From: Verrucomicrobiia bacterium
Lineage (GTDB): Bacteria > Verrucomicrobiota > Verrucomicrobiia > Opitutales > Cerasicoccaceae
DNA: 64,000 bases
Assembly (NCBI GenBank): GCA_030432235.1
Contig: JAUIHT010000003.1
Location: forward strand, 310,001 to 374,000
Direction: 5' to 3'
Shown: piece after piece, positions 1 to 64,000 of the stretch
Position numbering within the stretch: the first letter of the stretch is position 1
Layout of the letters: the number at the start of each line of letters is the position of its first letter
The notes under the pieces: model-generated
Told to the model about the DNA's origin: nothing
What the model saw: the letters and a program-made list of their open reading frames with translations, nothing else
The model's database searches: none
Position numbers and translations under genes: made by a program

Positions 1-1
1 C

Positions 2-580
2 GTCGATCCCGATCCGGTGGCGCAGTTTCGTCTGTGGTTCGACCAGGCCTGCGCGGCGGAGCTCCTCGAGCCCAACGCCATGAGCCTAGCCACGGTTGAT
101 GACGAGGGCTGCCCGGATATCCGTACGGTATTATTAAAGGCCTACGACGCACGCGGCTTTGTCTTTTACACCAACTACACCAGCGCCAAGGCCCGGCACA
201 TAGGCAACCATCCCGAGGTTGCGCTGCTGCTGCCCTGGCTCCCTCTGGAGCGCCAGGTAAAAATCCTCGGGCGTGCGGAAAAAGTCAGTGCGGCAGATAG
301 TTTAAAGTACTTTCTCAGCCGCCCCCTGGGCAGCCGGCTGGGCGCGTGGGTGTCCGACCAGAGCTCCGTCATCAGCGGGCGCAAGGTGCTGGAGATGAAA
401 CTGGAGGAAATGAAGCGCAAGTTCGCCGACGGCAAGGTACCGCTGCCGGACCACTGGGGCGGCTTCCGCGTCGTCCCGCGCCTGTTCGAGTTCTGGCAGG
501 GCCGCAGCAGCCGCCTGCACGACCGCATCCAGTATCGCCTGGAGAACGGCCAGTGGCTCATCGAGCGTCTGGCGCCGTAA
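2..580 (+). CDS. pdxH: Pyridoxamine 5'-phosphate oxidase (5'-truncated by the window)
   Basis: FMN-dependent oxidase that makes pyridoxal 5'-phosphate from PNP/PMP in the cytoplasm. The frame is already open at base 2 and reads [16 protein letters not shown], the normal internal N-terminal region of PdxH. The GTG at 17 is therefore probably an internal valine and the true start lies upstream of the window. Family signatures are visible: RTVLLK near the N-terminus (FMN/substrate binding), [16 protein letters not shown] in the middle, and the C-terminal [14 protein letters not shown] followed by a terminal ERLAP. The 3' end is complete. PLP-dependent enzymes elsewhere in the window (NspC, the aminotransferase) would use its product. 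Confidence 0.95.
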
Positions 581-630
581 TTTCTCCCCCGCCGCAACCT
601 TCCGCGTCCGGCGCGGTTTTATCCGCTACT

Positions 631-1113
631 ATGAAGACCCTCCGGTTTCTAGCCCTGCTCCCCCTTGCCGCGGCCCTGACCGCGTTCCCCCTGTATGCCG
701 GCAACGACGATACCGCCGCGTATTACAAAGCCCATTTTGATGAAAACGTCGGCAAGTCGATCGACGTCGATGTGGTAACCATGCGTGTGCTGCCCATTGA
801 TATCGGCGAGGGCTTTTTCGCCTTTGCCGTCTGGACCTGGGACGACGACGCCAACAGCGGCGGCGGCGGAATCGCGGTGGTCGCTCCGGCGGACAAGAAG
901 GAAAGCCTTCTGCGCAAGTACGGCACCTCGGTGGAATGGGACGGACGGCGCGATCCCGAAACCAAGAGTCTGCGCGGCACGCTCCAAAGCGTGCCCAATC
1001 CGCAAAACATCGGCGCCTATATCCCCTACATCGACCTGACAGACGGCGCCTTCGAGCCGAACGGAGACTTCGGGAACGTTGCCAACGTACCCAACCGCCC
1101 GGGACGCCGGTAA
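631..1113 (+). CDS. Hypothetical secreted protein
   Basis: A 160-residue protein with a clear signal peptide: KTLR, a hydrophobic core LALLPLAAALTAFPL, then YAG before the mature part. The mature part has no motif I recognise. It is acidic with a Gly-rich stretch (NSGGGG) and ends in a basic PNRPGRR. The ATG at 631 was chosen because it gives the signal peptide; the frame is open further upstream, antisense to nothing but inside pdxH. It starts 50 bases after the pdxH stop on the same strand. Function unknown; periplasmic or outer-envelope location is inferred from the signal peptide. Confidence 0.7.
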   Translation: MKTLRFLALLPLAAALTAFPLYAGNDDTAAYYKAHFDENVGKSIDVDVVTMRVLPIDIGEGFFAFAVWTWDDDANSGGGGIAVVAPADKKESLLRKYGTSVEWDGRRDPETKSLRGTLQSVPNPQNIGAYIPYIDLTDGAFEPNGDFGNVANVPNRPGRR

Positions 1114-1116
1114 AGA

Positions 1117-1644
1117 CTACTGCGCCGGTTCGTCCTTTTCGGTCGCGGCGGCCTTCATCTTGGCGAAGCCCTGCTCGACCTCATTCCAGGCGGCAACGAG
1201 GTTGGCCTTGGCGGCCTCCCAGTTGTCTTCGGAGGCATCGCCCATCTTGTCGAGGGTGGCGGAAAGCTTGGCCTTGCCTTCGTCGAACTCGGCCATGCCC
1301 TCGTTCCACTCCTGCTTGGCTTTGGCCGAAAAGTTCTTGGTTCCCTGCTTCCACTGGGCCACCTGCGCATCCATTTTCGCGGAGAGTTTGTCGCAGGACT
1401 CCGCCAGCTCGGCCTTTTGCTTGTAAGACCAGTTTTTAATGTCCGTGCCCATCCCCGCAAAGCTGTCCGCCACGGCGTCCGCGCCCTTGGAGACGGCATC
1501 CTTGGTGTCGGCCCAGCTTTCCTTCAGGGCCTGCTCGGTTTCGGAGGGCGGCTCGTTGGATTCGGCGGCGTTGTCCTTTTTGCTGCAAGCGGCCAGGACT
1601 GAGGCCAGGATGGTGATAAGAATGGCTTGGATGAGTTTATTCAT
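1117..1644 (-). CDS. Hypothetical lipoprotein with helical repeat-like body
   Basis: A 175-residue protein beginning with a lipoprotein signal peptide: MNKL, a hydrophobic stretch, then the lipobox LAAC, so Cys20 should be lipidated. The mature part is charged and predicted helical, rich in Lys, Glu, Asp, Trp and Ala, with recurring patterns such as ESWADTK, DSFAGM, EEWN-like segments, and ends EKDEPAQ. This resembles small amphipathic apolipoprotein-like envelope proteins, but I recognise no named family. A GTG lies two codons upstream of the chosen ATG. It is transcribed divergently from nspC with about 80 bases between, and ends 3 bases from the convergent secreted-protein gene. Confidence 0.75.
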   Translation of the reverse strand: MNKLIQAILITILASVLAACSKKDNAAESNEPPSETEQALKESWADTKDAVSKGADAVADSFAGMGTDIKNWSYKQKAELAESCDKLSAKMDAQVAQWKQGTKNFSAKAKQEWNEGMAEFDEGKAKLSATLDKMGDASEDNWEAAKANLVAAWNEVEQGFAKMKAAATEKDEPAQ

Positions 1645-1722
1645 AAGCACAGCGTAAGGGAAACTTTTGCCGCCCCCGAGGAAAAAATTGCAGCTTTATG
1701 CAACCTCGTCCTGAATGCCCGC

Positions 1723-2928
1723 ATGTCCCAGGATCCCACGCCACCCTTCACTCCGGAGCGCCTCGTCGCCCTGCGGGAGATCCCCTACGGCGAGCTGCCC
1801 TCGCCCTGCTTCGTGGTGCACTTGGGGAGGCTCGAGGACAACGCCCGCCTCCTCGCCTCGGTCAAAGAGCGCAGCGGCGCAAAGGTCATCCTGGCGCAAA
1901 AGGGCTTCGCCTGCTGGTCAACTTACCCATTGCTGGCCAAGTACCTCGACGGCACCACCGCCAGCGGCCTGCACGAAGCTCTGCTCGGCTACGAGAAGTT
2001 CGGCGGGGAGGTCCACGCCTACTCTCCGGCCTACACGGAGAAGGACCTGCACGCGCTGGGCCGATTCGCCCACACGTTGGTCTTCAATACTTACGGCCAA
2101 TGGCAGCGCGCCCGCGGGATTTTGCCCCCGACAGTCGAGTGCGGGCTGCGGCTCAACCCCGAGCACTCCACGGTGGAAACAGATCTCTACAACCCTTGCT
2201 CGCCCAACTCCCGGCTCGGCTCCACCCGCGCCTGGCTGGACGCGCAAATGGTCGCCGCCGGGGCCAAGGACCTCTCCGGGCTCGACGGGCTGCACTTTCA
2301 CGCCCTTTGCGAGCAGGATTCCGACGCGCTGGAGTCCACCGCGCTGGCCTTTGAGGAGGCCTTTGGGGAATTCTTCGGCGGGCTGAAGTGGCTGAACTTC
2401 GGCGGCGGGCACCACATCACCCGGCCCGATTATGATTTGGACAAGCTCTGCGCGGTCGTTTCCCACTTCCGTGAGAAGTACGCGCTGGACGTCTATCTGG
2501 AGCCCGGCGAGGCCGTCGCCCTGCACACCGGGGCGCTAGTCGTGACTGTGCTCGACCTAATGGAGGCCGGCGGCGTGACCAACGCCATCCTCGACACCTC
2601 CGCCACCTGTCACATGCCCGATGTGCTCGAAATGCCCTACCGGCCGCGCGTCCTCGACGCTGGAGAGCCGGGCGAATTGGCCCACACCTACCGGCTCGGG
2701 GGGATGTCCTGCCTGGCCGGGGACGTCATCGGGGACTACTCTTTCGCCGCGCCGCTGGAAGTCGGCCAACGCCTCGTTTTCCTCGACATGTCGCACTACA
2801 CCATGGTCAAAACCACGACCTTCAACGGCGTGCCGCTGCCCTCCATCGCCCACTACGATCAGGCCCAGGGCGTGGCGCAGGTCGTGCGGCGCTTCGGCTA
2901 CGCCGAGTACCGCGACCGGCTGTCCTGA
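1723..2928 (+). CDS. nspC: Carboxynorspermidine decarboxylase
   Basis: A 401-residue fold-type III PLP enzyme that decarboxylates carboxy(nor)spermidine in the alternative spermidine/norspermidine route. Family features visible: the N-terminal ELPSPCFVVHLGRLEDNARLL, the PLP-lysine region KVILAQKGFACWS, LRLNPEHSTVETDLYNPC, the glycine-rich LNFGGGHHITRPDY, the EPGEAVALHTGALV element, and a C-terminal CLAGDVIGDY motif. The ATG at 1723 was chosen because an upstream in-frame extension (to 1627) overlaps the divergent lipoprotein gene and has no family similarity. The partner dehydrogenase NspA/CASDH is not nearby. Confidence 0.92.
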   Translation: MSQDPTPPFTPERLVALREIPYGELPSPCFVVHLGRLEDNARLLASVKERSGAKVILAQKGFACWSTYPLLAKYLDGTTASGLHEALLGYEKFGGEVHAYSPAYTEKDLHALGRFAHTLVFNTYGQWQRARGILPPTVECGLRLNPEHSTVETDLYNPCSPNSRLGSTRAWLDAQMVAAGAKDLSGLDGLHFHALCEQDSDALESTALAFEEAFGEFFGGLKWLNFGGGHHITRPDYDLDKLCAVVSHFREKYALDVYLEPGEAVALHTGALVVTVLDLMEAGGVTNAILDTSATCHMPDVLEMPYRPRVLDAGEPGELAHTYRLGGMSCLAGDVIGDYSFAAPLEVGQRLVFLDMSHYTMVKTTTFNGVPLPSIAHYDQAQGVAQVVRRFGYAEYRDRLS

Positions 2929-2938
2929 AGAGAATTGA

Positions 2939-3035
2939 TAGCCACAAAGAGGCCCAAAAAACAAAGGGATGAGACCGCATTCACCTCACCTTTTCGCCTT
3001 ATCTTTTTGTGCAACCTTGTACCTTTTCGTGGCTA
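2939..3035. repeat. Intergenic word-palindrome, CACAAAG-type
   Basis: Imperfect palindrome between nspC and the coiled-coil gene. The left arm begins TAGCCACAAAGAGG and continues with ACAAAGGG; the right arm ends CCTTTTCGTGGCTA, so the outer ends are reverse complements with one or two mismatches. Within each arm an A-rich word (CACAAAG, AAAAAGG) recurs with variation. This is one of a family of architecturally similar elements in the window. Confidence 0.6.
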
Positions 3036-3126
3036 AAGAATAGCAATCCAGACGTAATCTCTTCCTCCAGGAAGGCCCTTTTTCCATGATTGTAACGCGG
3101 CGCGGACTTCGGGTAATCTTGGCATC

Positions 3127-3810
3127 ATGAAAGGTGTAGTCATTACCCTCACCCTGCTGCTGATACTGGCCCTGGCCGGAGCCTTGAAGTTTTACCTGAA
3201 CCAACAAAACGCCCAACAGTTCGTCCAGGAAACGGTGGCCCAGATGGAATCCATGGCCGCCGCCGAGGCCGAAGCTCGAGAGCAAGCCGAAGCCGCCGCC
3301 GCCCAAGCGGAGGTAGAGCGCCAGCAGGCTGCGGCCGCCCAGGAGGCCGCCCGTATGGCCGAGGAAGCGGCCAAGCAGGAGGAAGCCCAAAAGCAGGCCT
3401 TGCTGGAAGAACTCAACAATCGCCTCGCTAAAGAGGCCGAGGCTCGGGAAGCCGCCGAAAAGGCAGCCCAGGAGGCCTCCGCGCGCATGACCCAGCTCCA
3501 AAAAGACCTGGTCGAGACCGAAGCGCGCCAAAAGGAAATCGCTGCCCGCCTCTCTCAGGAAAACGAAGAGCAAAAGCAGAAGCACGAGGCTTTACTCAAG
3601 CAAATCGAAGAGCAGAAGCAGGCTGTGGCTGTGGTCGCCGACACCCAAAACGCCGCCGAGCGTGAGCGCCAGCGCCGCATCGAGTCCCAAATCAAACTCG
3701 AGGAGCAAATCCAGGCCGCTGGTGGCACCATCACCATCCCGAATTACCGCATTTGGTCGCCCAACTATCGCCCCAGCGGCCTGAAACCCGTTAAAAGCTC
3801 AGGCGAATAG
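3127..3810 (+). CDS. Membrane-anchored coiled-coil protein
   Basis: A 227-residue protein with one N-terminal hydrophobic segment (about residues 4-20, GVVITLTLLLILALAGALKF) that may be an uncleaved anchor. A long alpha-helical coiled coil rich in Glu, Ala, Gln and Lys follows from about residue 25 to 195, with many AEEA, QEEAQKQ and EAREAAE heptad-like repeats. The C-terminus is non-helical (IPNYRIWSPNYRPSG). Its composition resembles TolA or AlgP-like periplasm-spanning linkers, but no domain is recognisable. The last 12 bases overlap the convergent end of miaA, so the two transcripts face each other. Confidence 0.7.
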   Translation: MKGVVITLTLLLILALAGALKFYLNQQNAQQFVQETVAQMESMAAAEAEAREQAEAAAAQAEVERQQAAAAQEAARMAEEAAKQEEAQKQALLEELNNRLAKEAEAREAAEKAAQEASARMTQLQKDLVETEARQKEIAARLSQENEEQKQKHEALLKQIEEQKQAVAVVADTQNAAERERQRRIESQIKLEEQIQAAGGTITIPNYRIWSPNYRPSGLKPVKSSGE

Positions 3811-4722
3811 GTCTGCCAGCTCCGGTTCGCCCTCGTCGAGATCGACGATACGGTCCGGCTCGAGCTGGGTGCGGAACCACTTAAACTGCTTCGCGACAAG
3901 CTGGCGCGTGCTGACATTAATAGCCTCTTCCAGCTCGGAGACGTCGCTGCCGTGGTCGAGCCAGTGCAGTGTCTCGCGATAGCCGATGGCCCGGGCCGCG
4001 CTGGGATTTTGCTCCAGGCCCTGTTTTTGAAGGCGTGCAACCTCTTCGATGAGCCCGGCCTCAATCATCGCGGCGGTACGCTCATAGATGCGTTCCTCGA
4101 GCGATTCCTTCGAGCGCTGCAGCAGCACCGTATGCTTCTCCCACGGGGCAAAAGGGGACAGCGCCTGAGAAAACTCGTACTCCAGCACGACCAGCGTCTT
4201 GCCCGAAGTGATGCAACGCTCCAGGGCACGAGCCACACGACGGGGATTGCGTATGTCCAGATTGCCCATGCTGCCGGGGTTGAGCTCGCGCAGGCGTGAA
4301 AGCATGGCCGCGAGGCCGCCCTCGCGCTCCAGCCGCTCCACCTCCGCGCGCACGACGGGGTCTTCCACGGTATCGTCGGCCACGGGGGTGAAATAGGACT
4401 TCAGGTAAAAGCCGCTACCGCCGGTAACGAGGACGCGCTTGCCACGCCCCTGGATGTCCCGCACGGCCTCCAGGGCCAGGTCGACGTAGCGGCGCACGTT
4501 GAGCGGCTCACGCACCGGCGCGATATCGACCAGGTGGTGGGGCACGCGGGCACGCTCCTCCGGGGTGGGCTTGGCCGTGCCGATGTCCATCCCCCGGTAG
4601 AACAGCAGCGCATCGGCGGAGATGATTTCGGCGCGATTGGCTTCCGCCCAGCGCACGGCCAAAGCGGTCTTGCCCGAGGCCGTCGGCCCGGTCAGAACGA
4701 AAATGCGATTGTCAGCCTGCAT
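3799..4722 (-). CDS. miaA: tRNA dimethylallyltransferase
   Basis: A 307-residue enzyme that transfers dimethylallyl from DMAPP to N6 of A37 in tRNAs reading UNN codons. Visible motifs: the P-loop GPTASGKT near residue 12, the substrate motif FYRGMDIGTAKPTPEE, PHHLVDIAPV, the VTGGSGFYLKSYF element and the C-terminal ARAIGYRETLHWL. The segment usually read as DSxQVYR is DALLFYR here. Length matches the family. It is the last gene of a minus-strand series with glgC, the toxin-antitoxin pair and the 47-residue membrane protein upstream. Confidence 0.95.
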   Translation of the reverse strand: MQADNRIFVLTGPTASGKTALAVRWAEANRAEIISADALLFYRGMDIGTAKPTPEERARVPHHLVDIAPVREPLNVRRYVDLALEAVRDIQGRGKRVLVTGGSGFYLKSYFTPVADDTVEDPVVRAEVERLEREGGLAAMLSRLRELNPGSMGNLDIRNPRRVARALERCITSGKTLVVLEYEFSQALSPFAPWEKHTVLLQRSKESLEERIYERTAAMIEAGLIEEVARLQKQGLEQNPSAARAIGYRETLHWLDHGSDVSELEEAINVSTRQLVAKQFKWFRTQLEPDRIVDLDEGEPELADLFA

Positions 4723-4757
4723 GACTGCGGGAGAGCAGGCCGTAGTAGCAGCCGAGC

Positions 4758-4901
4758 TCAGCCGTTATGATAGCTGTCTTCCTCGCGGCGGAAGTAGTCC
4801 TTCGCCAGGGCCAGAACAGTGATCAGGGTCGTGGCCGTGCCAAAAAAGCTCAGCGCGATAAGCGGCCCAAGCCAGTTGTTGAATTCGAAAGGCGGATACA
4901 T
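4758..4901 (-). CDS. 47-residue single-pass membrane protein
   Basis: A short open frame in the 230-base gap upstream of miaA. The protein starts MYPPFEFNNWLGPLIALSFF, continues with the hydrophobic GTATTLITVLALAK and ends DYFRREEDSYHNG. Residues about 12-33 form one clear transmembrane helix followed by a charged tail. The tail carries K and RR next to the membrane, suggesting it faces the cytoplasm. It stops 35 bases before the miaA start on the same strand, so co-transcription is likely. No family recognised; the coding call rests on the clean membrane-protein architecture and position. Confidence 0.6.
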   Translation of the reverse strand: MYPPFEFNNWLGPLIALSFFGTATTLITVLALAKDYFRREEDSYHNG

Positions 4902-4908
4902 GACACGC

Positions 4909-4942
4909 TAAGTTAAGAGTATTGAGTTAAGAGTTAAGCCTA
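4909..4942. repeat. Short GTTAAGA direct repeats
   Basis: Three near-copies of the word GTTAAGAGT in about 34 bases between the toxin stop and the small membrane-protein start. It looks like a single arm of the word-palindromes seen elsewhere in the window; I see no matching opposite arm. Confidence 0.4.
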
Positions 4943-4959
4943 AAATGCGTGGGTAAATT

Positions 4960-5256
4960 TCAGGGTATTTCCCTCTCTGTCCAGTAGTGCGGCTTACGAG
5001 ACGAGTGGGCGACTGCCATGACCCAAATGATCTCCTGCTCGATGACGTAGGGAAGGTAGTAAGGAAAAACGTGAAGATTAATACGCCGATAACCACGTTT
5101 ACGAAAGCGCGGCACTTTGGGATTTCGAGCAATCTGGTCCAGAGCCATCTCTACCTCTTCGACAAACCTGCCGCCAAGGCCGGGCTCAATGCTTTCATAA
5201 TAATCCATCGCCTCAAAGAATTCCTTCCGGGCTCCCGAGGCGTAGCGGATCTTCAT
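4960..5256 (-). CDS. RelE/ParE-family toxin
   Basis: A 98-residue basic protein of the RelE/ParE superfamily: it opens KIRYASGARKEFFEAMDYY, has GLGGRFVEEVEMALDQIARNP, and the conserved core strand region RRINLHVFPYYLPYVIEQ followed by IIWVMAVAHSSRKPHYW. This is the usual order for plasmid-stabilisation-type ParE/RelE toxins that act as a gyrase poison or mRNA interferase; which one cannot be told from sequence. Its start overlaps the antitoxin stop by four bases (ATGA), the classic coupled toxin-antitoxin arrangement. Confidence 0.88.
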   Translation of the reverse strand: MKIRYASGARKEFFEAMDYYESIEPGLGGRFVEEVEMALDQIARNPKVPRFRKRGYRRINLHVFPYYLPYVIEQEIIWVMAVAHSSRKPHYWTEREIP

Positions 5257-5486
5257 TTTGCCAAGCGTTTCTTTGCCTCCTCCATAACCTCCTCGTGCGA
5301 GAAACCCTTGTCCCGACCGGATCTCACCGCTAAAATTCTGGCCTGGATTTCATCCTCCCAGACTTCTTCCGCTCCCGGCTCCGGCTGCCCGGCATCCGCC
5401 TCCAAAAGATGATGGACGAGCTTTAAACGCTGCTTCGAGGACAGCTGCAAGGCCTCCCGAGTGATATCGTCCAACGTAAGTGGCAT
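5253..5486 (-). CDS. Addiction module antitoxin, TIGR02574-type
   Basis: A 77-residue acidic protein that begins PLTLDDITREALQLSSKQRLKLVHHLLEA and ends FSHEEVMEEAKKRLAK. This pattern matches the short addiction-module-component family in which an N-terminal helix pair handles DNA or dimerisation and the acidic, Pro/Glu-rich middle and C-terminal tail wrap the toxin. It precedes and overlaps the RelE/ParE toxin gene by four bases. It would neutralise the toxin and probably repress the pair. It lies 38 bases after glgC on the same strand. Confidence 0.82.
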   Translation of the reverse strand: MPLTLDDITREALQLSSKQRLKLVHHLLEADAGQPEPGAEEVWEDEIQARILAVRSGRDKGFSHEEVMEEAKKRLAK

Positions 5487-5523
5487 GCCTGAAAAACTAG
5501 CTCAAGTGGGCCATGAACTCAAA

Positions 5524-6804
5524 TCAAATCCGCGTACCGGAGGGGATGACGCCGTTTTTCATCACGATGACGACGCCGTCGCGGACCATGACGTCGCCCT
5601 GGCGCCACATGTCGGGCTTGCCCTCGGGGGTGAGGTGAACGTCGTCGCCGATGCGGGCGTTCTTGTCGACGATGGCGTTGTGGATGTGGCAGTTCTTGCC
5701 GATGCCGACATCGGGCCGCTGCAGGTTACGATTTCGCTGCCGGGCTTCCTCGTCCTCGAAGAAGTCCGCGCCCATGAGGACGGTGTTGGCGAGGTTGCAG
5801 TTATCCCCAATCATAGCGCGCACGCCCACGACAACACGGGTGAGGTGGGAATTCGATATGATCGCGCCACCGGCGGTGATGACGTGGTCCAGCGAGCACT
5901 TGTTGAGCTTGGAGGCCGGCAGGTAGCGCGCACGGGTGTAGACCGGGTGCTCGGCGTCGAAGAAGTTGAAAGGCGGCACGTGGTCGGTCAGGGCGAGGTT
6001 GGCGTCGAAAAAGGCGCCGACGGTCCCGATGTCCTCCCAGTAGCCGTCGTAAATATAGCTGATGAGCTTGCGCTGGCCCAACAGGCCAGGAATGATTTCC
6101 TTGCCGAAGTCCGTCATGTCGTTGGCCAAGGCCTCGCGCATGACGCGGGCGGTGAAGACGTAAATGCCCATGGAGGCCAGGCACATCTCGGAGGCGTTGC
6201 CGTGCTCGACGTACTTGTGCAGCTTGGGGTCGAGCAGGAGGGATTGGACAATTGCCGGGTCCTTGGGCTTCTCCACGAACTCCTTGATGGAAAAGTCGTC
6301 CTCCACCCGCATCACGCCCAGCCCGCTGACCTCGTTCTGGTGTACGGGCTTGGCCGAGATGGTGATGTCGGCGTCGTTTTCGTCGTGATGCTTGACGATG
6401 GCGCTGAAGTCCATGCGGTAAAGCTGGTCACCGGAGAGGATAAGGAAAAGGTCGTCATCCTCCGCCCGGAAGTGGTGCAGGTTCTGCCGGACGGCGTCCG
6501 CCGTGCCCTGATACCAGGTGTCGCCACCCATGGTCTGCTCAGCGGAAAGGATTTCGCAAAAGCCGCCGCCGAAGGGGTCGAACTGGTACGCGCCCTGGAT
6601 GTGGTTGTGCAGCGAGGCGGTGTTGAACTGCGTCAGGATGTGGATCTTGTTATAGCCGGAGTTCAGGCAGTTGCTGATCGGGATGTCCACCAGGCGATAT
6701 TTGCCCGCCAGGGGCACTGCCGGCTTGCAGCGTTCTTCCGTTAGGGGATGCAGACGGGTGCCGCGGCCTCCGCCCATGATGACACAGATGACTTTTCGTT
6801 TCAT
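5524..6804 (-). CDS. glgC: Glucose-1-phosphate adenylyltransferase
   Basis: A 426-residue enzyme making ADP-glucose, the committed step to glycogen. The nucleotidyltransferase core shows IMGGGRGTRLHPLT, the KPAVPLAGKYRLVDIPISNC motif, GTADAVRQNL, FLILSGDQLYRMD and the SMGIYVF segment. The C-terminal left-handed beta-helix is visible as recurring hexapeptide-type repeats (VVVGVRAMIGDNCNL, IGKNCHIHNAIVDKNARIGD). Length and order match bacterial GlgC. It is the first gene of a minus-strand run that continues into the toxin-antitoxin pair. No other glycogen gene is in the window. Confidence 0.95.
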   Translation of the reverse strand: MKRKVICVIMGGGRGTRLHPLTEERCKPAVPLAGKYRLVDIPISNCLNSGYNKIHILTQFNTASLHNHIQGAYQFDPFGGGFCEILSAEQTMGGDTWYQGTADAVRQNLHHFRAEDDDLFLILSGDQLYRMDFSAIVKHHDENDADITISAKPVHQNEVSGLGVMRVEDDFSIKEFVEKPKDPAIVQSLLLDPKLHKYVEHGNASEMCLASMGIYVFTARVMREALANDMTDFGKEIIPGLLGQRKLISYIYDGYWEDIGTVGAFFDANLALTDHVPPFNFFDAEHPVYTRARYLPASKLNKCSLDHVITAGGAIISNSHLTRVVVGVRAMIGDNCNLANTVLMGADFFEDEEARQRNRNLQRPDVGIGKNCHIHNAIVDKNARIGDDVHLTPEGKPDMWRQGDVMVRDGVVIVMKNGVIPSGTRI

Positions 6805-7035
6805 GGCAAGCGATTCAGGGGGTTGATGATGAACATGATCCCGATTTCCGGCTCAATTTCCAGATTCTTTTCACCTATGATGAAAAAGTTACGGCAATGT
6901 TTCCTGGTTGGCAAAAACCATATGCAGAAATCGTATTAGCGCCCTCATGCCCGGTTATTAGTAATGGCTGTTATCAAAACGTATGGGCCTGTTTATGTTG
7001 CAAAGGCGAGCAAATCCATCAGGAATTCTAATGGT

Positions 7036-8019
7036 ATGTTCCTTCGTCCGGTTATGGTGTCTACACTGTTGCTGGCCACCTGCTCGGCGGCCTGGGGGCA
7101 GCGCTTTGAGAATCCCTTTGAGGACCTAATTCAGCCCAACGGCCACCAACTGACCTATACCGGCGTATACGCGTATCCTGGTTACGAAAAGAAACGATCA
7201 GGTGTGGATGTATGGAAGCAAGTCAGTGACAACGAATATCGTAGAACATACTATATACTTGATGATGGCGAATGGGAGGCGGGGTCAGCATACACGATGA
7301 TAGATGGGAAATATGCTCGTTCCCTGTATTATTATCCCAACGGATATATTGGTTATCATCTTACTGAAGAGAGTCCTGAGCCTCCGGTGGTAATTCTCGG
7401 CCAACCCTACAGCGGTAAACAAATCGAAAGTGTTCGAAGCCTTAAATACGACATGTGGATGGCTACCTATGAATATAGTTATACTGTGAAGCTTGAGGCC
7501 ATCGAAATTATCGACCTACCCTTCGGAAAAGTCTGCGCTTATCAATTCCAAGAAGAATACGAGGCCACCATTACCTACACAGCAGACTTCGGAGGTGGTG
7601 CGGAAACTTATGAAGGGAAATACACCTATTGGCATACCCCAGGCTTGGGCACAGTGCAATCCGACGCCTCCGACCCGCTCAACGACCTCGTCGACACTTA
7701 TGAGCTGACGGAAATCAACTTCGAGTTCGATCCGGAGCCGCTGCCCATCCTCGACAGCGACAACGCCGTCTGGAACATGCTCGGCTATACTTGGGAGTCC
7801 GGCGGCGGCTGGCAGTACAGTTTCGAGTTCGGCAGTGTCTTTACCAGCGAGTGGCCCACCGTTTTCCTCGACGACAGCCAGGCCTGGCTCTACCTCCAGG
7901 GCGACCGCCACTCACTGTGGATATGGGACTACGCCCGCGCCCGCTGGGTCTGGACCACCCAGGCGCTCTGGCCCTGGTACTTCGACAACCTCACCACGAG
8001 CTGGCAGTACGGTTTGTAA
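7036..8019 (+). CDS. Secreted protein with C-terminal aromatic repeat module
   Basis: A 327-residue protein with a signal peptide (MFLRPVMVSTLLLATCSAAWG). The ATG at 7036 was chosen because it gives the signal and has AGGA 11 bases upstream; an in-frame ATG at 6964 would put 24 polar residues before it. Residues ~25-230 form a beta-rich domain without known family. Residues ~240-327 are a W/Y-rich repeat module (YTWESGGGWQYSFEFG, AWLYL, SLWIWDYARARWVWTT, WPWYFDNLTTSWQYG) shared with the two tandem proteins at 37.2-39.8 kb. Codon use changes inside the gene: the first two thirds are visibly AT-richer than the module-coding end, suggesting a fusion. Confidence 0.75.
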   Translation: MFLRPVMVSTLLLATCSAAWGQRFENPFEDLIQPNGHQLTYTGVYAYPGYEKKRSGVDVWKQVSDNEYRRTYYILDDGEWEAGSAYTMIDGKYARSLYYYPNGYIGYHLTEESPEPPVVILGQPYSGKQIESVRSLKYDMWMATYEYSYTVKLEAIEIIDLPFGKVCAYQFQEEYEATITYTADFGGGAETYEGKYTYWHTPGLGTVQSDASDPLNDLVDTYELTEINFEFDPEPLPILDSDNAVWNMLGYTWESGGGWQYSFEFGSVFTSEWPTVFLDDSQAWLYLQGDRHSLWIWDYARARWVWTTQALWPWYFDNLTTSWQYGL

Positions 8020-8029
8020 TCCGATGCAC

Positions 8030-8072
8030 GCGGGGGTTGACGCATCCGTCGCGGGGCGTCACTCTCCCCCGC
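8030..8072 (+). other. Strong hairpin in the pyrH leader
   Basis: Two stacked stems: GCGGGGG (8030-8036) pairs with CCCCCGC (8066-8072), and inside it TGACGC (8038-8043) pairs with GCGTCA (8056-8061). The structure ends four bases before the pyrH ATG, leaving little room for ribosome binding. It may end the upstream transcript, although no U-run follows, or control pyrH translation. Confidence 0.55.
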
Positions 8073-8076
8073 TAAG

Positions 8077-8826
8077 ATGGGAGACGAAACCTCAGGTCAA
8101 CCCGGCCATACGCCGAAGTATAAACGCATCATCCTCAAGCTAAGCGGGGAGGCGCTCAAATGCTCCGATAGCGGCGAGGCCATTGACGGAGGCATTCTCC
8201 AGATCATGGCCGACGAGATCATGAAGGTTCACGCGCTCGGCGTGCAGATCGGCCTGGTGGTCGGCGGCGGCAATATCTTCCGCGGTTCCCTCGGTGAAAA
8301 GTACCGCGGGGTTGACCGCACCACAGGCGACTACATGGGCATGCTGGCCACCATCGTTAACAGCCTCGCCCTCATGGACTGCCTGGAAAAGAACGGCGTC
8401 CCCGTGCGCGTGCAAAGCGCCATCCGCATGGACCGCGTGGCCGAGCCCTTTATTTTGCGCCGCGCCATACGCCACATGGAAAAAGGCCGCGTCGTCATCT
8501 TCGCCGCCGGCACCGGCAACCCCTACTTCTCCACCGACACCACCGCCGCCCTGCGCGCCAGCGAAATCCAGGCAGGCGTCATCATGAAAGCCACCAAGGT
8601 CGACGGCGTCTACGACAAGGACCCGGTCAAGCACGCCGACGCTGTCAAATACGACAAGCTCAGCTACACCGAGGCCCTGACCAAGCGCCTCAAGGTCATG
8701 GACTCGACCGCCTTTTCCCTGTGCATGGACAACCACATGCCCATCCTGGTCTTTCGCATGATGGACACCGACGCCATCCTCCGCGCCGTCTGCGGCGAGG
8801 CCATCGGCACGCTGGTAGCAGATTGA
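8077..8826 (+). CDS. pyrH: UMP kinase
   Basis: A 249-residue amino-acid-kinase-fold enzyme that phosphorylates UMP to UDP. Motifs: [10 protein letters not shown], the GGGNIFRG nucleotide loop, [17 protein letters not shown], the [21 protein letters not shown] segment (shown in part) and [13 protein letters not shown]. The N-terminal ~14 residues before the first strand are a short polar extension; an alternative start is not obvious. The order pyrH-frr follows the usual bacterial cluster (tsf-pyrH-frr), though rpsB and tsf are not here. Confidence 0.96.
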
Positions 8827-8830
8827 AGAT

Positions 8831-8960
8831 GATTTCAGATATGTGATGTTAGATTTCAGATTGAAGCCATCATCACGCCAGCAGCTCACATGAATAAGAA
8901 CTTGGCGATTTAGCATCCGCCTCTTAAACATCTGAAATCTAAAATCCAAAATCTGAAATC
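8831..8960. repeat. Intergenic word-palindrome, AAATCTG-type, abutting the frr start
   Basis: The left arm at 8831-8862 contains GATTTCAGAT twice; the right arm at 8927-8960 contains ATCTGAAATC twice. The two arms are near-perfect reverse complements over about 32 bases, with a loop of roughly 65 bases. The right arm ends two bases before the frr ATG, so any fold would mask the initiation region, and no Shine-Dalgarno sequence is visible. Confidence 0.7.
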
Positions 8961-8962
8961 CT

Positions 8963-9523
8963 ATGACCCCTTCCGAAATACTTAAAATGGTAAAGGCCGA
9001 GATGCAAAAAGCGCTCGACCACACCCTGCACGAATTCAACAGCCTGCACACCGGCAAGGCCTCACCGACCATGGTAGAGTCCATCTCGGTCGAAGCCTAC
9101 GGCAGCACCATGGCCCTACGCGACGTGGCCGCCATCATGACGCCCGATGCGCGTACCATCACCATCGAGCCGTGGGACCAAAGCGTGCTGAAAGATATCG
9201 AAAAGGCCATCCAGAAGGCCAACATCGGCATCAACCCGAGTATCATGGGCAACAAAATCTTCTGCCCCCTGCCTGAGCTGAGCGGTGACCGCCGCAAGGA
9301 GCTGGTCAAAGTCTGCCACGGCATGGCCGAGCAGGGCAAGGTTGGCATCCGGGCCGCCCGTCGTGACGGCATGGATGGGCTCAAGGCCGCCGCCAAGGAC
9401 AAGGAAATCTCCGAGGACGACCAGAAGCGCGGCGAAAAGGAAGTCCAGGCCGAGACCGATAAGTTCAACGCCGAAATCGATAAGCACCTCAAAGCCAAAG
9501 AGGCCGAACTGATGGCGGTGTAA
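8963..9523 (+). CDS. frr: Ribosome recycling factor
   Basis: A 186-residue protein that, with EF-G, splits post-termination ribosomes. It has the usual length and motifs: KMQKALDH-like N-terminal helix, FNSLHTGKASPTMVESI, the central VAAIMTPDARTITIEPWDQ, NPSIMGNKIFCPLPELSGDRRKELVK and the long C-terminal helix ending LMAV. It follows pyrH on the same strand after a 136-base gap filled by a palindromic element. Confidence 0.96.
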   Translation: MTPSEILKMVKAEMQKALDHTLHEFNSLHTGKASPTMVESISVEAYGSTMALRDVAAIMTPDARTITIEPWDQSVLKDIEKAIQKANIGINPSIMGNKIFCPLPELSGDRRKELVKVCHGMAEQGKVGIRAARRDGMDGLKAAAKDKEISEDDQKRGEKEVQAETDKFNAEIDKHLKAKEAELMAV

Positions 9524-9524
9524 G

Positions 9525-9625
9525 GAATAAACGCTGAACGCTAAACGCTTAATGCTTAATACCACTGTACGCTTTCAGTTCTTAGCCAAGTTCAGCGTTT
9601 AGCACTTAGCGTTTAGCGTTTATTT
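9525..9625. repeat. Intergenic word-palindrome, AACGCTA-type
   Basis: The gap between frr and proB consists almost wholly of the word AACGCTAA in variants: the left arm (about 9526-9560) reads AATAAACGCTGAACGCTAAA and onward; the right arm (about 9588-9623) reads AGTTCAGCGTTTAGCACTTA and onward to GCGTTTATT. The arms are imperfect reverse complements. The right arm ends about six bases before the proB ATG. Confidence 0.7.
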
Positions 9626-9628
9626 AAA

Positions 9629-10732
9629 ATGCTCCCGCTAGCCACAACCCGTCGTGTCGTCATCAAGCTCGGCACCGGCATCCTGACCTCCGGTGTGGGG
9701 CAGTTGGATGTTGGGCGAATTGAGGAAATCGCGGCAGAGGTCGCGGCGCTCAAGTCGCGTGGTATGCAGGTGCTCATCGTCAGCTCCGGCGCTGTGGGGC
9801 TCGGCATGGGCCGCTTGGGCCTGGCACAAAAGCCCAAACGCCTTTCCTCCCTGCAGAAGTGCGCTGCCGTGGGCCAGAGCCGCCTGACCGAAACCTGGCA
9901 AAAGGCTTTTGACCCGCACGGCATCGTGGTTGCCCAGCTTCTGCTGACCCGCGAGGACGTCCGCGCACGTAACCGCCATGTCGCCCTCAAGGACCTCGTC
10001 GAGGAACTTTTGACCGACGGCATCGTGCCCATCGTCAACGAAAACGACTCCATCAGCGCTGCGGAGATCAAGTTCGGCGACAACGACGTGCTCTCCGCCC
10101 TGGTCTCCAGCCTGGGCAAGGCCGACCTGCTCTGCATCCTCTCCACCGCCCGCGGCCTGGAAAACCGGGCCGGCGACGGAGCCGTCATCCCCATCGTGGA
10201 AAAAATCGGTCCCGAGCACACCGCCCTGGCAGGAGGTACCGAAAGCGCCACCGGCACCGGTGGCATGGTGACCAAGCTTGAGGCCGCCCGCATCGCCACG
10301 CAGTCCGGCTGCGCGGTCTTCATTGGCAGCGGCAAGGAATCCAAAATCGTCACGCGGCTCTTCGACGGCAACGCGCCCGGCACACTCTTCCTGCCCAGTA
10401 AGCTTCCCCTCGCCTCGCGCAAGCGCTGGCTGGCCTTCTTCCAGGCCCCCGCCGGAAGCATCACCGTCGACGCCGGGGCGCAAAAGGCATTGCGCGAAAA
10501 AGGCGGCAGCCTGCTGGCCAAGGGCGTCACTGGCGCCGATGGCAAATTCCAGGCCGGAGACCCCGTCACCGTCACCGGCCCGACCGGGAAGGCCTTCGCC
10601 CGCGGCATCTGCCTCTACAGCGCCAAGCAAATCAGCGATATCATCGGGCGCAGCAACGCGGACCTCAAAGCCAGCTTCCCCGAGCGCAAGCGCCTTGAAG
10701 TCATCCACCGCGACGCCCTCGTGCTCTTGTAA
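9629..10732 (+). CDS. proB: Glutamate 5-kinase
   Basis: A 367-residue enzyme for the first step of proline synthesis. The amino-acid-kinase domain (about residues 8-260) shows VVIKLGTGIL, LIVSSGAVGLGM, the IVNENDSIS and KFGDNDVLSA motifs and SATGTGGMVTKLEAA. A C-terminal PUA domain (about 280-360) is indicated by GSITVDAGAQKALREKGGSL and GDPVTVTGPTGKAFARG. Length fits the two-domain family form. No proA nearby. The leader is occupied by a palindromic element and has no obvious ribosome binding site. Confidence 0.95.
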   Translation: MLPLATTRRVVIKLGTGILTSGVGQLDVGRIEEIAAEVAALKSRGMQVLIVSSGAVGLGMGRLGLAQKPKRLSSLQKCAAVGQSRLTETWQKAFDPHGIVVAQLLLTREDVRARNRHVALKDLVEELLTDGIVPIVNENDSISAAEIKFGDNDVLSALVSSLGKADLLCILSTARGLENRAGDGAVIPIVEKIGPEHTALAGGTESATGTGGMVTKLEAARIATQSGCAVFIGSGKESKIVTRLFDGNAPGTLFLPSKLPLASRKRWLAFFQAPAGSITVDAGAQKALREKGGSLLAKGVTGADGKFQAGDPVTVTGPTGKAFARGICLYSAKQISDIIGRSNADLKASFPERKRLEVIHRDALVLL

Positions 10733-10748
10733 TTTTTAGCGGCGCCTC

Positions 10749-10848
10749 TTTTGCCGCAAAGGTGCGATGGCGGAACGTCATCCCCTTTGCTGCAAAAAAT
10801 TGTCCTGTGCGGTCACGCACCGCGGGTCTGGGGCGCGCAGCCCCAGGT
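10749..10848 (-). repeat. REP-like composite element, copy 1
   Basis: On the minus strand this reads as two small hairpins (GGGGC...GCCCC, then GTGCG-TGAC-CGCAC followed by AGGACA and a T run) and then a long hairpin whose outer arms are TTTTGCCGCAAAGG (10749-10762) and CCTTTGCTGCAAAA (10784-10797). It lies between the convergent proB and ppnP genes. Copies 2 and 3 share the CGCGGTGCGTG...CGCACAGGACA core. Confidence 0.7.
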
Positions 10849-10854
10849 CGTGCA

Positions 10855-11172
10855 TCAGCTCAGGTAAGCGCAGCAGTAGTCGGCGCCTTCGGGGCCGACC
10901 TTGAGCGAGAACTTGGAGTTGGCCGGGACCTCGAAGGAAGACCCAACGGCGTAGGTCTTGAATTCCGTTTCGCCGGGCAGGAGGATATCCCAGGAGCCAC
11001 CTAGCAGCTCCATAATCTCGGCGGCGCCGGTGTCGAAGGTGTAGTCGCCGGCCTGCATGAAGCCCAAGGTCTTCTTGCTGCCATCGGCAAACTGGACGGT
11101 GCGGCTGACGACCTTGCCGCCAAAGTAAACGTTGGCCTCGCGGACCACGGTAACGTTGCTGAATTCGGACAT
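10855..11172 (-). CDS. ppnP: Pyrimidine/purine nucleoside phosphorylase PpnP
   Basis: A 105-residue single-domain cupin (formerly UPF0345/YaiE) that phosphorolyses several nucleosides. Features: [53 protein letters not shown] and [16 protein letters not shown] ending DYCCAYLS, the normal order and length. The ATG at 11172 is preferred over upstream in-frame starts because the extension would run into the divergent ilvB leader and has no family match. Confidence 0.93.
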
Positions 11173-11300
11173 AGAAGGGCGGATATGAGGCCTCCCCGAG
11201 GAGCGATCAAGTAAATTGCATTTCGTGCGGGACAAACGGGCGGAAAATGGTAAAGTTATCGTTCTTTTTTTCAAAATATAAACCAACAGCAAAGAACACC

Positions 11301-13082
11301 ATGAAGACCCAACCGGTTGTCGATTTCCCTGCGCAGGACGAAAAAGGCCCGGCGATGAAAGGCGCAGATTGCGTCGTCGCCTGCCTCGAGCGTGAGGGCG
11401 TGGACGTGGTATTCGCCTACCCCGGCGGGGCCTCCATGGAGCTGCATCAGGCCCTAACCCGCACGAAAAAGCTGCGTACCATCCTGCCGCGTCATGAGCA
11501 GGGCGGCGGCTTTATGGCCCACGGCTACGCCCGTGCCACCGGCAAGGCCGGCGTGTGCATGGCCACCTCCGGCCCCGGCGCCACCAACCTCGTCACCTGC
11601 ATCGCGGACGCCTTTATGGACTCCATTCCGCTGGTGGCCGTCACCGGCCAGGTCTTTCAGGAGTTCATTGGCAAGAGCGCCTTCCAGGAAACCGACTTCT
11701 TCGGCATGACCCTGCCGATCGTCAAGCACAGCTTCCTCGTCCTCACCGCCGAGGAGCTGCCGATGATCATCAAGAAGGCTTTCATCATTGCGACCTCCGG
11801 CCGCCCGGGACCCGTCGTCATCGACATCCCGAAGGACGTCCAGCAGAAGGTCTTCGAGCCGGTTTTCCCCGCCCAGGTGGAAATCCCCGGCCTCAAGCCC
11901 GACCCGCACGCCAGCGACGAAGTCCTGCGTAGTGTCCTCAAGATGATCGAGGGCGCGAAGAAGCCTGTCCTTTATACCGGCGGCGGCATCCTTTCGGCTG
12001 AGGCCAGCAACGACCTGCGCAAGTTTGCCCGCGCCACCGGCATCCCGGTCGCCTCCACCCTGATGGGGCTCGGCGCCTTCCCGCCGGACGACCCTCTGAG
12101 CCTGTACTGGTTCGGCATGCACGGCACCGTAGCAGGCAATTGGGCCGTCTGCGACAGCGACCTGCTCATTTGCCTGGGCGCGCGCTTCGACGACCGCATC
12201 ACCGGCACCGTCAGCAAGTTCGCACCGGACGCGACGATTGTTCACTTCGACATCGACAAGAGCGAGCACAACAAGAACAAGACCGCGCAGTACCCGATTC
12301 ACTGCGAGATTGGCTACGCGCTCCGTCGGATGAACGAGCTCGTCGAGAGCGGTCCGTTCGCCAAGCCGGACTTGTCCGCGTGGTACGAGATTATCAAGGA
12401 CTGGAAGCAGGAGCACCCGTATCCGTTCTCCTACAAGCCCAACGAGAAGTACATCCTGCCGCAGGACGCCATCAGCGCCCTGTACAAGCAAACCGACGGC
12501 GAGGCCATCGTTGCCACCGGCGTCGGCCAGCACCAGATGTGGGCACCTCAGTACTACCAGTTCTCCGAGCCGCGTACGTTTATCAGCTCGCTGGGCCTCG
12601 GCACCATGGGCTTCGGCCTGCCCGCCGCCCTCGGCGCCAAAGTCGCCAAGCCGGACAAGGTGGTGGTCGATATCGACGGAGACGGTTCCTTCCTCATGAA
12701 CGTGCAGGAGCTGGCCACTGCCAAGATCGAGAAGATTCCCGTCAAGATCATGCTGCTGAACAACCAGCACCTCGGCATGGTCGTCCAGTGGGAAGACCGC
12801 TTCTACGACGGCGTCCGCGGCCACACCATCCTCGGCGACCCGACCAACATCGGCAGCCCGGACAACCTCGACGGCATCTATCCGAACTTCCCCGAAATCG
12901 CCAACGGCTTCGGTATCAAGTCGCGCCGCGTGTACAAGAAGGAGGAGCTCGAGGACGCCATCGCCGAAATGCTGGCCGAGCCCGACGAGCCCTTCCTGCT
13001 CGACGTCCTCGTCCCGTATACCGAGCACGTCCTGCCCTTCATCCCGCAGAAGAAGTCCGCCAAGGAAATCCTCACCGAGTAG
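11301..13082 (+). CDS. ilvB: Acetolactate synthase, large (catalytic) subunit
   Basis: A 593-residue ThDP enzyme that condenses pyruvate with pyruvate or 2-ketobutyrate in valine/leucine and isoleucine synthesis. Motifs: [17 protein letters not shown] and the catalytic Glu in [44 protein letters not shown], and the ThDP/Mg motif [16 protein letters not shown]. The ATG at 11301 matches family N-termini better than the one at 11247. The regulatory subunit gene (ilvN/ilvH) that usually follows is absent; a REP-like element follows instead. Confidence 0.94.
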
Positions 13083-13086
13083 CTTA

Positions 13087-13185
13087 GGGGCTACGCGCCC
13101 CCAAACCCCGCGGTGCGTGGCCGCACAGGACATTGTTTTGGCGCAAAAGATGCGGGCTTAGACCCGCACTGCATTTGCGCCAAAA
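13087..13185 (+). repeat. REP-like composite element, copy 2
   Basis: Directly after the ilvB stop. It has GGGGCTACGCGCCCC, then CGCGGTGCGTG and CCGCACAGGACATTGTTTT, then a long hairpin with outer arms TTTTGGCGCAAA (13136-13147) and TTTGCGCCAAAA (13174-13185) and inner arms TGCGGG/CCCGCA. Same order of parts as copy 1. Confidence 0.75.
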
Positions 13186-13277
13186 TATCCCATGAGACTA
13201 GACTACCGGACAGATTTTTGAACCACACAAGTAGAGCAGTCTCTATTAATGTGGCTCTCGTACTCGTGTAGATGAGT

Positions 13278-13306
13278 CTTCGCATCATGCGTTGCACGAT
13301 GCGAAG
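13278..13306. other. Perfect 9-bp inverted repeat
   Basis: CTTCGCATC (13278-13286) and GATGCGAAG (13298-13306) with an 11-base loop, just past the 3' end of the alpha-E gene. It may act as a terminator for the minus-strand operon, but lacks a clear U-run. The rest of the 13,186-13,333 gap shows nothing I recognise. Confidence 0.4.
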
Positions 13307-13333
13307 CATCGAAAGTACAGGTCATGCGTCAGC

Positions 13334-14338
13334 TTACTGTTGCTGTTGCTGGGTCTGAATTTCCTCGGCGAGGTCGACTGGAGGCTGGAACATATAGGCG
13401 TTGTAGGTCGAGGCGCCGATCTCGTTCAGGCGAGCCTGAATACCATCGAGGTATTCGTGCAGGCCTTGGTTAAGCACCCCTTCGACAGAGCCGTAGCTGA
13501 GGTCACCGAGCAGGAGACCGCTGAGACGTTCGGCCTCATTGGAGAAGCTGGCCAGCGGACAACCGGAGATGCGGTGCAGCACATCGTTGATTTCCTTCAC
13601 GCAGAATCGGATGGAGCGCGGAAAGCTGTTCGAGAAAATCAAGAACTCGGCGATTTTGGCCGGATTCACGTCCGCCACATAGATGCGATGATAAGCCTCG
13701 AAAGCGCTGGCGGACTTGAGCAGCGCGATCCACTGCGCCACGTCCACGGCCCCGCCGACATCGGTAATATCCGGCAAAAGCATGTGGTATTTGACGTCGA
13801 GGATACGCGTGGTCTTGTCAGCCCGCTCCATGTAAGTCCCAAACTGCATGAACTCGTAGCCTTCGTCCCGGGAAATAGTCGAGGACACCAACCCCTGGAA
13901 AAGATGCGAGTGCTCCTGGATGCGATCGTAGAAATCCCACGCGCCCTGCTGCCAGACGGTCTTGGCGTTGGCCGAACGCAGGAACAGGTACAGGTTGTTC
14001 AACGATTCGAAGATTTCGCTCGATATCTGGTCGCGTACCTGGCGTGCATTTTCGCGCGCGGCAAAGATGCAGGCCAGGACCGAGTTGGGATTCTTGGTGT
14101 TAAAGGTGAGGAAGTCCGTCACCGTTTGGCTGTCCGCCATTTCATACAATTCGTAGAACTGCTTCTCGTCACCGGTGGCTCGGATGATGGGGTCCCAGTG
14201 CTCCTTGACCTGGTTGTCATCCAGGTGCTCGAAGTCCAACAGCAGCTGCAGGTTCACCTCCAGCAAGCGGGTGATGTTTTCGGCCCGTTCAATATAGCGG
14301 GCCATCCAGTAAAGGCTGTCTGCAACGCGGGAGAGCAT
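13334..14338 (-). CDS. Alpha-E domain protein (DUF403)
   Basis: A 334-residue all-helical protein of the alpha-E family. It opens MLSRVADSLYWMARYIERAE, the family hallmark, and carries ARENARQVRDQISSEIFESLN and the second conserved MQFGTYMERADKTTRILDV. The C-terminus is Gln-rich (QTQQQQQ). These proteins are found with circularly permuted ATP-grasp proteins in systems proposed to make or ligate peptides; the exact reaction is not established. It lies downstream of the ATP-grasp gene on the same strand with 51 bases between. The transglutaminase that often completes the set is not present. Confidence 0.92.
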   Translation of the reverse strand: MLSRVADSLYWMARYIERAENITRLLEVNLQLLLDFEHLDDNQVKEHWDPIIRATGDEKQFYELYEMADSQTVTDFLTFNTKNPNSVLACIFAARENARQVRDQISSEIFESLNNLYLFLRSANAKTVWQQGAWDFYDRIQEHSHLFQGLVSSTISRDEGYEFMQFGTYMERADKTTRILDVKYHMLLPDITDVGGAVDVAQWIALLKSASAFEAYHRIYVADVNPAKIAEFLIFSNSFPRSIRFCVKEINDVLHRISGCPLASFSNEAERLSGLLLGDLSYGSVEGVLNQGLHEYLDGIQARLNEIGASTYNAYMFQPPVDLAEEIQTQQQQQ

Positions 14339-14389
14339 AAGGTCGGAATATTATAAGAAGAGAAGCGGTAAATCTATCTGTGCAAACGG

Positions 14390-15832
14390 CTATTCATCGT
14401 TGTAGAGCACCCAGGTGTCCTTGACGCCACCACCCTGCGAAGAGTTGACGACGAGCGAACCTTTGCGCAACGCCACGCGGGTCAAGCCGCCGGGAATGAT
14501 GGTGATGTCTTCGCCATAAAGGATGTACGGACGCAGGTCGATGTGACGGCCCTCGAAATCACCGTTGTCGCAGTAGGTGGGATGACGTGAAAGTGAAATC
14601 GGATTCTGCGCGATGAAATTGCGCGGGTCGGCCTTCACCATCTCACGGAACTTCGCGCATTCCTCCTTCGTGGCCCAAGGGCCGAGTAACATGCCATAGC
14701 CGCCTGCTTCGTTGGCTGCTTTGACCACCAGCTTTTCGATGTTCTCGATGATAAAATCGAAATCCTCCTTTTCGGACGCCAGATAAGTGTCGACCTGCTT
14801 GAGGATGGGATCCTCGCCGAGGTAGTACTTGATCATGCGCGGCACGAAGTAGTACATCACCTTGTCGTCGGCCACACCGGTGCCGAGGGCATTGGCCAGC
14901 GTAATGTTGCCGGCACGGATGGCGTTGACGATACCGGGCACACCGAGAATGGACTTCGGGTTGAAGACACTCGGGTCGATAAAGTCGTCGTCGATGCGGC
15001 GATAGATGACGTCTATTTGCTGCAGACCCTTGGTCGTGCGCATGTAGACCTTGAAATCACGCACGACAAGGTCGCGCCCTTCGACGATTTCCACACCCAT
15101 CTGACGCGCAAGGAAGCAGTGCTCGAAGTACGCGCTGTTGTAAGCTCCGGGCGTAAGTACCCCGACGACCGGCGTGCGCTCGGTGTTGGGGTTAATGTAC
15201 TGCAGCATCTTTAAAAGCTGCTCGGCATAATGCTCCACCGGCCGAACCCCTGCGCGCGGGAAAAGATTGGGGAAGGCACGCCGCATGGCATTGCGATCTT
15301 CCAAAACATAGGAAACGCCCGAAGGACAACGACCGTTATCCTCCAGAACCAGGTACTCGCCTTTGTCATCACGAATCAGATCGGTCCCGCAAATGTGAAT
15401 ATAGATATCACGCGGAACATGGATGCCGACAATCTCACGGCGAAAGTTTTTTGCTCCCAGCACATAGGAGGGCGGGATGACTCCATCCTTGAGAATCTTC
15501 TGCTCGTGATAGATGTCTTTGAGAAAAAGATTAAGCGCGGTGATGCGTTGCTTGAGACCACGCTCGAGGAAATTCCATTCGCTGTTGGGGATGATGCGCG
15601 GAATCAGGTCAAAGGGCATGATACGCTCAGTGCCCTGATCGTCACTATAAACGGTAAAGGTGATGCCCGCACGCATGAAGGACAGACCGACGGCCTGGCG
15701 CTTCTGATCAAAGTCCTCGGGGTCCAGGCGCTCAAAGCGCTCCAGCAACTTCTTATAATGGGGCCGGGCTTCTCCATCGGCGGCGAACATCTCATCGAAG
15801 AAGCCCTCGGTTTGGTAGTTTTTAAAATCCAT
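14390..15832 (-). CDS. Circularly permuted ATP-grasp protein (DUF404/DUF407)
   Basis: A 480-residue protein of the type 2 circularly permuted ATP-grasp family. Signatures: [96 protein letters not shown] and the C-terminal [16 protein letters not shown] and [20 protein letters not shown]. It should form an amide or peptide bond using ATP; substrates unknown. It is the first gene of a two-gene operon with the alpha-E protein. Confidence 0.93.
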
Positions 15833-16394
15833 ACAACACAGACGGTGAAAGCACGTTATATGCCCGGGATGACTTCATGCAAGAGTAAGCGGGGAATAGT
15901 GAGAAGAATATAGAGGATTGATGCATCTGCAAGTTCAGGTCGAAATTCTCTTATGCTCATATCGAGAACACCTGCCACGCAAAAAGCATCATCCAAGATT
16001 ACGCACATGCACTTTGCATCGCAAAGCCAAGAGAAAGGGCGGCTGAAAAATAATGCATTAAGCAAAGAAATAGATTGAAAAACTTTATGTTATTGTCTTA
16101 ACACGTTTCACCAGTGGCACACATGTGACGCGCTTCAGACACACAACATGCTGATTGTCGCAATAACTTTACATAAAAGGTGGACGAAAGAACTCATCCA
16201 TCACAGGAGCACCAGCCACTTTTTTCACGCGGCACCGATCCCGAAAACACAAGATACTTTGTTTGGCCTATCCCTAACGCCGGCTAAAAAACCGGCACCG
16301 AGTTTCCTGCAAAAACTTTACGACTCTAGCAGGCAAATGCCTACTCGAACAACCCTCCGCAAGGAGACTCACTGAAACCAAACATACGCAAGCT
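15833..16394. other. 562-base intergenic region, mostly without recognisable features
   Basis: Divergent gap between the ATP-grasp gene and the H1-like gene, AT-richer than its surroundings. It holds a CTTTG-N5-CAAAG palindrome at 16012-16026 and a small hairpin GCCGG-CTAAAAAA-CCGGC around 16278-16296. An open frame at 16148-16375 has no coding character. Promoters for both genes are expected here but I cannot place them confidently. Confidence 0.6.
16012..16026. promoter_or_regulatory. CTTTG-N5-CAAAG palindrome (possible operator)
   Basis: CTTTGCATCGCAAAG, a perfect 5-5-5 palindrome upstream of the divergent ATP-grasp gene. It has the same form as the cluster at 45400-45447. The shared form suggests the same DNA-binding regulator; no such regulator is encoded nearby. 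Confidence 0.45.
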
Positions 16395-16697
16395 ATGGCA
16401 AAGAAAAAACCAGCTAAAAAGGTAGCCAAAAAGGCCGTCAAAAAAGTCGCCAAGAAAAAGGTGGCCAAGAAAGCTGCTCCTAAGAAGGCAGTGAAGAAGG
16501 TCGCCAAGAAGAAGGCTCCGGCTAAGAAGGCCGTCAAGAAAGCCGCCAAGAAAAAGGTGGCCAAGAAGGCAGTCAAGAAAGCCGCCAAAAAAGTAGCCAA
16601 GAAGAAGGTAGCCAAAAAAGCTGCTCCTAAGAAGGCAGTGAAGAAGGCCGCCAAGAAGGCTCCGGCCAAGAAAAAAGCTGCCAAGAAAAAGAAGTAA
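16395..16697 (+). CDS. Histone H1-like Lys/Ala-rich DNA-binding protein
   Basis: A 100-residue protein made almost only of Lys, Ala, Val and Pro in repeats such as KKVAKK, KKAVKKAAKK and KKAAPKK. This resembles eukaryotic H1 C-terminal tails and bacterial H1-like nucleoid proteins (Hc1/Hc2, AlgP/AlgR3 tails). It should bind DNA non-specifically and condense it. There is no globular domain. The coding DNA is strongly repetitive, so copy number probably varies between strains. It lies about 100 bases before the aminotransferase gene on the same strand. Confidence 0.88.
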   Translation: MAKKKPAKKVAKKAVKKVAKKKVAKKAAPKKAVKKVAKKKAPAKKAVKKAAKKKVAKKAVKKAAKKVAKKKVAKKAAPKKAVKKAAKKAPAKKKAAKKKK

Positions 16698-16799
16698 GAC
16701 TACGGCTCCGGCTAAGCCCAAGGAAGTTATTTGAAAAGAGTTGCCAAGCCCCCGGGTTTGGCGAGCATGGTTGGCTCTCCGTATAAACACGGCACCACC

Positions 16800-17993
16800 A
16801 TGGCACAAAAATCACTCCTTTCTCCTTGGGCGGCAAATATCGCCCCCTCTCCCACCCTGGCTGTAGACGCCAAAGCCAAGGCCCTCAAGGCTGAAGGCAA
16901 GGATGTCTGCGGTTTCGGAGCGGGTGAGCCGGATTTTGACACGCCAGGCTTCATCAAGGAAGCCTGCGCCAAGGCTCTCCAGGACGGGCAAACGAAGTAT
17001 TGCCCGGCTCCTGGCTTGCCTGCTTTGCGCAAGGCGGTCGCGGAAAAATACGGCCGGGATAACAACATGCCCGGCATTGAGCCCGCTCAAGTAGTGGTCA
17101 GTCCGGGTGGCAAGTACTCGTGCTACCTGGCTTTGCTGTCCGTATGTGGCCCGGGCGACGAGGTCATCATCCCCGCGCCCTTCTGGGTCAGTTATCCGGA
17201 AATGGTCAAACTGACCGGCGCCACGCCGAAGATTGTTTTCGCGGGAGACGAGCAGGGCTTCAAGATCACGCCCGAGCAGCTAAAGGCGGCCATCACACCG
17301 CAGACCAAGCTCTTCATTCTTAACAGCCCATCCAATCCCACCGGCGCGATTTACACGCCGGCGGAAATCGAAGCCCTCGTACAGGTCGCGATCGAAGCGG
17401 ACATTCTGATCATGTCCGACGAAATTTACGAGTACCTGCTCTATGACGGCGTCACGCACCTGAGCCCGGCCTCACTGGGACCGGAAGCCGCCGAACGTGT
17501 CATCACCGTGGCCGGTTTCAGCAAGACCTTTTCCATGACCGGCTGGCGTCTCGGCACGCTGGTGGCGCCACCCGCCATCGCCAAAGCCGTGGCCAGCCTG
17601 CAGAGCCAGACCAGCTCCAACGCCACCACCTTCGCGCAGTTCGGTGCTCTGGCCGCACTGGAACAGCCGGAGAAGGCCAAGGCAGCCATCGCGGAAATGC
17701 TCGCCGTTTTCGACACGCGCAGATTAAAGCTGCTCGACGGCCTCAATGCCATCGACAGCGTCACCTGCCAGCGCGCGCAGGGAGCTTTCTATCTGTTCCC
17801 GAACATCAGCGCTCTCGGCCTGAGCGCCGACGACTTTGCCAGCCGTATCCTGGAGGAGAAACTCGTCGCGGTCGTACCCGGCGGCGGCTTCGGAGCCGAG
17901 GGCTACATGCGCCTCAGCTATGCCACCTCCGACGAGGTTATCGACAAGGGGCTCGTACGCCTGACCGAGTTTTGCGCGGAACTTGCTAAGTAA
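16800..17993 (+). CDS. PLP-dependent aminotransferase, aspartate aminotransferase type
   Basis: A 397-residue fold-type I class I/II aminotransferase, subgroup I-gamma (AspC/AatA-like). Motifs: [33 protein letters not shown], the cofactor-site [30 protein letters not shown] and the PLP lysine in [14 protein letters not shown]. The ATG at 16800 is chosen because family proteins begin near the [15 protein letters not shown] segment; a TTG at 16731 with AAGGAAG in front is possible and would add 23 residues. Probable role: aspartate or broad amino-donor transamination. Confidence 0.9.
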
Positions 17994-18050
17994 TCGCTCC
18001 CAGGGTCATTCACCGCACCGCCACCACTTATATAAATAGCTAACCGATAA

Positions 18051-20282
<2,232 letters not shown>

Positions 20283-20314
20283 TCTAGCCCAAACCCAAAC
20301 CAAGGAGTTAACCC

Positions 20315-20713
20315 ATGGAAAAAGAAATCAATGCAGTCGGCTGGTTTGAACTGTACTGTTCCGACCTGTCCCGTGCCCAGGCCTTCTACGAAGGCGTGTT
20401 CCAAAAGAAGCTGGAAAAACTACCCACCGATGGCATTCCCCCGGAAGGCCCCAGCATCGAAATGCTGGCCTTTCCCATGCAGGAAGGAATGCAGGGAGCA
20501 CCCGGCGCGCTTTGCAAGATGGAAGGCGTGGAGCCCGGTGTCGGTGGCACGCTGGTCTACTTCAGCTGCGTCGACTGCGCTGAGGAGCAAGGCCGCGTCG
20601 AAGCCAGCGGCGGCCACGTACTCAAGCCGAAGTTTCCCATCGGGCACTACGGCTTCATCGCCATCGTACAGGACTCCGAAGGCAATTGCATCGGCCTGCA
20701 CTCGATGAAGTAA
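20315..20713 (+). CDS. VOC-family (glyoxalase/dioxygenase-fold) protein
   Basis: A 132-residue protein with the paired beta-alpha-beta-beta-beta modules of the VOC superfamily: VGWFELYCSDLSRAQAFYEG at the N-terminus and VYFSCVDCAEEQGRVEASGG, then HYGFIAIVQDSEGNCIGLHS at the C-terminus. The metal ligand set is incomplete by eye, so the substrate cannot be predicted. It follows idh by 32 bases with AAGGAG seven bases before its ATG, so the two may be co-transcribed. Confidence 0.85.
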   Translation: MEKEINAVGWFELYCSDLSRAQAFYEGVFQKKLEKLPTDGIPPEGPSIEMLAFPMQEGMQGAPGALCKMEGVEPGVGGTLVYFSCVDCAEEQGRVEASGGHVLKPKFPIGHYGFIAIVQDSEGNCIGLHSMK

Positions 20714-20744
20714 GCAGTCCTTTCAATATTCACTTCTCTGGAAG

Positions 20745-20772
20745 GCGACGCTTCATGCGTCGCTTTCTTTTT
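20745..20772 (+). terminator. Rho-independent terminator after the VOC gene
   Basis: Stem GCGACGC (20745-20751), loop TTCAT, stem GCGTCGC (20757-20763), then TTTCTTTTT. It lies 32 bases after the VOC stop. Confidence 0.75.
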
Positions 20773-20962
20773 ATCCAATCGAAGCAACGAGCAACGCGAG
20801 CGATGGGGCAAAGCCTCATGGAATGCGCAACCTCCCACTTCCAAGGCCACTGCCTTTACTTTTGTTACAATTTGGCCGGAGGGGGAATAATGGCTGGAAA
20901 CGAAAGCTCATGCGTGCCACATTAACAATGTTACAATTACGTTACAGAAATGGGCCGCTTTC

Positions 20963-22579
20963 TTGACGCCATTTACGCCATTTCCTGAAGTGAAATTACA
21001 CGACACGTATCTTCTTCCCGATCACACCGTCGGCCAAAACCTCATTCAAGAGTTGGGGCGGCTTTATCCGCTGGAAAAAGTCTCTCAGGCTCAGAAGCGG
21101 CAAACGGCTTTCGACAGCTTCGACTGGCGCCTTTTTCAAGGCGGTTACTTCCTGCTCGGTGACGACGCGCGGCATTTCGAGTTGCGTACCACCGGAACCG
21201 ACGAGGCGCGACAACAGGCACGCCTACCCGGTAAGGGCGAACCGCAATTCTGGTGGGACTTCCCAGAAGGCCGTTTGCAGGCGCAGTTGAAAAAACTTCT
21301 CGATGTACGCGCGCTGCTGCCCATCACGCAAACGCAGCAGAGCCTGGAAACCCACAACGCACTCAACGAAGATCACAAGACCGTTCTGCGGCTCAACCTC
21401 GAAGAGGTCACCCTGGTCGACAACGGCAAGCCCGTGCGTTCTCTACGCCACGCCCTGCAGGTCGTCACCCTGCGCGGGTATGAAAGTGAGGCAGGTAAAC
21501 TGCGTGACATCCTCGACCGCCTCGGCGTTTTTCCCGAGTCACGCCCACGGCACTTTGTCATGGCCGCACTGGAAGCAGCCGGTAAACGCCCCTTCGACTA
21601 CAGTTCAAAAATCGACATCACGCTCAACCCCCTGCAAAGCACCCGCGAGGCCGCGCGCATCATCCATCGACACTCGCTCGAAGTCATGCGACGCAATGAA
21701 GCCGGCATACTCGCGGACATCGACAGCGAGTTCCTGCATGACTACCGCGTGGCCATGCGCCGCACCCGCAGCGCGCTGTCCCTCATCAGAGGCGTTTTCC
21801 CCAAGGCGCAGACGGAACGCTTTAAAAAAGAGTTTTCTCAACTCGGCCGCCTGACCAATCCCGTGCGTGACCTCGACGTGTATCTGCTCGAGCGCGAACG
21901 TTACCGCGCACAGCTCCCCGAAAACCTCCGGCCCGGACTCGACAGCTTTTTCCAGGACCTGAGGGAAAAGCGCGTCGCGGCCTATCAGAATTTCGTCAAG
22001 GGACTCAACAGCAGCCACTACAAAAAGTTCATCAAGCGCTGGGAGAGCTTTCTCGACAAGGACGAAAGCCCGCCTACACCCGCCGCCACACGGCCTGTCA
22101 TCGAGACTGCGCGCCGGACCATCGCCAAACGGTTCGAGCGCATCTACCGCGAGGGCCTCGCCATCAACGACCTTAGTCCGGACGAGCGCCTGCACGAGCT
22201 GCGCGTGGATTTCAAAAAAATCCGCTACCTGCTGGAATTCTTCCGCTCACTCTTCCCCGCACGCGACGTGGCCTTCCTGGTCAAGCGCTTACGACAACTC
22301 CAGAACGTCCTCGGCAACCTCAACGATTTGCACGTACAGCAGCTCACACTCAACCAGCACCTCTCCGAGCTTTCGCCACAACGCCCCGACGCCATCCCAC
22401 TGGCCGCCAGTCTTGGCGTGCTGATTGCTAACTTGCAAAAGGAGAAGGAAACGGTTCGCACTCAGTTCGCCGCCTCCTTCGCCGAGCTCTGCGAGGCAAA
22501 GTTCGTGCAAAAACTCGAAACCCTCTTCGGCTCCAAGGCCACTTCACCCCTCAAACCTATCAACCCGGAAAAGAATTAA
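20963..22579 (+). CDS. CHAD-domain protein with N-terminal CYTH-like region
   Basis: A ~538-residue protein. Residues about 20-200 have the charged beta-strand pattern of CYTH/triphosphate-tunnel domains (FELRTTGTDEARQ, TVLRLNLEEVTL, LRHALQVVTLRGYESEAGKL). Residues about 225-515 are a CHAD domain with its conserved basic helices (FLHDYRVAMRRTRSALSLIRG, RDLDVYLLERERYR, LHELRVDFKKIRYLLEFF). CHAD domains bind polyphosphate and localise to polyphosphate granules. The start is uncertain: the TTG at 20963 is the first in-frame start and no good ATG is near. An orphan ParA gene follows within 60 bases. Confidence 0.85.
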   Translation: MTPFTPFPEVKLHDTYLLPDHTVGQNLIQELGRLYPLEKVSQAQKRQTAFDSFDWRLFQGGYFLLGDDARHFELRTTGTDEARQQARLPGKGEPQFWWDFPEGRLQAQLKKLLDVRALLPITQTQQSLETHNALNEDHKTVLRLNLEEVTLVDNGKPVRSLRHALQVVTLRGYESEAGKLRDILDRLGVFPESRPRHFVMAALEAAGKRPFDYSSKIDITLNPLQSTREAARIIHRHSLEVMRRNEAGILADIDSEFLHDYRVAMRRTRSALSLIRGVFPKAQTERFKKEFSQLGRLTNPVRDLDVYLLERERYRAQLPENLRPGLDSFFQDLREKRVAAYQNFVKGLNSSHYKKFIKRWESFLDKDESPPTPAATRPVIETARRTIAKRFERIYREGLAINDLSPDERLHELRVDFKKIRYLLEFFRSLFPARDVAFLVKRLRQLQNVLGNLNDLHVQQLTLNQHLSELSPQRPDAIPLAASLGVLIANLQKEKETVRTQFAASFAELCEAKFVQKLETLFGSKATSPLKPINPEKN

Positions 22580-22581
22580 TA

Positions 22582-22639
22582 TTAGCCCCGGAGGACACCG
22601 AGGAGTTCATCTCCGTGCTCGCCGTGACTCCGTGGCTAA
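22582..22639. repeat. Word-palindrome, CACGGAG-type, containing the parA start
   Basis: The left arm opens TTAGCCCCGGAGGACACCGA; the right arm ends CCGTGACTCCGTGGCTAA. They are imperfect reverse complements built from the word CACGGAG. The likely GTG start of the ParA gene (22632) lies inside the right arm. Confidence 0.6.
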
Positions 22640-23396
22640 AAACAAAAAAGTGAAAGTCCTCTCCGTCTATAATATCAAAGGAGGCGTCGGTAAAACCGCC
22701 GCTGCCGTCAATCTGAGCTATCTGGCCGCGCAGGCCGGATGGCGCACGCTGCTGTGCGACTTCGATCCACAGGGCGCCTCGTCCTACTACCTGCGCATCA
22801 AGCCCGAGGACAAGATGAAGCCGAAGAAGCTGCTTAAAGGCGGCAGCTTCGCCCACAAGCAAATCAAGGAGTCGGACTACCCCAACCTCGAGCTGCTTCC
22901 CGCGCATCTCGATTATCGCCACTTCGACCTGCTGCTGGATAAACAGAAGAAATCGAAGAGCCGCCTGCGCGCTTTCTTCGACGGCTTCGCCGAAGACTAC
23001 GACCTCATCGTCATCGACGCCCCACCCAATATCACTTTATTATCCGAGAATATTTTCCGCGCCTCCGATCTGGTGCTCATCCCGGTCATCCCCACTACTT
23101 TGTCCCTGCTGACCTACGCGCAGATCCGCGCCTTCTTCGACCAGGAGGATCTCCCGGCGCGCCGCGCCCGCGCCTTCTTCAGCATGGTGGAGAAGCGCAA
23201 GAGTCTGCATCGCGAAACGGTGGAGAAGTACCTCCAGGAGGATCCCCATTTCTTTGCCGTGCAAATCCCGATGGCCTCCGTGGTGGAAAAGATGGGCCCC
23301 AACCGCGCCCCGGTGCCCTCCTATGCCGCCAGTAGCCCTGCCGCCCGGGCCTATGGCGAGCTCTGGCGCGAAACCGCCGCCGTGCTGGAGCGCTGA
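22632..23396 (+). CDS. Orphan ParA/Soj-family ATPase
   Basis: A 254-residue deviant-Walker ATPase: it begins VYNIKGGVGKTAAAVNLSYL (Walker A with signature lysine KGGVGKT) and has the A' motif LLCDFDPQGASS and the Walker B region DLIVIDAPPN. There is no N-terminal DNA-binding extension. The GTG start at 22632 is inferred from where family similarity begins; the frame is open further upstream inside the CHAD gene. No ParB or parS-like sequence is adjacent, unlike chromosome-segregating ParA. The neighbour is a CHAD protein, so it may position a cargo other than DNA. Confidence 0.9.
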   Translation: MAKNKKVKVLSVYNIKGGVGKTAAAVNLSYLAAQAGWRTLLCDFDPQGASSYYLRIKPEDKMKPKKLLKGGSFAHKQIKESDYPNLELLPAHLDYRHFDLLLDKQKKSKSRLRAFFDGFAEDYDLIVIDAPPNITLLSENIFRASDLVLIPVIPTTLSLLTYAQIRAFFDQEDLPARRARAFFSMVEKRKSLHRETVEKYLQEDPHFFAVQIPMASVVEKMGPNRAPVPSYAASSPAARAYGELWRETAAVLER

Positions 23397-23413
23397 CCGG
23401 AGCTAACTCACAA

Positions 23414-23468
23414 CCTGGGCTTGCGCAGCCCAGACTCGCGGTGCGTGAGCGCACAGGACTTTGTTTTT
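23414..23468 (+). repeat. REP-like element, copy 3
   Basis: After the parA stop: TGGGCTTGCGCAGCCCA hairpin, then CGCGGTGCGTG-AGCGCACAGGACT and TTGTTTTT. It matches copies 1 and 2 in the two small hairpins and core but lacks the long third hairpin. Confidence 0.7.
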
Positions 23469-23521
23469 ACTCAAAGCCTCATGGAGATACGGAACATCTC
23501 GGGTGCAGGGCCGCTGCCCTG

Positions 23522-24820
23522 CTAGAACCAGGTGGTGACGTGAATGCCGATGACGGTGGCGTTGCGCTGGGACAGGTGGGGATTCATCACATACTGGAAG
23601 TCCGGCACGATGGTCATATACTTGGTCAGCTTGATATTGTAGGACATCTCCACGACGGCCTGCCAGGATGACACCGGAGTGCCCTGGCCACTCTGGCTAT
23701 TCACGTAGTCGCGGCTCCAACTGAGGTAGGAGTAGCCCAAACCGGCCACGTCATCGGGACGTCCAGGGACCAGGCCTTCCACAATGACCCCACCGGTGCC
23801 GGAGAAGATGACCGGGGATTTCTCCGGATGCGGGGTGGAGCCAAGCTTGGCGAAGACACCGGGCCTGGGCCCAGCCGTATCCTCGGGGAGCAGGTACTGG
23901 TCGATAATGAAATAGTAGCCACCGTCGCCGTAGAGGGTGTCAGGGGAGCCCAGTGGCAGGTCCGGCCGGCGCGCGAAGTCGGCGAATTCGCCGGTATTGT
24001 ACCAGGCGCCAAGCTTGGCCGTGCCTTTACAGCCGTTCAGGTGGTATTTCCAGCCACCTTCGAGGAAGAAACTGTAACCGGCCGCGCCACCCGCTTCGAA
24101 ATCGAAACCGTGGTCGGCGGGGGCGCTGTGCCCGGCGGAGCCAACATACCAGCCAAACTGCACGTAGGTGTCCTCGGTAGGCTCGCCATAGAGGAAAACG
24201 CCGGGCGCGTCGGTGGGGTAAGAGGGGTAATTGACGTTCTGGAAGACACTGGCAAGGCCACCGTTGAACTCGTAGTTGAGGAAATTCTGCCCCATACTCG
24301 AGACCATGAAGTCGTCGTCGGTGGCGATGACGCCGCCCTTAAAGCGAAAGCGTCCGTCAAGGAAGCTCTGGTCGTACCAAATAGCGGCAAAGCGGGTGCG
24401 CTCGGTCTGCGCAGCCATACCGGAAATATCGCCGCTGTCCCCCACGTAATGGCTGGGATTACCCCCGACCTGATAGGAAAAGACGCCGAAAAGGTTCCCG
24501 ACCGGAGCGTCGAAGAGCGTACCCATGTCGATATTCAGGCCGGTGTCGAGGCGGTTGAGCGCGATACCACCGGTGCGGAAACCGCCGCCCATGATGCCCC
24601 AGCCCTCGAACTTGTCCCGCATCCACAGCGAGACGCCATACTCGTCCTCGATTCTCTGCCGGTGGCCACCCCAATCGCCGGTCAGCTTGTCATTGGACAT
24701 GAAGCGGTCCCAGATACTGACGTTGCCCGCGCCACGGGTATCGACCTCGGAATCGTCCTGCGCCCGGAGGCACAAGGGCAGGCACAAAATCAGCCCGATA
24801 AAAAGCAAACGCAGCGGCAT
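23522..24820 (-). CDS. OprB-type carbohydrate porin
   Basis: A 432-residue outer-membrane protein with a signal peptide (LRLLFIGLILCLPLCLRAQ). The mature part has the OprB hallmarks: SNDKLTGDWGGHRQRIEDEYG near the N-terminus, alternating amphipathic strands rich in Gly/Tyr/Phe, and a C-terminal aromatic residue (VTTWF) typical for BamA recognition. These 16-stranded porins take up sugars. It is the last gene of a minus-strand run behind a SHOCT lipoprotein and a VWA protein. Confidence 0.9.
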   Translation of the reverse strand: MPLRLLFIGLILCLPLCLRAQDDSEVDTRGAGNVSIWDRFMSNDKLTGDWGGHRQRIEDEYGVSLWMRDKFEGWGIMGGGFRTGGIALNRLDTGLNIDMGTLFDAPVGNLFGVFSYQVGGNPSHYVGDSGDISGMAAQTERTRFAAIWYDQSFLDGRFRFKGGVIATDDDFMVSSMGQNFLNYEFNGGLASVFQNVNYPSYPTDAPGVFLYGEPTEDTYVQFGWYVGSAGHSAPADHGFDFEAGGAAGYSFFLEGGWKYHLNGCKGTAKLGAWYNTGEFADFARRPDLPLGSPDTLYGDGGYYFIIDQYLLPEDTAGPRPGVFAKLGSTPHPEKSPVIFSGTGGVIVEGLVPGRPDDVAGLGYSYLSWSRDYVNSQSGQGTPVSSWQAVVEMSYNIKLTKYMTIVPDFQYVMNPHLSQRNATVIGIHVTTWF

Positions 24821-24885
24821 GCCAACTAGTTAGGCTAATCGCGTGCCAAATCTCAACCGGGAAAATGCCCGGTGCCTCCAATGGC

Positions 24886-25098
24886 TTACTGGTTCAGAAT
24901 CTTTTTCTTCTGCGCCGCATACTCCTTGTCGGTGATAATCCCGGCGTTGTGAGCCTTTTCCAAATCCATCAACTCCTGTCCGGTGGTGGTGGTACGGGTC
25001 TCCTGAACATTGGAGCTTTTGGCCCCTCCGCCACTGCAGGCGGTAAAGGATACGGAAAGCAAAGCGGCGAAGATAACGGCGAAGAGTGTGTTTTTCAT
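24886..25098 (-). CDS. Small lipoprotein with SHOCT domain
   Basis: A 70-residue protein with a lipoprotein signal (MKNTLFAVIFAALLSVSFTAC, Cys21), a short Ser/Thr-rich linker, and a C-terminal SHOCT-type helix pair (LMDLEKAHNAGIITDKEYAA then QKKKILNQ). SHOCT modules usually sit at the ends of oligomerising proteins. It lies 65 bases before the porin gene on the same strand. Confidence 0.8.
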   Translation of the reverse strand: MKNTLFAVIFAALLSVSFTACSGGGAKSSNVQETRTTTTGQELMDLEKAHNAGIITDKEYAAQKKKILNQ

Positions 25099-25204
25099 AT
25101 CAACCACAGCCTGAGCAGATTCCGCGCCGCTGGCAAGCCCGGTGAGCCCACCAGACCGAAAATTCGAAATCCACCGCGAGCGGTACCGGCGCGAATCAAA
25201 TGAC

Positions 25205-25975
25205 TCAGCGCCGTGCGAAGCGACCACCGTTTTGCTCCGCCAGCTCCTTGAGGAATTCCGCGCCTTGGTCGGACTGGTAGGAAATCGTATGGATGACCAC
25301 TCGCTTCTCGCGCAGCCTTTGCAGATCATGCACGTAGTAGAGAACTGAATCCGGTCCACCGGCGGGATAGCCGTCGCTGAGCAGGATGATCGTTTCGACT
25401 TCTTTCATGGCGAAGGCCTCGTCCAGGGCGTCCTTAGTATCGGTCCCACCGTCAGGAGAACGGTATTGCAGCCAGTTATAGGCATCGAAGACGTTGCGCT
25501 TCGTGGCGGGGATGAGACCGCCTTCCTTGTACAGCGTACTGTAGCTCCCAAAAACGATGATATTGAAGTCCAGAGGTGGCTCCATGGCGTCAAAGACGGG
25601 CTTGAGCGTACGAATGAGTTTGTCCCAACGCCCCCGATTCATGCTGCCGGATTCGTCGATGACAAATACGATGCGGGAGGACTCCGCCCGGATACCCATG
25701 AAGTCGAGGCTGTAAAAGGAACGGTCGTACTCGTCGCGCCAATGGGTAAGATAAGCCTGATCATCAGCCGAAAAGCGGTCAAACGGCACCGTGAACTTAC
25801 GCCCGTCCTCCCGGCGAATGACCACCTGGCCGTTGCCGGGGTCGTAGTTGACGACGACGGCCTTGATGCTCTGGCCGTCGGTACTGGTAAATTCGCGGTA
25901 CTCCGGCTCAGCCCTGGCGCTCAGGCAACCCAGGCAAAGTAATAGAAAAAAACGGCAAACAGGACGGTGAGACAT
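25205..25975 (-). CDS. Secreted SHD1-like and VWA domain protein
   Basis: A 256-residue protein with a signal peptide (VCRFFLLLCLGCLSARA). Residues about 24-75 resemble an SHD1-like domain (YREFTSTDGQSIKAVVV, VIRREDGRKFTVPFDRFS), common in Planctomycetes/Verrucomicrobia envelope proteins. Residues about 92-256 form a von Willebrand A domain with a complete MIDAS start FVIDESGSMN, a DGGTDTKDALDEAF segment and IILLSDGYPAGG. It probably binds a protein partner via a metal ion outside the cytoplasm. Confidence 0.85.
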   Translation of the reverse strand: MSHRPVCRFFLLLCLGCLSARAEPEYREFTSTDGQSIKAVVVNYDPGNGQVVIRREDGRKFTVPFDRFSADDQAYLTHWRDEYDRSFYSLDFMGIRAESSRIVFVIDESGSMNRGRWDKLIRTLKPVFDAMEPPLDFNIIVFGSYSTLYKEGGLIPATKRNVFDAYNWLQYRSPDGGTDTKDALDEAFAMKEVETIILLSDGYPAGGPDSVLYYVHDLQRLREKRVVIHTISYQSDQGAEFLKELAEQNGGRFARR

Positions 25976-26037
25976 GGCACCCGCCAGCTAAGCAATCTTG
26001 GCTCCTCGTGGGAAGCCGAATATTGCGACAACAGCCC

Positions 26038-27171
<1,134 letters not shown>

Positions 27172-27342
27172 GGAAAAAGCTCGTCCTGAAAGGGACGGCG
27201 GCGGAGTCATAATCATCCCACCTGTGAGGCGTTTCGTAATAAGCCGTCTCGTGTGCGACGTACGGTGCCAGGCGGGTAGCAGAGCCCGAAAACGCATTTC
27301 AGGCTACAATTCGGGATAAAAAGCATGTCCCCGCCTCTGACA

Positions 27343-27485
27343 AGCTTTTTTTGAGATATGGGATATGGGATGGGAGAATGGGAGGCAGGGCGACGGGGAG
27401 AACAGATGAATTAAACCCTTGCTGCATATCCCATATCCCACATCGCAGATCACACATCTCAGATCTCCCACATCCTCAAAAAGCC
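27343..27485. repeat. Word-palindrome, GGGATAT-type, in the divergent rho/prepilin gap
   Basis: The left arm (about 27343-27391) reads AGCTTTTTTTGAGATATGGG and onward with three GGGAT/GGGAG words; the right arm (about 27424-27485) reads CATATCCCATATCCCACATC and ends CCTCAAAAAGCC. The arms are imperfect reverse complements of up to 40-50 bases. Here the element lies between two divergent genes, so it cannot simply be a terminator. Confidence 0.65.
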
Positions 27486-27540
27486 GTGCAAAGTCGGGGA
27501 AAATGCGCTATATTTACCATAATCGTCGTGGGAAAGCGGA

Positions 27541-27569
27541 TTGACAGTCCCCGCCCGTCCCGCCATAGC
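27541..27569 (+). promoter_or_regulatory. Possible sigma-70-type promoter for the prepilin cassette
   Basis: TTGACA at 27541-27546, a 17-base spacer, and CATAGC at 27564-27569, about 20 bases before the first prepilin ATG. The -35 is a perfect consensus, the -10 is weak; this is a prediction from spacing only. Confidence 0.35.
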
Positions 27570-27589
27570 CTGTTTTTCTCCCTAATCCG

Positions 27590-28240
27590 ATGCTTTTGTG
27601 CCCTTCCCAGAACTCTTCCGGCACCGGCGCCCGCCGGGGTGGCTTTACTTTAGTCGAACTTCTCGTCGTGATGAGCATTATCCTCATCCTGGCGGGCATC
27701 GTCATTGGCGTGCAACGCGGCGTCTACCGTAAGCAGTCCGAGGCCAAGGCCCGAGGCGAAATGCAGGCCATCGCGACCGCGCTGGAGTCATTTAAACTCA
27801 AGTACGGCGATTATCCCTGGACTGGCTCAGATCAGCCCGAGCAGCTTTTCAATGCACTTACCGGTGCTTCCAAGCTCTATGTAGAGAATGATAAGGTTTA
27901 CATGGGGATACCGGACGGCGGCAGCACCCACGCCGGCTTCTTGGAGGCCTCCAAGATGACCGTCGACAGTAAGGACGATCCAACGAAATTCATGGATCCT
28001 TGGGGCAATGAATACCATTACTATTATAAAAGCACTGACGACTCCGATAACTACCGCGATGGAAATACGAGCAACGACCCGTGGCAGTTTCCCGGCTTCG
28101 TACTCCTTTCTGAAGGACCGGATGGCTCCATGAGTAGCGACGGTGAAACCAACGGCACCTTGCCCACCAACGCCGAAGAATACTATCTCAATGGCAATGC
28201 AAAAAACCAGGACAACATCGTTCACGGTCTAGAATTGTAA
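27590..28240 (+). CDS. GspG-like pseudopilin 1
   Basis: A 216-residue prepilin: a 16-18-residue polar leader ending RRG, then the type IV prepilin methylation motif GFTLVELLVV (cleavage after Gly, Glu at +5) and a ~20-residue hydrophobic helix. The rest fits a major pseudopilin fold: KARGEMQAIATALESFKLKYGDYPW, later DPWGNEYHYYYKS with acidic residues of the calcium-binding type. First gene of five consecutive prepilin genes in the order G, G, H/D, I/B, J/C. Confidence 0.88.
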   Translation: MLLCPSQNSSGTGARRGGFTLVELLVVMSIILILAGIVIGVQRGVYRKQSEAKARGEMQAIATALESFKLKYGDYPWTGSDQPEQLFNALTGASKLYVENDKVYMGIPDGGSTHAGFLEASKMTVDSKDDPTKFMDPWGNEYHYYYKSTDDSDNYRDGNTSNDPWQFPGFVLLSEGPDGSMSSDGETNGTLPTNAEEYYLNGNAKNQDNIVHGLEL

Positions 28241-28250
28241 TTTTTACATC

Positions 28251-28817
28251 ATGAAACACTCCCCAAAATACATTTCGCGCACCGGCTTTACACTCATTGA
28301 GCTGCTGACGGTTATCGCCATCATCGGCATCCTTGCGGGCATCCTCATTCCGGTGGTAGGCTCCGCCCGTAAGGCCGCCAACAAGGCCAAATCCAAGGCG
28401 CAGTTTGCCAACTACGCCAACGCTCTCGTCCAGTATCGCACCGAATATGGCTACTGGCCCAGTATCCTCAACGGCTCGGAAACGACGCCCTTTGACCTCG
28501 GCCAAGGAACCAACAGCGAGGATTTAATCAAGGCCCTCACTGGTCGCGATAAAAATGGAGACAAGAATTACGAGTATAACAGAAAAGGGGTTTCTTTCCT
28601 GTCCGTCTCTGACAACGAATTGCAGCTAGATTCGGATACGCAACTGGTCGACGCTTTTGAAAATCCGAATATAAAAATCGTGGTGGACGATGACAACAAC
28701 GGACAAATCTCGGCCACGGCACTACCCGACAGGAGCGATCCTCTTAAAGCCAAGGTGGCCATCTGGACGGATGAAAACGCCGACGAGCACTGGGAAGACG
28801 TCCGCTCCTGGGAATAA
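28251..28817 (+). CDS. GspG-like pseudopilin 2
   Basis: A 188-residue prepilin with leader HSPKYISRTG, the GFTLIELLTVIAIIGILAG N-terminal helix, and AQFANYANALVQYRTEYGYWP resembling the first pseudopilin. The middle and end are Asp/Asn-rich with DDDNNGQ, which may bind calcium. It starts 10 bases after its neighbour. Paralogous to the preceding gene; the pair probably arose by duplication. Confidence 0.85.
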   Translation: MKHSPKYISRTGFTLIELLTVIAIIGILAGILIPVVGSARKAANKAKSKAQFANYANALVQYRTEYGYWPSILNGSETTPFDLGQGTNSEDLIKALTGRDKNGDKNYEYNRKGVSFLSVSDNELQLDSDTQLVDAFENPNIKIVVDDDNNGQISATALPDRSDPLKAKVAIWTDENADEHWEDVRSWE

Positions 28818-28832
28818 TCACCTCAACTCAAC

Positions 28833-29552
28833 ATGCGCCAGCGCCAGAAACACCTTCCTCGCCGCCGCGGCTTCTCCATGGTCGAAATGTTGACCGTGGT
28901 AGCCATCATCAGCATCATGGCCGTCCTCATCGGGGTGGGCCTCAGCGGAGGCAATGAATCCGTTTCGTTAGGTAACGGCCAGCGCATCGCCGCCAGCATC
29001 TTTCAGAGCGCCCGCTCCATCGCAGTCCTGCGGCAAACGCAGACAAGGGTACTCATATATGGCGACCAAGGGAGCGGCACAAATGGCACCGATCCACGTA
29101 AATTCCTACGCTTCATGGGTGTAGTCTACCTGATCGACAATGGCGACGAGAATGACCCGGACGATTGGATACCAGCCAACCAAGGTACCTACCTGCCCGA
29201 AGGCGTCTTTTTCATGCCTAACAGCCTGCCCACTGGTGGCGGTGGTTCGGTAACCGCACCCAGTGGCACTGAAGTAGCGAAAAACCAAAGTGACACAGAT
29301 GACCTCAAGTTTCCCAATGCACAGGCTAGCAGTACCGAGAATTTTTACTATTACGGCTTCGACAGCAACGGCATGTCGGAAAACCCCGGCGACACCTTTG
29401 TTCTAAATGCCGGCCGCGTTGCCTCCGAAGGCGGCGGCAGCGTCACCATTGAAGTTGAAAATCCTAATACGGCCATCGGCTTCGCCATACGGCGCATCGG
29501 GGGCGTCACCCTGATGAATGACTATGAAGAAATCGCGAAGGCTAACGAATAA
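28833..29552 (+). CDS. GspH-like prepilin (Verru_Chthon cassette D-like)
   Basis: A 239-residue prepilin with basic leader RQRQKHLPRRRG and the motif GFSMVEMLTVVAIISIMAVL. The body has the GspH/FimT-like arrangement GNGQRIAASIFQSARSIAVL then RQTQTRVLIYGDQ, followed by a long loop-rich domain. This corresponds in position and motif to the D component of the Verrucomicrobia prepilin cassettes; that assignment is from memory of the family and not checked. Fifteen bases separate it from the previous gene. Confidence 0.8.
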   Translation: MRQRQKHLPRRRGFSMVEMLTVVAIISIMAVLIGVGLSGGNESVSLGNGQRIAASIFQSARSIAVLRQTQTRVLIYGDQGSGTNGTDPRKFLRFMGVVYLIDNGDENDPDDWIPANQGTYLPEGVFFMPNSLPTGGGGSVTAPSGTEVAKNQSDTDDLKFPNAQASSTENFYYYGFDSNGMSENPGDTFVLNAGRVASEGGGSVTIEVENPNTAIGFAIRRIGGVTLMNDYEEIAKANE

Positions 29553-29570
29553 ACTATCCGGAACCGGCTT

Positions 29571-30131
29571 ATGAAAATCATGACTCGCAAGTCCACTACA
29601 TCCGCGTTTTCCCTCGTCGAGGTCGTGCTGGCCATCGGCGTACTCTCCCTCGCCATCGTGGCGCTCCTCGGGCTGTTCGGGCCGACCATCGGCTCGGTCA
29701 AGCAGGTCATCGATACCAACCTGGCCACCGCCGCCGTCTCCCGCGTCAACGCCGAGATCCAGCGCGGAATGACCTGGAGCGATGCACAAACCGCAACCGA
29801 GGCCCATACGGTCTACTTTGTCTGGAAGAGCCAAGATGACCTTGGTGACCCCACCGAGTTCAATATGAGCAGTTCGTCGAGTGAGCTGGCCACCGATTTG
29901 GATAATGGCCGTCTCGTGGACACCCCCATGGCCGTTACTTTTCAAGAAGGTATGCAGACCGGAGACAATCAATATACTTGGGGCAACATCGACAACGAGG
30001 GCTATTTCCCCATCCTCATCAACATTTACCCCATCGAGCCAAGTCAGGCCGGCAGTTACACTTACGATTCCCTCAAAAACAACATCGACCCGATTTTCAC
30101 CTACACCACAGCCAAGACCCGCTCGCTGTAA
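29571..30131 (+). CDS. GspI/PilV-like prepilin (Verru_Chthon cassette B-like)
   Basis: A 186-residue prepilin: leader KIMTRKSTTSA, motif AFSLVEVVLAIGVLSLAIVA (note Ala rather than Gly before the cleavage site), then LLGLFGPTIGSVKQVIDTNL and AAVSRVNAEIQRG. The C-terminal half has no known motif. Leader, motif and VNAEIQ-type segment fit the B protein of Verrucomicrobia prepilin cassettes and the GspI position in a G-H-I-J order. Confidence 0.8.
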   Translation: MKIMTRKSTTSAFSLVEVVLAIGVLSLAIVALLGLFGPTIGSVKQVIDTNLATAAVSRVNAEIQRGMTWSDAQTATEAHTVYFVWKSQDDLGDPTEFNMSSSSSELATDLDNGRLVDTPMAVTFQEGMQTGDNQYTWGNIDNEGYFPILINIYPIEPSQAGSYTYDSLKNNIDPIFTYTTAKTRSL

Positions 30132-30144
30132 TTTTTAATCTACC

Positions 30145-31128
30145 ATGCGCCCCCTTGACATTCGCACCCCACGCTCTTCGCGCTGTGGCTTCACCTTGGT
30201 CGAAATCATGGCCGCCACCGGCATTATGCTGGTGGTCATCCTTCTGGTTTTGAGCCTGACGACCAATGTCCTGTCCTCCTGGACACGCTCCACCGGGCAG
30301 CTCCAGACCAATTTCGAGGCCCGCGTGGCCATGGACCTGCTTACCTCGGACCTCGAAAGTATGGTGGTACGCAACCGCAACATCTGCTGGATGCAGGTCG
30401 AGGATAATAATCTCTCCGTCAACGAGGCAACCGTCCCCTCCCAAATTCTATACTTTTTCGCCCCGACACTCGAGCGCCCAAGAGAAAAAGGCACAAGCAA
30501 CCCCAAACAGCCCATCCTTGGAGATGTCTGTGCCATCAGTTACCGACAAGACTTCAAGAACCCCTTTACTGGTAATACCACTGGCGGCACCCCACCGCCA
30601 CCCGTTTTTGGCCTCTACCGCACAGTAATCGATTCCGAAAACACCTTCAATGAAGCTTTGGCTATCAAAGAATACGATTCGGACGAAAGCAACAACACCC
30701 TGTCCGAATACTGGAGCGGCAACGCCTACGACTCCGATGATGGCGGGCTAGATACCAACACCATCGACGAGGCCGGTGGAACCATCGACTTTGTCTCGGA
30801 AGACTGGATAACGGACGCCAGCAACTTCCTCAGCCAAAACGTAGCCCAATTCCGACTGGTTTTCTGGGTGGACGACGGCTCTACCACGCCAAAGGCCCTT
30901 GTTAATAACGATGGAACCCCCAAGGAATTCATCTACGCAGGATCCGGTTTGTATTACGACGGCTCCATTCAACCCGGTGAAAAACTCATCTACGTGGACG
31001 TCAGCCTGACTATCCTCGATAAAGAAGGCGCCGCCGCGCTCAATCAAGGCACTGCCTATGCCGAGGTATTGAAAGAGTACGGCCAGGTCTTCAACCGCCG
31101 TATCAACCTGATGAGCAGCCCGCTGTAA
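30145..31128 (+). CDS. GspJ-like prepilin (Verru_Chthon cassette C-like)
   Basis: A 327-residue prepilin, the largest of the five. Leader RPLDIRTPRSSRCG, motif GFTLVEIMAATGIMLVVILL, then TRSTGQLQTNFEARVAMDLL and TSDLESMVVRN, a typical J-type stretch. Later CAISYRQDF, a poorly conserved Asn/Asp-rich middle and LIYVDVSLTILDKEGAAALN near the end. Being the last and longest fits a minor pseudopilin at the fibre tip. The gene is followed by a GAAAGTC-type palindrome. Confidence 0.82.
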   Translation: MRPLDIRTPRSSRCGFTLVEIMAATGIMLVVILLVLSLTTNVLSSWTRSTGQLQTNFEARVAMDLLTSDLESMVVRNRNICWMQVEDNNLSVNEATVPSQILYFFAPTLERPREKGTSNPKQPILGDVCAISYRQDFKNPFTGNTTGGTPPPPVFGLYRTVIDSENTFNEALAIKEYDSDESNNTLSEYWSGNAYDSDDGGLDTNTIDEAGGTIDFVSEDWITDASNFLSQNVAQFRLVFWVDDGSTTPKALVNNDGTPKEFIYAGSGLYYDGSIQPGEKLIYVDVSLTILDKEGAAALNQGTAYAEVLKEYGQVFNRRINLMSSPL

Positions 31129-31132
31129 GGAA

Positions 31133-31237
31133 GCGAAAAAAGTCGAAAGCTGAAAGTCAAAAGGAGCCCTGGAAGCAGTCACTTTCAACCCCATTGATAC
31201 TTTAGACTTTTCGCTTTCAGCTTTCGACTTTTTTCGC
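31133..31237. repeat. Word-palindrome, GAAAGTC-type
   Basis: The left arm (31133-31163) opens GCGAAAAAAGTCGAAAGCTG; the right arm (31200-31237) ends CAGCTTTCGACTTTTTTCGC, a perfect reverse complement over 20 bases, with further imperfect pairing inwards. It lies between the prepilin cassette and fabG, co-directional genes, and could end the prepilin transcript. Confidence 0.75.
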
Positions 31238-31277
31238 TTGCGCCAAGGGGGTAAAGCCGTTGCTTTGAGCGGTTTCC

Positions 31278-32027
31278 ATGAAATTGACTTTTGAAAACCG
31301 CGTAGCGCTGGTCACCGGCGCCGGTCGAGGCATCGGCAAGGCCATCGCCGAGTCTCTGGCAGCGGAAGGCGTGCAGGTCATTTGCGTGAGCAAAAGCGAA
31401 AGCTCCTGCTCCGCTGCGGCCGAGAGTATCCGCGCCGCCGGAGGCAAAGCCAGCCACAAGGCCGTCGACGTGGGCGATTCCACCGCCGTGGCCGCTGCCT
31501 GTGAGGAACTTCTGAAAGAATACCCCGACGGTATCGATATCCTGGTCAACAACGCCGGCATCACCCGCGATACCCTTCATTTACGCATGAGCGAAGACGA
31601 CTGGGATTCGGTCGTCCAAACCAACCTCTCAAGCTGCTTTTACTGGGTGAAGGGCCTACTGCGCCCCATGACCCGCAAGCGCTGGGGTCGCATCATCAAC
31701 ATGTCCAGCGTCGTCGGCATCATGGGCAACCCCGGCCAAGCCAACTACGCCGCAGCCAAAGCAGGTATCCTCGGTTATACCAAGGCTTTAGCGCGCGAGG
31801 TCGCTTCCCGGAACATCACCGTCAACGCGGTTGCACCCGGCTTTATCGACACGGACATGACCTCCGGCCTCAGCGATGACATCAAGGAAGCCGCCCTCAA
31901 ACTCGTGCCCCTCAAACGCTTTGGCAACGTCTCAGAAATTGCCAATATGACCACTTACCTCGCCTCCGACGAAGCCGGTTACATCACCGGACAAACTTTT
32001 ACAGTTGACGGCGGCATGGCGATGTAA
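31278..32027 (+). CDS. fabG: 3-oxoacyl-ACP reductase
   Basis: A 249-residue short-chain dehydrogenase. Rossmann motif VTGAGRGIGKAIAESL, NNAGITRDTLHLRMSEDDW, catalytic Ser in INMSSVVGIMGNPGQ and the YAAAKAG (Tyr-x3-Lys) pair, then AVAPGFIDTDMTSGL and the C-terminal TGQTFTVDGGMAM. These are diagnostic for NADPH-dependent FabG of fatty-acid elongation. It heads the fabG-acpP-fabF cluster; 34 bases to acpP. Confidence 0.95.
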   Translation: MKLTFENRVALVTGAGRGIGKAIAESLAAEGVQVICVSKSESSCSAAAESIRAAGGKASHKAVDVGDSTAVAAACEELLKEYPDGIDILVNNAGITRDTLHLRMSEDDWDSVVQTNLSSCFYWVKGLLRPMTRKRWGRIINMSSVVGIMGNPGQANYAAAKAGILGYTKALAREVASRNITVNAVAPGFIDTDMTSGLSDDIKEAALKLVPLKRFGNVSEIANMTTYLASDEAGYITGQTFTVDGGMAM

Positions 32028-32061
32028 ACAACCAATAACCAACCTTTATACCTGAAACATC

Positions 32062-32319
32062 ATGGCGGATAAAACCATCGAAGAACGCGTCAAGGAAATC
32101 ATCGTCAACCAGCTCAACGTTAACGAAGAGCAGGTAAAGCCCGAAGCTTCGTTTCTGGACGACCTCGGGGCCGACTCACTCGACACTGTCGAGCTGATCA
32201 TGGCTTTCGAGGAAGAGTTTAAGGACGAAATCCAGGGCGAAATCCCCGAAAGCGAGGCGGAAAAGCTCCAGACCGTGGGCGACGTCGTCAAGTTCATCGA
32301 GGAAAAGTCGAAGGGCTAA
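32062..32319 (+). CDS. acpP: Acyl carrier protein
   Basis: An 85-residue acidic protein with the phosphopantetheine attachment site [20 protein letters not shown] (Ser in DSL). It starts [20 protein letters not shown] and ends [11 protein letters not shown]. It carries growing acyl chains for FabG and FabF, whose genes flank it. The C-terminal region is slightly longer than in E. coli AcpP. Confidence 0.97.
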
Positions 32320-32364
32320 CACCCGCGGCGGGCTACCCTCCGCCAGCACGTATTTCCAGCATTG

Positions 32365-33624
32365 ATGCAGGAGCATAAGCCAGTCCCCAAGGTTGTGGTG
32401 ACCGGTCTCGGTACTTTAACCGGGGTCGGCATCGGTGTGGATACCTTCTGGGAAAACCTCTGCGCCGGGCGCAGCGGCATCGACCGGATTAAAGGGTTCG
32501 ATATCGCCGACTACCCTTGCCAGGTGGGCTGTGAATTGAAGGGTTTCGACCCTTGCGACTACATGGATCGCAAGGAGGCCAACCGCAGCGACCGCTACAC
32601 CCACTACGCCATGGCCGCGACCAAGCTGGCCCTGGCCGATGGTAATCTCGACCCGACGAAGGTCGTCAGCGAGCGCTTCGGGGTCATTATCGGCTCCGGC
32701 ATCGGCGGCATCGAGACCGTTGAAACGCAGACCTACAAGCTCTTCAACAACGGCCCGCGTAAGGTATCGCCCTTCATGATTCCCTCGCTCATTGCCAACA
32801 TTGCCTCCGGCATTGTGGCCATTGAGTTGAAAGCCAAGGGGCCGAACTTCGCCGTCGTCAGCGCCTGCACCACCGGCACGCACGCCATCGGCGAGGCCAT
32901 GCACATCATCAAGCGTGGCGAGGCGGACATCATGCTGGCCGGCGGCACCGAGGCGGCCATCACCCGCATGGGCTTTGCCGGTTTCTGCGCCATGCGCGCC
33001 ATGAGCACCAGCTTCAACGAAGAGCCCACCCGGGCCAGCCGCCCCTTCGACGCCAAACGCGACGGCTTCATCATGGGAGACGGCGCCGGCCTCGTTATCC
33101 TCGAGACTGAGGAGCACGCCAAGGCCCGTGGAGCAAGAATTTACTGCGAGTTGGCCGGCTACGCCACCACTTGCGACGCCTACCACATCACCAGCCCCGA
33201 CCTGGAAGGCACCGGCCTGGCCAACTGCCTGACCAACGCCCTCAAGTTCTCCGGTGTCGACGGCTCGGAGGTGGACTACATCAACGCCCACGGTACCTCC
33301 ACCCCCTACAACGACAAGTGTGAGACCGCAGCGGTGAAGAAAGTCTTCGGCGAACATGCCCGCAAGCTCATGATGAGCTCGACCAAGTCCATGACCGGAC
33401 ACCTGTTGGGAGCCGCCGGTGGCATCGAGGCCGCCGTCTGCGCCAAGGCTATCCAGACCGGCGTGGTCCCACCGACCATCAATTACGAGAATCCGGACCC
33501 GGATTGCGACCTCGACTACGTCCCCAATCAGTCCCGCGAGGCCACGATCGACACTGCCATGAGCAATAATCTGGGCTTTGGCGGTCACAACGCCACCGTC
33601 GTCTTCCGCCGCTACCAAGGATAA
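32365..33624 (+). CDS. fabF: 3-oxoacyl-ACP synthase II
   Basis: A 419-residue condensing enzyme. It begins VVVTGLGTLTGVGIGVDTFW and has the catalytic triad: Cys in VVSACTTGTHAIGEAM, His in INAHGTSTPYNDKCE and His in SMTGHLLGAAGGIEA. It ends NNLGFGGHNATVVFRR. It elongates acyl-ACP with malonyl-ACP. A TTG directly before the ATG is a possible alternative start. Third gene of the fab cluster. Confidence 0.96.
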   Translation: MQEHKPVPKVVVTGLGTLTGVGIGVDTFWENLCAGRSGIDRIKGFDIADYPCQVGCELKGFDPCDYMDRKEANRSDRYTHYAMAATKLALADGNLDPTKVVSERFGVIIGSGIGGIETVETQTYKLFNNGPRKVSPFMIPSLIANIASGIVAIELKAKGPNFAVVSACTTGTHAIGEAMHIIKRGEADIMLAGGTEAAITRMGFAGFCAMRAMSTSFNEEPTRASRPFDAKRDGFIMGDGAGLVILETEEHAKARGARIYCELAGYATTCDAYHITSPDLEGTGLANCLTNALKFSGVDGSEVDYINAHGTSTPYNDKCETAAVKKVFGEHARKLMMSSTKSMTGHLLGAAGGIEAAVCAKAIQTGVVPPTINYENPDPDCDLDYVPNQSREATIDTAMSNNLGFGGHNATVVFRRYQG

Positions 33625-33762
33625 GCAGCGGAACTTACCGGTTTACCCGGTGTCCCTGGATCGCGCCCCCATGTATTGGTGGTTGCTTTTTTTTCAAATT
33701 ACTGGACACTATCGCCCCAATTCGCAAACCGGCCCACGCAGGCTACCAAACTGAAGACTTTC

Positions 33763-34908
33763 ATGTTCAAAAATATACCGTTTCAACGTGTCGAGTGGAT
33801 TACCAGCGGTTTCCTCATCGGTACGCTCTTCCTGGCTCTCACCGCCGTCCCCGCCTACCTGCTCCTCGGTGGCATCACCGGCGGCTTCATGTGGGCTCTG
33901 TTCTTCTTCTACCTGTTCGCCACCGGCATCAGCATCACCCTCGGTTACCATCGCCTTTTTTCCCACCTGGCCTTCCAGGCTAAGTGGCCCGTCAAGGCCT
34001 TCGTCACCTTCTTCGGTGCCGCCGCCTGGGAAAACTCCATCATCAACTGGAGTTCCGACCACCGCAACCACCACAAGTACGTCGACCACGAGGATGACGA
34101 CCCGTACAGCATTACCCGCGGGTTCTGGTGGGCGCACATGGGCTGGCTCATGTTCAAGCTCAAGCCCGAGCCTCCCATCGATAATGTCAAGGACCTTGAA
34201 AAGGACCCCTTGGTCGCCTGGCAGCACAAGTATATTCACTGGATCGCCTTATTCATGGGCTTCGTCCTCCCTGCCCTCCTGTGCGGCCTGTACTACGGCT
34301 CCTGGCAAGCGGCTCTGGGCGGCTTCCTCATCGTAGGCGTCCTGCGTACCGTCATCGTGCAGCACGCGACCTTCTGCATCAATTCCGCCTGCCACTATTT
34401 CGGCTCCCAGCCCTATTCCTCCAAGCACAGCTCCCGCGACAGTTGGGTCATGGCTCTGCTGACTTTTGGTGAAGGTTACCATAACTACCACCACGAGTTT
34501 CAGCACGACTACCGCAATGGCGTCAAACCCTGGCAGTTCGACCCGACCAAGTGGACCATTTGGACCCTTTCCAAAATCGGCATGACCTCCAACCTTCGCC
34601 GTGTCTCCGATGCCAAGATTCTCCTGGCCGAGCTCAGCGAAGCCCGTCAGCGTATCGACCAGGGGCTGGAGTACTGCCGTAGCGAGCAATTCACTGAGGC
34701 CGCCCGCCTGCGCCTGCAAGCTTCCATCGATGCCCTGCACCGCGCTCAGGAAGACCTCGCCACGCGCTACTATCAGGTTCAGAAAACCGTGACCGACCGC
34801 GTAGAGCTTTCCAAGGCCCGCGTGAACGTCTGGCGCCGCGACATCGAGGACGCGCTCAGCCACCTCGACGAAATCCTGCGCTTCGACCTCGTCCCCCGCG
34901 CCGTCTAG
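33763..34908 (+). CDS. Acyl-lipid/acyl-CoA fatty acid desaturase with C-terminal helical extension
   Basis: A 381-residue membrane di-iron desaturase. The three His boxes are present: HRLFSH, HRNHHKY and HNYHHEF, with four hydrophobic segments around them. This is the delta-9 type. Residues about 285-381 are an extra charged helical region (LAELSEARQRIDQGLEY, EAARLRLQASIDALHRA) not found in the shortest family members. The ATG at 33763 was preferred to one at 33676 because family proteins begin close to the first membrane helix. It would introduce double bonds into products of the adjacent fab genes. Confidence 0.9.
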   Translation: MFKNIPFQRVEWITSGFLIGTLFLALTAVPAYLLLGGITGGFMWALFFFYLFATGISITLGYHRLFSHLAFQAKWPVKAFVTFFGAAAWENSIINWSSDHRNHHKYVDHEDDDPYSITRGFWWAHMGWLMFKLKPEPPIDNVKDLEKDPLVAWQHKYIHWIALFMGFVLPALLCGLYYGSWQAALGGFLIVGVLRTVIVQHATFCINSACHYFGSQPYSSKHSSRDSWVMALLTFGEGYHNYHHEFQHDYRNGVKPWQFDPTKWTIWTLSKIGMTSNLRRVSDAKILLAELSEARQRIDQGLEYCRSEQFTEAARLRLQASIDALHRAQEDLATRYYQVQKTVTDRVELSKARVNVWRRDIEDALSHLDEILRFDLVPRAV

Positions 34909-34936
34909 GTCAGTCAGCCCAACTCTTTTCAAGAAG

Positions 34937-34959
34937 CCCGCCGATATGGCGGGTTTTTT
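34937..34959 (+). terminator. Rho-independent terminator after the desaturase
   Basis: Stem CCCGCC, loop GATAT, stem GGCGGG, then six T. It lies 28 bases after the desaturase stop, in the convergent gap with scpB. Confidence 0.85.
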
Positions 34960-34986
34960 GTTAGGTGGAAGCCCAGCCTTGTGCGA

Positions 34987-35745
34987 TCACGCACCCTCGG
35001 CAGCGGGAGCTTCTTCTTCCTCCTCTTCGGCAGGCTCGCTGGCGGGCAAGCCGACATCCTGGTCGGAAAGCGGCTCCTCCTTGCGGGTGGCCTGGCGAAT
35101 CCACTCGGTGATTTGCCCGCTGGAAAGCACGTCAGAGGCCGGCAACTCTTCGATGGAGCGAATACCGGTGAACTCGAGAAACTTGTCCGTCGCGCCGTAC
35201 TGGATGGGACGCCCGGGCAGGTCTGCCCGACCGGTGACGTGGACCAGCTCCAGCTCCAGCAGCTTGTTCAGGGCACTGTCGATGGAAACGCCGCGAATGG
35301 CCTCCATCTCCGCCCGGGTGACGGGCTGGCGGTAGGCCACGATAGCGAGAGTCTCCATCGCCGCCTGGGAGAGGCGCAGGGGCTTGGGCTCCTTGCGGAA
35401 GAGCCGCACCCAGTCGGCAAACTGCGGCGCGGTGGTCAGGCGGTAGCCGGCGGGCCCTTGGACGAGACGGTAGACCTCGTCGCCCTCCTCCAGCTCCTGC
35501 GCGATGGCGTCCATGGCATCACGAATCTGGGTGGCGGTCAGCAGACTGGGCACTTGGCGCATGATGCCGTCAAGCTCGGCCTGCTCGCCCTCGCCGTTAC
35601 CGGGCTCAGCTGGCTCTTCCTCCTCCGGCTCGTTGGCCGCCTGCTCATGGTAACGCGTGATAACCGCCTGAATGTCACGAATGGACAGCGGCTCGGAGGT
35701 CGAGAAGAGCAGGGCTTTGAGAATTTTCTGAAGATTGAAGACCAC
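34987..35745 (-). CDS. scpB: Segregation and condensation protein B
   Basis: A 252-residue kleisin-binding subunit of the SMC condensin. Conserved parts: NLQKILKALLFSTSEPLS at the N-terminus, LRLSQAAMETLAIVAYRQPV, TRAEMEAIRGVSIDSALNKL, and PIQYGATDKFLEFTGI. An acidic insertion (NEPEEEEPAEPGNGEGEQ) splits the first winged-helix domain, and the tail is Glu-rich. The GTG at 35745 was chosen where family similarity begins; a longer frame to 35790 is open. scpA is not adjacent. The gene lies downstream of the Y-family polymerase on the same strand. Confidence 0.9.
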   Translation of the reverse strand: MVFNLQKILKALLFSTSEPLSIRDIQAVITRYHEQAANEPEEEEPAEPGNGEGEQAELDGIMRQVPSLLTATQIRDAMDAIAQELEEGDEVYRLVQGPAGYRLTTAPQFADWVRLFRKEPKPLRLSQAAMETLAIVAYRQPVTRAEMEAIRGVSIDSALNKLLELELVHVTGRADLPGRPIQYGATDKFLEFTGIRSIEELPASDVLSSGQITEWIRQATRKEEPLSDQDVGLPASEPAEEEEEEAPAAEGA

Positions 35746-35754
35746 GACAGGAAG

Positions 35755-35810
35755 CGGGAAAAGACGAAAGCTAAAAGACGAAAGCAGCAAGCTTCAAGAC
35801 GGAAGACAAC
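35755..35810. repeat. Single-arm GAAAGC/GACGAAAG repeat
   Basis: Between dinB and scpB: AAAAGACGAAAGCTAAAAGA then CGAAAGCAGCAAGCTT, the same word as the GAAAGTC-type palindromes, but I see no second arm. Confidence 0.45.
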
Positions 35811-35831
35811 GACCAAACGATTCCGTTTCGC

Positions 35832-37058
35832 TCAGTCTCGCTCCACCTCCAAATCCGGGATGTGGGTGAAGGCGATGCGCATGGGGGCCTCGTCCATGCC
35901 GTCATGAGCGCCGCCATAGTAGACGGTGCGGGGGCCCATCTTGCGGTTGATGGTGTCCATGGCCTTTTCGATGGCCTCACCACGCACATCCCAGCCGCCG
36001 GAGAACAGCGAGGGCGTGTGCAGATTAGCGGGCACGAGCTCTCCGAGAGCCATGTAAACCTGCATGGGCTCAGCATCCCTGGGCAACCCCTTCCATAGGC
36101 GGCGCAAGGACTCGAGAAACACCGGGGTGCGCTGGGTATGGTAAAAGGTCGTCTCGGCGCCCCAACGCGTGCCATCTAGCAGGCGCAAGCCCACGTGGTA
36201 ACGGGCCGCGTAATAGTCCAGGTGACGCAGACGCATGGCAGCCTTCTGGGTCAGGCGGTGGCAAACGGCGAAAGCGTCGTCGCGATTGCGAATGCGCGGC
36301 GGCAGGACGTGAGAATGCGTCACTTGCCGCCGTGTCGTTTCCCCCCGCTCAACGATTTCCCCGCGCAGCTCGGCGTACATGCGCTCGCCTTCCACTCCGC
36401 CCCAGATGGCCCTAAGCTTCTCCCGGCTGGCCTCACAAAGCTGGGCGACGGTATATATGCCCCGGGCGCGCAGACGACGCTGCATGCGCCACCCCACTCC
36501 GTAAATATCCGTCAGGTCGAGCCCATGCAGGGCCTGCGGTAAATCACGTTCACGGATAAGATTGAGGCCGCGGGGCTTGTTCATGCCACTACCGAGCTTC
36601 GCCAGGAAGATATTGGGCCCGAAACCGATGGTGCAGCCGATGTACTCGCCGGCTACTTCGCGTACGACCCGCCGGATATTATCCGCGAGGCGCAAGGCGG
36701 CCTGCTCGTTGCGCCAGTTAGGCGGCAATTCGGCGTAGAACTCATCGATGGACTTGATGTGGATGTCCGGGATGCAGAGTTCTTCCACCGCACTCTTGAG
36801 CTTATTGTGAATTTCCACGTAGGGCTTGTGCTCGGCCACCACGAAGCGGATTCCCGGGCACAGCGTCCGCGCCTCGCGCACCCCCGTACCGGTCCTGACC
36901 CCGAATGCCTTGGCCTCATAGCTGGCGGCAAGGCAGCAGGTCGTCTCCGCCATCATGGGCACCACCCCCACGGGCTGCCCACGCAACTCCGGCCTCAGCT
37001 GCTGCTCACAGGAGGCGAAGTACGAGTCGAAATCGACAAAGATGAACCGCAAAGGCAT
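35832..37058 (-). CDS. Y-family DNA polymerase (DinB/Pol IV-like)
   Basis: A 408-residue translesion polymerase. The catalytic carboxylates are present: FVDFDSYFASCEQQLRPEL (first Asp) and the SIDEFYAEL motif (Asp-Glu pair). The fingers/palm region CCLAASYEAKAFGVRTG and helix-hairpin-helix thumb DIYGVGWRMQRRLRARGIY are clear, followed by a little-finger domain. With the catalytic residues intact it should be active, unlike ImuB. No LexA-box could be identified upstream. Exact subfamily uncertain. Confidence 0.87.
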   Translation of the reverse strand: MPLRFIFVDFDSYFASCEQQLRPELRGQPVGVVPMMAETTCCLAASYEAKAFGVRTGTGVREARTLCPGIRFVVAEHKPYVEIHNKLKSAVEELCIPDIHIKSIDEFYAELPPNWRNEQAALRLADNIRRVVREVAGEYIGCTIGFGPNIFLAKLGSGMNKPRGLNLIRERDLPQALHGLDLTDIYGVGWRMQRRLRARGIYTVAQLCEASREKLRAIWGGVEGERMYAELRGEIVERGETTRRQVTHSHVLPPRIRNRDDAFAVCHRLTQKAAMRLRHLDYYAARYHVGLRLLDGTRWGAETTFYHTQRTPVFLESLRRLWKGLPRDAEPMQVYMALGELVPANLHTPSLFSGGWDVRGEAIEKAMDTINRKMGPRTVYYGGAHDGMDEAPMRIAFTHIPDLEVERD

Positions 37059-37219
37059 GGCATCGGATCACGATAAGCACCTCTCGTAGGAGATCAAGCA
37101 ATATGGTGAACATTTGTTTACTTTTTCATGCTTTGAACTTGCGTGGATACCGTCTCCATGCATCATATACCCGCCTTAATTCTTTGGTTAAGAAACGGAA
37201 ACAGACCACTACAACTTAT

Positions 37220-38605
37220 ATGTATTCCCCTAAAGTGCTTATCGCCGCTGCCACCTTGGCGGCGGCTGTCGTAAACGCCGCGCCCTTCGAGCGCGTCTTC
37301 ATACCTACCGGCCCTGATGCCATCAATCGCTCCACCGGCAGCTTTACGGGCTTTGCCGAATACAACGGTGGGCTCTACGTCGGCGGCCCATACTCCCAGG
37401 TCACCAACGACGGTAGCGGTAACATCACCACCAATTTCCTCAACCTGAGATCCGCCGACGGCGGCAACACCTGGACAGGCGGTATCACCCAGAGCGCCAA
37501 CCAGACTATCGATGCTGTGGCGGCATCAGACACCACATTTGTCGGAGTGGGAGGCATCATCACCCCCGGCTCCATCACTTTTCCCGGCTTCAGCGTCACC
37601 TTCAACGAAGACGGCAACCCCGTTTCGACCATCATCGAGCTCGAAGACGGTATTTCCAGCTTTCGCGGGCTGACAGTCGCTTACGGCAACGGCGTCTTCG
37701 TCTACGGCTCCCTGTCCGGCGTCCTGTTCACCTCCACCAACGGCCTTAACTGGACCCGAGTCGACTGGGAGCTGGACGGCGTCATCGGCCGGGACATCTC
37801 TGAAATCATCTGGGACGGCAGCCAGTTTGTCCTTCTGGTCGGCACCGACGTCTACACTTCAACGGATGGCGAGACCTGGACGCGCAAGGAAGATAACCTG
37901 GGCTTCAGTTCCCCCACCGAAATCGCCTACGGCAATGGCCTCTACGTCGCCGGCGGGGCGGTCGGCGGCCTCCAGCAGGGCACCATACTCACCAGCACCG
38001 ACCTGGAGACCTGGACCGAAATTGACATGACCTTCGCCCAGCCCATCACCGACATCGCCTACGGTGGCGGCTACTTCGTCGCCGTCACGGGCCGATTTGG
38101 GGGTAACGGACTGCTTTACTATTCCGCAGACGGCCAGACCTGGACCGAATTCGATGCTGAGCTGCAGGGCATCCAGCTCACCGCCGTCGATTACCTGGAG
38201 AACGACTGGTTCATCGCCGGGCACTCCAGCAGCTCCTTCTTCGATCCAGGTATCTGGAAGGCCACCAGCGAGTTCCCGCCGCAAGCCAACGCTCCTGATC
38301 CCGAGCCGGAACCCGATACCGACCCCTGGGCCAACGCCTACCCCGCCGGTGCAACAAACGCCTACTATGATGCCAACCTCGGTTTCTTCTATTACGACCC
38401 AACGGACGGCCTGTGGACCTACAATTACCTGCTCGGCTGGATATATCCCGTCGGCGACTACAGCCCGAACCTGTGGATGTACGTCATCGACCAAGGCAAC
38501 TGGATGTACTCCGACGCCGGCTTCGTGGGCTTCTCCTTCCGTGTCGATACCGGCCTGTGGTACTACTACGACGTGAATCTCGATACGTTTATCCCCGCGC
38601 AGTAA
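37220..38605 (+). CDS. Secreted Asp-box beta-propeller protein with C-terminal aromatic module
   Basis: A 461-residue protein with signal peptide (YSPKVLIAAATLAAAVVNA); the ATG at 37220 was chosen for this reason over 37103. Residues ~40-360 contain about five Asp-box (BNR) repeats: SADGGNTWTG, STNGLNWTR, STDGETWTR, STDLETWTE and SADGQTWTE, which indicate a beta-propeller. After a Pro/Glu linker (DPEPEPDTDPW), the last ~90 residues are the W/Y module (GFFYYDPTDGLWTYNYLLGW, NLWMYVIDQGNWMYSD, GLWYYYDVN) shared with the proteins at 7.0 and 38.8 kb. Role unknown; surface attachment or ligand binding is inferred. Confidence 0.8.
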   Translation: MYSPKVLIAAATLAAAVVNAAPFERVFIPTGPDAINRSTGSFTGFAEYNGGLYVGGPYSQVTNDGSGNITTNFLNLRSADGGNTWTGGITQSANQTIDAVAASDTTFVGVGGIITPGSITFPGFSVTFNEDGNPVSTIIELEDGISSFRGLTVAYGNGVFVYGSLSGVLFTSTNGLNWTRVDWELDGVIGRDISEIIWDGSQFVLLVGTDVYTSTDGETWTRKEDNLGFSSPTEIAYGNGLYVAGGAVGGLQQGTILTSTDLETWTEIDMTFAQPITDIAYGGGYFVAVTGRFGGNGLLYYSADGQTWTEFDAELQGIQLTAVDYLENDWFIAGHSSSSFFDPGIWKATSEFPPQANAPDPEPEPDTDPWANAYPAGATNAYYDANLGFFYYDPTDGLWTYNYLLGWIYPVGDYSPNLWMYVIDQGNWMYSDAGFVGFSFRVDTGLWYYYDVNLDTFIPAQ

Positions 38606-38636
38606 CACCTGTTGACATCCCATCCCTTTCCTTCGA

Positions 38637-38668
38637 CGCGCGCCGCACATCACGGCGCGCGTTTTTTT
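38637..38668 (+). terminator. Rho-independent terminator, twin copy 1
   Basis: Perfect 9-bp stem CGCGCGCCG / CGGCGCGCG with loop CACATCA and seven T. It is nearly identical in sequence to the terminator after the next gene. Confidence 0.92.
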
Positions 38669-38825
38669 ATTTCATGACCGCAGTAATCATGCATGCTGAG
38701 AACCCTCGTATAGTAAAATCGTGCTTTTTCGGAGCACGTCCCTGAACGCTACGGACAAGTGTCTGCTGTGCAGCCTTTTTCATGGCCATAGGGTTGATAA
38801 TAACCACTACAAAATAAGTAAAATA

Positions 38826-39836
38826 ATGAAAAATACACTGTCTGCATTATGCATTATGGCCCTGGGCCTGAGCGCGCATGCACAAAGCGTCGACCTGCGC
38901 GACTTCCTCTCCTACGACATCGGTGATCAATGGACCTACAGCGGCACGGTCTCCAACAGCGGAACCACCTTGCCCATAAGATCGGTAAACAAGAATGCGC
39001 GCGCCGCTTTCGGCTTCGAAGGTATCGAAATCGAAGTCGATATAACCCTTGATGGTGAGGGGCAGCCAACCGCCACCGTGGAAACGACCCTCAATGCAAA
39101 CGGTAAAAGTATCCTCAACGCCAGCGTGAACGGCACCACCTCGACGTTCACACCGCCACAGCGTGAGCTTCCCCTTACCCTGACGGTCGGCCAAACAACG
39201 CAATCCAGCGGGCAAATCGAGAGCTTCCCCGATGAGGGCACCTACAGCCTCTCGACCACCATCGTGGGTATCGAGCAAGTGAACACCCCGCTGGGCAGCT
39301 TCCAGGCCCTTAAGATTCAGGTGAATTCCAGCACGACGATCGAGCAGTTCGGCATTGGACTCGTGACCTCGACCAACAACTCCACACGCTGGTACGCCCG
39401 TGGCATTGGCGAGATAAAATCGGAAATCCAAATCAACGACCTCAACGGCCTCACCGCCACAAACTACCTGATCGCCTCCACCTCCCGCACAGTGGTAAAT
39501 CTGCCGGTGGACGGCCCCCCTCCGCTTCTTGGCCAGTCCAGCGCTACCGGCGGCGGCTGGTACTACAGTCCATGGTGGGGCTTCGTGAATCCCAGCAGCA
39601 CCTACGGCTGGTACTACCACGAAGGCCTGGCCTGGATTTATAGCGCCTCCAACAACTCCGGCGGGCCCATCTGGTTTTACATCAGTGGCCTTGGCTGGGC
39701 CTACACCACCGCGAATGATTTTCCGTCGATGTACTCGACTGAGCACCAGTCCTGGATCATCTGGCTGGAATCGAAGAATCCCAACCATCGCGTCTTTTAC
39801 GATTTCACCACGATGGAGGAATTTACCATCGATTGA
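38826..39836 (+). CDS. Secreted protein with C-terminal aromatic module
   Basis: A 336-residue protein with a signal peptide (MKNTLSALCIMALGLSAHAQ). Residues ~22-235 form a beta-rich domain (LSYDIGDQWTYSGTVSNSG, TPLGSFQALKIQVNSSTT, RWYARGIGEIKSEIQ) whose layout resembles the first domain of the 7.0-kb protein. The last ~95 residues are the aromatic module (GGGWYYSPWWGFVNP, YGWYYHEGLAWIYSA, IWFYISGLGWAYTT, SWIIWLES). It lies in tandem with the propeller protein and has the same type of terminator. Confidence 0.78.
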   Translation: MKNTLSALCIMALGLSAHAQSVDLRDFLSYDIGDQWTYSGTVSNSGTTLPIRSVNKNARAAFGFEGIEIEVDITLDGEGQPTATVETTLNANGKSILNASVNGTTSTFTPPQRELPLTLTVGQTTQSSGQIESFPDEGTYSLSTTIVGIEQVNTPLGSFQALKIQVNSSTTIEQFGIGLVTSTNNSTRWYARGIGEIKSEIQINDLNGLTATNYLIASTSRTVVNLPVDGPPPLLGQSSATGGGWYYSPWWGFVNPSSTYGWYYHEGLAWIYSASNNSGGPIWFYISGLGWAYTTANDFPSMYSTEHQSWIIWLESKNPNHRVFYDFTTMEEFTID

Positions 39837-39862
39837 TTTGTGTCGCATTCGCTTTCACCAAA

Positions 39863-39894
39863 CGCGCGCCGTACACCACGGCGCGCGTTTTTTT
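39863..39894 (+). terminator. Rho-independent terminator, twin copy 2
   Basis: Stem CGCGCGCCG / CGGCGCGCG, loop TACACCA, seven T. The stem is identical to copy 1 and the loop differs at two positions. Confidence 0.92.
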
Positions 39895-39974
39895 GTTTTA
39901 AAGAAAAATTGGCGAAGATCGCTTGGCCTTTGCCGTTTCCTTGTTCAAAATCGACCCTTTAACGACTTACTGAC

Positions 39975-41675
39975 ATGGCAGAAAACCGCCCACACTCCTC
40001 CGTCGTCGTCGACGGCAATGATCGCGCCCCCGCACGCTCCATGCTGCGGGCCGTCGGCTTTGAAGATGCCGACTTCGAGCGTCCGCAGGTGGGTATTTGC
40101 GGCTCCCCCAGCGACCTGACGCCCTGCAACATGCACCTGGGCGAGCTGGCCGAGCACGCGACCACCGGCTGCGCCAGTGCCGGAGGCAAGGCGGTAAACT
40201 TTTCCACCATCACCGTCTCCGACGGTATCAGCATGGGCACGCCCGGCATGCGCTACAGCCTCGTCTCGCGCGAGGTCATCGCCGACTCCATCGAAACCGT
40301 AGTCGCGGCGGAGGGCTTCGACGGCCTCGTCGCTATCGGCGGCTGCGATAAAAACATGCCCGGCTGCATGATGGCCATCGCGCGCCTCAACCGCCCGGCG
40401 GTCTTCGTCTACGGCGGCACCATCCTGCCCGGATTCTTACCGACTGATGCCAAGAAGGAAAAGCCGCTGGACATCGTCTCGGTCTTCGAGGCCGTCGGCA
40501 AGCACGCCAAGGGTGAGCTGGACGACGCCGGCCTAAAGGAGGTCGAGAAGTGCGCCATCCCCGGCCCCGGTTCCTGTGGCGGCATGTACACGGCCAACTC
40601 CATGGCCAGCGTCATCGAGGCCCTCGGCATGAGCCTGCCCAACAGCAGCGCGCAGCTCGCCGTCGGCAAGGCCAAGCGCGAGGACTGCGAACGCGCCGGC
40701 GCGGCTGTCGTCGAGCTGGTGAAGAAAAATCTCCGTCCGCGCGACATCATGACGAAGAAGGCTTTTGAGAACGCCATCACGGTCGGCATGGCCCTGGGCG
40801 GCTCCACCAACATCGTCCTGCACCTGCTGGCCATCGCCCACAGCGCGGGCGTCGAACTCACCATCGACGACTTCGAGCGCATCGGCGCGAAAACGCCCGT
40901 CCTCGGCGACGTCAAACCCTTCGGCAAGTACCACATGAGCTACATGGTCAAGATCGGCGGCATCCGCCCGCTGATGAAAGACCTGCTCGACCGCGGCATG
41001 CTCCATGGCGATTGCTTAACCGTCACCGGGCAGACCATCGCCGAGACCCTGGCCGATACGAAGCCCTACCCGACCGATCAGGACATCGTCCGTCCCTTTG
41101 ACAACCCCATCAAGCCCGACACCCACCTGCGCATCCTGCGCGGCAACCTCGCCCCCACCGGCGCCGTCGGCAAAATCACCGGCAAGGAGGGCCTTTACTT
41201 CAAGGGCCCGGCCAAGGTCTACGAAAACGAGGAAGACGCGCTCAAGGGTATCCTGCGCGGGGACGTCGTCAGCGGCGATATGGTTGTCATCCGCAACGAA
41301 GGCCCAGTCGGCGGCCCCGGCATGCGCGAGATGCTTTCGCCCACCAGCGCCGTGGCCGGACGCGGCCTGATCAAGGAGGTCGCCCTCATCACCGACGGAC
41401 GCTTCTCCGGCGGCAGCCACGGCTTCGATGTCGGCCACATCACACCCGAGGCGGCCTGCGGCGGCCCCATCGGCATTGTCCAGACTGGCGATCTCATCGA
41501 AATCGACGCCACGAAAAACTCCATTTCGCTACTCATCCCCGATGAGGAGTACGAAGCCCGCATGAAGGCCTTCAAACCCAAGGGCCCCGGCGAGAAGCTT
41601 GGCGTCCTCGGCAAGTACGCCAAGCTCGTCGCCACCGCCAGCGAAGGCGCTGTGACTGACAAGGATTTGTTCTAG
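39975..41675 (+). CDS. ilvD: Dihydroxy-acid dehydratase
   Basis: A 566-residue Fe-S dehydratase for valine and isoleucine synthesis. Visible: VVVDGNDRAPARSMLRAVGF, the cluster cysteines in CGSPSDLTPCNMHLGELA, GGCDKNMPGCMMA and PGPGSCGGMYTANSM, and EGPVGGPGMREMLSPTSA near the C-terminus with DGRFSGGSHGFDVGH. Full length. It would work with IlvB (11.3 kb) and CimA (49 kb), each at a separate site. Confidence 0.96.
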   Translation: MAENRPHSSVVVDGNDRAPARSMLRAVGFEDADFERPQVGICGSPSDLTPCNMHLGELAEHATTGCASAGGKAVNFSTITVSDGISMGTPGMRYSLVSREVIADSIETVVAAEGFDGLVAIGGCDKNMPGCMMAIARLNRPAVFVYGGTILPGFLPTDAKKEKPLDIVSVFEAVGKHAKGELDDAGLKEVEKCAIPGPGSCGGMYTANSMASVIEALGMSLPNSSAQLAVGKAKREDCERAGAAVVELVKKNLRPRDIMTKKAFENAITVGMALGGSTNIVLHLLAIAHSAGVELTIDDFERIGAKTPVLGDVKPFGKYHMSYMVKIGGIRPLMKDLLDRGMLHGDCLTVTGQTIAETLADTKPYPTDQDIVRPFDNPIKPDTHLRILRGNLAPTGAVGKITGKEGLYFKGPAKVYENEEDALKGILRGDVVSGDMVVIRNEGPVGGPGMREMLSPTSAVAGRGLIKEVALITDGRFSGGSHGFDVGHITPEAACGGPIGIVQTGDLIEIDATKNSISLLIPDEEYEARMKAFKPKGPGEKLGVLGKYAKLVATASEGAVTDKDLF

Positions 41676-41694
41676 GCCAAGCAGGCCCGGGGCC

Positions 41695-41723
41695 GCGCAA
41701 TGGAGTGAGCAACTCCATCGCGC
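41695..41723. terminator. Bidirectional hairpin between ilvD and the methyltransferase
   Basis: GCGC-A-ATGGAGT, loop GAGCA, ACTCCAT-C-GCGC: an 11-bp stem with one mismatch, flanked by an outer CCCGG/CCGGG pair. It lies in the convergent gap and could end either transcript, though without a long U-run. Confidence 0.6.
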
Positions 41724-41739
41724 AGCCATACCGGGTGGC

Positions 41740-42813
41740 CTATTTGCGGATGATGTAGAAGTTATTCATGAAGTCGTGCTCGAGGGTTTTCTTTTCGAAG
41801 TGCCGAAAACCAGCAGCCCGAACCATTTGCTCAGCGAGTTCTTCGCCCCACATGGCACCCAGGCCGGCCCCTCCCTGTGCCAGGGAAACGCTCATGCAAT
41901 GCATGCAGGAGACGGTGTACATGAACGGCGCCATAGGATGATCGAGGTTACGCTCTACCTGTGACGAACCAGCGATATCCTGCATCAGGTAAACGCCATC
42001 CGGCCTCAACGCACGATAGATATTCGCCAGGAGGCGGGCCGGGTCGGCTTGGTCATGAACGGAGTCGAAGGTAAAAACGATGTCGAAGGTCTCACTCTCG
42101 TCAAAGCCAGCTACATCACGTTGTTCAAAGGTCACGTTGGATATGCCCTTCGATTCTTCGAGAGCCGCAGCCACCGTTTCCTTGCACAAATCGTAGCCCC
42201 AGAAACGACTGTTGGGATAAGCTTTGGCAAGGGCGGTTATGGCACGCCCTTTACCGCACCCAAAGTCGACTACCCGCGCGCCCTGCTCAAGTTTCGTCTG
42301 AATTTCAGGGGCAAGTGGCAGGATGGTATCGACGAGAGGCAACACGACGGTCTGGCTGCTTTCTTCGGCCATTACCTCATGGAAACGATGATAACCTTCA
42401 TAGGGCACGCCGCCGCCTTCGCGGAAGCAGGTCACGATTTCATCTTCCACATGACTGAGCATCGGAATGAAGGCGGCTGCCACAGCCATATTATTCGGGG
42501 CCGCCTGACGCGTCAGGAGAGCTGCATGTTCAGCCGGAAGTGAATAGTGGCCGGTGATGGCATCATATAGGGTGATGCCGGAGGTGGTCACGGCGCCAAG
42601 CCATTCGCGAACGTAGCGTTCGTTCAAGTTGCCAGCTTCCGCGATTTGCATCGAAGTAGCCGGCGGGAGAGTTGCCATCGTATCGAAAAGCCCAGTCCGG
42701 TGCCCGACGGAAATCAGCAGCACGGTAGCCGCGCTATTGAGATGTCCGACGAGTGTCTCGGCAAAGGCATTGGCCTGATTTTCATTGAAGGTAGGTGTGC
42801 ATGCTTGGCACAT
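41740..42813 (-). CDS. Class I SAM-dependent methyltransferase
   Basis: A 357-residue protein. Residues ~20-110 form a winged-helix-like dimerisation region (LLISVGHRTGLFDTMATLPP, LNERYVREWLGAVTTSGI); residues ~180-300 are the methyltransferase fold with the SAM loop VVDFGCGKGRAITAL, FWGYDLCKE and TFDIVFTFDSVHDQADPARL. The N-terminus CQACTPTFNENQ holds two Cys. The substrate is unknown; similar proteins resemble the Rv2258c type. A TetR operator lies 32 bases upstream and the matching regulator is the next gene. Note the convergent hairpin at its 3' end. Confidence 0.85.
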   Translation of the reverse strand: MCQACTPTFNENQANAFAETLVGHLNSAATVLLISVGHRTGLFDTMATLPPATSMQIAEAGNLNERYVREWLGAVTTSGITLYDAITGHYSLPAEHAALLTRQAAPNNMAVAAAFIPMLSHVEDEIVTCFREGGGVPYEGYHRFHEVMAEESSQTVVLPLVDTILPLAPEIQTKLEQGARVVDFGCGKGRAITALAKAYPNSRFWGYDLCKETVAAALEESKGISNVTFEQRDVAGFDESETFDIVFTFDSVHDQADPARLLANIYRALRPDGVYLMQDIAGSSQVERNLDHPMAPFMYTVSCMHCMSVSLAQGGAGLGAMWGEELAEQMVRAAGFRHFEKKTLEHDFMNNFYIIRK

Positions 42814-42844
42814 AGTTTTTTGTGATTTAGGGTTTTATTTAAAA

Positions 42845-42860
42845 AACAGACAAGTCTGTT
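42845..42860. promoter_or_regulatory. TetR operator before the methyltransferase
   Basis: AACAGAC-AA-GTCTGTT, a perfect 7-2-7 palindrome, 32 bases upstream of the methyltransferase ATG. A matching site precedes the TetR gene itself. Confidence 0.75.
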
Positions 42861-42880
42861 CAATTTATGGTTAAAAAAAT

Positions 42881-43474
42881 TTAGCTCTTTACGAGGTCCT
42901 GGATTGCTCGATTCACGACCTCGAACGGCCAATCGTCGTAGAAATTGGCACTGGCATTAATTGCTCCTTCCAGGAGCAAATAGTAGCGGTCGGTAATTGT
43001 TTCAGCCGTCAAAGGCAGTGCGCGATACTTCGGGTCAGACTCGAGAAGTAGCTTCACCGTTTGTAAAAGCGTGCCCTTGTATTGAAGCTCGAACTTTACC
43101 ACTTCTCTGCGAATTCTGGAGTCTTTGCCCGGGAACTCACGTGCTATATTGGCAAAACTGCAACCCCGATAATTCGTCGCAATGATATGAGCATGGATGG
43201 ACGATGCAAAAGACAAGTAGCGCTGAAACGGGTCAGGCGCCTTTTCCAGTCGATCTTTGGTCACGGTGATGGCCGCCGTGGCACTGGTGCGCACGTAGGC
43301 AATCGCAAGATCTTCCTTGGAAGGAAAATGGGCATAAAAGGTGGCCTTGGAGACACCCGCGTCGCGAATTATTTGATTGGTCCCGGTTTGATGGTAACCC
43401 TGTCGAAAGAACAAGTCCGATGCGACCGTGAGAATTTTCTCCTCCGCTGGTGTATCGGTTTTTTTGGGTCGCAT
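42881..43474 (-). CDS. TetR/AcrR-family transcriptional repressor
   Basis: A 197-residue regulator. The N-terminal HTH is typical: KILTVASDLFFRQGYHQTGT then NQIIRDAGVSKATFYAHFPS and KEDLAIAYV. The C-terminal ligand domain includes ATNYRGCSFANIAREFPG, seen in a common TetR subgroup. It is transcribed in the same direction as, and directly upstream of, the methyltransferase, with a palindromic operator before each gene. It probably represses both itself and the methyltransferase. Confidence 0.93.
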   Translation of the reverse strand: MRPKKTDTPAEEKILTVASDLFFRQGYHQTGTNQIIRDAGVSKATFYAHFPSKEDLAIAYVRTSATAAITVTKDRLEKAPDPFQRYLSFASSIHAHIIATNYRGCSFANIAREFPGKDSRIRREVVKFELQYKGTLLQTVKLLLESDPKYRALPLTAETITDRYYLLLEGAINASANFYDDWPFEVVNRAIQDLVKS

Positions 43475-43494
43475 GGAGGTCGGGATAATTAATA

Positions 43495-43510
43495 AACAGA
43501 CAGGTCTGTC
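43495..43510. promoter_or_regulatory. TetR operator before its own gene
   Basis: AACAGAC-AG-GTCTGTC, the same 16-base form as the site at 42845 with two differing bases in the spacer and last position. It sits 21 bases upstream of the TetR start. Confidence 0.75.
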
Positions 43511-43559
43511 AAGTTAAAATTCTAGTTGCCATAAGCATTTCTACATTTGTCTCGGCTCT

Positions 43560-43781
43560 TTAACATAGAGCTCCTGCGCGGTCGTCACAGCGGCGGTAAT
43601 TAATAGTGTCGGTCGCTTGCTCGTAGAAGGAGAACAAGGAGGTGACATCCGGCTCCGAAAAGTCGATCTGCATGTCAGCAAGAACGGCTAAAAGACACCA
43701 GAAGAAGTGGGAGCAGTCGGAGAGAATACACACCCAAAAGACTACCCATCCGTCGTCTTCATTTTTCTCCGCCATTCGCAT
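43560..43781 (-). CDS. Possible small membrane protein after the DUF4173-like gene
   Basis: A 73-residue open frame overlapping the end of the upstream gene by 23 bases. It has one hydrophobic stretch (GWVVFWVCILSDCSHFFWCL) and a polar tail (FSEPDVTSLFSFYEQ). Another ATG lies two codons in. No family known; base composition does not settle whether it is coding. Could be a chance frame. Confidence 0.3.
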   Translation of the reverse strand: MRMAEKNEDDGWVVFWVCILSDCSHFFWCLLAVLADMQIDFSEPDVTSLFSFYEQATDTINYRRCDDRAGALC

Positions 43782-45339
43782 ACTTACGAACTAACTCGCG
43801 CAGTTGGTCTTTTCTCCACGTCCACTCCTGCCAGTCGGACATGCCCTCGTCGAGATTCCACCGGAGATCTCCGTTCTTTTTCAAAAGGATGCGTGCGTCC
43901 ACCATTGCCTCTACATCCAATCCGGACTCGGCCACGCGTACTGCCAAGGGGATCATCTCATCGCCAAGCACTTGACCAAAATCCATCTGCATGACGTTAC
44001 GCTCGGGGTCCTCACGCCATTGGCGGTAGTTGTAGTCGGCTGCGATTCGTGGCACATTAATAAATTGCACCAGATAAAAGAGGCAAAATATCGCGAGTGC
44101 GTTACCTAGCAGCAGTCGCTTGAGGTTGAATTGCGGAGCCAGTACCTGACGGGCAAGCTGAAGGTAGCCCACGGCCACCAGCGCGAGAAAGAGGACAACA
44201 TAGACGCGCTTGGGCGTCAGCCAATGCGCATCAACGTAGAGATGGATGCGCATGAGCACCCCGACCTCGAGCAAGAGGTTTTGCGCAATCCAGATCATGG
44301 CCAGCCACTTGACCCAGCGCGAACTCGTGACCAGACCATCCTGCTGAAAAATGGCCGTAATCACCAGGGCCGACAACACCACGGCAAACCCCAGGCTCCA
44401 GACTCCCTCGTGTACATATTGGGAGTAGCCAACTCCCTCCGGCAGCGAACGATCCGTCCAGAGATAGAGGACATCGAAAGTGTTGGTAAAAAGAAAAAGC
44501 ACATTAACCACGATAAGCGCCAGCAGGGAACGCAAACGCTCCAGCTTGATGTCTTTGACCGCAAAAGTCGGGAGCTCGCACTCGCCCAGGTTACCTGCCC
44601 AGCTAGCCGCCCTGGGCAGCAACAGGACGAGAGCTACCGTTGCCAGTAAGCCCCAAAAAAAGATGCGCCCGAACTCCGGCAGGGTGATCATGCCCAAGAC
44701 ATCCATCAGCCCCTGGAAGCCACGATCAAAACTGTTTCTCAGGACGGCATTGCCCGAGCCCAGCAGCAGGCCAAAGAGCACCGCGAGAAGCACGGCCAAG
44801 GAAGAGACTTGAATCACCCGCGCTATACCGCTTTTCAGTCCTGGCAATTTCTCGTTCCCCAATCCGGCTGTGCTCTGGAAAAATTCCTTCCATGTTCGGA
44901 AGAATGAAAAAACCGATGCGGCCGCGGACAGCCAACGTGCCCAAACCGGACGCAACGACGACAGGCAGGTATCGCCTGCAATGATAAGCAGCAACGCGCC
45001 CAGGACCAGGCCGTTGCTCAGACTCGGACGCAGGGCCGTCTGGATTGACGCCAACAGTAAAAGGCCCAATTCAACTCCATGCCTGCGCTTCCATACCAGC
45101 TTCGGTCGGTTTAGACAAATAGCCGCTGCAAGCAAGACCGCGTAAAAGGCGGCCGACAGCCCGACGTGATGCCCCCATAGAAAATAGTCCCCAATGATTA
45201 CCAGCAACAACAGACTGGCGGCGATGCGTCCCACGTGAGGAATGCGCTTAACTTCCGATGATGCCCCGATGGCTCCGGGCAATTGAGGCGGCTGCCCCGC
45301 AATATTCAGCGAAGAACTCGCAGCGTTTTCGTTATTCAT
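43759..45339 (-). CDS. Polytopic membrane protein, DUF4153/DUF4173-like
   Basis: A 526-residue protein with about ten to twelve transmembrane segments (IAASLLLLVIIGDYFLW, AAFYAVLLAAAICL, LGLLLLASIQTAL, VLALLFGLLLGS-like and onward) and the soluble segment SLPEGVGYSQYVHEGVWSLG, then DARILLKKNGDLRWN near the end. The YSQYVHEGFW-type motif is the feature by which I place it in DUF4173. The ATG at 45339 is preceded by AAGGAAGGAAG, a strong ribosome binding site, so the longer frame to 45396 is not needed. Three CTTTG-N5-CAAAG-like palindromes lie upstream. Function unknown. Confidence 0.8.
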   Translation of the reverse strand: MNNENAASSSLNIAGQPPQLPGAIGASSEVKRIPHVGRIAASLLLLVIIGDYFLWGHHVGLSAAFYAVLLAAAICLNRPKLVWKRRHGVELGLLLLASIQTALRPSLSNGLVLGALLLIIAGDTCLSSLRPVWARWLSAAASVFSFFRTWKEFFQSTAGLGNEKLPGLKSGIARVIQVSSLAVLLAVLFGLLLGSGNAVLRNSFDRGFQGLMDVLGMITLPEFGRIFFWGLLATVALVLLLPRAASWAGNLGECELPTFAVKDIKLERLRSLLALIVVNVLFLFTNTFDVLYLWTDRSLPEGVGYSQYVHEGVWSLGFAVVLSALVITAIFQQDGLVTSSRWVKWLAMIWIAQNLLLEVGVLMRIHLYVDAHWLTPKRVYVVLFLALVAVGYLQLARQVLAPQFNLKRLLLGNALAIFCLFYLVQFINVPRIAADYNYRQWREDPERNVMQMDFGQVLGDEMIPLAVRVAESGLDVEAMVDARILLKKNGDLRWNLDEGMSDWQEWTWRKDQLRELVRKYANGGEK

Positions 45340-45399
45340 GACGACTTCCTTCCTTTTACGTGACGTTATGGCGGCGGATGTGAACCACTGCCGCAATTA

Positions 45400-45447
45400 C
45401 TTTGCGATGCAAAGCTACTTTGTCAAAGATAACTTTGCCATACAAAG
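45400..45447. promoter_or_regulatory. Cluster of three CTTTG...CAAAG palindromes
   Basis: CTTTG-CGATG-CAAAG (45400-45414), CTTTG-T-CAAAG (45418-45428) and CTTTG-CCATA-CAAAG (45433-45447), upstream of the DUF4173-like gene. The first and third are centred 33 bases apart, about three helix turns, consistent with cooperative binding of one dimeric regulator. No regulator gene is adjacent. Confidence 0.65.
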
Positions 45448-45549
45448 CCAGGAAAATGTAAGTCGACTTAGATTCTAAATATCATATGCAGGCACAGCCC
45501 GGCACCGTCGTGCCTAAAAATATTCTCATCCAGCCCGAACCGGCAGCAC

Positions 45550-46323
45550 CTATAGCCGCACCGGCAGACCTGCAGCGGCGATGGCTTCCTTGGCCTCGCG
45601 GATGGAGTAAGTGCCGAAGTGGAAAATCGATGCGGCCAGCACAGCACTGGCGCGACCTTCCTTGATCACGGTCACCAAGTGGTCGAGTGTACCCGCACCG
45701 CCGCTGGCGATGACCGGCACGCGCACGGCTTCGCTGACCGCATGGGTCAGCTCCACATCGTAGCCATCCTTGGTGCCGTCGGCATCCATACTCGTTAAAA
45801 GGATTTCGCCCGCCCCAAGCTTTTCGACCTCTTTGGCCCACTCGAGGGCATCCAGACCGGCGGGATTGCGACCACCGTGGGTAAAGACCTCCCAGCGGAG
45901 CTTGCCATCGGCATCCGGCGCCACGCGCTTGGCGTCGATGGCCACGACGATGCATTGATTGCCGAGCTTCTCGGAAGACTCCCGCACGAGCTTCGGATTC
46001 TTGATGGCCGCAGTGTTTAGGCTCACCTTGTCCGCGCCGGAGTTAAGCATGGCGCGGATGTCGTCGAGGGTGCGCAGGCCGCCGCCGACCGTTAATGGCA
46101 TGAAGCATTCGCTGGCGGTGCGCTCGACCACGTCGTGCATGATAGCGCGCTCGTCGCTGCTGGCGGTGATGTCGAGGAAGACCAGCTCGTCCGCGCCTTG
46201 TTGCTCGTAGGCCTTGGCCTGCTCGACCGGGTCACCGGCATCGATCAGGTTGACAAAGTTCACCCCCTTGACCACGCGCCCGGCGTGGACATCAAGACAG
46301 GGAATGATGCGATTCGAGAGCAT
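45550..46323 (-). CDS. hisF: Imidazole glycerol phosphate synthase, cyclase subunit
   Basis: A 257-residue (beta/alpha)8 barrel of histidine synthesis. It begins [20 protein letters not shown] (catalytic Asp11), has [20 protein letters not shown], the phosphate-site [23 protein letters not shown] with the second Asp, and ending segments [16 protein letters not shown] and [15 protein letters not shown]. Full length. The partner hisH and other his genes are not in the window. Downstream to 45448 no gene is seen. Confidence 0.96.
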
Positions 46324-46324
46324 A

Positions 46325-46385
46325 AACTAGTGCGTTAAGTGCCCATGTTCTTAGTGCTTGGTGCTGAGCATTCAAGCACGCAGGT
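46325..46385. repeat. Short AGTGC/TTAAGTGC word repeats
   Basis: AGTGCGTTAAGTGCCCATG, then TTAGTGCTTGGTGCTGAGCA and TTCAAGCACG between hisF and the next minus-strand gene. The words resemble a degraded word-palindrome; pairing is limited to GTGCTT/AAGCAC. Confidence 0.4.
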
Positions 46386-46406
46386 CAAAGAAGGCACTAT
46401 CGGCTA

Positions 46407-48161
46407 CTACTCGCCCAGGACGATGTCCGGCTCGAACTCGACGGTGAGACGGTACTGTTGGCCGGGGCGCATGTGCAGCGGGTGGTCACGTTCGAGCACC
46501 TGCAGATAGTGAATCTTGCCCCAGAAACTGCGGTACTCGGGGTCTTCAGTCACCACCTCGATGTCGCGCCACTTGGCCTGGAAGTCGTCCTTGACGACAT
46601 TGGGGCGCAGGCTTTCCTCGCCCAGGGCGTACGTCAGCGCACTGCGGTAATGAGAATGCGGCGCCCCCAGGGCGATGATATAGCGCATCGACTCCATCTG
46701 CACCTGATTCTTCACCTGGAAGACAAACTCGCTCGTGATTTTACCACCCTGGAAGGTCCAGCTTACCTTGGCCGAGCCGAGGCCGTTGACGAACTCCTCT
46801 TCGGCGTTGATAAGCTCGGGCTGCTCGTAGCGGAAGAAAAAGCTGTTGCGCAGGCCCAGACCGGTGGAGCAACGCTTGCCGTAGAAACACGGCACGATGC
46901 GGTGCTTGCCGAAGGTCAGCTCCGGCACCAAAATGGGCTCGTACTTGGTCGAAGGCCAGTCGAAGACGCCCGGCGAATGCGGGAACGCCAGCGAGCTGGA
47001 GTCGCGGCTGGCACCCTGGCTGACGAGAGGCAGCAGAATATGCACGCCACTCTCGGGATCCTGGTAGTTGAAGACGCCCTGCTCGCGCTTGGCGCTCTTT
47101 TCGAAAAGGACGAAGCGGCCGGTACGCTTGACCGGCGCGGCCTGGGCATTCATGGAGCCACCGATGCTCTTGGCCAGGCGGGCCCACTGGCACAGGTAAC
47201 GCGCGGCATCGAAGTTGGCCATGCGCGTGGTGTGATTCGATCCGGTGGTACGCTCAGCGTCGCGGATGACGAGGTAGCCGTGCTCCTGATCGAGATAGGT
47301 GGCAAAGAAGAAGGAGAAGAGCCGCCGCATGATCTCCAAATACTTCGGGCGATCGGCGTCGTCGATCCAGCCGTCGCGCAGGGCCTGCAGGATGAGGCTG
47401 ATGCAGTGCATCTGGCCATAGGCGCCGATGCTCCGACCGTAAGACCAGCCCAGCCCGTCCTGACGGACGATGTCGGGCAGCATCTTGAGGTACTTCATCG
47501 CGTGCGTGCGCAGGCTGGGCAGCTTGCGGTCGCGCAGGTGCACGTTGGCGTGCAGTTGCAGTGCCTGGCGGATGAAAATGAAAGCCAGCACTCCGTAAAT
47601 GTCATAACAGCCACCGAGGCCCTGTGGATGATCGTCCAGCACACCCGCCGAGCTGCCAGAATCGAGGCGCTCGATGAAGCGATCAATGAGGCGGCCGGTT
47701 TCGTCCTTCTTGGAAAGGCCGAGGCTGAAGCGCGCCACCGCCTTGGCGATGTTGAAGGCCTGGAAGTGGTCCTCGTAGTCCGTGCGGGCCAGCATCCGCT
47801 TGTCGAGGGTTTCGCGGGTGGGCTCCAGCAAACGCTCCCAGACGGCGTTGCGCTCCTTGGCCGGGCTGAAGGACAGCAGGCCGAGCGAGGCGTAGGCCAA
47901 ACCGTTCTCCGCCTGCTCGTCGATAAAGGCCTGGGCGGTAATCACGCGGGCCGAGAGGTCGACCAGGTCGTAATCGCCGAAACGGGTTTCGTTCGTGAGC
48001 CGGTAGTATTCACCGATGGCCAACGCGACGTGACCGGGCTCGTCCATTCTGAACTGCTCGCCCTCAACCGGGCTGATCGAGCCGTCCTCATTGATGGCAT
48101 TGAGGTTGTTGCCCAGAATAGACTGGGCCATGTCGAGGCACTGCTCGGCGAAATTTTCCAT
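46407..48161 (-). CDS. Uncharacterised 584-residue protein, possible alpha/alpha-toroid
   Basis: I do not recognise a named family. No signal peptide is visible. The N-terminal ~330 residues are helical and contain GHVALAIGEYYRL, NGLAYASLGLLSF, FQAFNIAKAVARFSLGLSK, GCYDIYGVLAFIFIRQAL and GWSYGRSIGAYGQMHCISL, a spacing that recalls (alpha/alpha)n toroids of glycoside hydrolases or polysaccharide lyases. The C-terminal ~230 residues look beta-rich (TGRFVLFEKSAKREQGVFNY, GGKITSEFVFQVKNQVQM), as in lyase beta-sandwiches. Both parts together suggest a carbohydrate-acting enzyme, as an inference only. A long open frame on the other strand is a shadow. Confidence 0.6.
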   Translation of the reverse strand: MENFAEQCLDMAQSILGNNLNAINEDGSISPVEGEQFRMDEPGHVALAIGEYYRLTNETRFGDYDLVDLSARVITAQAFIDEQAENGLAYASLGLLSFSPAKERNAVWERLLEPTRETLDKRMLARTDYEDHFQAFNIAKAVARFSLGLSKKDETGRLIDRFIERLDSGSSAGVLDDHPQGLGGCYDIYGVLAFIFIRQALQLHANVHLRDRKLPSLRTHAMKYLKMLPDIVRQDGLGWSYGRSIGAYGQMHCISLILQALRDGWIDDADRPKYLEIMRRLFSFFFATYLDQEHGYLVIRDAERTTGSNHTTRMANFDAARYLCQWARLAKSIGGSMNAQAAPVKRTGRFVLFEKSAKREQGVFNYQDPESGVHILLPLVSQGASRDSSSLAFPHSPGVFDWPSTKYEPILVPELTFGKHRIVPCFYGKRCSTGLGLRNSFFFRYEQPELINAEEEFVNGLGSAKVSWTFQGGKITSEFVFQVKNQVQMESMRYIIALGAPHSHYRSALTYALGEESLRPNVVKDDFQAKWRDIEVVTEDPEYRSFWGKIHYLQVLERDHPLHMRPGQQYRLTVEFEPDIVLGE

Positions 48162-48317
48162 GCGACGGATTTCGGGAAATAAGAAAAGACGCCTTTTGTG
48201 CTTAGGCTTGGGAGCCCTGTCAACTGCTTAAAATCAACCTTTTTGAAACATTTCCGAAGACCGGCACGGCAAAGACTGCTTGCCGAGCCCGAATAAATCG
48301 ATTCGATCCGGGGTTTT

Positions 48318-48863
48318 ATGGCCAAAATTTACACCCGCACCGGCGATTCCGGGCAGACCCGGCTGGCAAACGGCCAGGCCGCACGCAAGGCCACAGCACG
48401 CTTTGAGGCCATCGGCACCGTGGACGAGCTTAACGCCCACCTCGGCCTGACCCTGGCCCTCCTCGGCGAGGACGACGCCCTGCCGGCCATACTGCTGGCC
48501 GTACAAAACGAACTTTTCGACTTCGGGGCCGTTCTGGCCGGAGCCCAACCGGAAAAGTTCCGTATCCACGCAGAGCGCGTAAATGAGCTGGAAGCTGAAA
48601 TCGACCGCCTCGGGGCCGATCTGCCCCCCATGCGCAGCTTTATCCTGCCCGGCGGCAGCCCCGCCGGGGCACAGCTCCACGTGGCCCGAACCGTCTGCCG
48701 CCGCGCCGAACGCGCCGTCTGGGCCCTCGAAGATAACTCCCCCGGAACCGTCCCCACCGACTGCCTGCGCTATCTCAACCGCCTCTCCGACCTGCTCTTT
48801 ACCATGGCCCGCTCCGTCAACCAGGCAGGCGGCGAAACCACCTGGCACGCACCCAAGGCATAG
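48318..48863 (+). CDS. Cob(I)alamin adenosyltransferase, PduO type
   Basis: A 181-residue helical-bundle enzyme making adenosylcobalamin. It starts with the P-loop-like KIYTRTGDSGQTRLANG, has AIGTVDELNAHLGL, FILPGGSPAGAQLHVARTVC and RRAERAVWALE, then YLNRLSDLLFTMARSVNQ. These match PduO/MMAB-type ATP:corrinoid adenosyltransferases. It implies B12 use by the organism. Transcribed divergently from the 584-residue protein; a methylmalonyl-CoA decarboxylase occurs 9 kb away. Confidence 0.93.
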   Translation: MAKIYTRTGDSGQTRLANGQAARKATARFEAIGTVDELNAHLGLTLALLGEDDALPAILLAVQNELFDFGAVLAGAQPEKFRIHAERVNELEAEIDRLGADLPPMRSFILPGGSPAGAQLHVARTVCRRAERAVWALEDNSPGTVPTDCLRYLNRLSDLLFTMARSVNQAGGETTWHAPKA

Positions 48864-48968
48864 CGTTGAATCCGTGACACCACGCACCTCGGGCGGGCAG
48901 GAGCGCTATCCTGTTTTTGGTTGCGCCTAGGTAAATGAAGGCAAAAGCTGGACCGTTTCCGCGACAGC

Positions 48969-50552
48969 ATGGCCGACAAACCCACCATCGAAATTTACGA
49001 TACCACTCTGCGTGACGGCACGCAGGGCGAAGGCGTGTCCTTTTCCGTCAGTGCCAAACTGCGCCTGGCTGAAAAATTTGACCACTTCGGTATCGATTAC
49101 ATCGAAGGCGGCTGGCCGGGCTCCAATCCGCGGGACATGGCCTTCTTCGAGCAGGTCAAGCACCTCAAGCTGCGCCACGCCAAAGTGGCGGCCTTCGGGT
49201 CCACCCGACGGGCCAAAACGCCCGTGGCCGAGGACGCCCAGGTGAAAATGCTCCTCGACGCGGAGACCCCCGTGGTCACGTTTTTCGGCAAGACCTGGCT
49301 GCTCCACGTCAAGGAGGTCCTGCGTACCAGTGCCGAGGAAAACCTCGCTATGATCGAAGACACTGCCCGGCATCTGACCGACAACGGGCGCGAGGTCATT
49401 TACGACGCCGAGCATTTCTTCGACGGTTATAAAGACAACGCCGAGTACGCCCTCAAGACCCTTGAGGCCGCCCGGAAGGGCGGCGCTAGCTGCCTGAGCC
49501 TCTGCGACACCAACGGCGGCACCATGGTGAGTGAAATTGCCGACATCGTCAGCCTTGTGGTGAAAAAATTTCCGGACATCCGTGTGGGCATGCATTGCCA
49601 TAACGACTGCGGGCTCGGCGTAGCCGTGTCCCTCGCGGGCGTACAGGTAGGCGCAACGATGGTCCAGGGCACCATGAACGGCGTCGGCGAACGCATCGGC
49701 AATGCCGACCTGACCTCCATCATGCCCAACCTCGCGCTCAAGCTCGGCTACCCGCTCGCCTCCTCCGGGCAGATGGAAAACCTGCGCGACCTCTCCCTCT
49801 TCGTCGACGAAATGGCCAACCTGCGCCCGAATATCAAGGCGCCCTTCGTCGGCAGCTCCGCCTTCGTCCACAAGGGCGGCGTCCACGCCGACGCCGTCAA
49901 GAAGGTCAAACACAGCTACGAGCATATCGAGCCCGAGGCCGTCGGCAACCGCACCCGCGTACTCGTCTCGGACATGTCCGGCCGCTCTTCCATTTTGCTC
50001 AAAGCCCACGAAATGGGCATGACAGTCGACTCCAAGGCGCCGGAAATGAAATCCTTCCTGCAGGAGCTCAAGATGCTGGAGTTCCGCGGCTACGAGTACG
50101 AGGCCGCCGACGCTTCCTTCCGCCTGCTCCTGCGCCGCTTTCTGGAAAAAAAGCCCGACCCCTTCGAGGTCATCACCTACAAGGTTTTGGACGAATACGG
50201 CGACTGGAAAGACGACATTACCGCCGAGGCCACCGTCAAAATTCAGATCGGCGGCGAGATCCAGCACACCGTGGCCGAGGGCACCGGGCCCGTCGGCGCG
50301 CTCGACGCCGCCCTGCGCCGCGCCCTGGAGCCGAAGTTCCCGCAGGTCAAAGACGTGCGCCTGTCGGATTTCAAGGTCCGCATCCTCGACGGCGCCAAGG
50401 GCGCCCAGTCCGTCATCCGCGTCCAGGTGGAATCCACCGACGGCGAGAACATCTGGGGCACCGTCGGCGCCTCCGATGACGTTATTGAGGCCTCTTGGGA
50501 AGCTCTGAAAGACGCCTTCGCCTACAAACTCACGCTCGACGGGGAAGGGTGA
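48969..50552 (+). CDS. cimA: Citramalate synthase
   Basis: A 527-residue enzyme of the alpha-isopropylmalate synthase family condensing acetyl-CoA with pyruvate. The catalytic TIM barrel shows IYDTTLRDGTQGEGVSFSV, DYIEGGWPGSNPRDMAFFEQ, SLCDTNGGTMVSEI and the metal ligands in VGMHCHNDCGLGVA, then GTMNGVGERIGNADL. The C-terminal dimerisation/feedback domain spans about residues 370-520 (KSFLQELKMLEFRGYEYEAA, FKVRILDGAKGAQSVIRVQV). GWPGSNP marks it as the citramalate rather than isopropylmalate branch. It would feed isoleucine via 2-ketobutyrate. Confidence 0.94.
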   Translation: MADKPTIEIYDTTLRDGTQGEGVSFSVSAKLRLAEKFDHFGIDYIEGGWPGSNPRDMAFFEQVKHLKLRHAKVAAFGSTRRAKTPVAEDAQVKMLLDAETPVVTFFGKTWLLHVKEVLRTSAEENLAMIEDTARHLTDNGREVIYDAEHFFDGYKDNAEYALKTLEAARKGGASCLSLCDTNGGTMVSEIADIVSLVVKKFPDIRVGMHCHNDCGLGVAVSLAGVQVGATMVQGTMNGVGERIGNADLTSIMPNLALKLGYPLASSGQMENLRDLSLFVDEMANLRPNIKAPFVGSSAFVHKGGVHADAVKKVKHSYEHIEPEAVGNRTRVLVSDMSGRSSILLKAHEMGMTVDSKAPEMKSFLQELKMLEFRGYEYEAADASFRLLLRRFLEKKPDPFEVITYKVLDEYGDWKDDITAEATVKIQIGGEIQHTVAEGTGPVGALDAALRRALEPKFPQVKDVRLSDFKVRILDGAKGAQSVIRVQVESTDGENIWGTVGASDDVIEASWEALKDAFAYKLTLDGEG

Positions 50553-50605
50553 GGCGGAAATCACAGAGTTGAATCCGATACAAAATAATGCCTAGCTAAT
50601 CAGCA

Positions 50606-51475
50606 ATGGCATTATTCTCACAACGCATGGGCATTACGCCCATGAAAAAAGCCTTCCAACGCGAGGCTCTTGATGAAGAAACACGTAACCGCCTCTGGAA
50701 CGCATTATTTGAAGAGCTATTTCAATATAAAAACGAGAGAGTCAAAATTAGAGGAAATTTCCAGGATTCAAGAAGGGCAAAGGAGGTAGAAAGAATATGC
50801 ACAAGAATGTATGATGAGTATTGGAAACGCATTCATGCAGGCAAAAAGTCCTATAACTCTGCGGACGCTTCTTTGGAGCTCATAAAAGGGTTCATTCTGA
50901 AAGGTTATTGGTGGCAGTCCTTGGACGTAATAGAGTATATCCTCAAAAGTATTGAGTATGAATATATTGAACTCAATACGTTAGTAAACAAGGTTTTTGA
51001 ACAAGAGAACTGCGCCTATCGTGTAATCGACAACCAAATCGTCGAAGTCACTGACGAGCAGGAAATCGCCGCGATAGAAACCGCCATTACAGACGGGGCG
51101 GGGCCAGTTGTTACTCATCTGCGGCAGGCCTTAGTCCTGCTCTCCGACCGCAAACAGCCCGACTTCCGCAATTCCATGAAGGAATCTATTTCTGCCGTCG
51201 AGGCCCACTGTCGCCTGCTTCTGGGCAATGATAAACTGACCCTCGGTCAGGCGCTCAAGCAAATCAAGCAGCGCGTGAACCTACATCCAGCGCTTGAAGA
51301 AAGCGTCAGCAAACTTTATGGTTTCACCTCCGATAGCGGTGGAATCCGGCACTCACTGACGGCAGGTACTGAAGAGCCTGACTACGCTGAGGCTAAGTTC
51401 ATGCTGGTCGCCTGCACGAACTTCATAAACTTCCTACGTCTTAAAAGCGCTGACAATAAACTGACACATGGCTAG
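50606..51475 (+). CDS. AbiJ-NTD4-like putative abortive-infection protein
   Basis: A 289-residue protein. The first ~130 residues begin FSQRMGITPMKKAFQREALD followed by EETRNRLWNALFEELF, the pattern of the AbiJ N-terminal domain 4 family. The last ~140 residues resemble a HEPN-like helical domain: FRNSMKESISAVEAHCRLLL, LGQALKQIKQRVNLHPALEE and SGGIRHSLTAG, in which R-H could belong to the RNase motif. It stands alone with no partner gene. The first half is AT-rich while the second half is nearer the local GC, as if fused or recently transferred. Function inferred from family only. Confidence 0.65.
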   Translation: MALFSQRMGITPMKKAFQREALDEETRNRLWNALFEELFQYKNERVKIRGNFQDSRRAKEVERICTRMYDEYWKRIHAGKKSYNSADASLELIKGFILKGYWWQSLDVIEYILKSIEYEYIELNTLVNKVFEQENCAYRVIDNQIVEVTDEQEIAAIETAITDGAGPVVTHLRQALVLLSDRKQPDFRNSMKESISAVEAHCRLLLGNDKLTLGQALKQIKQRVNLHPALEESVSKLYGFTSDSGGIRHSLTAGTEEPDYAEAKFMLVACTNFINFLRLKSADNKLTHG

Positions 51476-51557
51476 GAAGCGGCTTGGTCTTCACCCAAAT
51501 TTTTGGTGAATACCGCGCATATCGTCAAAAAGCACCCAAATTGAAAATATAGATTTT

Positions 51558-51591
51558 CTTATTTTCATTTTTTACACCAAATGAAAATAAG
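51558..51591. terminator. Perfect 13-bp inverted repeat between convergent genes
   Basis: CTTATTTTCATTT (51558-51570), loop TTTACACC, AAATGAAAATAAG (51579-51591). AT-only stems in the convergent gap between the AbiJ-like gene and a prepilin gene. It may end both transcripts, but the weak pairing makes this uncertain. Confidence 0.5.
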
Positions 51592-51608
51592 CAGGTAAAA
51601 TTACCCCA

Positions 51609-52307
51609 CTAGTCCACCGCCACCACCTCGACACGCCCGTCGAAGTAGAGTGTGTTGCGGGTGTTTTCATGAAAGGGCTCGGGCAAGGTACTATCAGCCC
51701 AGGGTTTGTGCGTCACGCTGGGGTGCTTGCGATCGCAATCGCTCAGCATCCAACTGTCCGAAAAGAGGGCAAATATTTGCTGCTTGTGCATACCCAAAGG
51801 TGGTGGCGGAGGTGGTCGGGGAGGTCGTCCAGATGGCGGGCCGGAAGGTCCTCCGGGAGGCGGCATGTCACCAAAAGGCCGGTAATCCACTTCGTCTATC
51901 CTGATCTGCTCCTGCAGAACATAGACTCGCGTAGAGCCCTCTCGCCCGCTTTCGACCGCCTGCCAAAAGGCCGGAGGCCCAAATTCCTCTATCACCGTTG
52001 GCTTCGAGACTTCCGGATAACCCATGTAGCGACTGATCACATGCACCAATCGACCGGTCCTCTCGGGATCGACTTCCGCCACCTGGCCTGGCCAAAGGCC
52101 GCCTGGCAATCGGCCATGATGATCATTGGCAAAAAGATGAACGGCTAACCCAATTTCCCGCATGAGCCCCTGCCCCGAGGTCTGCTGTCCGCGCTGGATC
52201 GCTCTCCCGACCACCGGTACGATGATGGCCGCGAGGACTCCGATCACCGCTACCACCGTCAGTAGCTCGACCAAAGTGAAGGCAGATCGTTTTCGGTATC
52301 GTCTCAC
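51609..52307 (-). CDS. Prepilin with DG-type C-terminal end
   Basis: A ~232-residue prepilin: basic leader RRYRKRSA, the motif AFTLVELLTVVAVIGVLAAI and GRAIQRGQQTSGQGLMREIG. A Pro-rich low-complexity segment (PPSGRPPRPPPPPPL) follows about two thirds in, and the end NTLYFDGRVEVVAVD resembles the DG-type terminus of Verrucomicrobia/Planctomycetes pilin-like proteins. The start is uncertain: GTG at 52307 gives a short leader, while the frame stays open to 52475. It lies 130 bases downstream of the GspE/PilB ATPase gene on the same strand. Confidence 0.75.
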   Translation of the reverse strand: MRRYRKRSAFTLVELLTVVAVIGVLAAIIVPVVGRAIQRGQQTSGQGLMREIGLAVHLFANDHHGRLPGGLWPGQVAEVDPERTGRLVHVISRYMGYPEVSKPTVIEEFGPPAFWQAVESGREGSTRVYVLQEQIRIDEVDYRPFGDMPPPGGPSGPPSGRPPRPPPPPPLGMHKQQIFALFSDSWMLSDCDRKHPSVTHKPWADSTLPEPFHENTRNTLYFDGRVEVVAVD

Positions 52308-52440
52308 AGAAGCAACCAAAAGCGATAAGCGTGCCGTTACGACCCCATTAGGGCTGATATCACCGGATTTTAACGAACTGGGTAAATATCCCCACTGCAT
52401 TATCAGAGGGATAAACAGCATGACCCCTAAAGCGTCGACC

Positions 52441-54669
52441 TCAGGCCGGGGCGGGCGAGGGCTTTTTCTCGTCAATCGTAATCATGTCTGGCGGAACGGT
52501 GGAGACGGCCTCAAGGAGCGTGGTCATGCCTTCGTCGACCTTCAACACGGCGTCCTGGTGGAGCGTCTTCATACCGGAGCGCATGGCAATGCGTTTGAGG
52601 TCGGCCGTTTCCTTGGCCTCGTTGATGGCGCGAGTAAGGTCCTCGTTGTTGGCCATGAGCTCGTGAATGCCGACGCGGCCTTTCATGCCGACACCGTTGC
52701 ACTTGTTGCAGCCCGTTTCGGACATCTTGTAGATCGGCTTCGGATCCCAGTCCTTGCCCAGAGCACGCTGGATTACCTGCAGCTCGTTGCCTTCCGGGTA
52801 GTACTCGACCCGGCAGCTCTTACAGACGCGGCGCATGAGGCGCTGGGCACAAACCACCAGCATGGAGGCGGAAATCATGAAGGGCTCGATGCCCATGTCC
52901 GTAAAGCGGGCCACGGTGGACGGCGCGTCGTTGGTATGGAGCGTGGACAGGAGCAAGTGGCCAGTCAGCGCAGCCTCGACAGCGATGGAGGCCGTCTCCT
53001 GGTCACGAATTTCCCCGACAAGGATGATGTCGGGGTCCATACGCAGGTAGGCGCGCAGAGCCCGGGCGAAGTCCAGCCCGATCTGCTTGTGCATCTGCAT
53101 CTGGTTGATGCCGGGGATGGTGTACTCGATCGGGTCTTCCGCCGTCTGGATGTTGATGTCCGGCGTGGCGATTTCGCGCAGGGCGGAGAACAACGTCATG
53201 GACTTACCGGAACCGGTCGGTCCGCAGTGCAGGATCATGCCGTAGGGCTGCTTGATGAGCTCCCGGTATTTCACCAAATTCTCGTTGGAGAAGCCCAGCG
53301 CGGTAATAGGCAGCGCGCTCTTGGTCTTGTCCAGGATACGCATGACGACCTTCTCGCCGAAGTTCATCGGGCCGGTGGCGACACGAAGGTCGATGTCTAT
53401 GTTGCGCTTGGTAAACTTCTTGAAAACGATACGACCGTCCTGCGGAAGGCGTTTCTCGGCGATGTCCAACTCGCTCATGACCTTGTAGCGGGCCACAAGT
53501 GCGCCGGAAACGGCCTTGGGCAGACGCAACTTTTCCTGGCACACACCGTCAATGCGATAGCGCACCAGCAAGTCGTTCTCCTGCGGCTCTACGTGGATGT
53601 CGGAAGCGCCCTGGATGTAGGCGTCCTCCACGATACGGTTTGCCAACGTCACGATAGGAGCGCTCTCCTCCTCGAAGCTCTGGTCCTCGCCGTCCTTCTT
53701 GGTGATGTCGTACTCGGCACCGATGACGTCCATCAGGCCGGCCATATCGGAGTCTCCCTCCTGCTGGAGCTTCTCCTGCTGCGACTCGACCTTGAAGTAC
53801 TGCTTCATCAACTTCTCGATGAGCGAGGCGGGCGCGACATAGACATCCTCCACGGACATCTCCGTGGCGTTGTAGAAAGCTTCGCGGTTCTGATAATCGT
53901 AGGGGTTGATCATCAGTGCGGCGACGGAACTGGGCGTCACCTGCTTGGTGGGAAACACCCCCGTGCGCTGAATCACGGCGTCGCCCACGACTTCGAGGAG
54001 CTTTTCGTCCATCTCGAACTCGTCCTCGCTGGTGACGAGCGGGCAATTGGTGAAGCGTGAAATGTACTTGGCGGTGACCTCGTCGCCCATCTCGTACTTG
54101 GGGTCGGTCAGGCGCTGGATGAGCGGCGCGGTATACTCGGCCACCTCCTCGAGCACCTTGAGGTCGTCCCGGCGAAACTCCTTGTGGGGCGCGTCGGGCT
54201 CCTTGTTGAGCACCTGAATGGCACCGATGCACTTGCTGCCGATGAGCGGCACGGTGAGCATGGACGTGACCTCAAACCCGGTGTCCTTGAACATGTTGAA
54301 CATGGGCCGGGTAGCCTCTTTGCTCATAGAGAAGAAGACGGGCTTCTCCTGCTCGATGACGCGACCCACCACGCCGGTACTGAGCGGCAACTGCAATTCG
54401 AGCAGCTTTTCGCGCTTATCCTCGAATTCCTTCTCCTTGTCCTTGCTGCCGCCAAAAAGCGTGGGCGAATAGTAAACGTGTTTGAAGATGATGTTGCTGC
54501 CCTGGACCAGATAGAAGGTCATGGACTGGGCCTGGAGCAGCTCCACGATACGGCTGGAGGTCAACTCGACCACCGAATCGACGTCCTCCGGCTTGGGCTC
54601 CTTGTTGGAGATGATTTTAAGGAGGAGGGTACGACGAAGCTGGTTCGAGAGATTAGAAGTATCTGCCAT
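52441..54669 (-). CDS. GAF-domain GspE/PilB-family ATPase
   Basis: A 742-residue assembly ATPase. Residues ~20-190 look like a GAF domain ([57 protein letters not shown]), unusual for GspE/PilB. Then a GspE/PilB N-terminal-like region ([18 protein letters not shown]), and the ATPase core with [15 protein letters not shown], Walker [38 protein letters not shown], the Walker B region [19 protein letters not shown] and a CxxC zinc site (CKSC ... CNKC). The ATG at 54669 was chosen for family start; the longer frame runs to 54780. It would power a type II secretion or pilus-like machine. Confidence 0.92.
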
Positions 54670-54729
54670 GCCAAAAACGGGTGGTTGCCGATTGCACGGA
54701 AAGATGAAAGAAACATTAATCAAAGGCAA

Positions 54730-55653
54730 ATGAGAAATCAGCCAGAGCACAACGGCCCCATCCGCTTCCGCAATCGCCATACCGGGCAGATCGAGACCGA
54801 GGCCGTGTACGGCGATAACTGGCTGCGCTGGGCCTACGGCAATCCCCTCGGTAAGCTAACCACTCGCCTGGCTGCCTCCCGCCCATGGTTCTCCAAATGG
54901 TATGGCTGGCGCATGAGCCAAAAGAGCAGCCGCGCCAAAATCTTTCCCTTCATCGAACAGTACGGCATCGACGTGGCCGAGATGCTACGCCCGCCGGATC
55001 ACTTCGAGCATTTCAACGCCTTTTTCCGACGGCAGCTCAAACCCGAGGCACGGCCCATCGACCCCGAGCCCGCCAGCGTGGTCTTTCCCGCCGACGGGCG
55101 CCACCTCGGCTTTCAGGAGGTCGGCACGGAAGACCACGTTTTTGCCAAAGGCCAGTCCTGGAACATCGAAAAGCTGCTGGGTGACGCCAAGCTCGCGGAT
55201 CAGTTCGCCGGTGGCTCGCTGGTGCTCTCACGCCTGTGCCCGGTGGACTACCACCGGTTTCACTTCCCTGCCGAGGGCGTGCCCGGCGCTCCCAAGCGCG
55301 AGCCGCGCCTCCTCGACGGCCCGCTGTACTCGGTCAACCCCATCGCACTACGGCAGCGCCTCGCCATCATGTGGGAGAACAAACGCGCCGTCACCATCCT
55401 GCACACAGAACCATTCGGAGATATTGCGATAATCGAAATCGGCGCGACCTGCGTGGGCAGCATCGTGCAGACCCACGTACCCGGTCAGCATGTCGAGAAA
55501 GGCGCGGAGAAAGGCTACTTCCAGTTCGGCGGCTCCAGCACGATTACCCTCTTTGAAAAAGGCCGCGTCACGCTGGCCGAAGACCTGGTGGAAAGCACAC
55601 GGGAAGGCATTGAGCTGTACGCCAAAATGGGCGAACTCATGGGCAGGGCCTGA
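54730..55653 (+). CDS. psd: Phosphatidylserine decarboxylase
   Basis: A 307-residue membrane enzyme giving phosphatidylethanolamine. Evidence: [73 protein letters not shown] and the self-cleavage site [17 protein letters not shown] (pyruvoyl group from the Ser in GSST). The ATG at 54730 is where family similarity begins. It is divergent from the ATPase gene, with about 60 bases between their starts. A protein split into beta and alpha chains is expected. Confidence 0.94.
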
Positions 55654-55791
55654 TGGCCGTAAATTCGCCGGGGCAAAGGTCCTGCCAGGTAAATAATCGT
55701 CCATTAAATGAATATTAATACCTTGCCAACCGGAAGCTCGGCACTCTGACTAGCCTATCCACTGCCGAGTTCACTCTAAAAAGTTACTGCT

Positions 55792-56493
55792 ATGAAAAAG
55801 AAGTCTGCCAAGAACGGCCTGCCTTGCGCGCACGCAGGTCTCACCACCCTCCTCGGCCTCGGAGTCGCCTCCAGTGCCCATGGCATCATCACGGTGTCCA
55901 CGAACAGCGCAGAGCTGCGTCCGCCGGCCACCTTCGGCACGGTCGATTGGGATATCGATGACGACGGCACCCTCGACTTCAAACTGCTCAATCAAAACTT
56001 TACGGCTTACTCTATTTTCGCCGGCGCTCATATTCTGGCCCAGTACAACGGGCGGATCATGGGAGCCACCAACTCGGGCAATCTGACGCATTCCCGCCCA
56101 TTTGCCAACGTGGCCCTGAGCCAGATAATCAGTGGTAGCCCTGCAGGTTACGGTTTTGCCACAGGCACAAATACGGTCGCGCTGACCAACGGCTACGGCA
56201 ACCTTACCTTCTCCGCCACCGCGCAAGGCTGGAGCAAGGACACCCCGGGCTACATCGGCTTTAAATTCACCAATGCCAGCGGCACCCACTACGGCTGGGC
56301 CAGCGTCACCATAGACGGCACCCCCGCCGGCAGTGGCTTCATTATCAATGAGGCCTACTACGAAACCGACGCCGATACCCCCATCCCGGTCGGCGCGATG
56401 CCAGAGCCGGGCGAAACCGCCGTCGGCCTGGCCGGGCTCGCTCTCGGCGCCGCAGCCCTCCGTCGCTGGCGCAAGCGCAAGCAGACTGCTTAA
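55792..56493 (+). CDS. PEP-CTERM surface protein
   Basis: A 233-residue secreted protein. N-terminal signal-like region (HAGLTTLLGLGVASSAHG), a beta-rich core (TVDWDIDDDGTLDFKLLNQN, GFKFTNASGTHYGWASVTID) and a C-terminal sorting signal: PEPGETAVGLAGLALGAAAL then RRWRKRKQTA. The PEP motif, hydrophobic helix and basic tail are diagnostic for exosortase/PEP-CTERM export, though the spacer PEPGE differs from the commoner PEPST. Exosortase is not in the window. Confidence 0.85.
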   Translation: MKKKSAKNGLPCAHAGLTTLLGLGVASSAHGIITVSTNSAELRPPATFGTVDWDIDDDGTLDFKLLNQNFTAYSIFAGAHILAQYNGRIMGATNSGNLTHSRPFANVALSQIISGSPAGYGFATGTNTVALTNGYGNLTFSATAQGWSKDTPGYIGFKFTNASGTHYGWASVTIDGTPAGSGFIINEAYYETDADTPIPVGAMPEPGETAVGLAGLALGAAALRRWRKRKQTA

Positions 56494-56539
56494 GGCTCCA
56501 CCAACCGCCACCGTAAAGAAATCGGTATAAAGTTGCGCC

Positions 56540-56659
56540 TTGACAAAGTTTCTGTAATTACTGAAAATTTGGTTAGTTTTAAAATTTACTCGTCCTGCTG
56601 GCCCTCCAGAACCCGCATCGTAATCAAGCTCATCCAGACTTTCAGTTTTTACAGAAACT
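56540..56659 (+). promoter_or_regulatory. Promoter-like TTGACA and 11-bp inverted repeat touching the start codon
   Basis: TTGACA at 56540-56545 is followed 17 bases later by GAAAAT. AGTTTCTGTAA (56547-56557) and TTACAGAAACT (56649-56659) are perfect reverse complements 91 bases apart; the right copy ends exactly before the ATG of the next gene. It could be an operator pair or a fold covering the start. Confidence 0.45.
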
Positions 56660-57439
56660 ATGAAAACAACAATCAGCAATATTCCTCTCACCTTGCACGA
56701 CCCCGAGAGTGGCCGCTGCTGGGAAATTCCCCGCAAGCGCGTGACCAGCATCTATGCAGAAGTCACCGAGCGCTGGGTGGCCAATGTTATAGTACCGAAG
56801 GCCATCGTAAGGGAACTGGTCGTGCCGAAGTTTCTGGAGCCGGTGCCAATCGAGGCCGGATACATCCTGAGCCTGTGCGCTATCTTTATGAAACATGCCG
56901 CTCCGGACTGGGCACCCCTGGCGATGGGTCCGGCCAGCCGTAACTGCGCGCTGCGCATAGCCTGCCGCGACACGCGCGACGGCAGCCCCGCCGTCTGGGT
57001 GGACCACCGCTATAGCGACAGCTTCCTCGTCGAAGCCCTGGCCAAGCTCGGCTTCCCCGAAGTCCACGCCTGCCTGAAGGTCAAGATGAACCAGCAGGGC
57101 AAGGGCGACGATAGTATCACCATGGAAACACGCGACGAAGCCGTCGCGCTGCACCTCCGGGAGACAGCCCAAAAAATGGGCACTACAGATACGGCGTTTC
57201 CTGATGCCCAGGCTTTTGAGGACTACTTCTGTGAAGGTATCCGCAGCTATGGTCCAGGCACCAAGCCGGGAACCGTCACCATGGTCGACCTGCACAAGTG
57301 CAGCGACAACCACTTTGAGGCACTGCCACAGTACCGGGGCACGCTACACACACCCATGGGCGAATGGCCCGTTGACAGCCTATACCGGACACAAAACGGT
57401 CTCTACGAATGGCGCTACGAGGGCGATGTAACGCTCTGA
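56660..57439 (+). CDS. Conserved-looking hypothetical cytoplasmic protein
   Basis: A 259-residue protein with no signal peptide or transmembrane segment and no motif I recognise. Segments of note: KRVTSIYAEVTERWVANVIV, GYILSLCAIFMKHAAPDWAP, AVWVDHRYSDSFLVEALAKL and the end WPVDSLYRTQNGLYEWRYEG. It is acidic-neutral with several Cys and His. The composition and end segment are reminiscent of DUF2071-type proteins, but I am not confident. It ends directly against the convergent methylmalonyl-CoA decarboxylase gene (no gap), and is preceded by an inverted repeat that touches its start. Confidence 0.6.
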   Translation: MKTTISNIPLTLHDPESGRCWEIPRKRVTSIYAEVTERWVANVIVPKAIVRELVVPKFLEPVPIEAGYILSLCAIFMKHAAPDWAPLAMGPASRNCALRIACRDTRDGSPAVWVDHRYSDSFLVEALAKLGFPEVHACLKVKMNQQGKGDDSITMETRDEAVALHLRETAQKMGTTDTAFPDAQAFEDYFCEGIRSYGPGTKPGTVTMVDLHKCSDNHFEALPQYRGTLHTPMGEWPVDSLYRTQNGLYEWRYEGDVTL

Positions 57440-58219
57440 TCACCGTCCCTTGAAGACGGGGGCGCGCTTTTCCTTAAAGGAGAGGATGCCCTCCTTGTAG
57501 TCGTCGCTGTCGTAGACTTTGCGACGCAGGCCCTGAATTTCTTCAAAAGTCTCGGCCGGGATGGGCGTGCCTTTCAAGAGCAAGCGGAACTGCCGCTTGA
57601 TCACACTGACGGACAGCGGCGCGTTGGCCAGGATACTGGCTGCGATGTCCTTGGTGAAGCTTTCCAGCTCCGCCGGCGGCACGACGTGGTTGACCATGCT
57701 GACGTTAAAGGCCTGCTCGGCGGAGATGGGCTGAGCGGTGTAAAACATCTCCTTGGCGATCTTGGGGCCGAGCACGTTGATGAAGTGCACGATGCCGGAG
57801 GCGTTGTAGGGCAGCCCGAGCTTGGCTGGGGTGATGGCAAAGGTCGCGCCCTCGGCGCAGATAATCATGTCGCAGGAGATGCAGAGGTCGCAGGCCCCAC
57901 CCCAGACAGAGCCCTCCACCATGGCGATGACGGGATAGGGAAAGTCCTGCACGCGCCGCAGCAAGGTACCGAGGCTGTCGTGGTAGTTCAGCGGATCGCG
58001 GCGGGACTCCGGCAGCTCACGGATGTCGTGCCCGGCACTCCACACCTTCACGCCCGGCTCGGCTCGCAGGATGACCGTGTGGATCTCCTGCTGCTCAAAC
58101 TCGTCGAAGCCAGCCACGAGCTCCTTGACCAGCTCGCCGCTGAGGCAGTTGCGCTTGGCCGGGTTGCTCATCATGAGCACACCCAAGTGCCCTTCCGTGA
58201 ATTTTTGAATCAATGCCAT
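57440..58219 (-). CDS. Methylmalonyl-CoA decarboxylase (crotonase family)
   Basis: A 259-residue crotonase-fold enzyme that decarboxylates methylmalonyl-CoA to propionyl-CoA. It closely resembles E. coli ScpB/YgfG in order of motifs: VWSAGHDIRELPESRRDPLN (catalytic His), MVEGSVWGGACDL (oxyanion Gly), ITPAKLGLPYNASGIVHFIN (Tyr) and the end EEIQGLRRKVYDSDDYKEGI then LSFKEKRAPVFKGR. The two genes ScpA/ScpC usually nearby in E. coli are absent. With the adenosyltransferase at 48.3 kb it suggests a B12-dependent methylmalonyl-CoA pathway. Confidence 0.88.
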   Translation of the reverse strand: MALIQKFTEGHLGVLMMSNPAKRNCLSGELVKELVAGFDEFEQQEIHTVILRAEPGVKVWSAGHDIRELPESRRDPLNYHDSLGTLLRRVQDFPYPVIAMVEGSVWGGACDLCISCDMIICAEGATFAITPAKLGLPYNASGIVHFINVLGPKIAKEMFYTAQPISAEQAFNVSMVNHVVPPAELESFTKDIAASILANAPLSVSVIKRQFRLLLKGTPIPAETFEEIQGLRRKVYDSDDYKEGILSFKEKRAPVFKGR

Positions 58220-58596
58220 GAGCGCACCATGACGGGCCGCCCCGCATTACGCAATGCCGCCGTGCGCCACGAATTCAGTATAAGCAAAAGACGGCGAGGT
58301 TTGAGACGGAGCGATAGGGTGACGGGGGAAAAGGAGAGGAGTAGACTGCATTAGAGGAAGCAGCTAAAATTTCACTGACTTGTCTGCCTCTGAGTTTGAT
58401 TATAGTAAATCATATATGGCCCGCATGCGTTCCTTTTTTCCCAAAACCAGCATCCGGCCCGTTCATTCGGGAATCCATCCTTTACATTAAGCAAAGCTGC
58501 TTGCAGAGTTAGACCTATAGGCCACAGCTCACCTTGCCTGAGCGACTGTTTACTTGGCTCCACGCACACAGCTACCATCAATTAAGAAGAACCTGA
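58220..58596. other. 377-base divergent gap without recognised features
   Basis: Between the methylmalonyl-CoA decarboxylase start and a PEP-CTERM gene. AT-rich in the middle. I see no gene, RNA or clear promoter. Confidence 0.6.
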
Positions 58597-59136
58597 ATGA
58601 AGTATCTAAAGACACTGCTACTCGCCCTTACATTAAGCGCCTCGACATCCTTTGCCGCTGTTCTGGTGACCGTTGAACAAGTCGGTGCGGACGTCGTCTT
58701 CAGCTTTAGCGGCAGCCTATTTTTCTTAGGTGAGCCCGATGGAAGTGGGGTCAATGCCGAAGTGGGCGAGACACAATTCCTGTCTTACAACGGCATGTAC
58801 GATACGCACGCATCCGGCGTTCTTTTAACCACGGGCTTATGGACAACGGTTACCACGCTAGGTGGTTTTCCTTCTGGAGATTCATTCAGTTTTTCCTCAA
58901 CTTCCGTGGACGCACCCTTGGGATACTCCTCCGGCTCTCCCCTCAGCGGTACGGCCACATTTGCCAACAAAGATCTCGTTTCAGACATGGGCTTCACGCC
59001 GGGGGATTCGGGCTCGTTTTCCGGAGGCGGCAACACAATCAATTTTACCGTCGTCCCGGAACCCTCCACCTGGGCCACCCTCGCTGGCGTCGCCATGCTC
59101 GGCTTGGCCTGCTGGCGCAGAAAGACAAAAGTCTAA
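58597..59136 (+). CDS. PEP-CTERM protein
   Basis: A 179-residue secreted protein: signal peptide (KYLKTLLLALTLSASTSFA), a core rich in Ser, Gly, Phe and Thr with short beta-strand-like repeats (FSGSLFFLGEPDGSGV, GDSFSFSSTSVD), and the sorting signal VPEPSTWATLAGVAMLGLAC then WRRKTKV. Anchoring or release by an exosortase is expected. The KTKV codons and stop overlap the GAAAGTC-type word repeat that follows. Confidence 0.88.
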   Translation: MKYLKTLLLALTLSASTSFAAVLVTVEQVGADVVFSFSGSLFFLGEPDGSGVNAEVGETQFLSYNGMYDTHASGVLLTTGLWTTVTTLGGFPSGDSFSFSSTSVDAPLGYSSGSPLSGTATFANKDLVSDMGFTPGDSGSFSGGGNTINFTVVPEPSTWATLAGVAMLGLACWRRKTKV

Positions 59137-59152
59137 AGTCGAAAGACGTAAG
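59122..59152. repeat. GAAAGTC-type word repeat across the PEP-CTERM stop codon
   Basis: GAAAGACAAAAGTCTAAAGT then CGAAAGACG. The words start inside the codons for KTKV and the TAA is part of the word. Only one arm is seen here. Confidence 0.55.
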
Positions 59153-59174
59153 CTTTGCAGAACAACAAGCCGTG

Positions 59175-59196
59175 GCCGCAACGCTGCGGCTTTTTT
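59175..59196 (+). terminator. Rho-independent terminator after the PEP-CTERM gene
   Basis: GCCGCA, loop ACGC, TGCGGC, then six T. Thirty-eight bases after the stop. Confidence 0.85.
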
Positions 59197-59253
59197 CATG
59201 GGCGCCGTCGCAGTCGATAGTGACGCACAAAGCGGCAAGGCCTGCCGAACATC

Positions 59254-59287
59254 ATAAAAAAGCACGCTCCTTACAGGGAGCGTGCTT
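59254..59287 (-). terminator. Minus-strand terminator behind a PEP-CTERM remnant
   Basis: AAGCACGCTCC (59260-59270) pairs with GGAGCGTGCTT (59277-59287), 11 bp, loop TTACAG; on the minus strand it is followed by TTTTTT. It sits 24 bases beyond the stop of the PEP-CTERM tail remnant on that strand. Confidence 0.8.
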
Positions 59288-59310
59288 CCGAAAAAGGGTT
59301 GCCTTCCGTC

Positions 59311-59361
59311 TCAGGCCCGGCGGCGGCGGTAGGCGACGAGGCCCAGCGCGGCGACACCGAA
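59311..59361 (-). pseudogene. C-terminal remnant of a PEP-CTERM protein
   Basis: On the minus strand the frame ending at a TGA (59311-59313) reads GFGVAALGLVAYRRRRA, a complete hydrophobic helix and Arg tail of a PEP-CTERM sorting signal. Immediately upstream is an in-frame TAG (59362-59364) and unrelated hairpin-rich sequence, with no PEP motif. The body of the gene is missing, while the terminator behind it survives. It is too short to be functional. The 59365-59523 stretch beyond shows no gene. Confidence 0.7.
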
Positions 59362-59523
59362 GCCCTACCTGGGGCGTTGCCCCAGGCTACGTTCAGGCCC
59401 TTGGCCTGAAAGAGTCACGCGGCGAAGCGCTTATAAAAACGCAGCGCGTCTTGTCCTCAAGCCGCAGTTCCATCCTGTGAGGCAAACGCGTGCGGATTGG
59501 GACAATCCGCGCTACCTAATAGC

Positions 59524-60477
59524 TTACGGCGGCCGCTCGACGCTGACCGTGTCGGAGCCTTTTTCGTTGCCGGTGTCGAGGATGACGTAGACGCGAAAGC
59601 TGGCGGTGGAGCCCGTCTGGGCCAGGCCGAAGGTGGTCAAACATTCGCGGGGGGTGGAGGGGGCGGCGTGGGCCACGACGTGCTCGTCGCCGGTGTCGTA
59701 CTTGTCGCCAGGGCAGCCGCGCACCTGGTACTCCTTCAAGGTGGCCTCGTCACTGGCCTCCCAGGTGATTTTGGCCCGCGCGGAGGCCGCATCCCAGCTC
59801 GCGGCGGCGGCGACGGGCTTGGGCGTGTGGCCGGGCTTGGGCGTGAGCGCGGGCAGGCTGGTCACATAGGGGCTGCCCTCGGGAAACATCCCGGGGACGA
59901 GCTGCCGGTACTGCTTGAGTACGCTGTAAATCCGCTTCTGGAGCGCGTTGCGGCGGGCGCGGGTCAGCCGCAGGACGGCCCCGGCGCGCGTCCAGGCGGT
60001 GTAAACGGCGCGCAGGGCATCGAGCTCCGCCGCGAAGTCCGCCACGGTATAATCCCCGATGAGCAGGACCGGCTCCCCGGCGGCGTTGAGGGCCTCCCAT
60101 AGGGCCTGCACCTCGACCAGGGGCGCGAGGAACTTGCTCTCGGCGAAGGAATCCTCCGGCTGGTAGGGCAAGGCCTCGGCCCAAGGCTCATTTTCGTAAA
60201 GCGCGCGCACCCGGGCGGCAAACTGCTGGAAGCGGGCGATGAGCGACTGCTTGGCCTGCTTGATCGAGCCCGAGGCGAACTCCACCGCGTTCAAATCGGC
60301 GATGACCTGGTCCCGCTCGGCGATGAGCGACTCTCGCAGGGCCTTGAAATCGGGCAATGTGACCCCGCCGCCGACCACGATGGGCCCCGCCGCCCCAAGC
60401 GCGGCGTCGGCCGACTCCCAATGAGCGATAAATTCGCTCGTGGTGGACACATAAGAGCTGGGAGAGGTCAGCGGCAT
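59524..60477 (-). CDS. Hypothetical protein with C-terminal Fn3-like region
   Basis: A 317-residue protein with no signal peptide or membrane segment. The first ~210 residues are helical (LIARFQQFAARVRALY, LRLTRARRNALQKRIYSVL, ALWEALNAAGEPVLLIGDY). After a PKPGHTPKP linker, the last ~100 residues are beta-rich with AKITWEASDEATLKEYQVR and FRVYVILDTGNEKGSDTVSV, in the style of a fibronectin type III domain. No family recognised. It is transcribed towards the PEP-CTERM remnant and away from the PEP-CTERM array. Confidence 0.6.
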   Translation of the reverse strand: MPLTSPSSYVSTTSEFIAHWESADAALGAAGPIVVGGGVTLPDFKALRESLIAERDQVIADLNAVEFASGSIKQAKQSLIARFQQFAARVRALYENEPWAEALPYQPEDSFAESKFLAPLVEVQALWEALNAAGEPVLLIGDYTVADFAAELDALRAVYTAWTRAGAVLRLTRARRNALQKRIYSVLKQYRQLVPGMFPEGSPYVTSLPALTPKPGHTPKPVAAAASWDAASARAKITWEASDEATLKEYQVRGCPGDKYDTGDEHVVAHAAPSTPRECLTTFGLAQTGSTASFRVYVILDTGNEKGSDTVSVERPP

Positions 60478-60717
60478 GACGAAAGCAAATAAAAAGTTTC
60501 TGTACGCATAATAAAATTTGCTGTTTTTTCAATCTATTAAGTCCTTTTTTTTATAATTTTATAAAATAGTTTTATAGTTTTTGTTAATCGCAAAGCTCTT
60601 TAAGCTGCTTATAAAATCCTATTATTTAAAAGTTTTACTCCTATTTTTGACTTTATAAATGTCTTAGCCCGTCTTGACGACCTGATGGTGTTTGGAGCCG
60701 TATTTTACTTTGCTTTT

Positions 60718-60760
60718 GGGCAGAATTAACCGACGCATTTGCGCCTGCGTCGTTCTGCCC
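60718..60760 (+). other. Long two-part hairpin upstream of the PEP-CTERM array
   Basis: Outer stem GGGCAGAA/TTCTGCCC (8 bp) and inner stem CGACGCA/TGCGTCG (7 bp, loop TTTGCGCC) with a five-base bulge TTAAC on the left. It lies 131 bases before the first array gene. No T-run follows, so it does not look like a simple terminator. Confidence 0.6.
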
Positions 60761-60834
60761 ATGGTAAATTGGGCCCTACTCAGGCAAAAATAGGTTGTCA
60801 TTAGGCTCAATAATAGACTACTTTGAAAACGCTT

Positions 60835-60858
60835 TTCCAGATGACTGCTGTTCTGGAA
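60835..60858. other. 7-bp inverted repeat near the first array gene
   Basis: TTCCAGA (60835-60841) and TCTGGAA (60852-60858), loop of ten bases, ending 32 bases before the ATG. Possible leader hairpin or operator. Confidence 0.4.
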
Positions 60859-60890
60859 GCTGTCGGACTTAAAAACACTACTGTTCTACC

Positions 60891-61463
60891 ATGAAAATCA
60901 AAGCCGCTCTCCTCGCTGCTGCCTGCATGGCTTGTGTTAACCACAGCCACGCGGCCATCCAGTTGGAAGTCACCGGCGGCATCAACTCGCCGCTAACCGT
61001 CCAGATTCTTGAAGGGGATGTTTTCCTGACCACGGATGCCGATACCGGAGTATTTCTTGTCGTTTTTGAAAACTTCTGGAATAGCTCCAGCAGCGGTTTC
61101 TCAGGTGGCTATAGCACCGATACCATTTCCATGACGACGGCTACCAGCTCCGCATTTACGGGGGCCTATGTCGGGGGGATTATTACCGCCGCCGATTTAA
61201 CCTTAGGTTTTAACGGGAGTGGCTTTACCAGCGGGCTATCCATGACCCTTGGAACAGGGACACGCACTACCAGCAACAGCCTTATGCTCGACTACACGTC
61301 GATCAATGCATCCGGCAATGCCTATATTTACCGAGATACAGATAATATCGCCTCTGGTCCTATAGCGTGGAGCGCCGTCCCCGAGCCGTCGACCTACGCC
61401 GCGATGTTTGCCACCGCCGCCCTCGGCCTGGCCTGCTGGCGCCGGAGGAAGACGAAAGCCTAA
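60891..61463 (+). CDS. PEP-CTERM array protein 1
   Basis: A 190-residue secreted protein. Signal peptide MKIKAALLAAACMACVNHSH then AA, a beta-rich variable core with Thr/Ser/Gly repeats, and VPEPSTYAAMFATAALGLAC then WRRRKTKA. The signal peptide is near-identical to those of the next two genes, while the cores are unrelated by eye. The last codons and the TAA are part of a GAAAGTC-type palindrome. Confidence 0.88.
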   Translation: MKIKAALLAAACMACVNHSHAAIQLEVTGGINSPLTVQILEGDVFLTTDADTGVFLVVFENFWNSSSSGFSGGYSTDTISMTTATSSAFTGAYVGGIITAADLTLGFNGSGFTSGLSMTLGTGTRTTSNSLMLDYTSINASGNAYIYRDTDNIASGPIAWSAVPEPSTYAAMFATAALGLACWRRRKTKA

Positions 61464-61537
61464 AGACGAAAGTCGAAAGCCCTTCCTGGGCAAAGCCTCA
61501 CCTGCCTTTAGACTTTAGCCTTTCGACTTTCGACTCC
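61449..61537. repeat. GAAAGTC-type word-palindrome between array genes 1 and 2
   Basis: The left arm (61449-61480) reads AAGACGAAAGCCTAAAGACG and onward, overlapping the KTKA-stop codons of gene 1; the right arm (61506-61537) reads CTTTAGACTTTAGCCTTTCG and onward. Imperfect reverse complements. The right arm is followed by CTACACACCTTAACCACACC, also present before gene 3. Confidence 0.7.
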
Positions 61538-61562
61538 TACACACCTTAACCACACCACTACC

Positions 61563-62162
61563 ATGAAAATCAAAACTGCACTCCTTGCCGCCGCTTGCAC
61601 GGCGTTCCTCTCACTCACGCCTGCCCAGGCCATCATCAACTTCTCCGGGGACATCACCGGCAGCGGCGGCACGGTGGAGATTACGCAGTCCTTTGACATC
61701 ACCGTCACCACAGCAGGCTCTGCAACGTACCTAATGCTGGATAACTGGGTGAGCACGAGCGATGGCTCAAATGACGGCATAGACGTGATTCCGGACAGTA
61801 TCAACTACCGCATCAATGGTGGCGCTGTGCAAAGCGTAACCGTATTGGCTATACAAGACAACTTCAACTTTAATTTTTTAGCTATAACAGAAACTGACGG
61901 AGCTTTTTCTTTCATTGAAATCCCATTAGCGGTCAATGACGTTATAACCTTTGAGGCACAAAGCTGGACCACTACCGCTAATGCCACCTGGAACCCACAG
62001 GCCATCCAGGATTACAGCGGCGACGTGTTTCTCATGACCACCGATCTAACAGCGCTGAGCGACCCGACGCCCCTCGTCCCCGAGCCCTCGACCTACGCCG
62101 CGCTGGCTGGCGTGTTTTTCCTCGGCCTGGCCGTGTGGCGCAGGAGAAAGTCAAAAGCCTAA
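61563..62162 (+). CDS. PEP-CTERM array protein 2
   Basis: A 199-residue secreted protein. Signal peptide MKIKTALLAAACTAFLSLTP then AQA, core with ITVTTAGSATYLMLDNWVS and LAITETDGAFSFIEIPL, and VPEPSTYAALAGVFFLGLAV then WRRRKSKA. Same ends as its neighbours, different core. It starts 25 bases after the right palindrome arm with no clear Shine-Dalgarno sequence. Confidence 0.88.
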   Translation: MKIKTALLAAACTAFLSLTPAQAIINFSGDITGSGGTVEITQSFDITVTTAGSATYLMLDNWVSTSDGSNDGIDVIPDSINYRINGGAVQSVTVLAIQDNFNFNFLAITETDGAFSFIEIPLAVNDVITFEAQSWTTTANATWNPQAIQDYSGDVFLMTTDLTALSDPTPLVPEPSTYAALAGVFFLGLAVWRRRKSKA

Positions 62163-62236
62163 AGACGAAAGTCGAAAGCCCATGCAGCGTGCCTCTTGAC
62201 CAAGCTTTAGACTTTAGCCTTTCGACTTTTGACGCC
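62146..62236. repeat. GAAAGTC-type word-palindrome between array genes 2 and 3
   Basis: The left arm (62146-62179) reads GAAAGTCAAAAGCCTAAAGA and onward, covering the KSKA-stop of gene 2; the right arm (62205-62236) reads CTTTAGACTTTAGCCTTTCG and onward, the same sequence as in the previous element. Central loop about 25 bases. Confidence 0.7.
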
Positions 62237-62261
62237 TACACACCTTTACCACACCACTACC

Positions 62262-62831
62262 ATGAAACTCAAAACTGCACTCCTCGCCGCCGCCTGCGCG
62301 GCCCTCCTAACGCTGCCTGCCCAGGCTATCCTTTCGATTACGAACTGGGCCATAACCACCGACAGCCTCTCCTTTGATATCACGGGCGATGCCGCCTCGG
62401 TTGCAACACCCAGCAACAATCCCGACACCCTCTATGTCGGCCCAATCAGCAATGACACCTGGATCAATTCCAGCGGCGGCGCGACATCCTTTTCCGGGAC
62501 GGCAGATGAGGTGGCCATCGCAGGAGCCAACGCTATAGATGTTGGAGGATTCGCTGACTACATTTCTTTTTCGACCGGGGGCATACCCATGGACTTTACT
62601 AACGGTGGCACCATCAGTATATCGGTAAACTTCTCAGGTGTCAGCGGTCAGTTCACCCCCGCCAATATCGATGTGAACGACGTCATCATCTCCTGGGGCT
62701 TCAACACCACGAGTCAATTCCCGGATCCGTCGACGCAGCTGAACACCGTCCCCGAGCCCGCGACCTACGCCGCGCTGGCGGGCCTCGGCGTCATGGCCCT
62801 GGCAGGCCTGCGCCGGAAGACGAAAGTCTAA
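62262..62831 (+). CDS. PEP-CTERM array protein 3
   Basis: A 189-residue secreted protein. Signal peptide MKLKTALLAAACAALLTLPA then QA, a core with repeated Gly/Asn/Ser and DYISFSTGGIPMDFTNGG, and VPEPATYAALAGLGVMALAG then LRRKTKV. The leader CACCTTTACCACACCACTACC precedes the ATG as for gene 2. The ATG at 62262 was chosen for the signal peptide; the frame is open to 62229. Confidence 0.88.
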   Translation: MKLKTALLAAACAALLTLPAQAILSITNWAITTDSLSFDITGDAASVATPSNNPDTLYVGPISNDTWINSSGGATSFSGTADEVAIAGANAIDVGGFADYISFSTGGIPMDFTNGGTISISVNFSGVSGQFTPANIDVNDVIISWGFNTTSQFPDPSTQLNTVPEPATYAALAGLGVMALAGLRRKTKV

Positions 62832-62973
62832 GGACGAAAGGCAAAAGCCCGTGGGGCAAAGTTTTCCGAGAGGTCGTGCCGGTAGGTGCGGCCTTTTTTG
62901 TAAGCACCACACCCATTGCCCCAAAAGGACCCTTCTGCCCTCACCTTTCGACTTTCGTCTTTTGTCTTCCTCC
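62816..62973. repeat. GAAAGTC-type word-palindrome after array gene 3
   Basis: The left arm (62816-62850) reads GAAGACGAAAGTCTAAGGAC and onward, covering the KTKV-stop of gene 3; the right arm (62945-62973) reads CTTTCGACTTTCGTCTTTTG and onward. Between them is a terminator-like hairpin (GGTCG...CGGCC then six T, 62872-62899). The two arms are about 95 bases apart. Confidence 0.6.
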
Positions 62974-63037
62974 CTCCTTCGCCCTTGCCCTTCTGTGTCG
63001 ATTGGCCTAGACCCTGCTCTGACTCGATAAGAGCATC

Positions 63038-64000
63038 ATGCCGAAGAACATCGGATTTATCTCGACCCGCTTTGCCGGGACGGACGGCGTTTCCCTGGAG
63101 AGCGCCAAATGGGCGGAGGTGTTGTGGGACAGCGACCGCCACGTCTCCTTCTGGTACAGCGGCCGCAGTGACCGCGAGCCGGGCATCTCCTACGTCGTGC
63201 CGGAGGCCTACTTTGGCCACCCCGAGAGTGACTGGATTAACGAGCGCTGCTGGCGCCTCACCCGGCGCGACCCGCTGGTGACCGCCCGCATCCGGGACGC
63301 CGCGGATTATTTAAAAGGCACGCTCTACGACTTCGTGCGGCGCTTTGAAATCGACCTGCTGGTGCCGCAGAACGCCATTACGATCCCCATGCAAATACCT
63401 TTGGGAATCGCCATTACGGAATTTCTGGCCGAGACCGGCATGCCCGCCATCGCCCATCACCACGACTTTTATTGGGAGCGTACGCGGTTCAGTATTGGAT
63501 GCGTCAATGACTACCTGAGCTGTGCCTTTCCGCCCGCGTTGCCGAACATCCGCAACGTCGTCATCAACAAGCAGGCTGAGGAACAGCTCGCCCTGCGCAC
63601 CGGCCAGAGCGCGTTGCTCATCCCCAACGTCTTCGATTTCGACAAGCCAGCGCCGCCCCCCGACGACTACTCCAAGGATGTCCGCTCTGAGATCGGCCTC
63701 TCCGACGACGATATCTTTGTCCTCCAGCCGACCCGCGTGGTGCCGCGCAAGGGCATCGAGCATGCCATCAAAATCGTCGGACGGCTGAACGACCCGCGCT
63801 ACAAGCTCGTCATCTCCCACGAGGCCGGTGACGAGGGCGACGACTACCTGCACATGCTTCAGGAAATGGCCCGCGAGGAGGGCGTCGACATGCGCATCAT
63901 CGCCGACCGCGTCGGGGAAGTGCGCCAGTACGACGACCAGGGTCGCAAAATCTACACCCTCTGGGACATCTATCCGCACTGCGACATCGTCACCTACCCC
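63038..64000 (+). CDS. GT4-family glycosyltransferase (3' end outside the window)
   Basis: At least 321 residues, open at the window end. The N-terminal half opens [20 protein letters not shown] with a KWAEVLW segment, and [15 protein letters not shown], a pattern seen in GT4 glycosyltransferases acting on sugar-nucleotides (mannosylglycerate/glucosylglycerate type members look alike). The C-terminal domain starts [20 protein letters not shown], the usual beta-strand plus basic motif. The downstream EX7E motif region is not in the window, so specificity cannot be given. It follows the PEP-CTERM array after a gap of 206 bases. Confidence 0.8.

Follow-up and report, generated by a model that had tools for sequence, protein, structure and literature searches.

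The locus described here lies in a stretch of 64,000 nt from a Verrucomicrobiia genome (GCA_030432235.1, contig JAUIHT010000003.1, positions 310,001 to 374,000), which is referred to as the window. It contains three consecutive genes for PEP-CTERM proteins (g1, g2 and g3), a further gene of this kind upstream (g4), and the following associated features, numbered from the first position of the window:

58597-59136, forward strand: g4, another PEP-CTERM gene, 1.8 kb upstream, with an unrelated core
59167-59192, forward strand: intrinsic terminator of g4, within a stretch that matches, at 94% over 35 nt, the one following the PEP-CTERM gene C42:92143
60891-61463, forward strand: g1, PEP-CTERM protein of 190 aa; core family A4; paralogues C42:91531, C37:998140 and, weaker, C8:47727
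61376-61634, forward strand: junction repeat, copy 1 (sorting tail of g1, palindrome, leader and signal peptide of g2)
61455-61535, no strand assigned: heptamer inverted-repeat element 1, whose left arm encodes the end of the g1 C-terminal KTKA plus the stop codon
61537-61562, forward strand: A/C-rich 5' leader of g2, common to g2 and g3
61563-62162, forward strand: g2, PEP-CTERM protein of 199 aa; core family A5; paralogue C7:200121; homologues in six other genomes of the order
62075-62330, forward strand: junction repeat, copy 2 (sorting tail of g2, palindrome, leader and signal peptide of g3)
62147-62235, no strand assigned: heptamer inverted-repeat element 2, whose left arm encodes the g2 C-terminal KSKA plus the stop codon
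62236-62261, forward strand: A/C-rich 5' leader of g3, common to g2 and g3
62262-62831, forward strand: g3, PEP-CTERM protein of 189 aa; core family A6; paralogue C39:612851
62868-62900, forward strand: hairpin and T run after g3, an intrinsic terminator by eye and by fold, with degenerate heptamer arms near 62817-62848 and 62945-62968

The genes g1, g2 and g3 are complete open reading frames at these coordinates. Their C-termini score 27.9, 21.1 and 28.0 bits against PF07589 (curated cut-off 20.7) and 21.7, 24.0 and 20.3 against TIGR02595 (cut-off 16), which bears out the PEP-CTERM tails that an initial annotation of this DNA had placed on all three. The protein starts (MKIKAALLAAAC in g1, MKIKTALLAAAC in g2 and MKLKTALLAAAC in g3) are similar, as had also been claimed, and each of the three N-termini reads, by eye only, as MK..K followed by a hydrophobic run and a presumed cleavage site of small residues. 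The three genes stand in tandem and probably encode proteins that are secreted and sorted by exosortase, each consisting of a signal peptide, a variable core and a PEP-CTERM tail. The same genome holds seven exosortase hits of the EpsH family over the PF09721 cut-off (best E 1.5e-50), and with this number different variants of the tail may each have an exosortase of their own.

The two junctions between the genes are copies of a single block of ~260 nt, which are 80.9% identical over 262 alignment columns (E ~1e-67), including ~100 non-coding nt. The block extends from the V-PEP codons to the point (AQA-I) where the signal peptide is presumably cleaved. The leader within it, CTACACACCTT(A/T)ACCACACCACTACC, had been described as common to g2 and g3, and its two copies do read alike, with one A/T difference. 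On its 5' side, g1 has just 46 nt in common with g2 (60886-60931, 83%, E 4e-9) and has no leader; at the 3' end of g3, the tail matches at 75-76% over 110-121 nt, and a degenerate palindrome surrounds an ordinary terminator. The tail, heptamers and terminator of g4 match g2 (75% over 109 nt) and L001:4144 (72% over 144 nt). A search of the own genome found the junction repeat with its leader only at the two positions in the window, the remaining matches being short pieces of tail or heptamer; silent donor copies with other cores between the same ends, as expected of recombinational antigen-variation cassettes, were not found there.

The cores of g1, g2 and g3 have nothing alike beyond 10-20 nt in DNA comparison, and blastp between them gave no hit at E<=1e-3. 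Near-constant ends, which form one repeat, thus flank middles that differ, as had been noticed from the letters alone. The further statement that the cores are unrelated is correct for pairwise DNA and protein comparison but may not be so for g1 and g2, whose profile comparison reached a probability of 47% and a score of 30.5, whereas 150 controls with shuffled columns scored 18.1 at most. This is a hint that the two cores may be remote relatives, and only a hint because column shuffling also destroys strand periodicity. The comparison of g2 and g3 was marginal (25.3 vs a shuffled-control maximum of 21.8), and that of g1 and g3 gave no similarity. Paralogues of the cores in the own genome, counted after removal of locus L039 (a duplicate of the window genes), are 46% (C42:91531) and 50% (C37:998140) identical for g1, 46% (C7:200121) for g2 and 27% (C39:612851) for g3, and these distant paralogues carry different ends. 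When 273 genomes from the order, the own genome counted, were searched with profiles, the core of g1 was found in 2, that of g2 in 7 and that of g3 in 3 genomes, and the own genome alone has all three. With so patchy an occurrence, the cores are not conserved one-to-one across relatives; it was their one-to-one conservation that the initial annotation had named as counting against its reading. A single-protein scan of a genome-contig collection found no relative, and single-sequence structure prediction of g2 and g3 yielded no usable models (mean pLDDT 36.0 and 36.7).

Neighbouring PEP-CTERM genes were compared across the own genome using 64 genes for permutation tests and 59 genes for tail matches, the two sets differing in added loci and in the rules for starts and tails. 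Six ORFs that passed or were able to pass the loose tail filter and are not PEP-CTERM genes were excluded from the tail-match comparison, and the L024 pair, which has homologous cores, was taken out before the permutation test. Among 13 adjacent same-strand pairs with unrelated cores, the same codon is found at 57% of the tail sites with the same residue, vs 38% when gene positions are permuted, and the tails have a nucleotide identity of 69% vs 53%; in both cases, 0 of 20,000 permutations were as high. When the window trio is excluded, the 10 pairs left have a codon sharing of 51% (95 of 20,000 permutations as high) and a tail nucleotide identity of 67% (0 of 20,000). The 70 nt past the stop codon contain a strong match in 3 of 14 adjacent pairs, vs 1 of 2002 other pairs (Fisher p 1.1e-6). 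The tails and terminators of the C37:827k pair are 94% identical over 149 nt, with 98% identity over the 63 nt after the stop codon, and its cores and 5' ends are unrelated. Counting against a general rule, 10 of the 13 unrelated-core pairs have no long shared downstream DNA. Overall, neighbours exceed distant paralogues in likeness at synonymous and non-coding sites, as concerted evolution predicts. Protein conservation alone was considered as the source of shared ends and ruled out, since synonymous and non-coding sites are also alike.

The ages of tail and core can be compared within one gene pair by counting identical codons at unchanged residues in either part, a test that needs alignable cores and therefore leaves g1 to g3 outside. 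If the tails were conserved as proteins and no more, the synonymous codons in the tail and the core of one pair would have had equal time to change, and no excess in the tail would be expected. Of 15 same-cluster pairs whose cores are homologous, 8 have such an excess (p<0.05), four of them surviving Bonferroni correction, and 7 have no significant one; among pairs of core homologues from distant loci of the own genome, it was significant in 0 of 5. In the best pair (L103), 25/26 tail codons are identical vs 21/67 core codons (p 4e-9); the corresponding counts are 24/24 vs 15/43 for L097:2485/1653, 18/23 vs 21/53 for L097:3374/2485 and 17/21 vs 53/122 for L123. At unchanged residues, the core codons are near background similarity and the tail codons are not. 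The test supports a transfer of tail DNA between neighbours, beyond conservation.

The same sharing of ends was found in adjacent pairs from several related genera, at loci picked for several close PEP-CTERM hits, so that frequencies there are not those of a survey. The most extreme pair found (L103:1868-3951, from a genome of the order) has 3' ends that are 98.7% identical over 224 nt, 5' ends that are 81% identical over 327 columns, and cores with ~30% protein identity. At L105, with three genes in a row, the middle gene has a different core, and its tail and terminator are 91% identical to those of a neighbour, whereas the outer genes, with related cores, have tails that are 79% identical. 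The six genes at L097 have tails up to 98% identical. Several tracts span from the VPEP codons to just past a hairpin with a T run (-85..+63, -80..+59, -81..+60, -80..+56 and -84..+54). The unit of sorting tail and terminator is not universal, since the pair L097:1653/2485 combines tails of 98% identity with different terminators. The ends in the window are probably recent copies of one another and the cores old, and a copying of ends appears to be common among neighbouring PEP-CTERM genes, both in the own genome and in related genera.

With a probability of roughly two in three, we read these patterns as the result of local gene conversion or unequal crossing-over that homogenises the ends, the cores diverging or being replaced. 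Exchange between neighbours, by gene conversion of the RecA type and by unequal crossing-over, would act through the tail, the sole stretch common to every member. The copied unit would often be the sorting tail with its terminator, ~145 bp in length (~85 coding and 60 non-coding nt), and the tract may sometimes also take in the leader and signal peptide. Cores would lie outside the conversion tracts and diverge to saturation, and an unlike neighbour could gain a tail. Core 2 is situated between direct repeats, and a crossover between these would delete or duplicate g2 cleanly, with the frames of g1 and g3 intact. The likely outcome would be a repertoire of surface proteins with working export and sorting signals and varying exposed parts. 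Conversion alone leaves unexplained how unlike cores first became neighbours. The initial annotation had proposed recombination that diversifies the surface, and this survives in part: the tails of neighbours are alike at synonymous and non-coding sites and are often younger than the cores, but the data point to a copying or homogenisation of the ends and not to a shuffling of the cores.

Crossovers in the constant ends might instead exchange whole cores between loci or strains, with diversification as their function. Such swapping of cassettes would suit the direct repeats around core 2, whose borders match the presumed borders of the mature protein, the paralogues that every core has elsewhere in the genome under different ends, and the patchy occurrence of cores across the order. 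We nevertheless regard it as unlikely. The constant ends were never found twice with one core, the junction block with its leader is absent elsewhere in the own genome, and the identities of the core paralogues (merely 46-50% for g1, 46% for g2 and 27% for g3) are so low that no recent swap is visible; moreover, in the within-pair test the ends change and the cores stay in place.

Less probable still is a tandem duplication followed by very fast divergence of the cores under diversifying selection, with the ends kept by purifying selection on the signals for export and sorting and conversion playing no part. The possible remote homology of the g1 and g2 cores and the recognisably homologous cores in many tandem pairs agree with such a history. 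However, selection on the protein does not need the synonymous codons and the DNA past the stop codon, both of which are kept (98% over 63 nt in the C37:827k pair, 98.7% over 224 nt in L103), and tail codons stand above background similarity where core codons are near it.

The palindromes in the junctions have the architecture (AAAGNCN)n, variable loop, (NGNCTTT)n. They had been reported after each gene, which is accurate for g1 and g2, but the one after g3 is degenerate and the palindrome is not specific to PEP-CTERM genes. A strict four-unit heptamer pattern occurs 28 times in the own genome, vs 2 times in a reversed control, and is absent from the 9 other family genomes searched. The element also follows g3, g4 (58597) and the PEP-CTERM gene C42:92143, its arm forming the last codons; in the own genome, PEP-CTERM genes adjoin a minority of its copies. 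In a UvrA homologue with an in-frame element (L065:1509-1533, C37:1216908), query residues 288-327 face just residues 257-271 of 2r6f. A homologue of ValS (valyl-tRNA synthetase; C7:66122) has in-frame elements at L059:1268-1285 and 1623-1647 and extra residues at two places, and in a YfbK-like VWA protein (L061:1501-1597, C8:38000), YfbK_C is matched in two stretches, the better of which stops at the element. These three genes are apparently intact, and the element contributes additional residues to them, for example SKVESRKSK or FDFQLSTF. As the palindrome is dispersed and ends are also shared without it, it is regarded as an element in its own right, and its assignment to PEP-CTERM cassettes was rejected. 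It resembles the Rickettsia palindromic elements (RPE), which, in the part of PMC10969869 available to us, are likewise dispersed palindromic DNA in frame within unrelated protein genes, and appears to differ from them in its short heptamers, its variable loop, the lack of a conserved ~150-bp consensus and the lineage in which it occurs. Of 80 heptamer loci listed elsewhere in bacteria, one has an inverted arm within 160 nt and nearly all are simple tandem repeats, which marks the inverted arrangement as a feature of the own genome. Tandem repeats of CTTTHGD (L139-L218, public genomes) are found in many phyla, including Bacteroidales, cyanobacteria, Flavobacteriia and Patescibacteria.

An element of this kind, once inserted after one gene, might have recombined or been duplicated and carried the coding ends along, making the junction repeat its by-product. 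The element is present in both junctions and after g4 and the gene C42:92143, where it provides the last codons and the stop codon, and palindromes can promote template switching. We consider this origin very improbable: ends are shared without the element in the C37:827k pair and at L097, L103, L105 and L117, which confines it at most to the window locus, the strict pattern is absent from all nine family relatives searched, and most copies in the own genome are away from PEP-CTERM genes. Convergence or chance, by which PEP-CTERM tails are alike everywhere and a family motif was taken for something more, might draw on the 51 PEP-CTERM hits in the own genome and the average nucleotide identity of 53% between non-adjacent tails, but is excluded for practical purposes by the permutation tests and the non-coding matches.

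The array resembles the PEP-CTERM/exosortase (EpsH) system, as far as the accessible descriptions of that system go, in its short C-terminal Pro-Glu-Pro motif, hydrophobic segment and basic tail and in the many paralogues per genome. In the accessible part of their paper, Haft et al. 2006 (PMC1569441) found tails to be more alike within species than between species, which they read as a modular domain having expanded recently, and noted that genes were often duplicated and lost. That part of the paper does not analyse neighbouring genes at the level of DNA, describes no shared terminator unit and does not set the age of the tail against that of the core within a pair, and words beginning with 'recombin' or 'homogen' were not found in what was accessible of its main text. 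The present comparison, made at the level of sequence, would add a DNA-level route to the likeness of tails within species that these authors described (PMC1569441). In the open-access literature we found no paper that treats PEP-CTERM genes together with gene conversion or concerted evolution, although absence in print is unproven, and none on homologous recombination as a means of PEP-CTERM gene exchange, as far as the retrieved text shows.

Gene conversion is known from tandem families of surface genes, such as the neisserial pilin/opa, spirochaete and mycoplasma families. The window array is similar to these families in that homologous constant parts would recombine and exposed parts vary. 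It differs from them in showing no sign of a silent cassette store, an expression site or phase variation; it consists of three complete genes, the shared part is a sorting signal with a terminator, and the cores can be unalignable.

The question addressed here is how, within a lineage, many otherwise unrelated proteins come to have C-terminal sorting signals that are and stay near-identical. Setting the codons of the tail against those of the core in one gene pair makes the spread of sorting signals testable: the signal, often with its terminator, appears to move between neighbours as DNA. If general, such movement would tie the spread of sorting signals to the growth of arrays and to surface variation in environmental bacteria, and would call for caution with protein phylogenies inferred from PEP-CTERM ends. 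As a tentative extension of the conversion reading, to which we give well below even odds, arrays of exosortase substrates might represent an open surface repertoire, in which a portable tail and terminator of ~145 bp, sometimes with leader and signal peptide, is copied onto neighbours, and repeats with borders at the signals allow precise in-frame gain, loss or duplication between close relatives. If true, this would explain dozens of unrelated proteins with near-identical sorting signals in one genome.

A second tandem trio of PEP-CTERM genes is located ~278 kb away (L001:2752-4746, C42:90751-92745), and its middle gene is of the g1 type. The first gene of this trio starts with GTG, and its signal peptide, MKIKTILL, resembles those of the window genes. 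For the PEP-CTERM gene C42:92143, 6 of the 7 best tail-DNA matches (self excluded) are on the same contig, a hint that tails may be grouped by region beyond direct neighbours.
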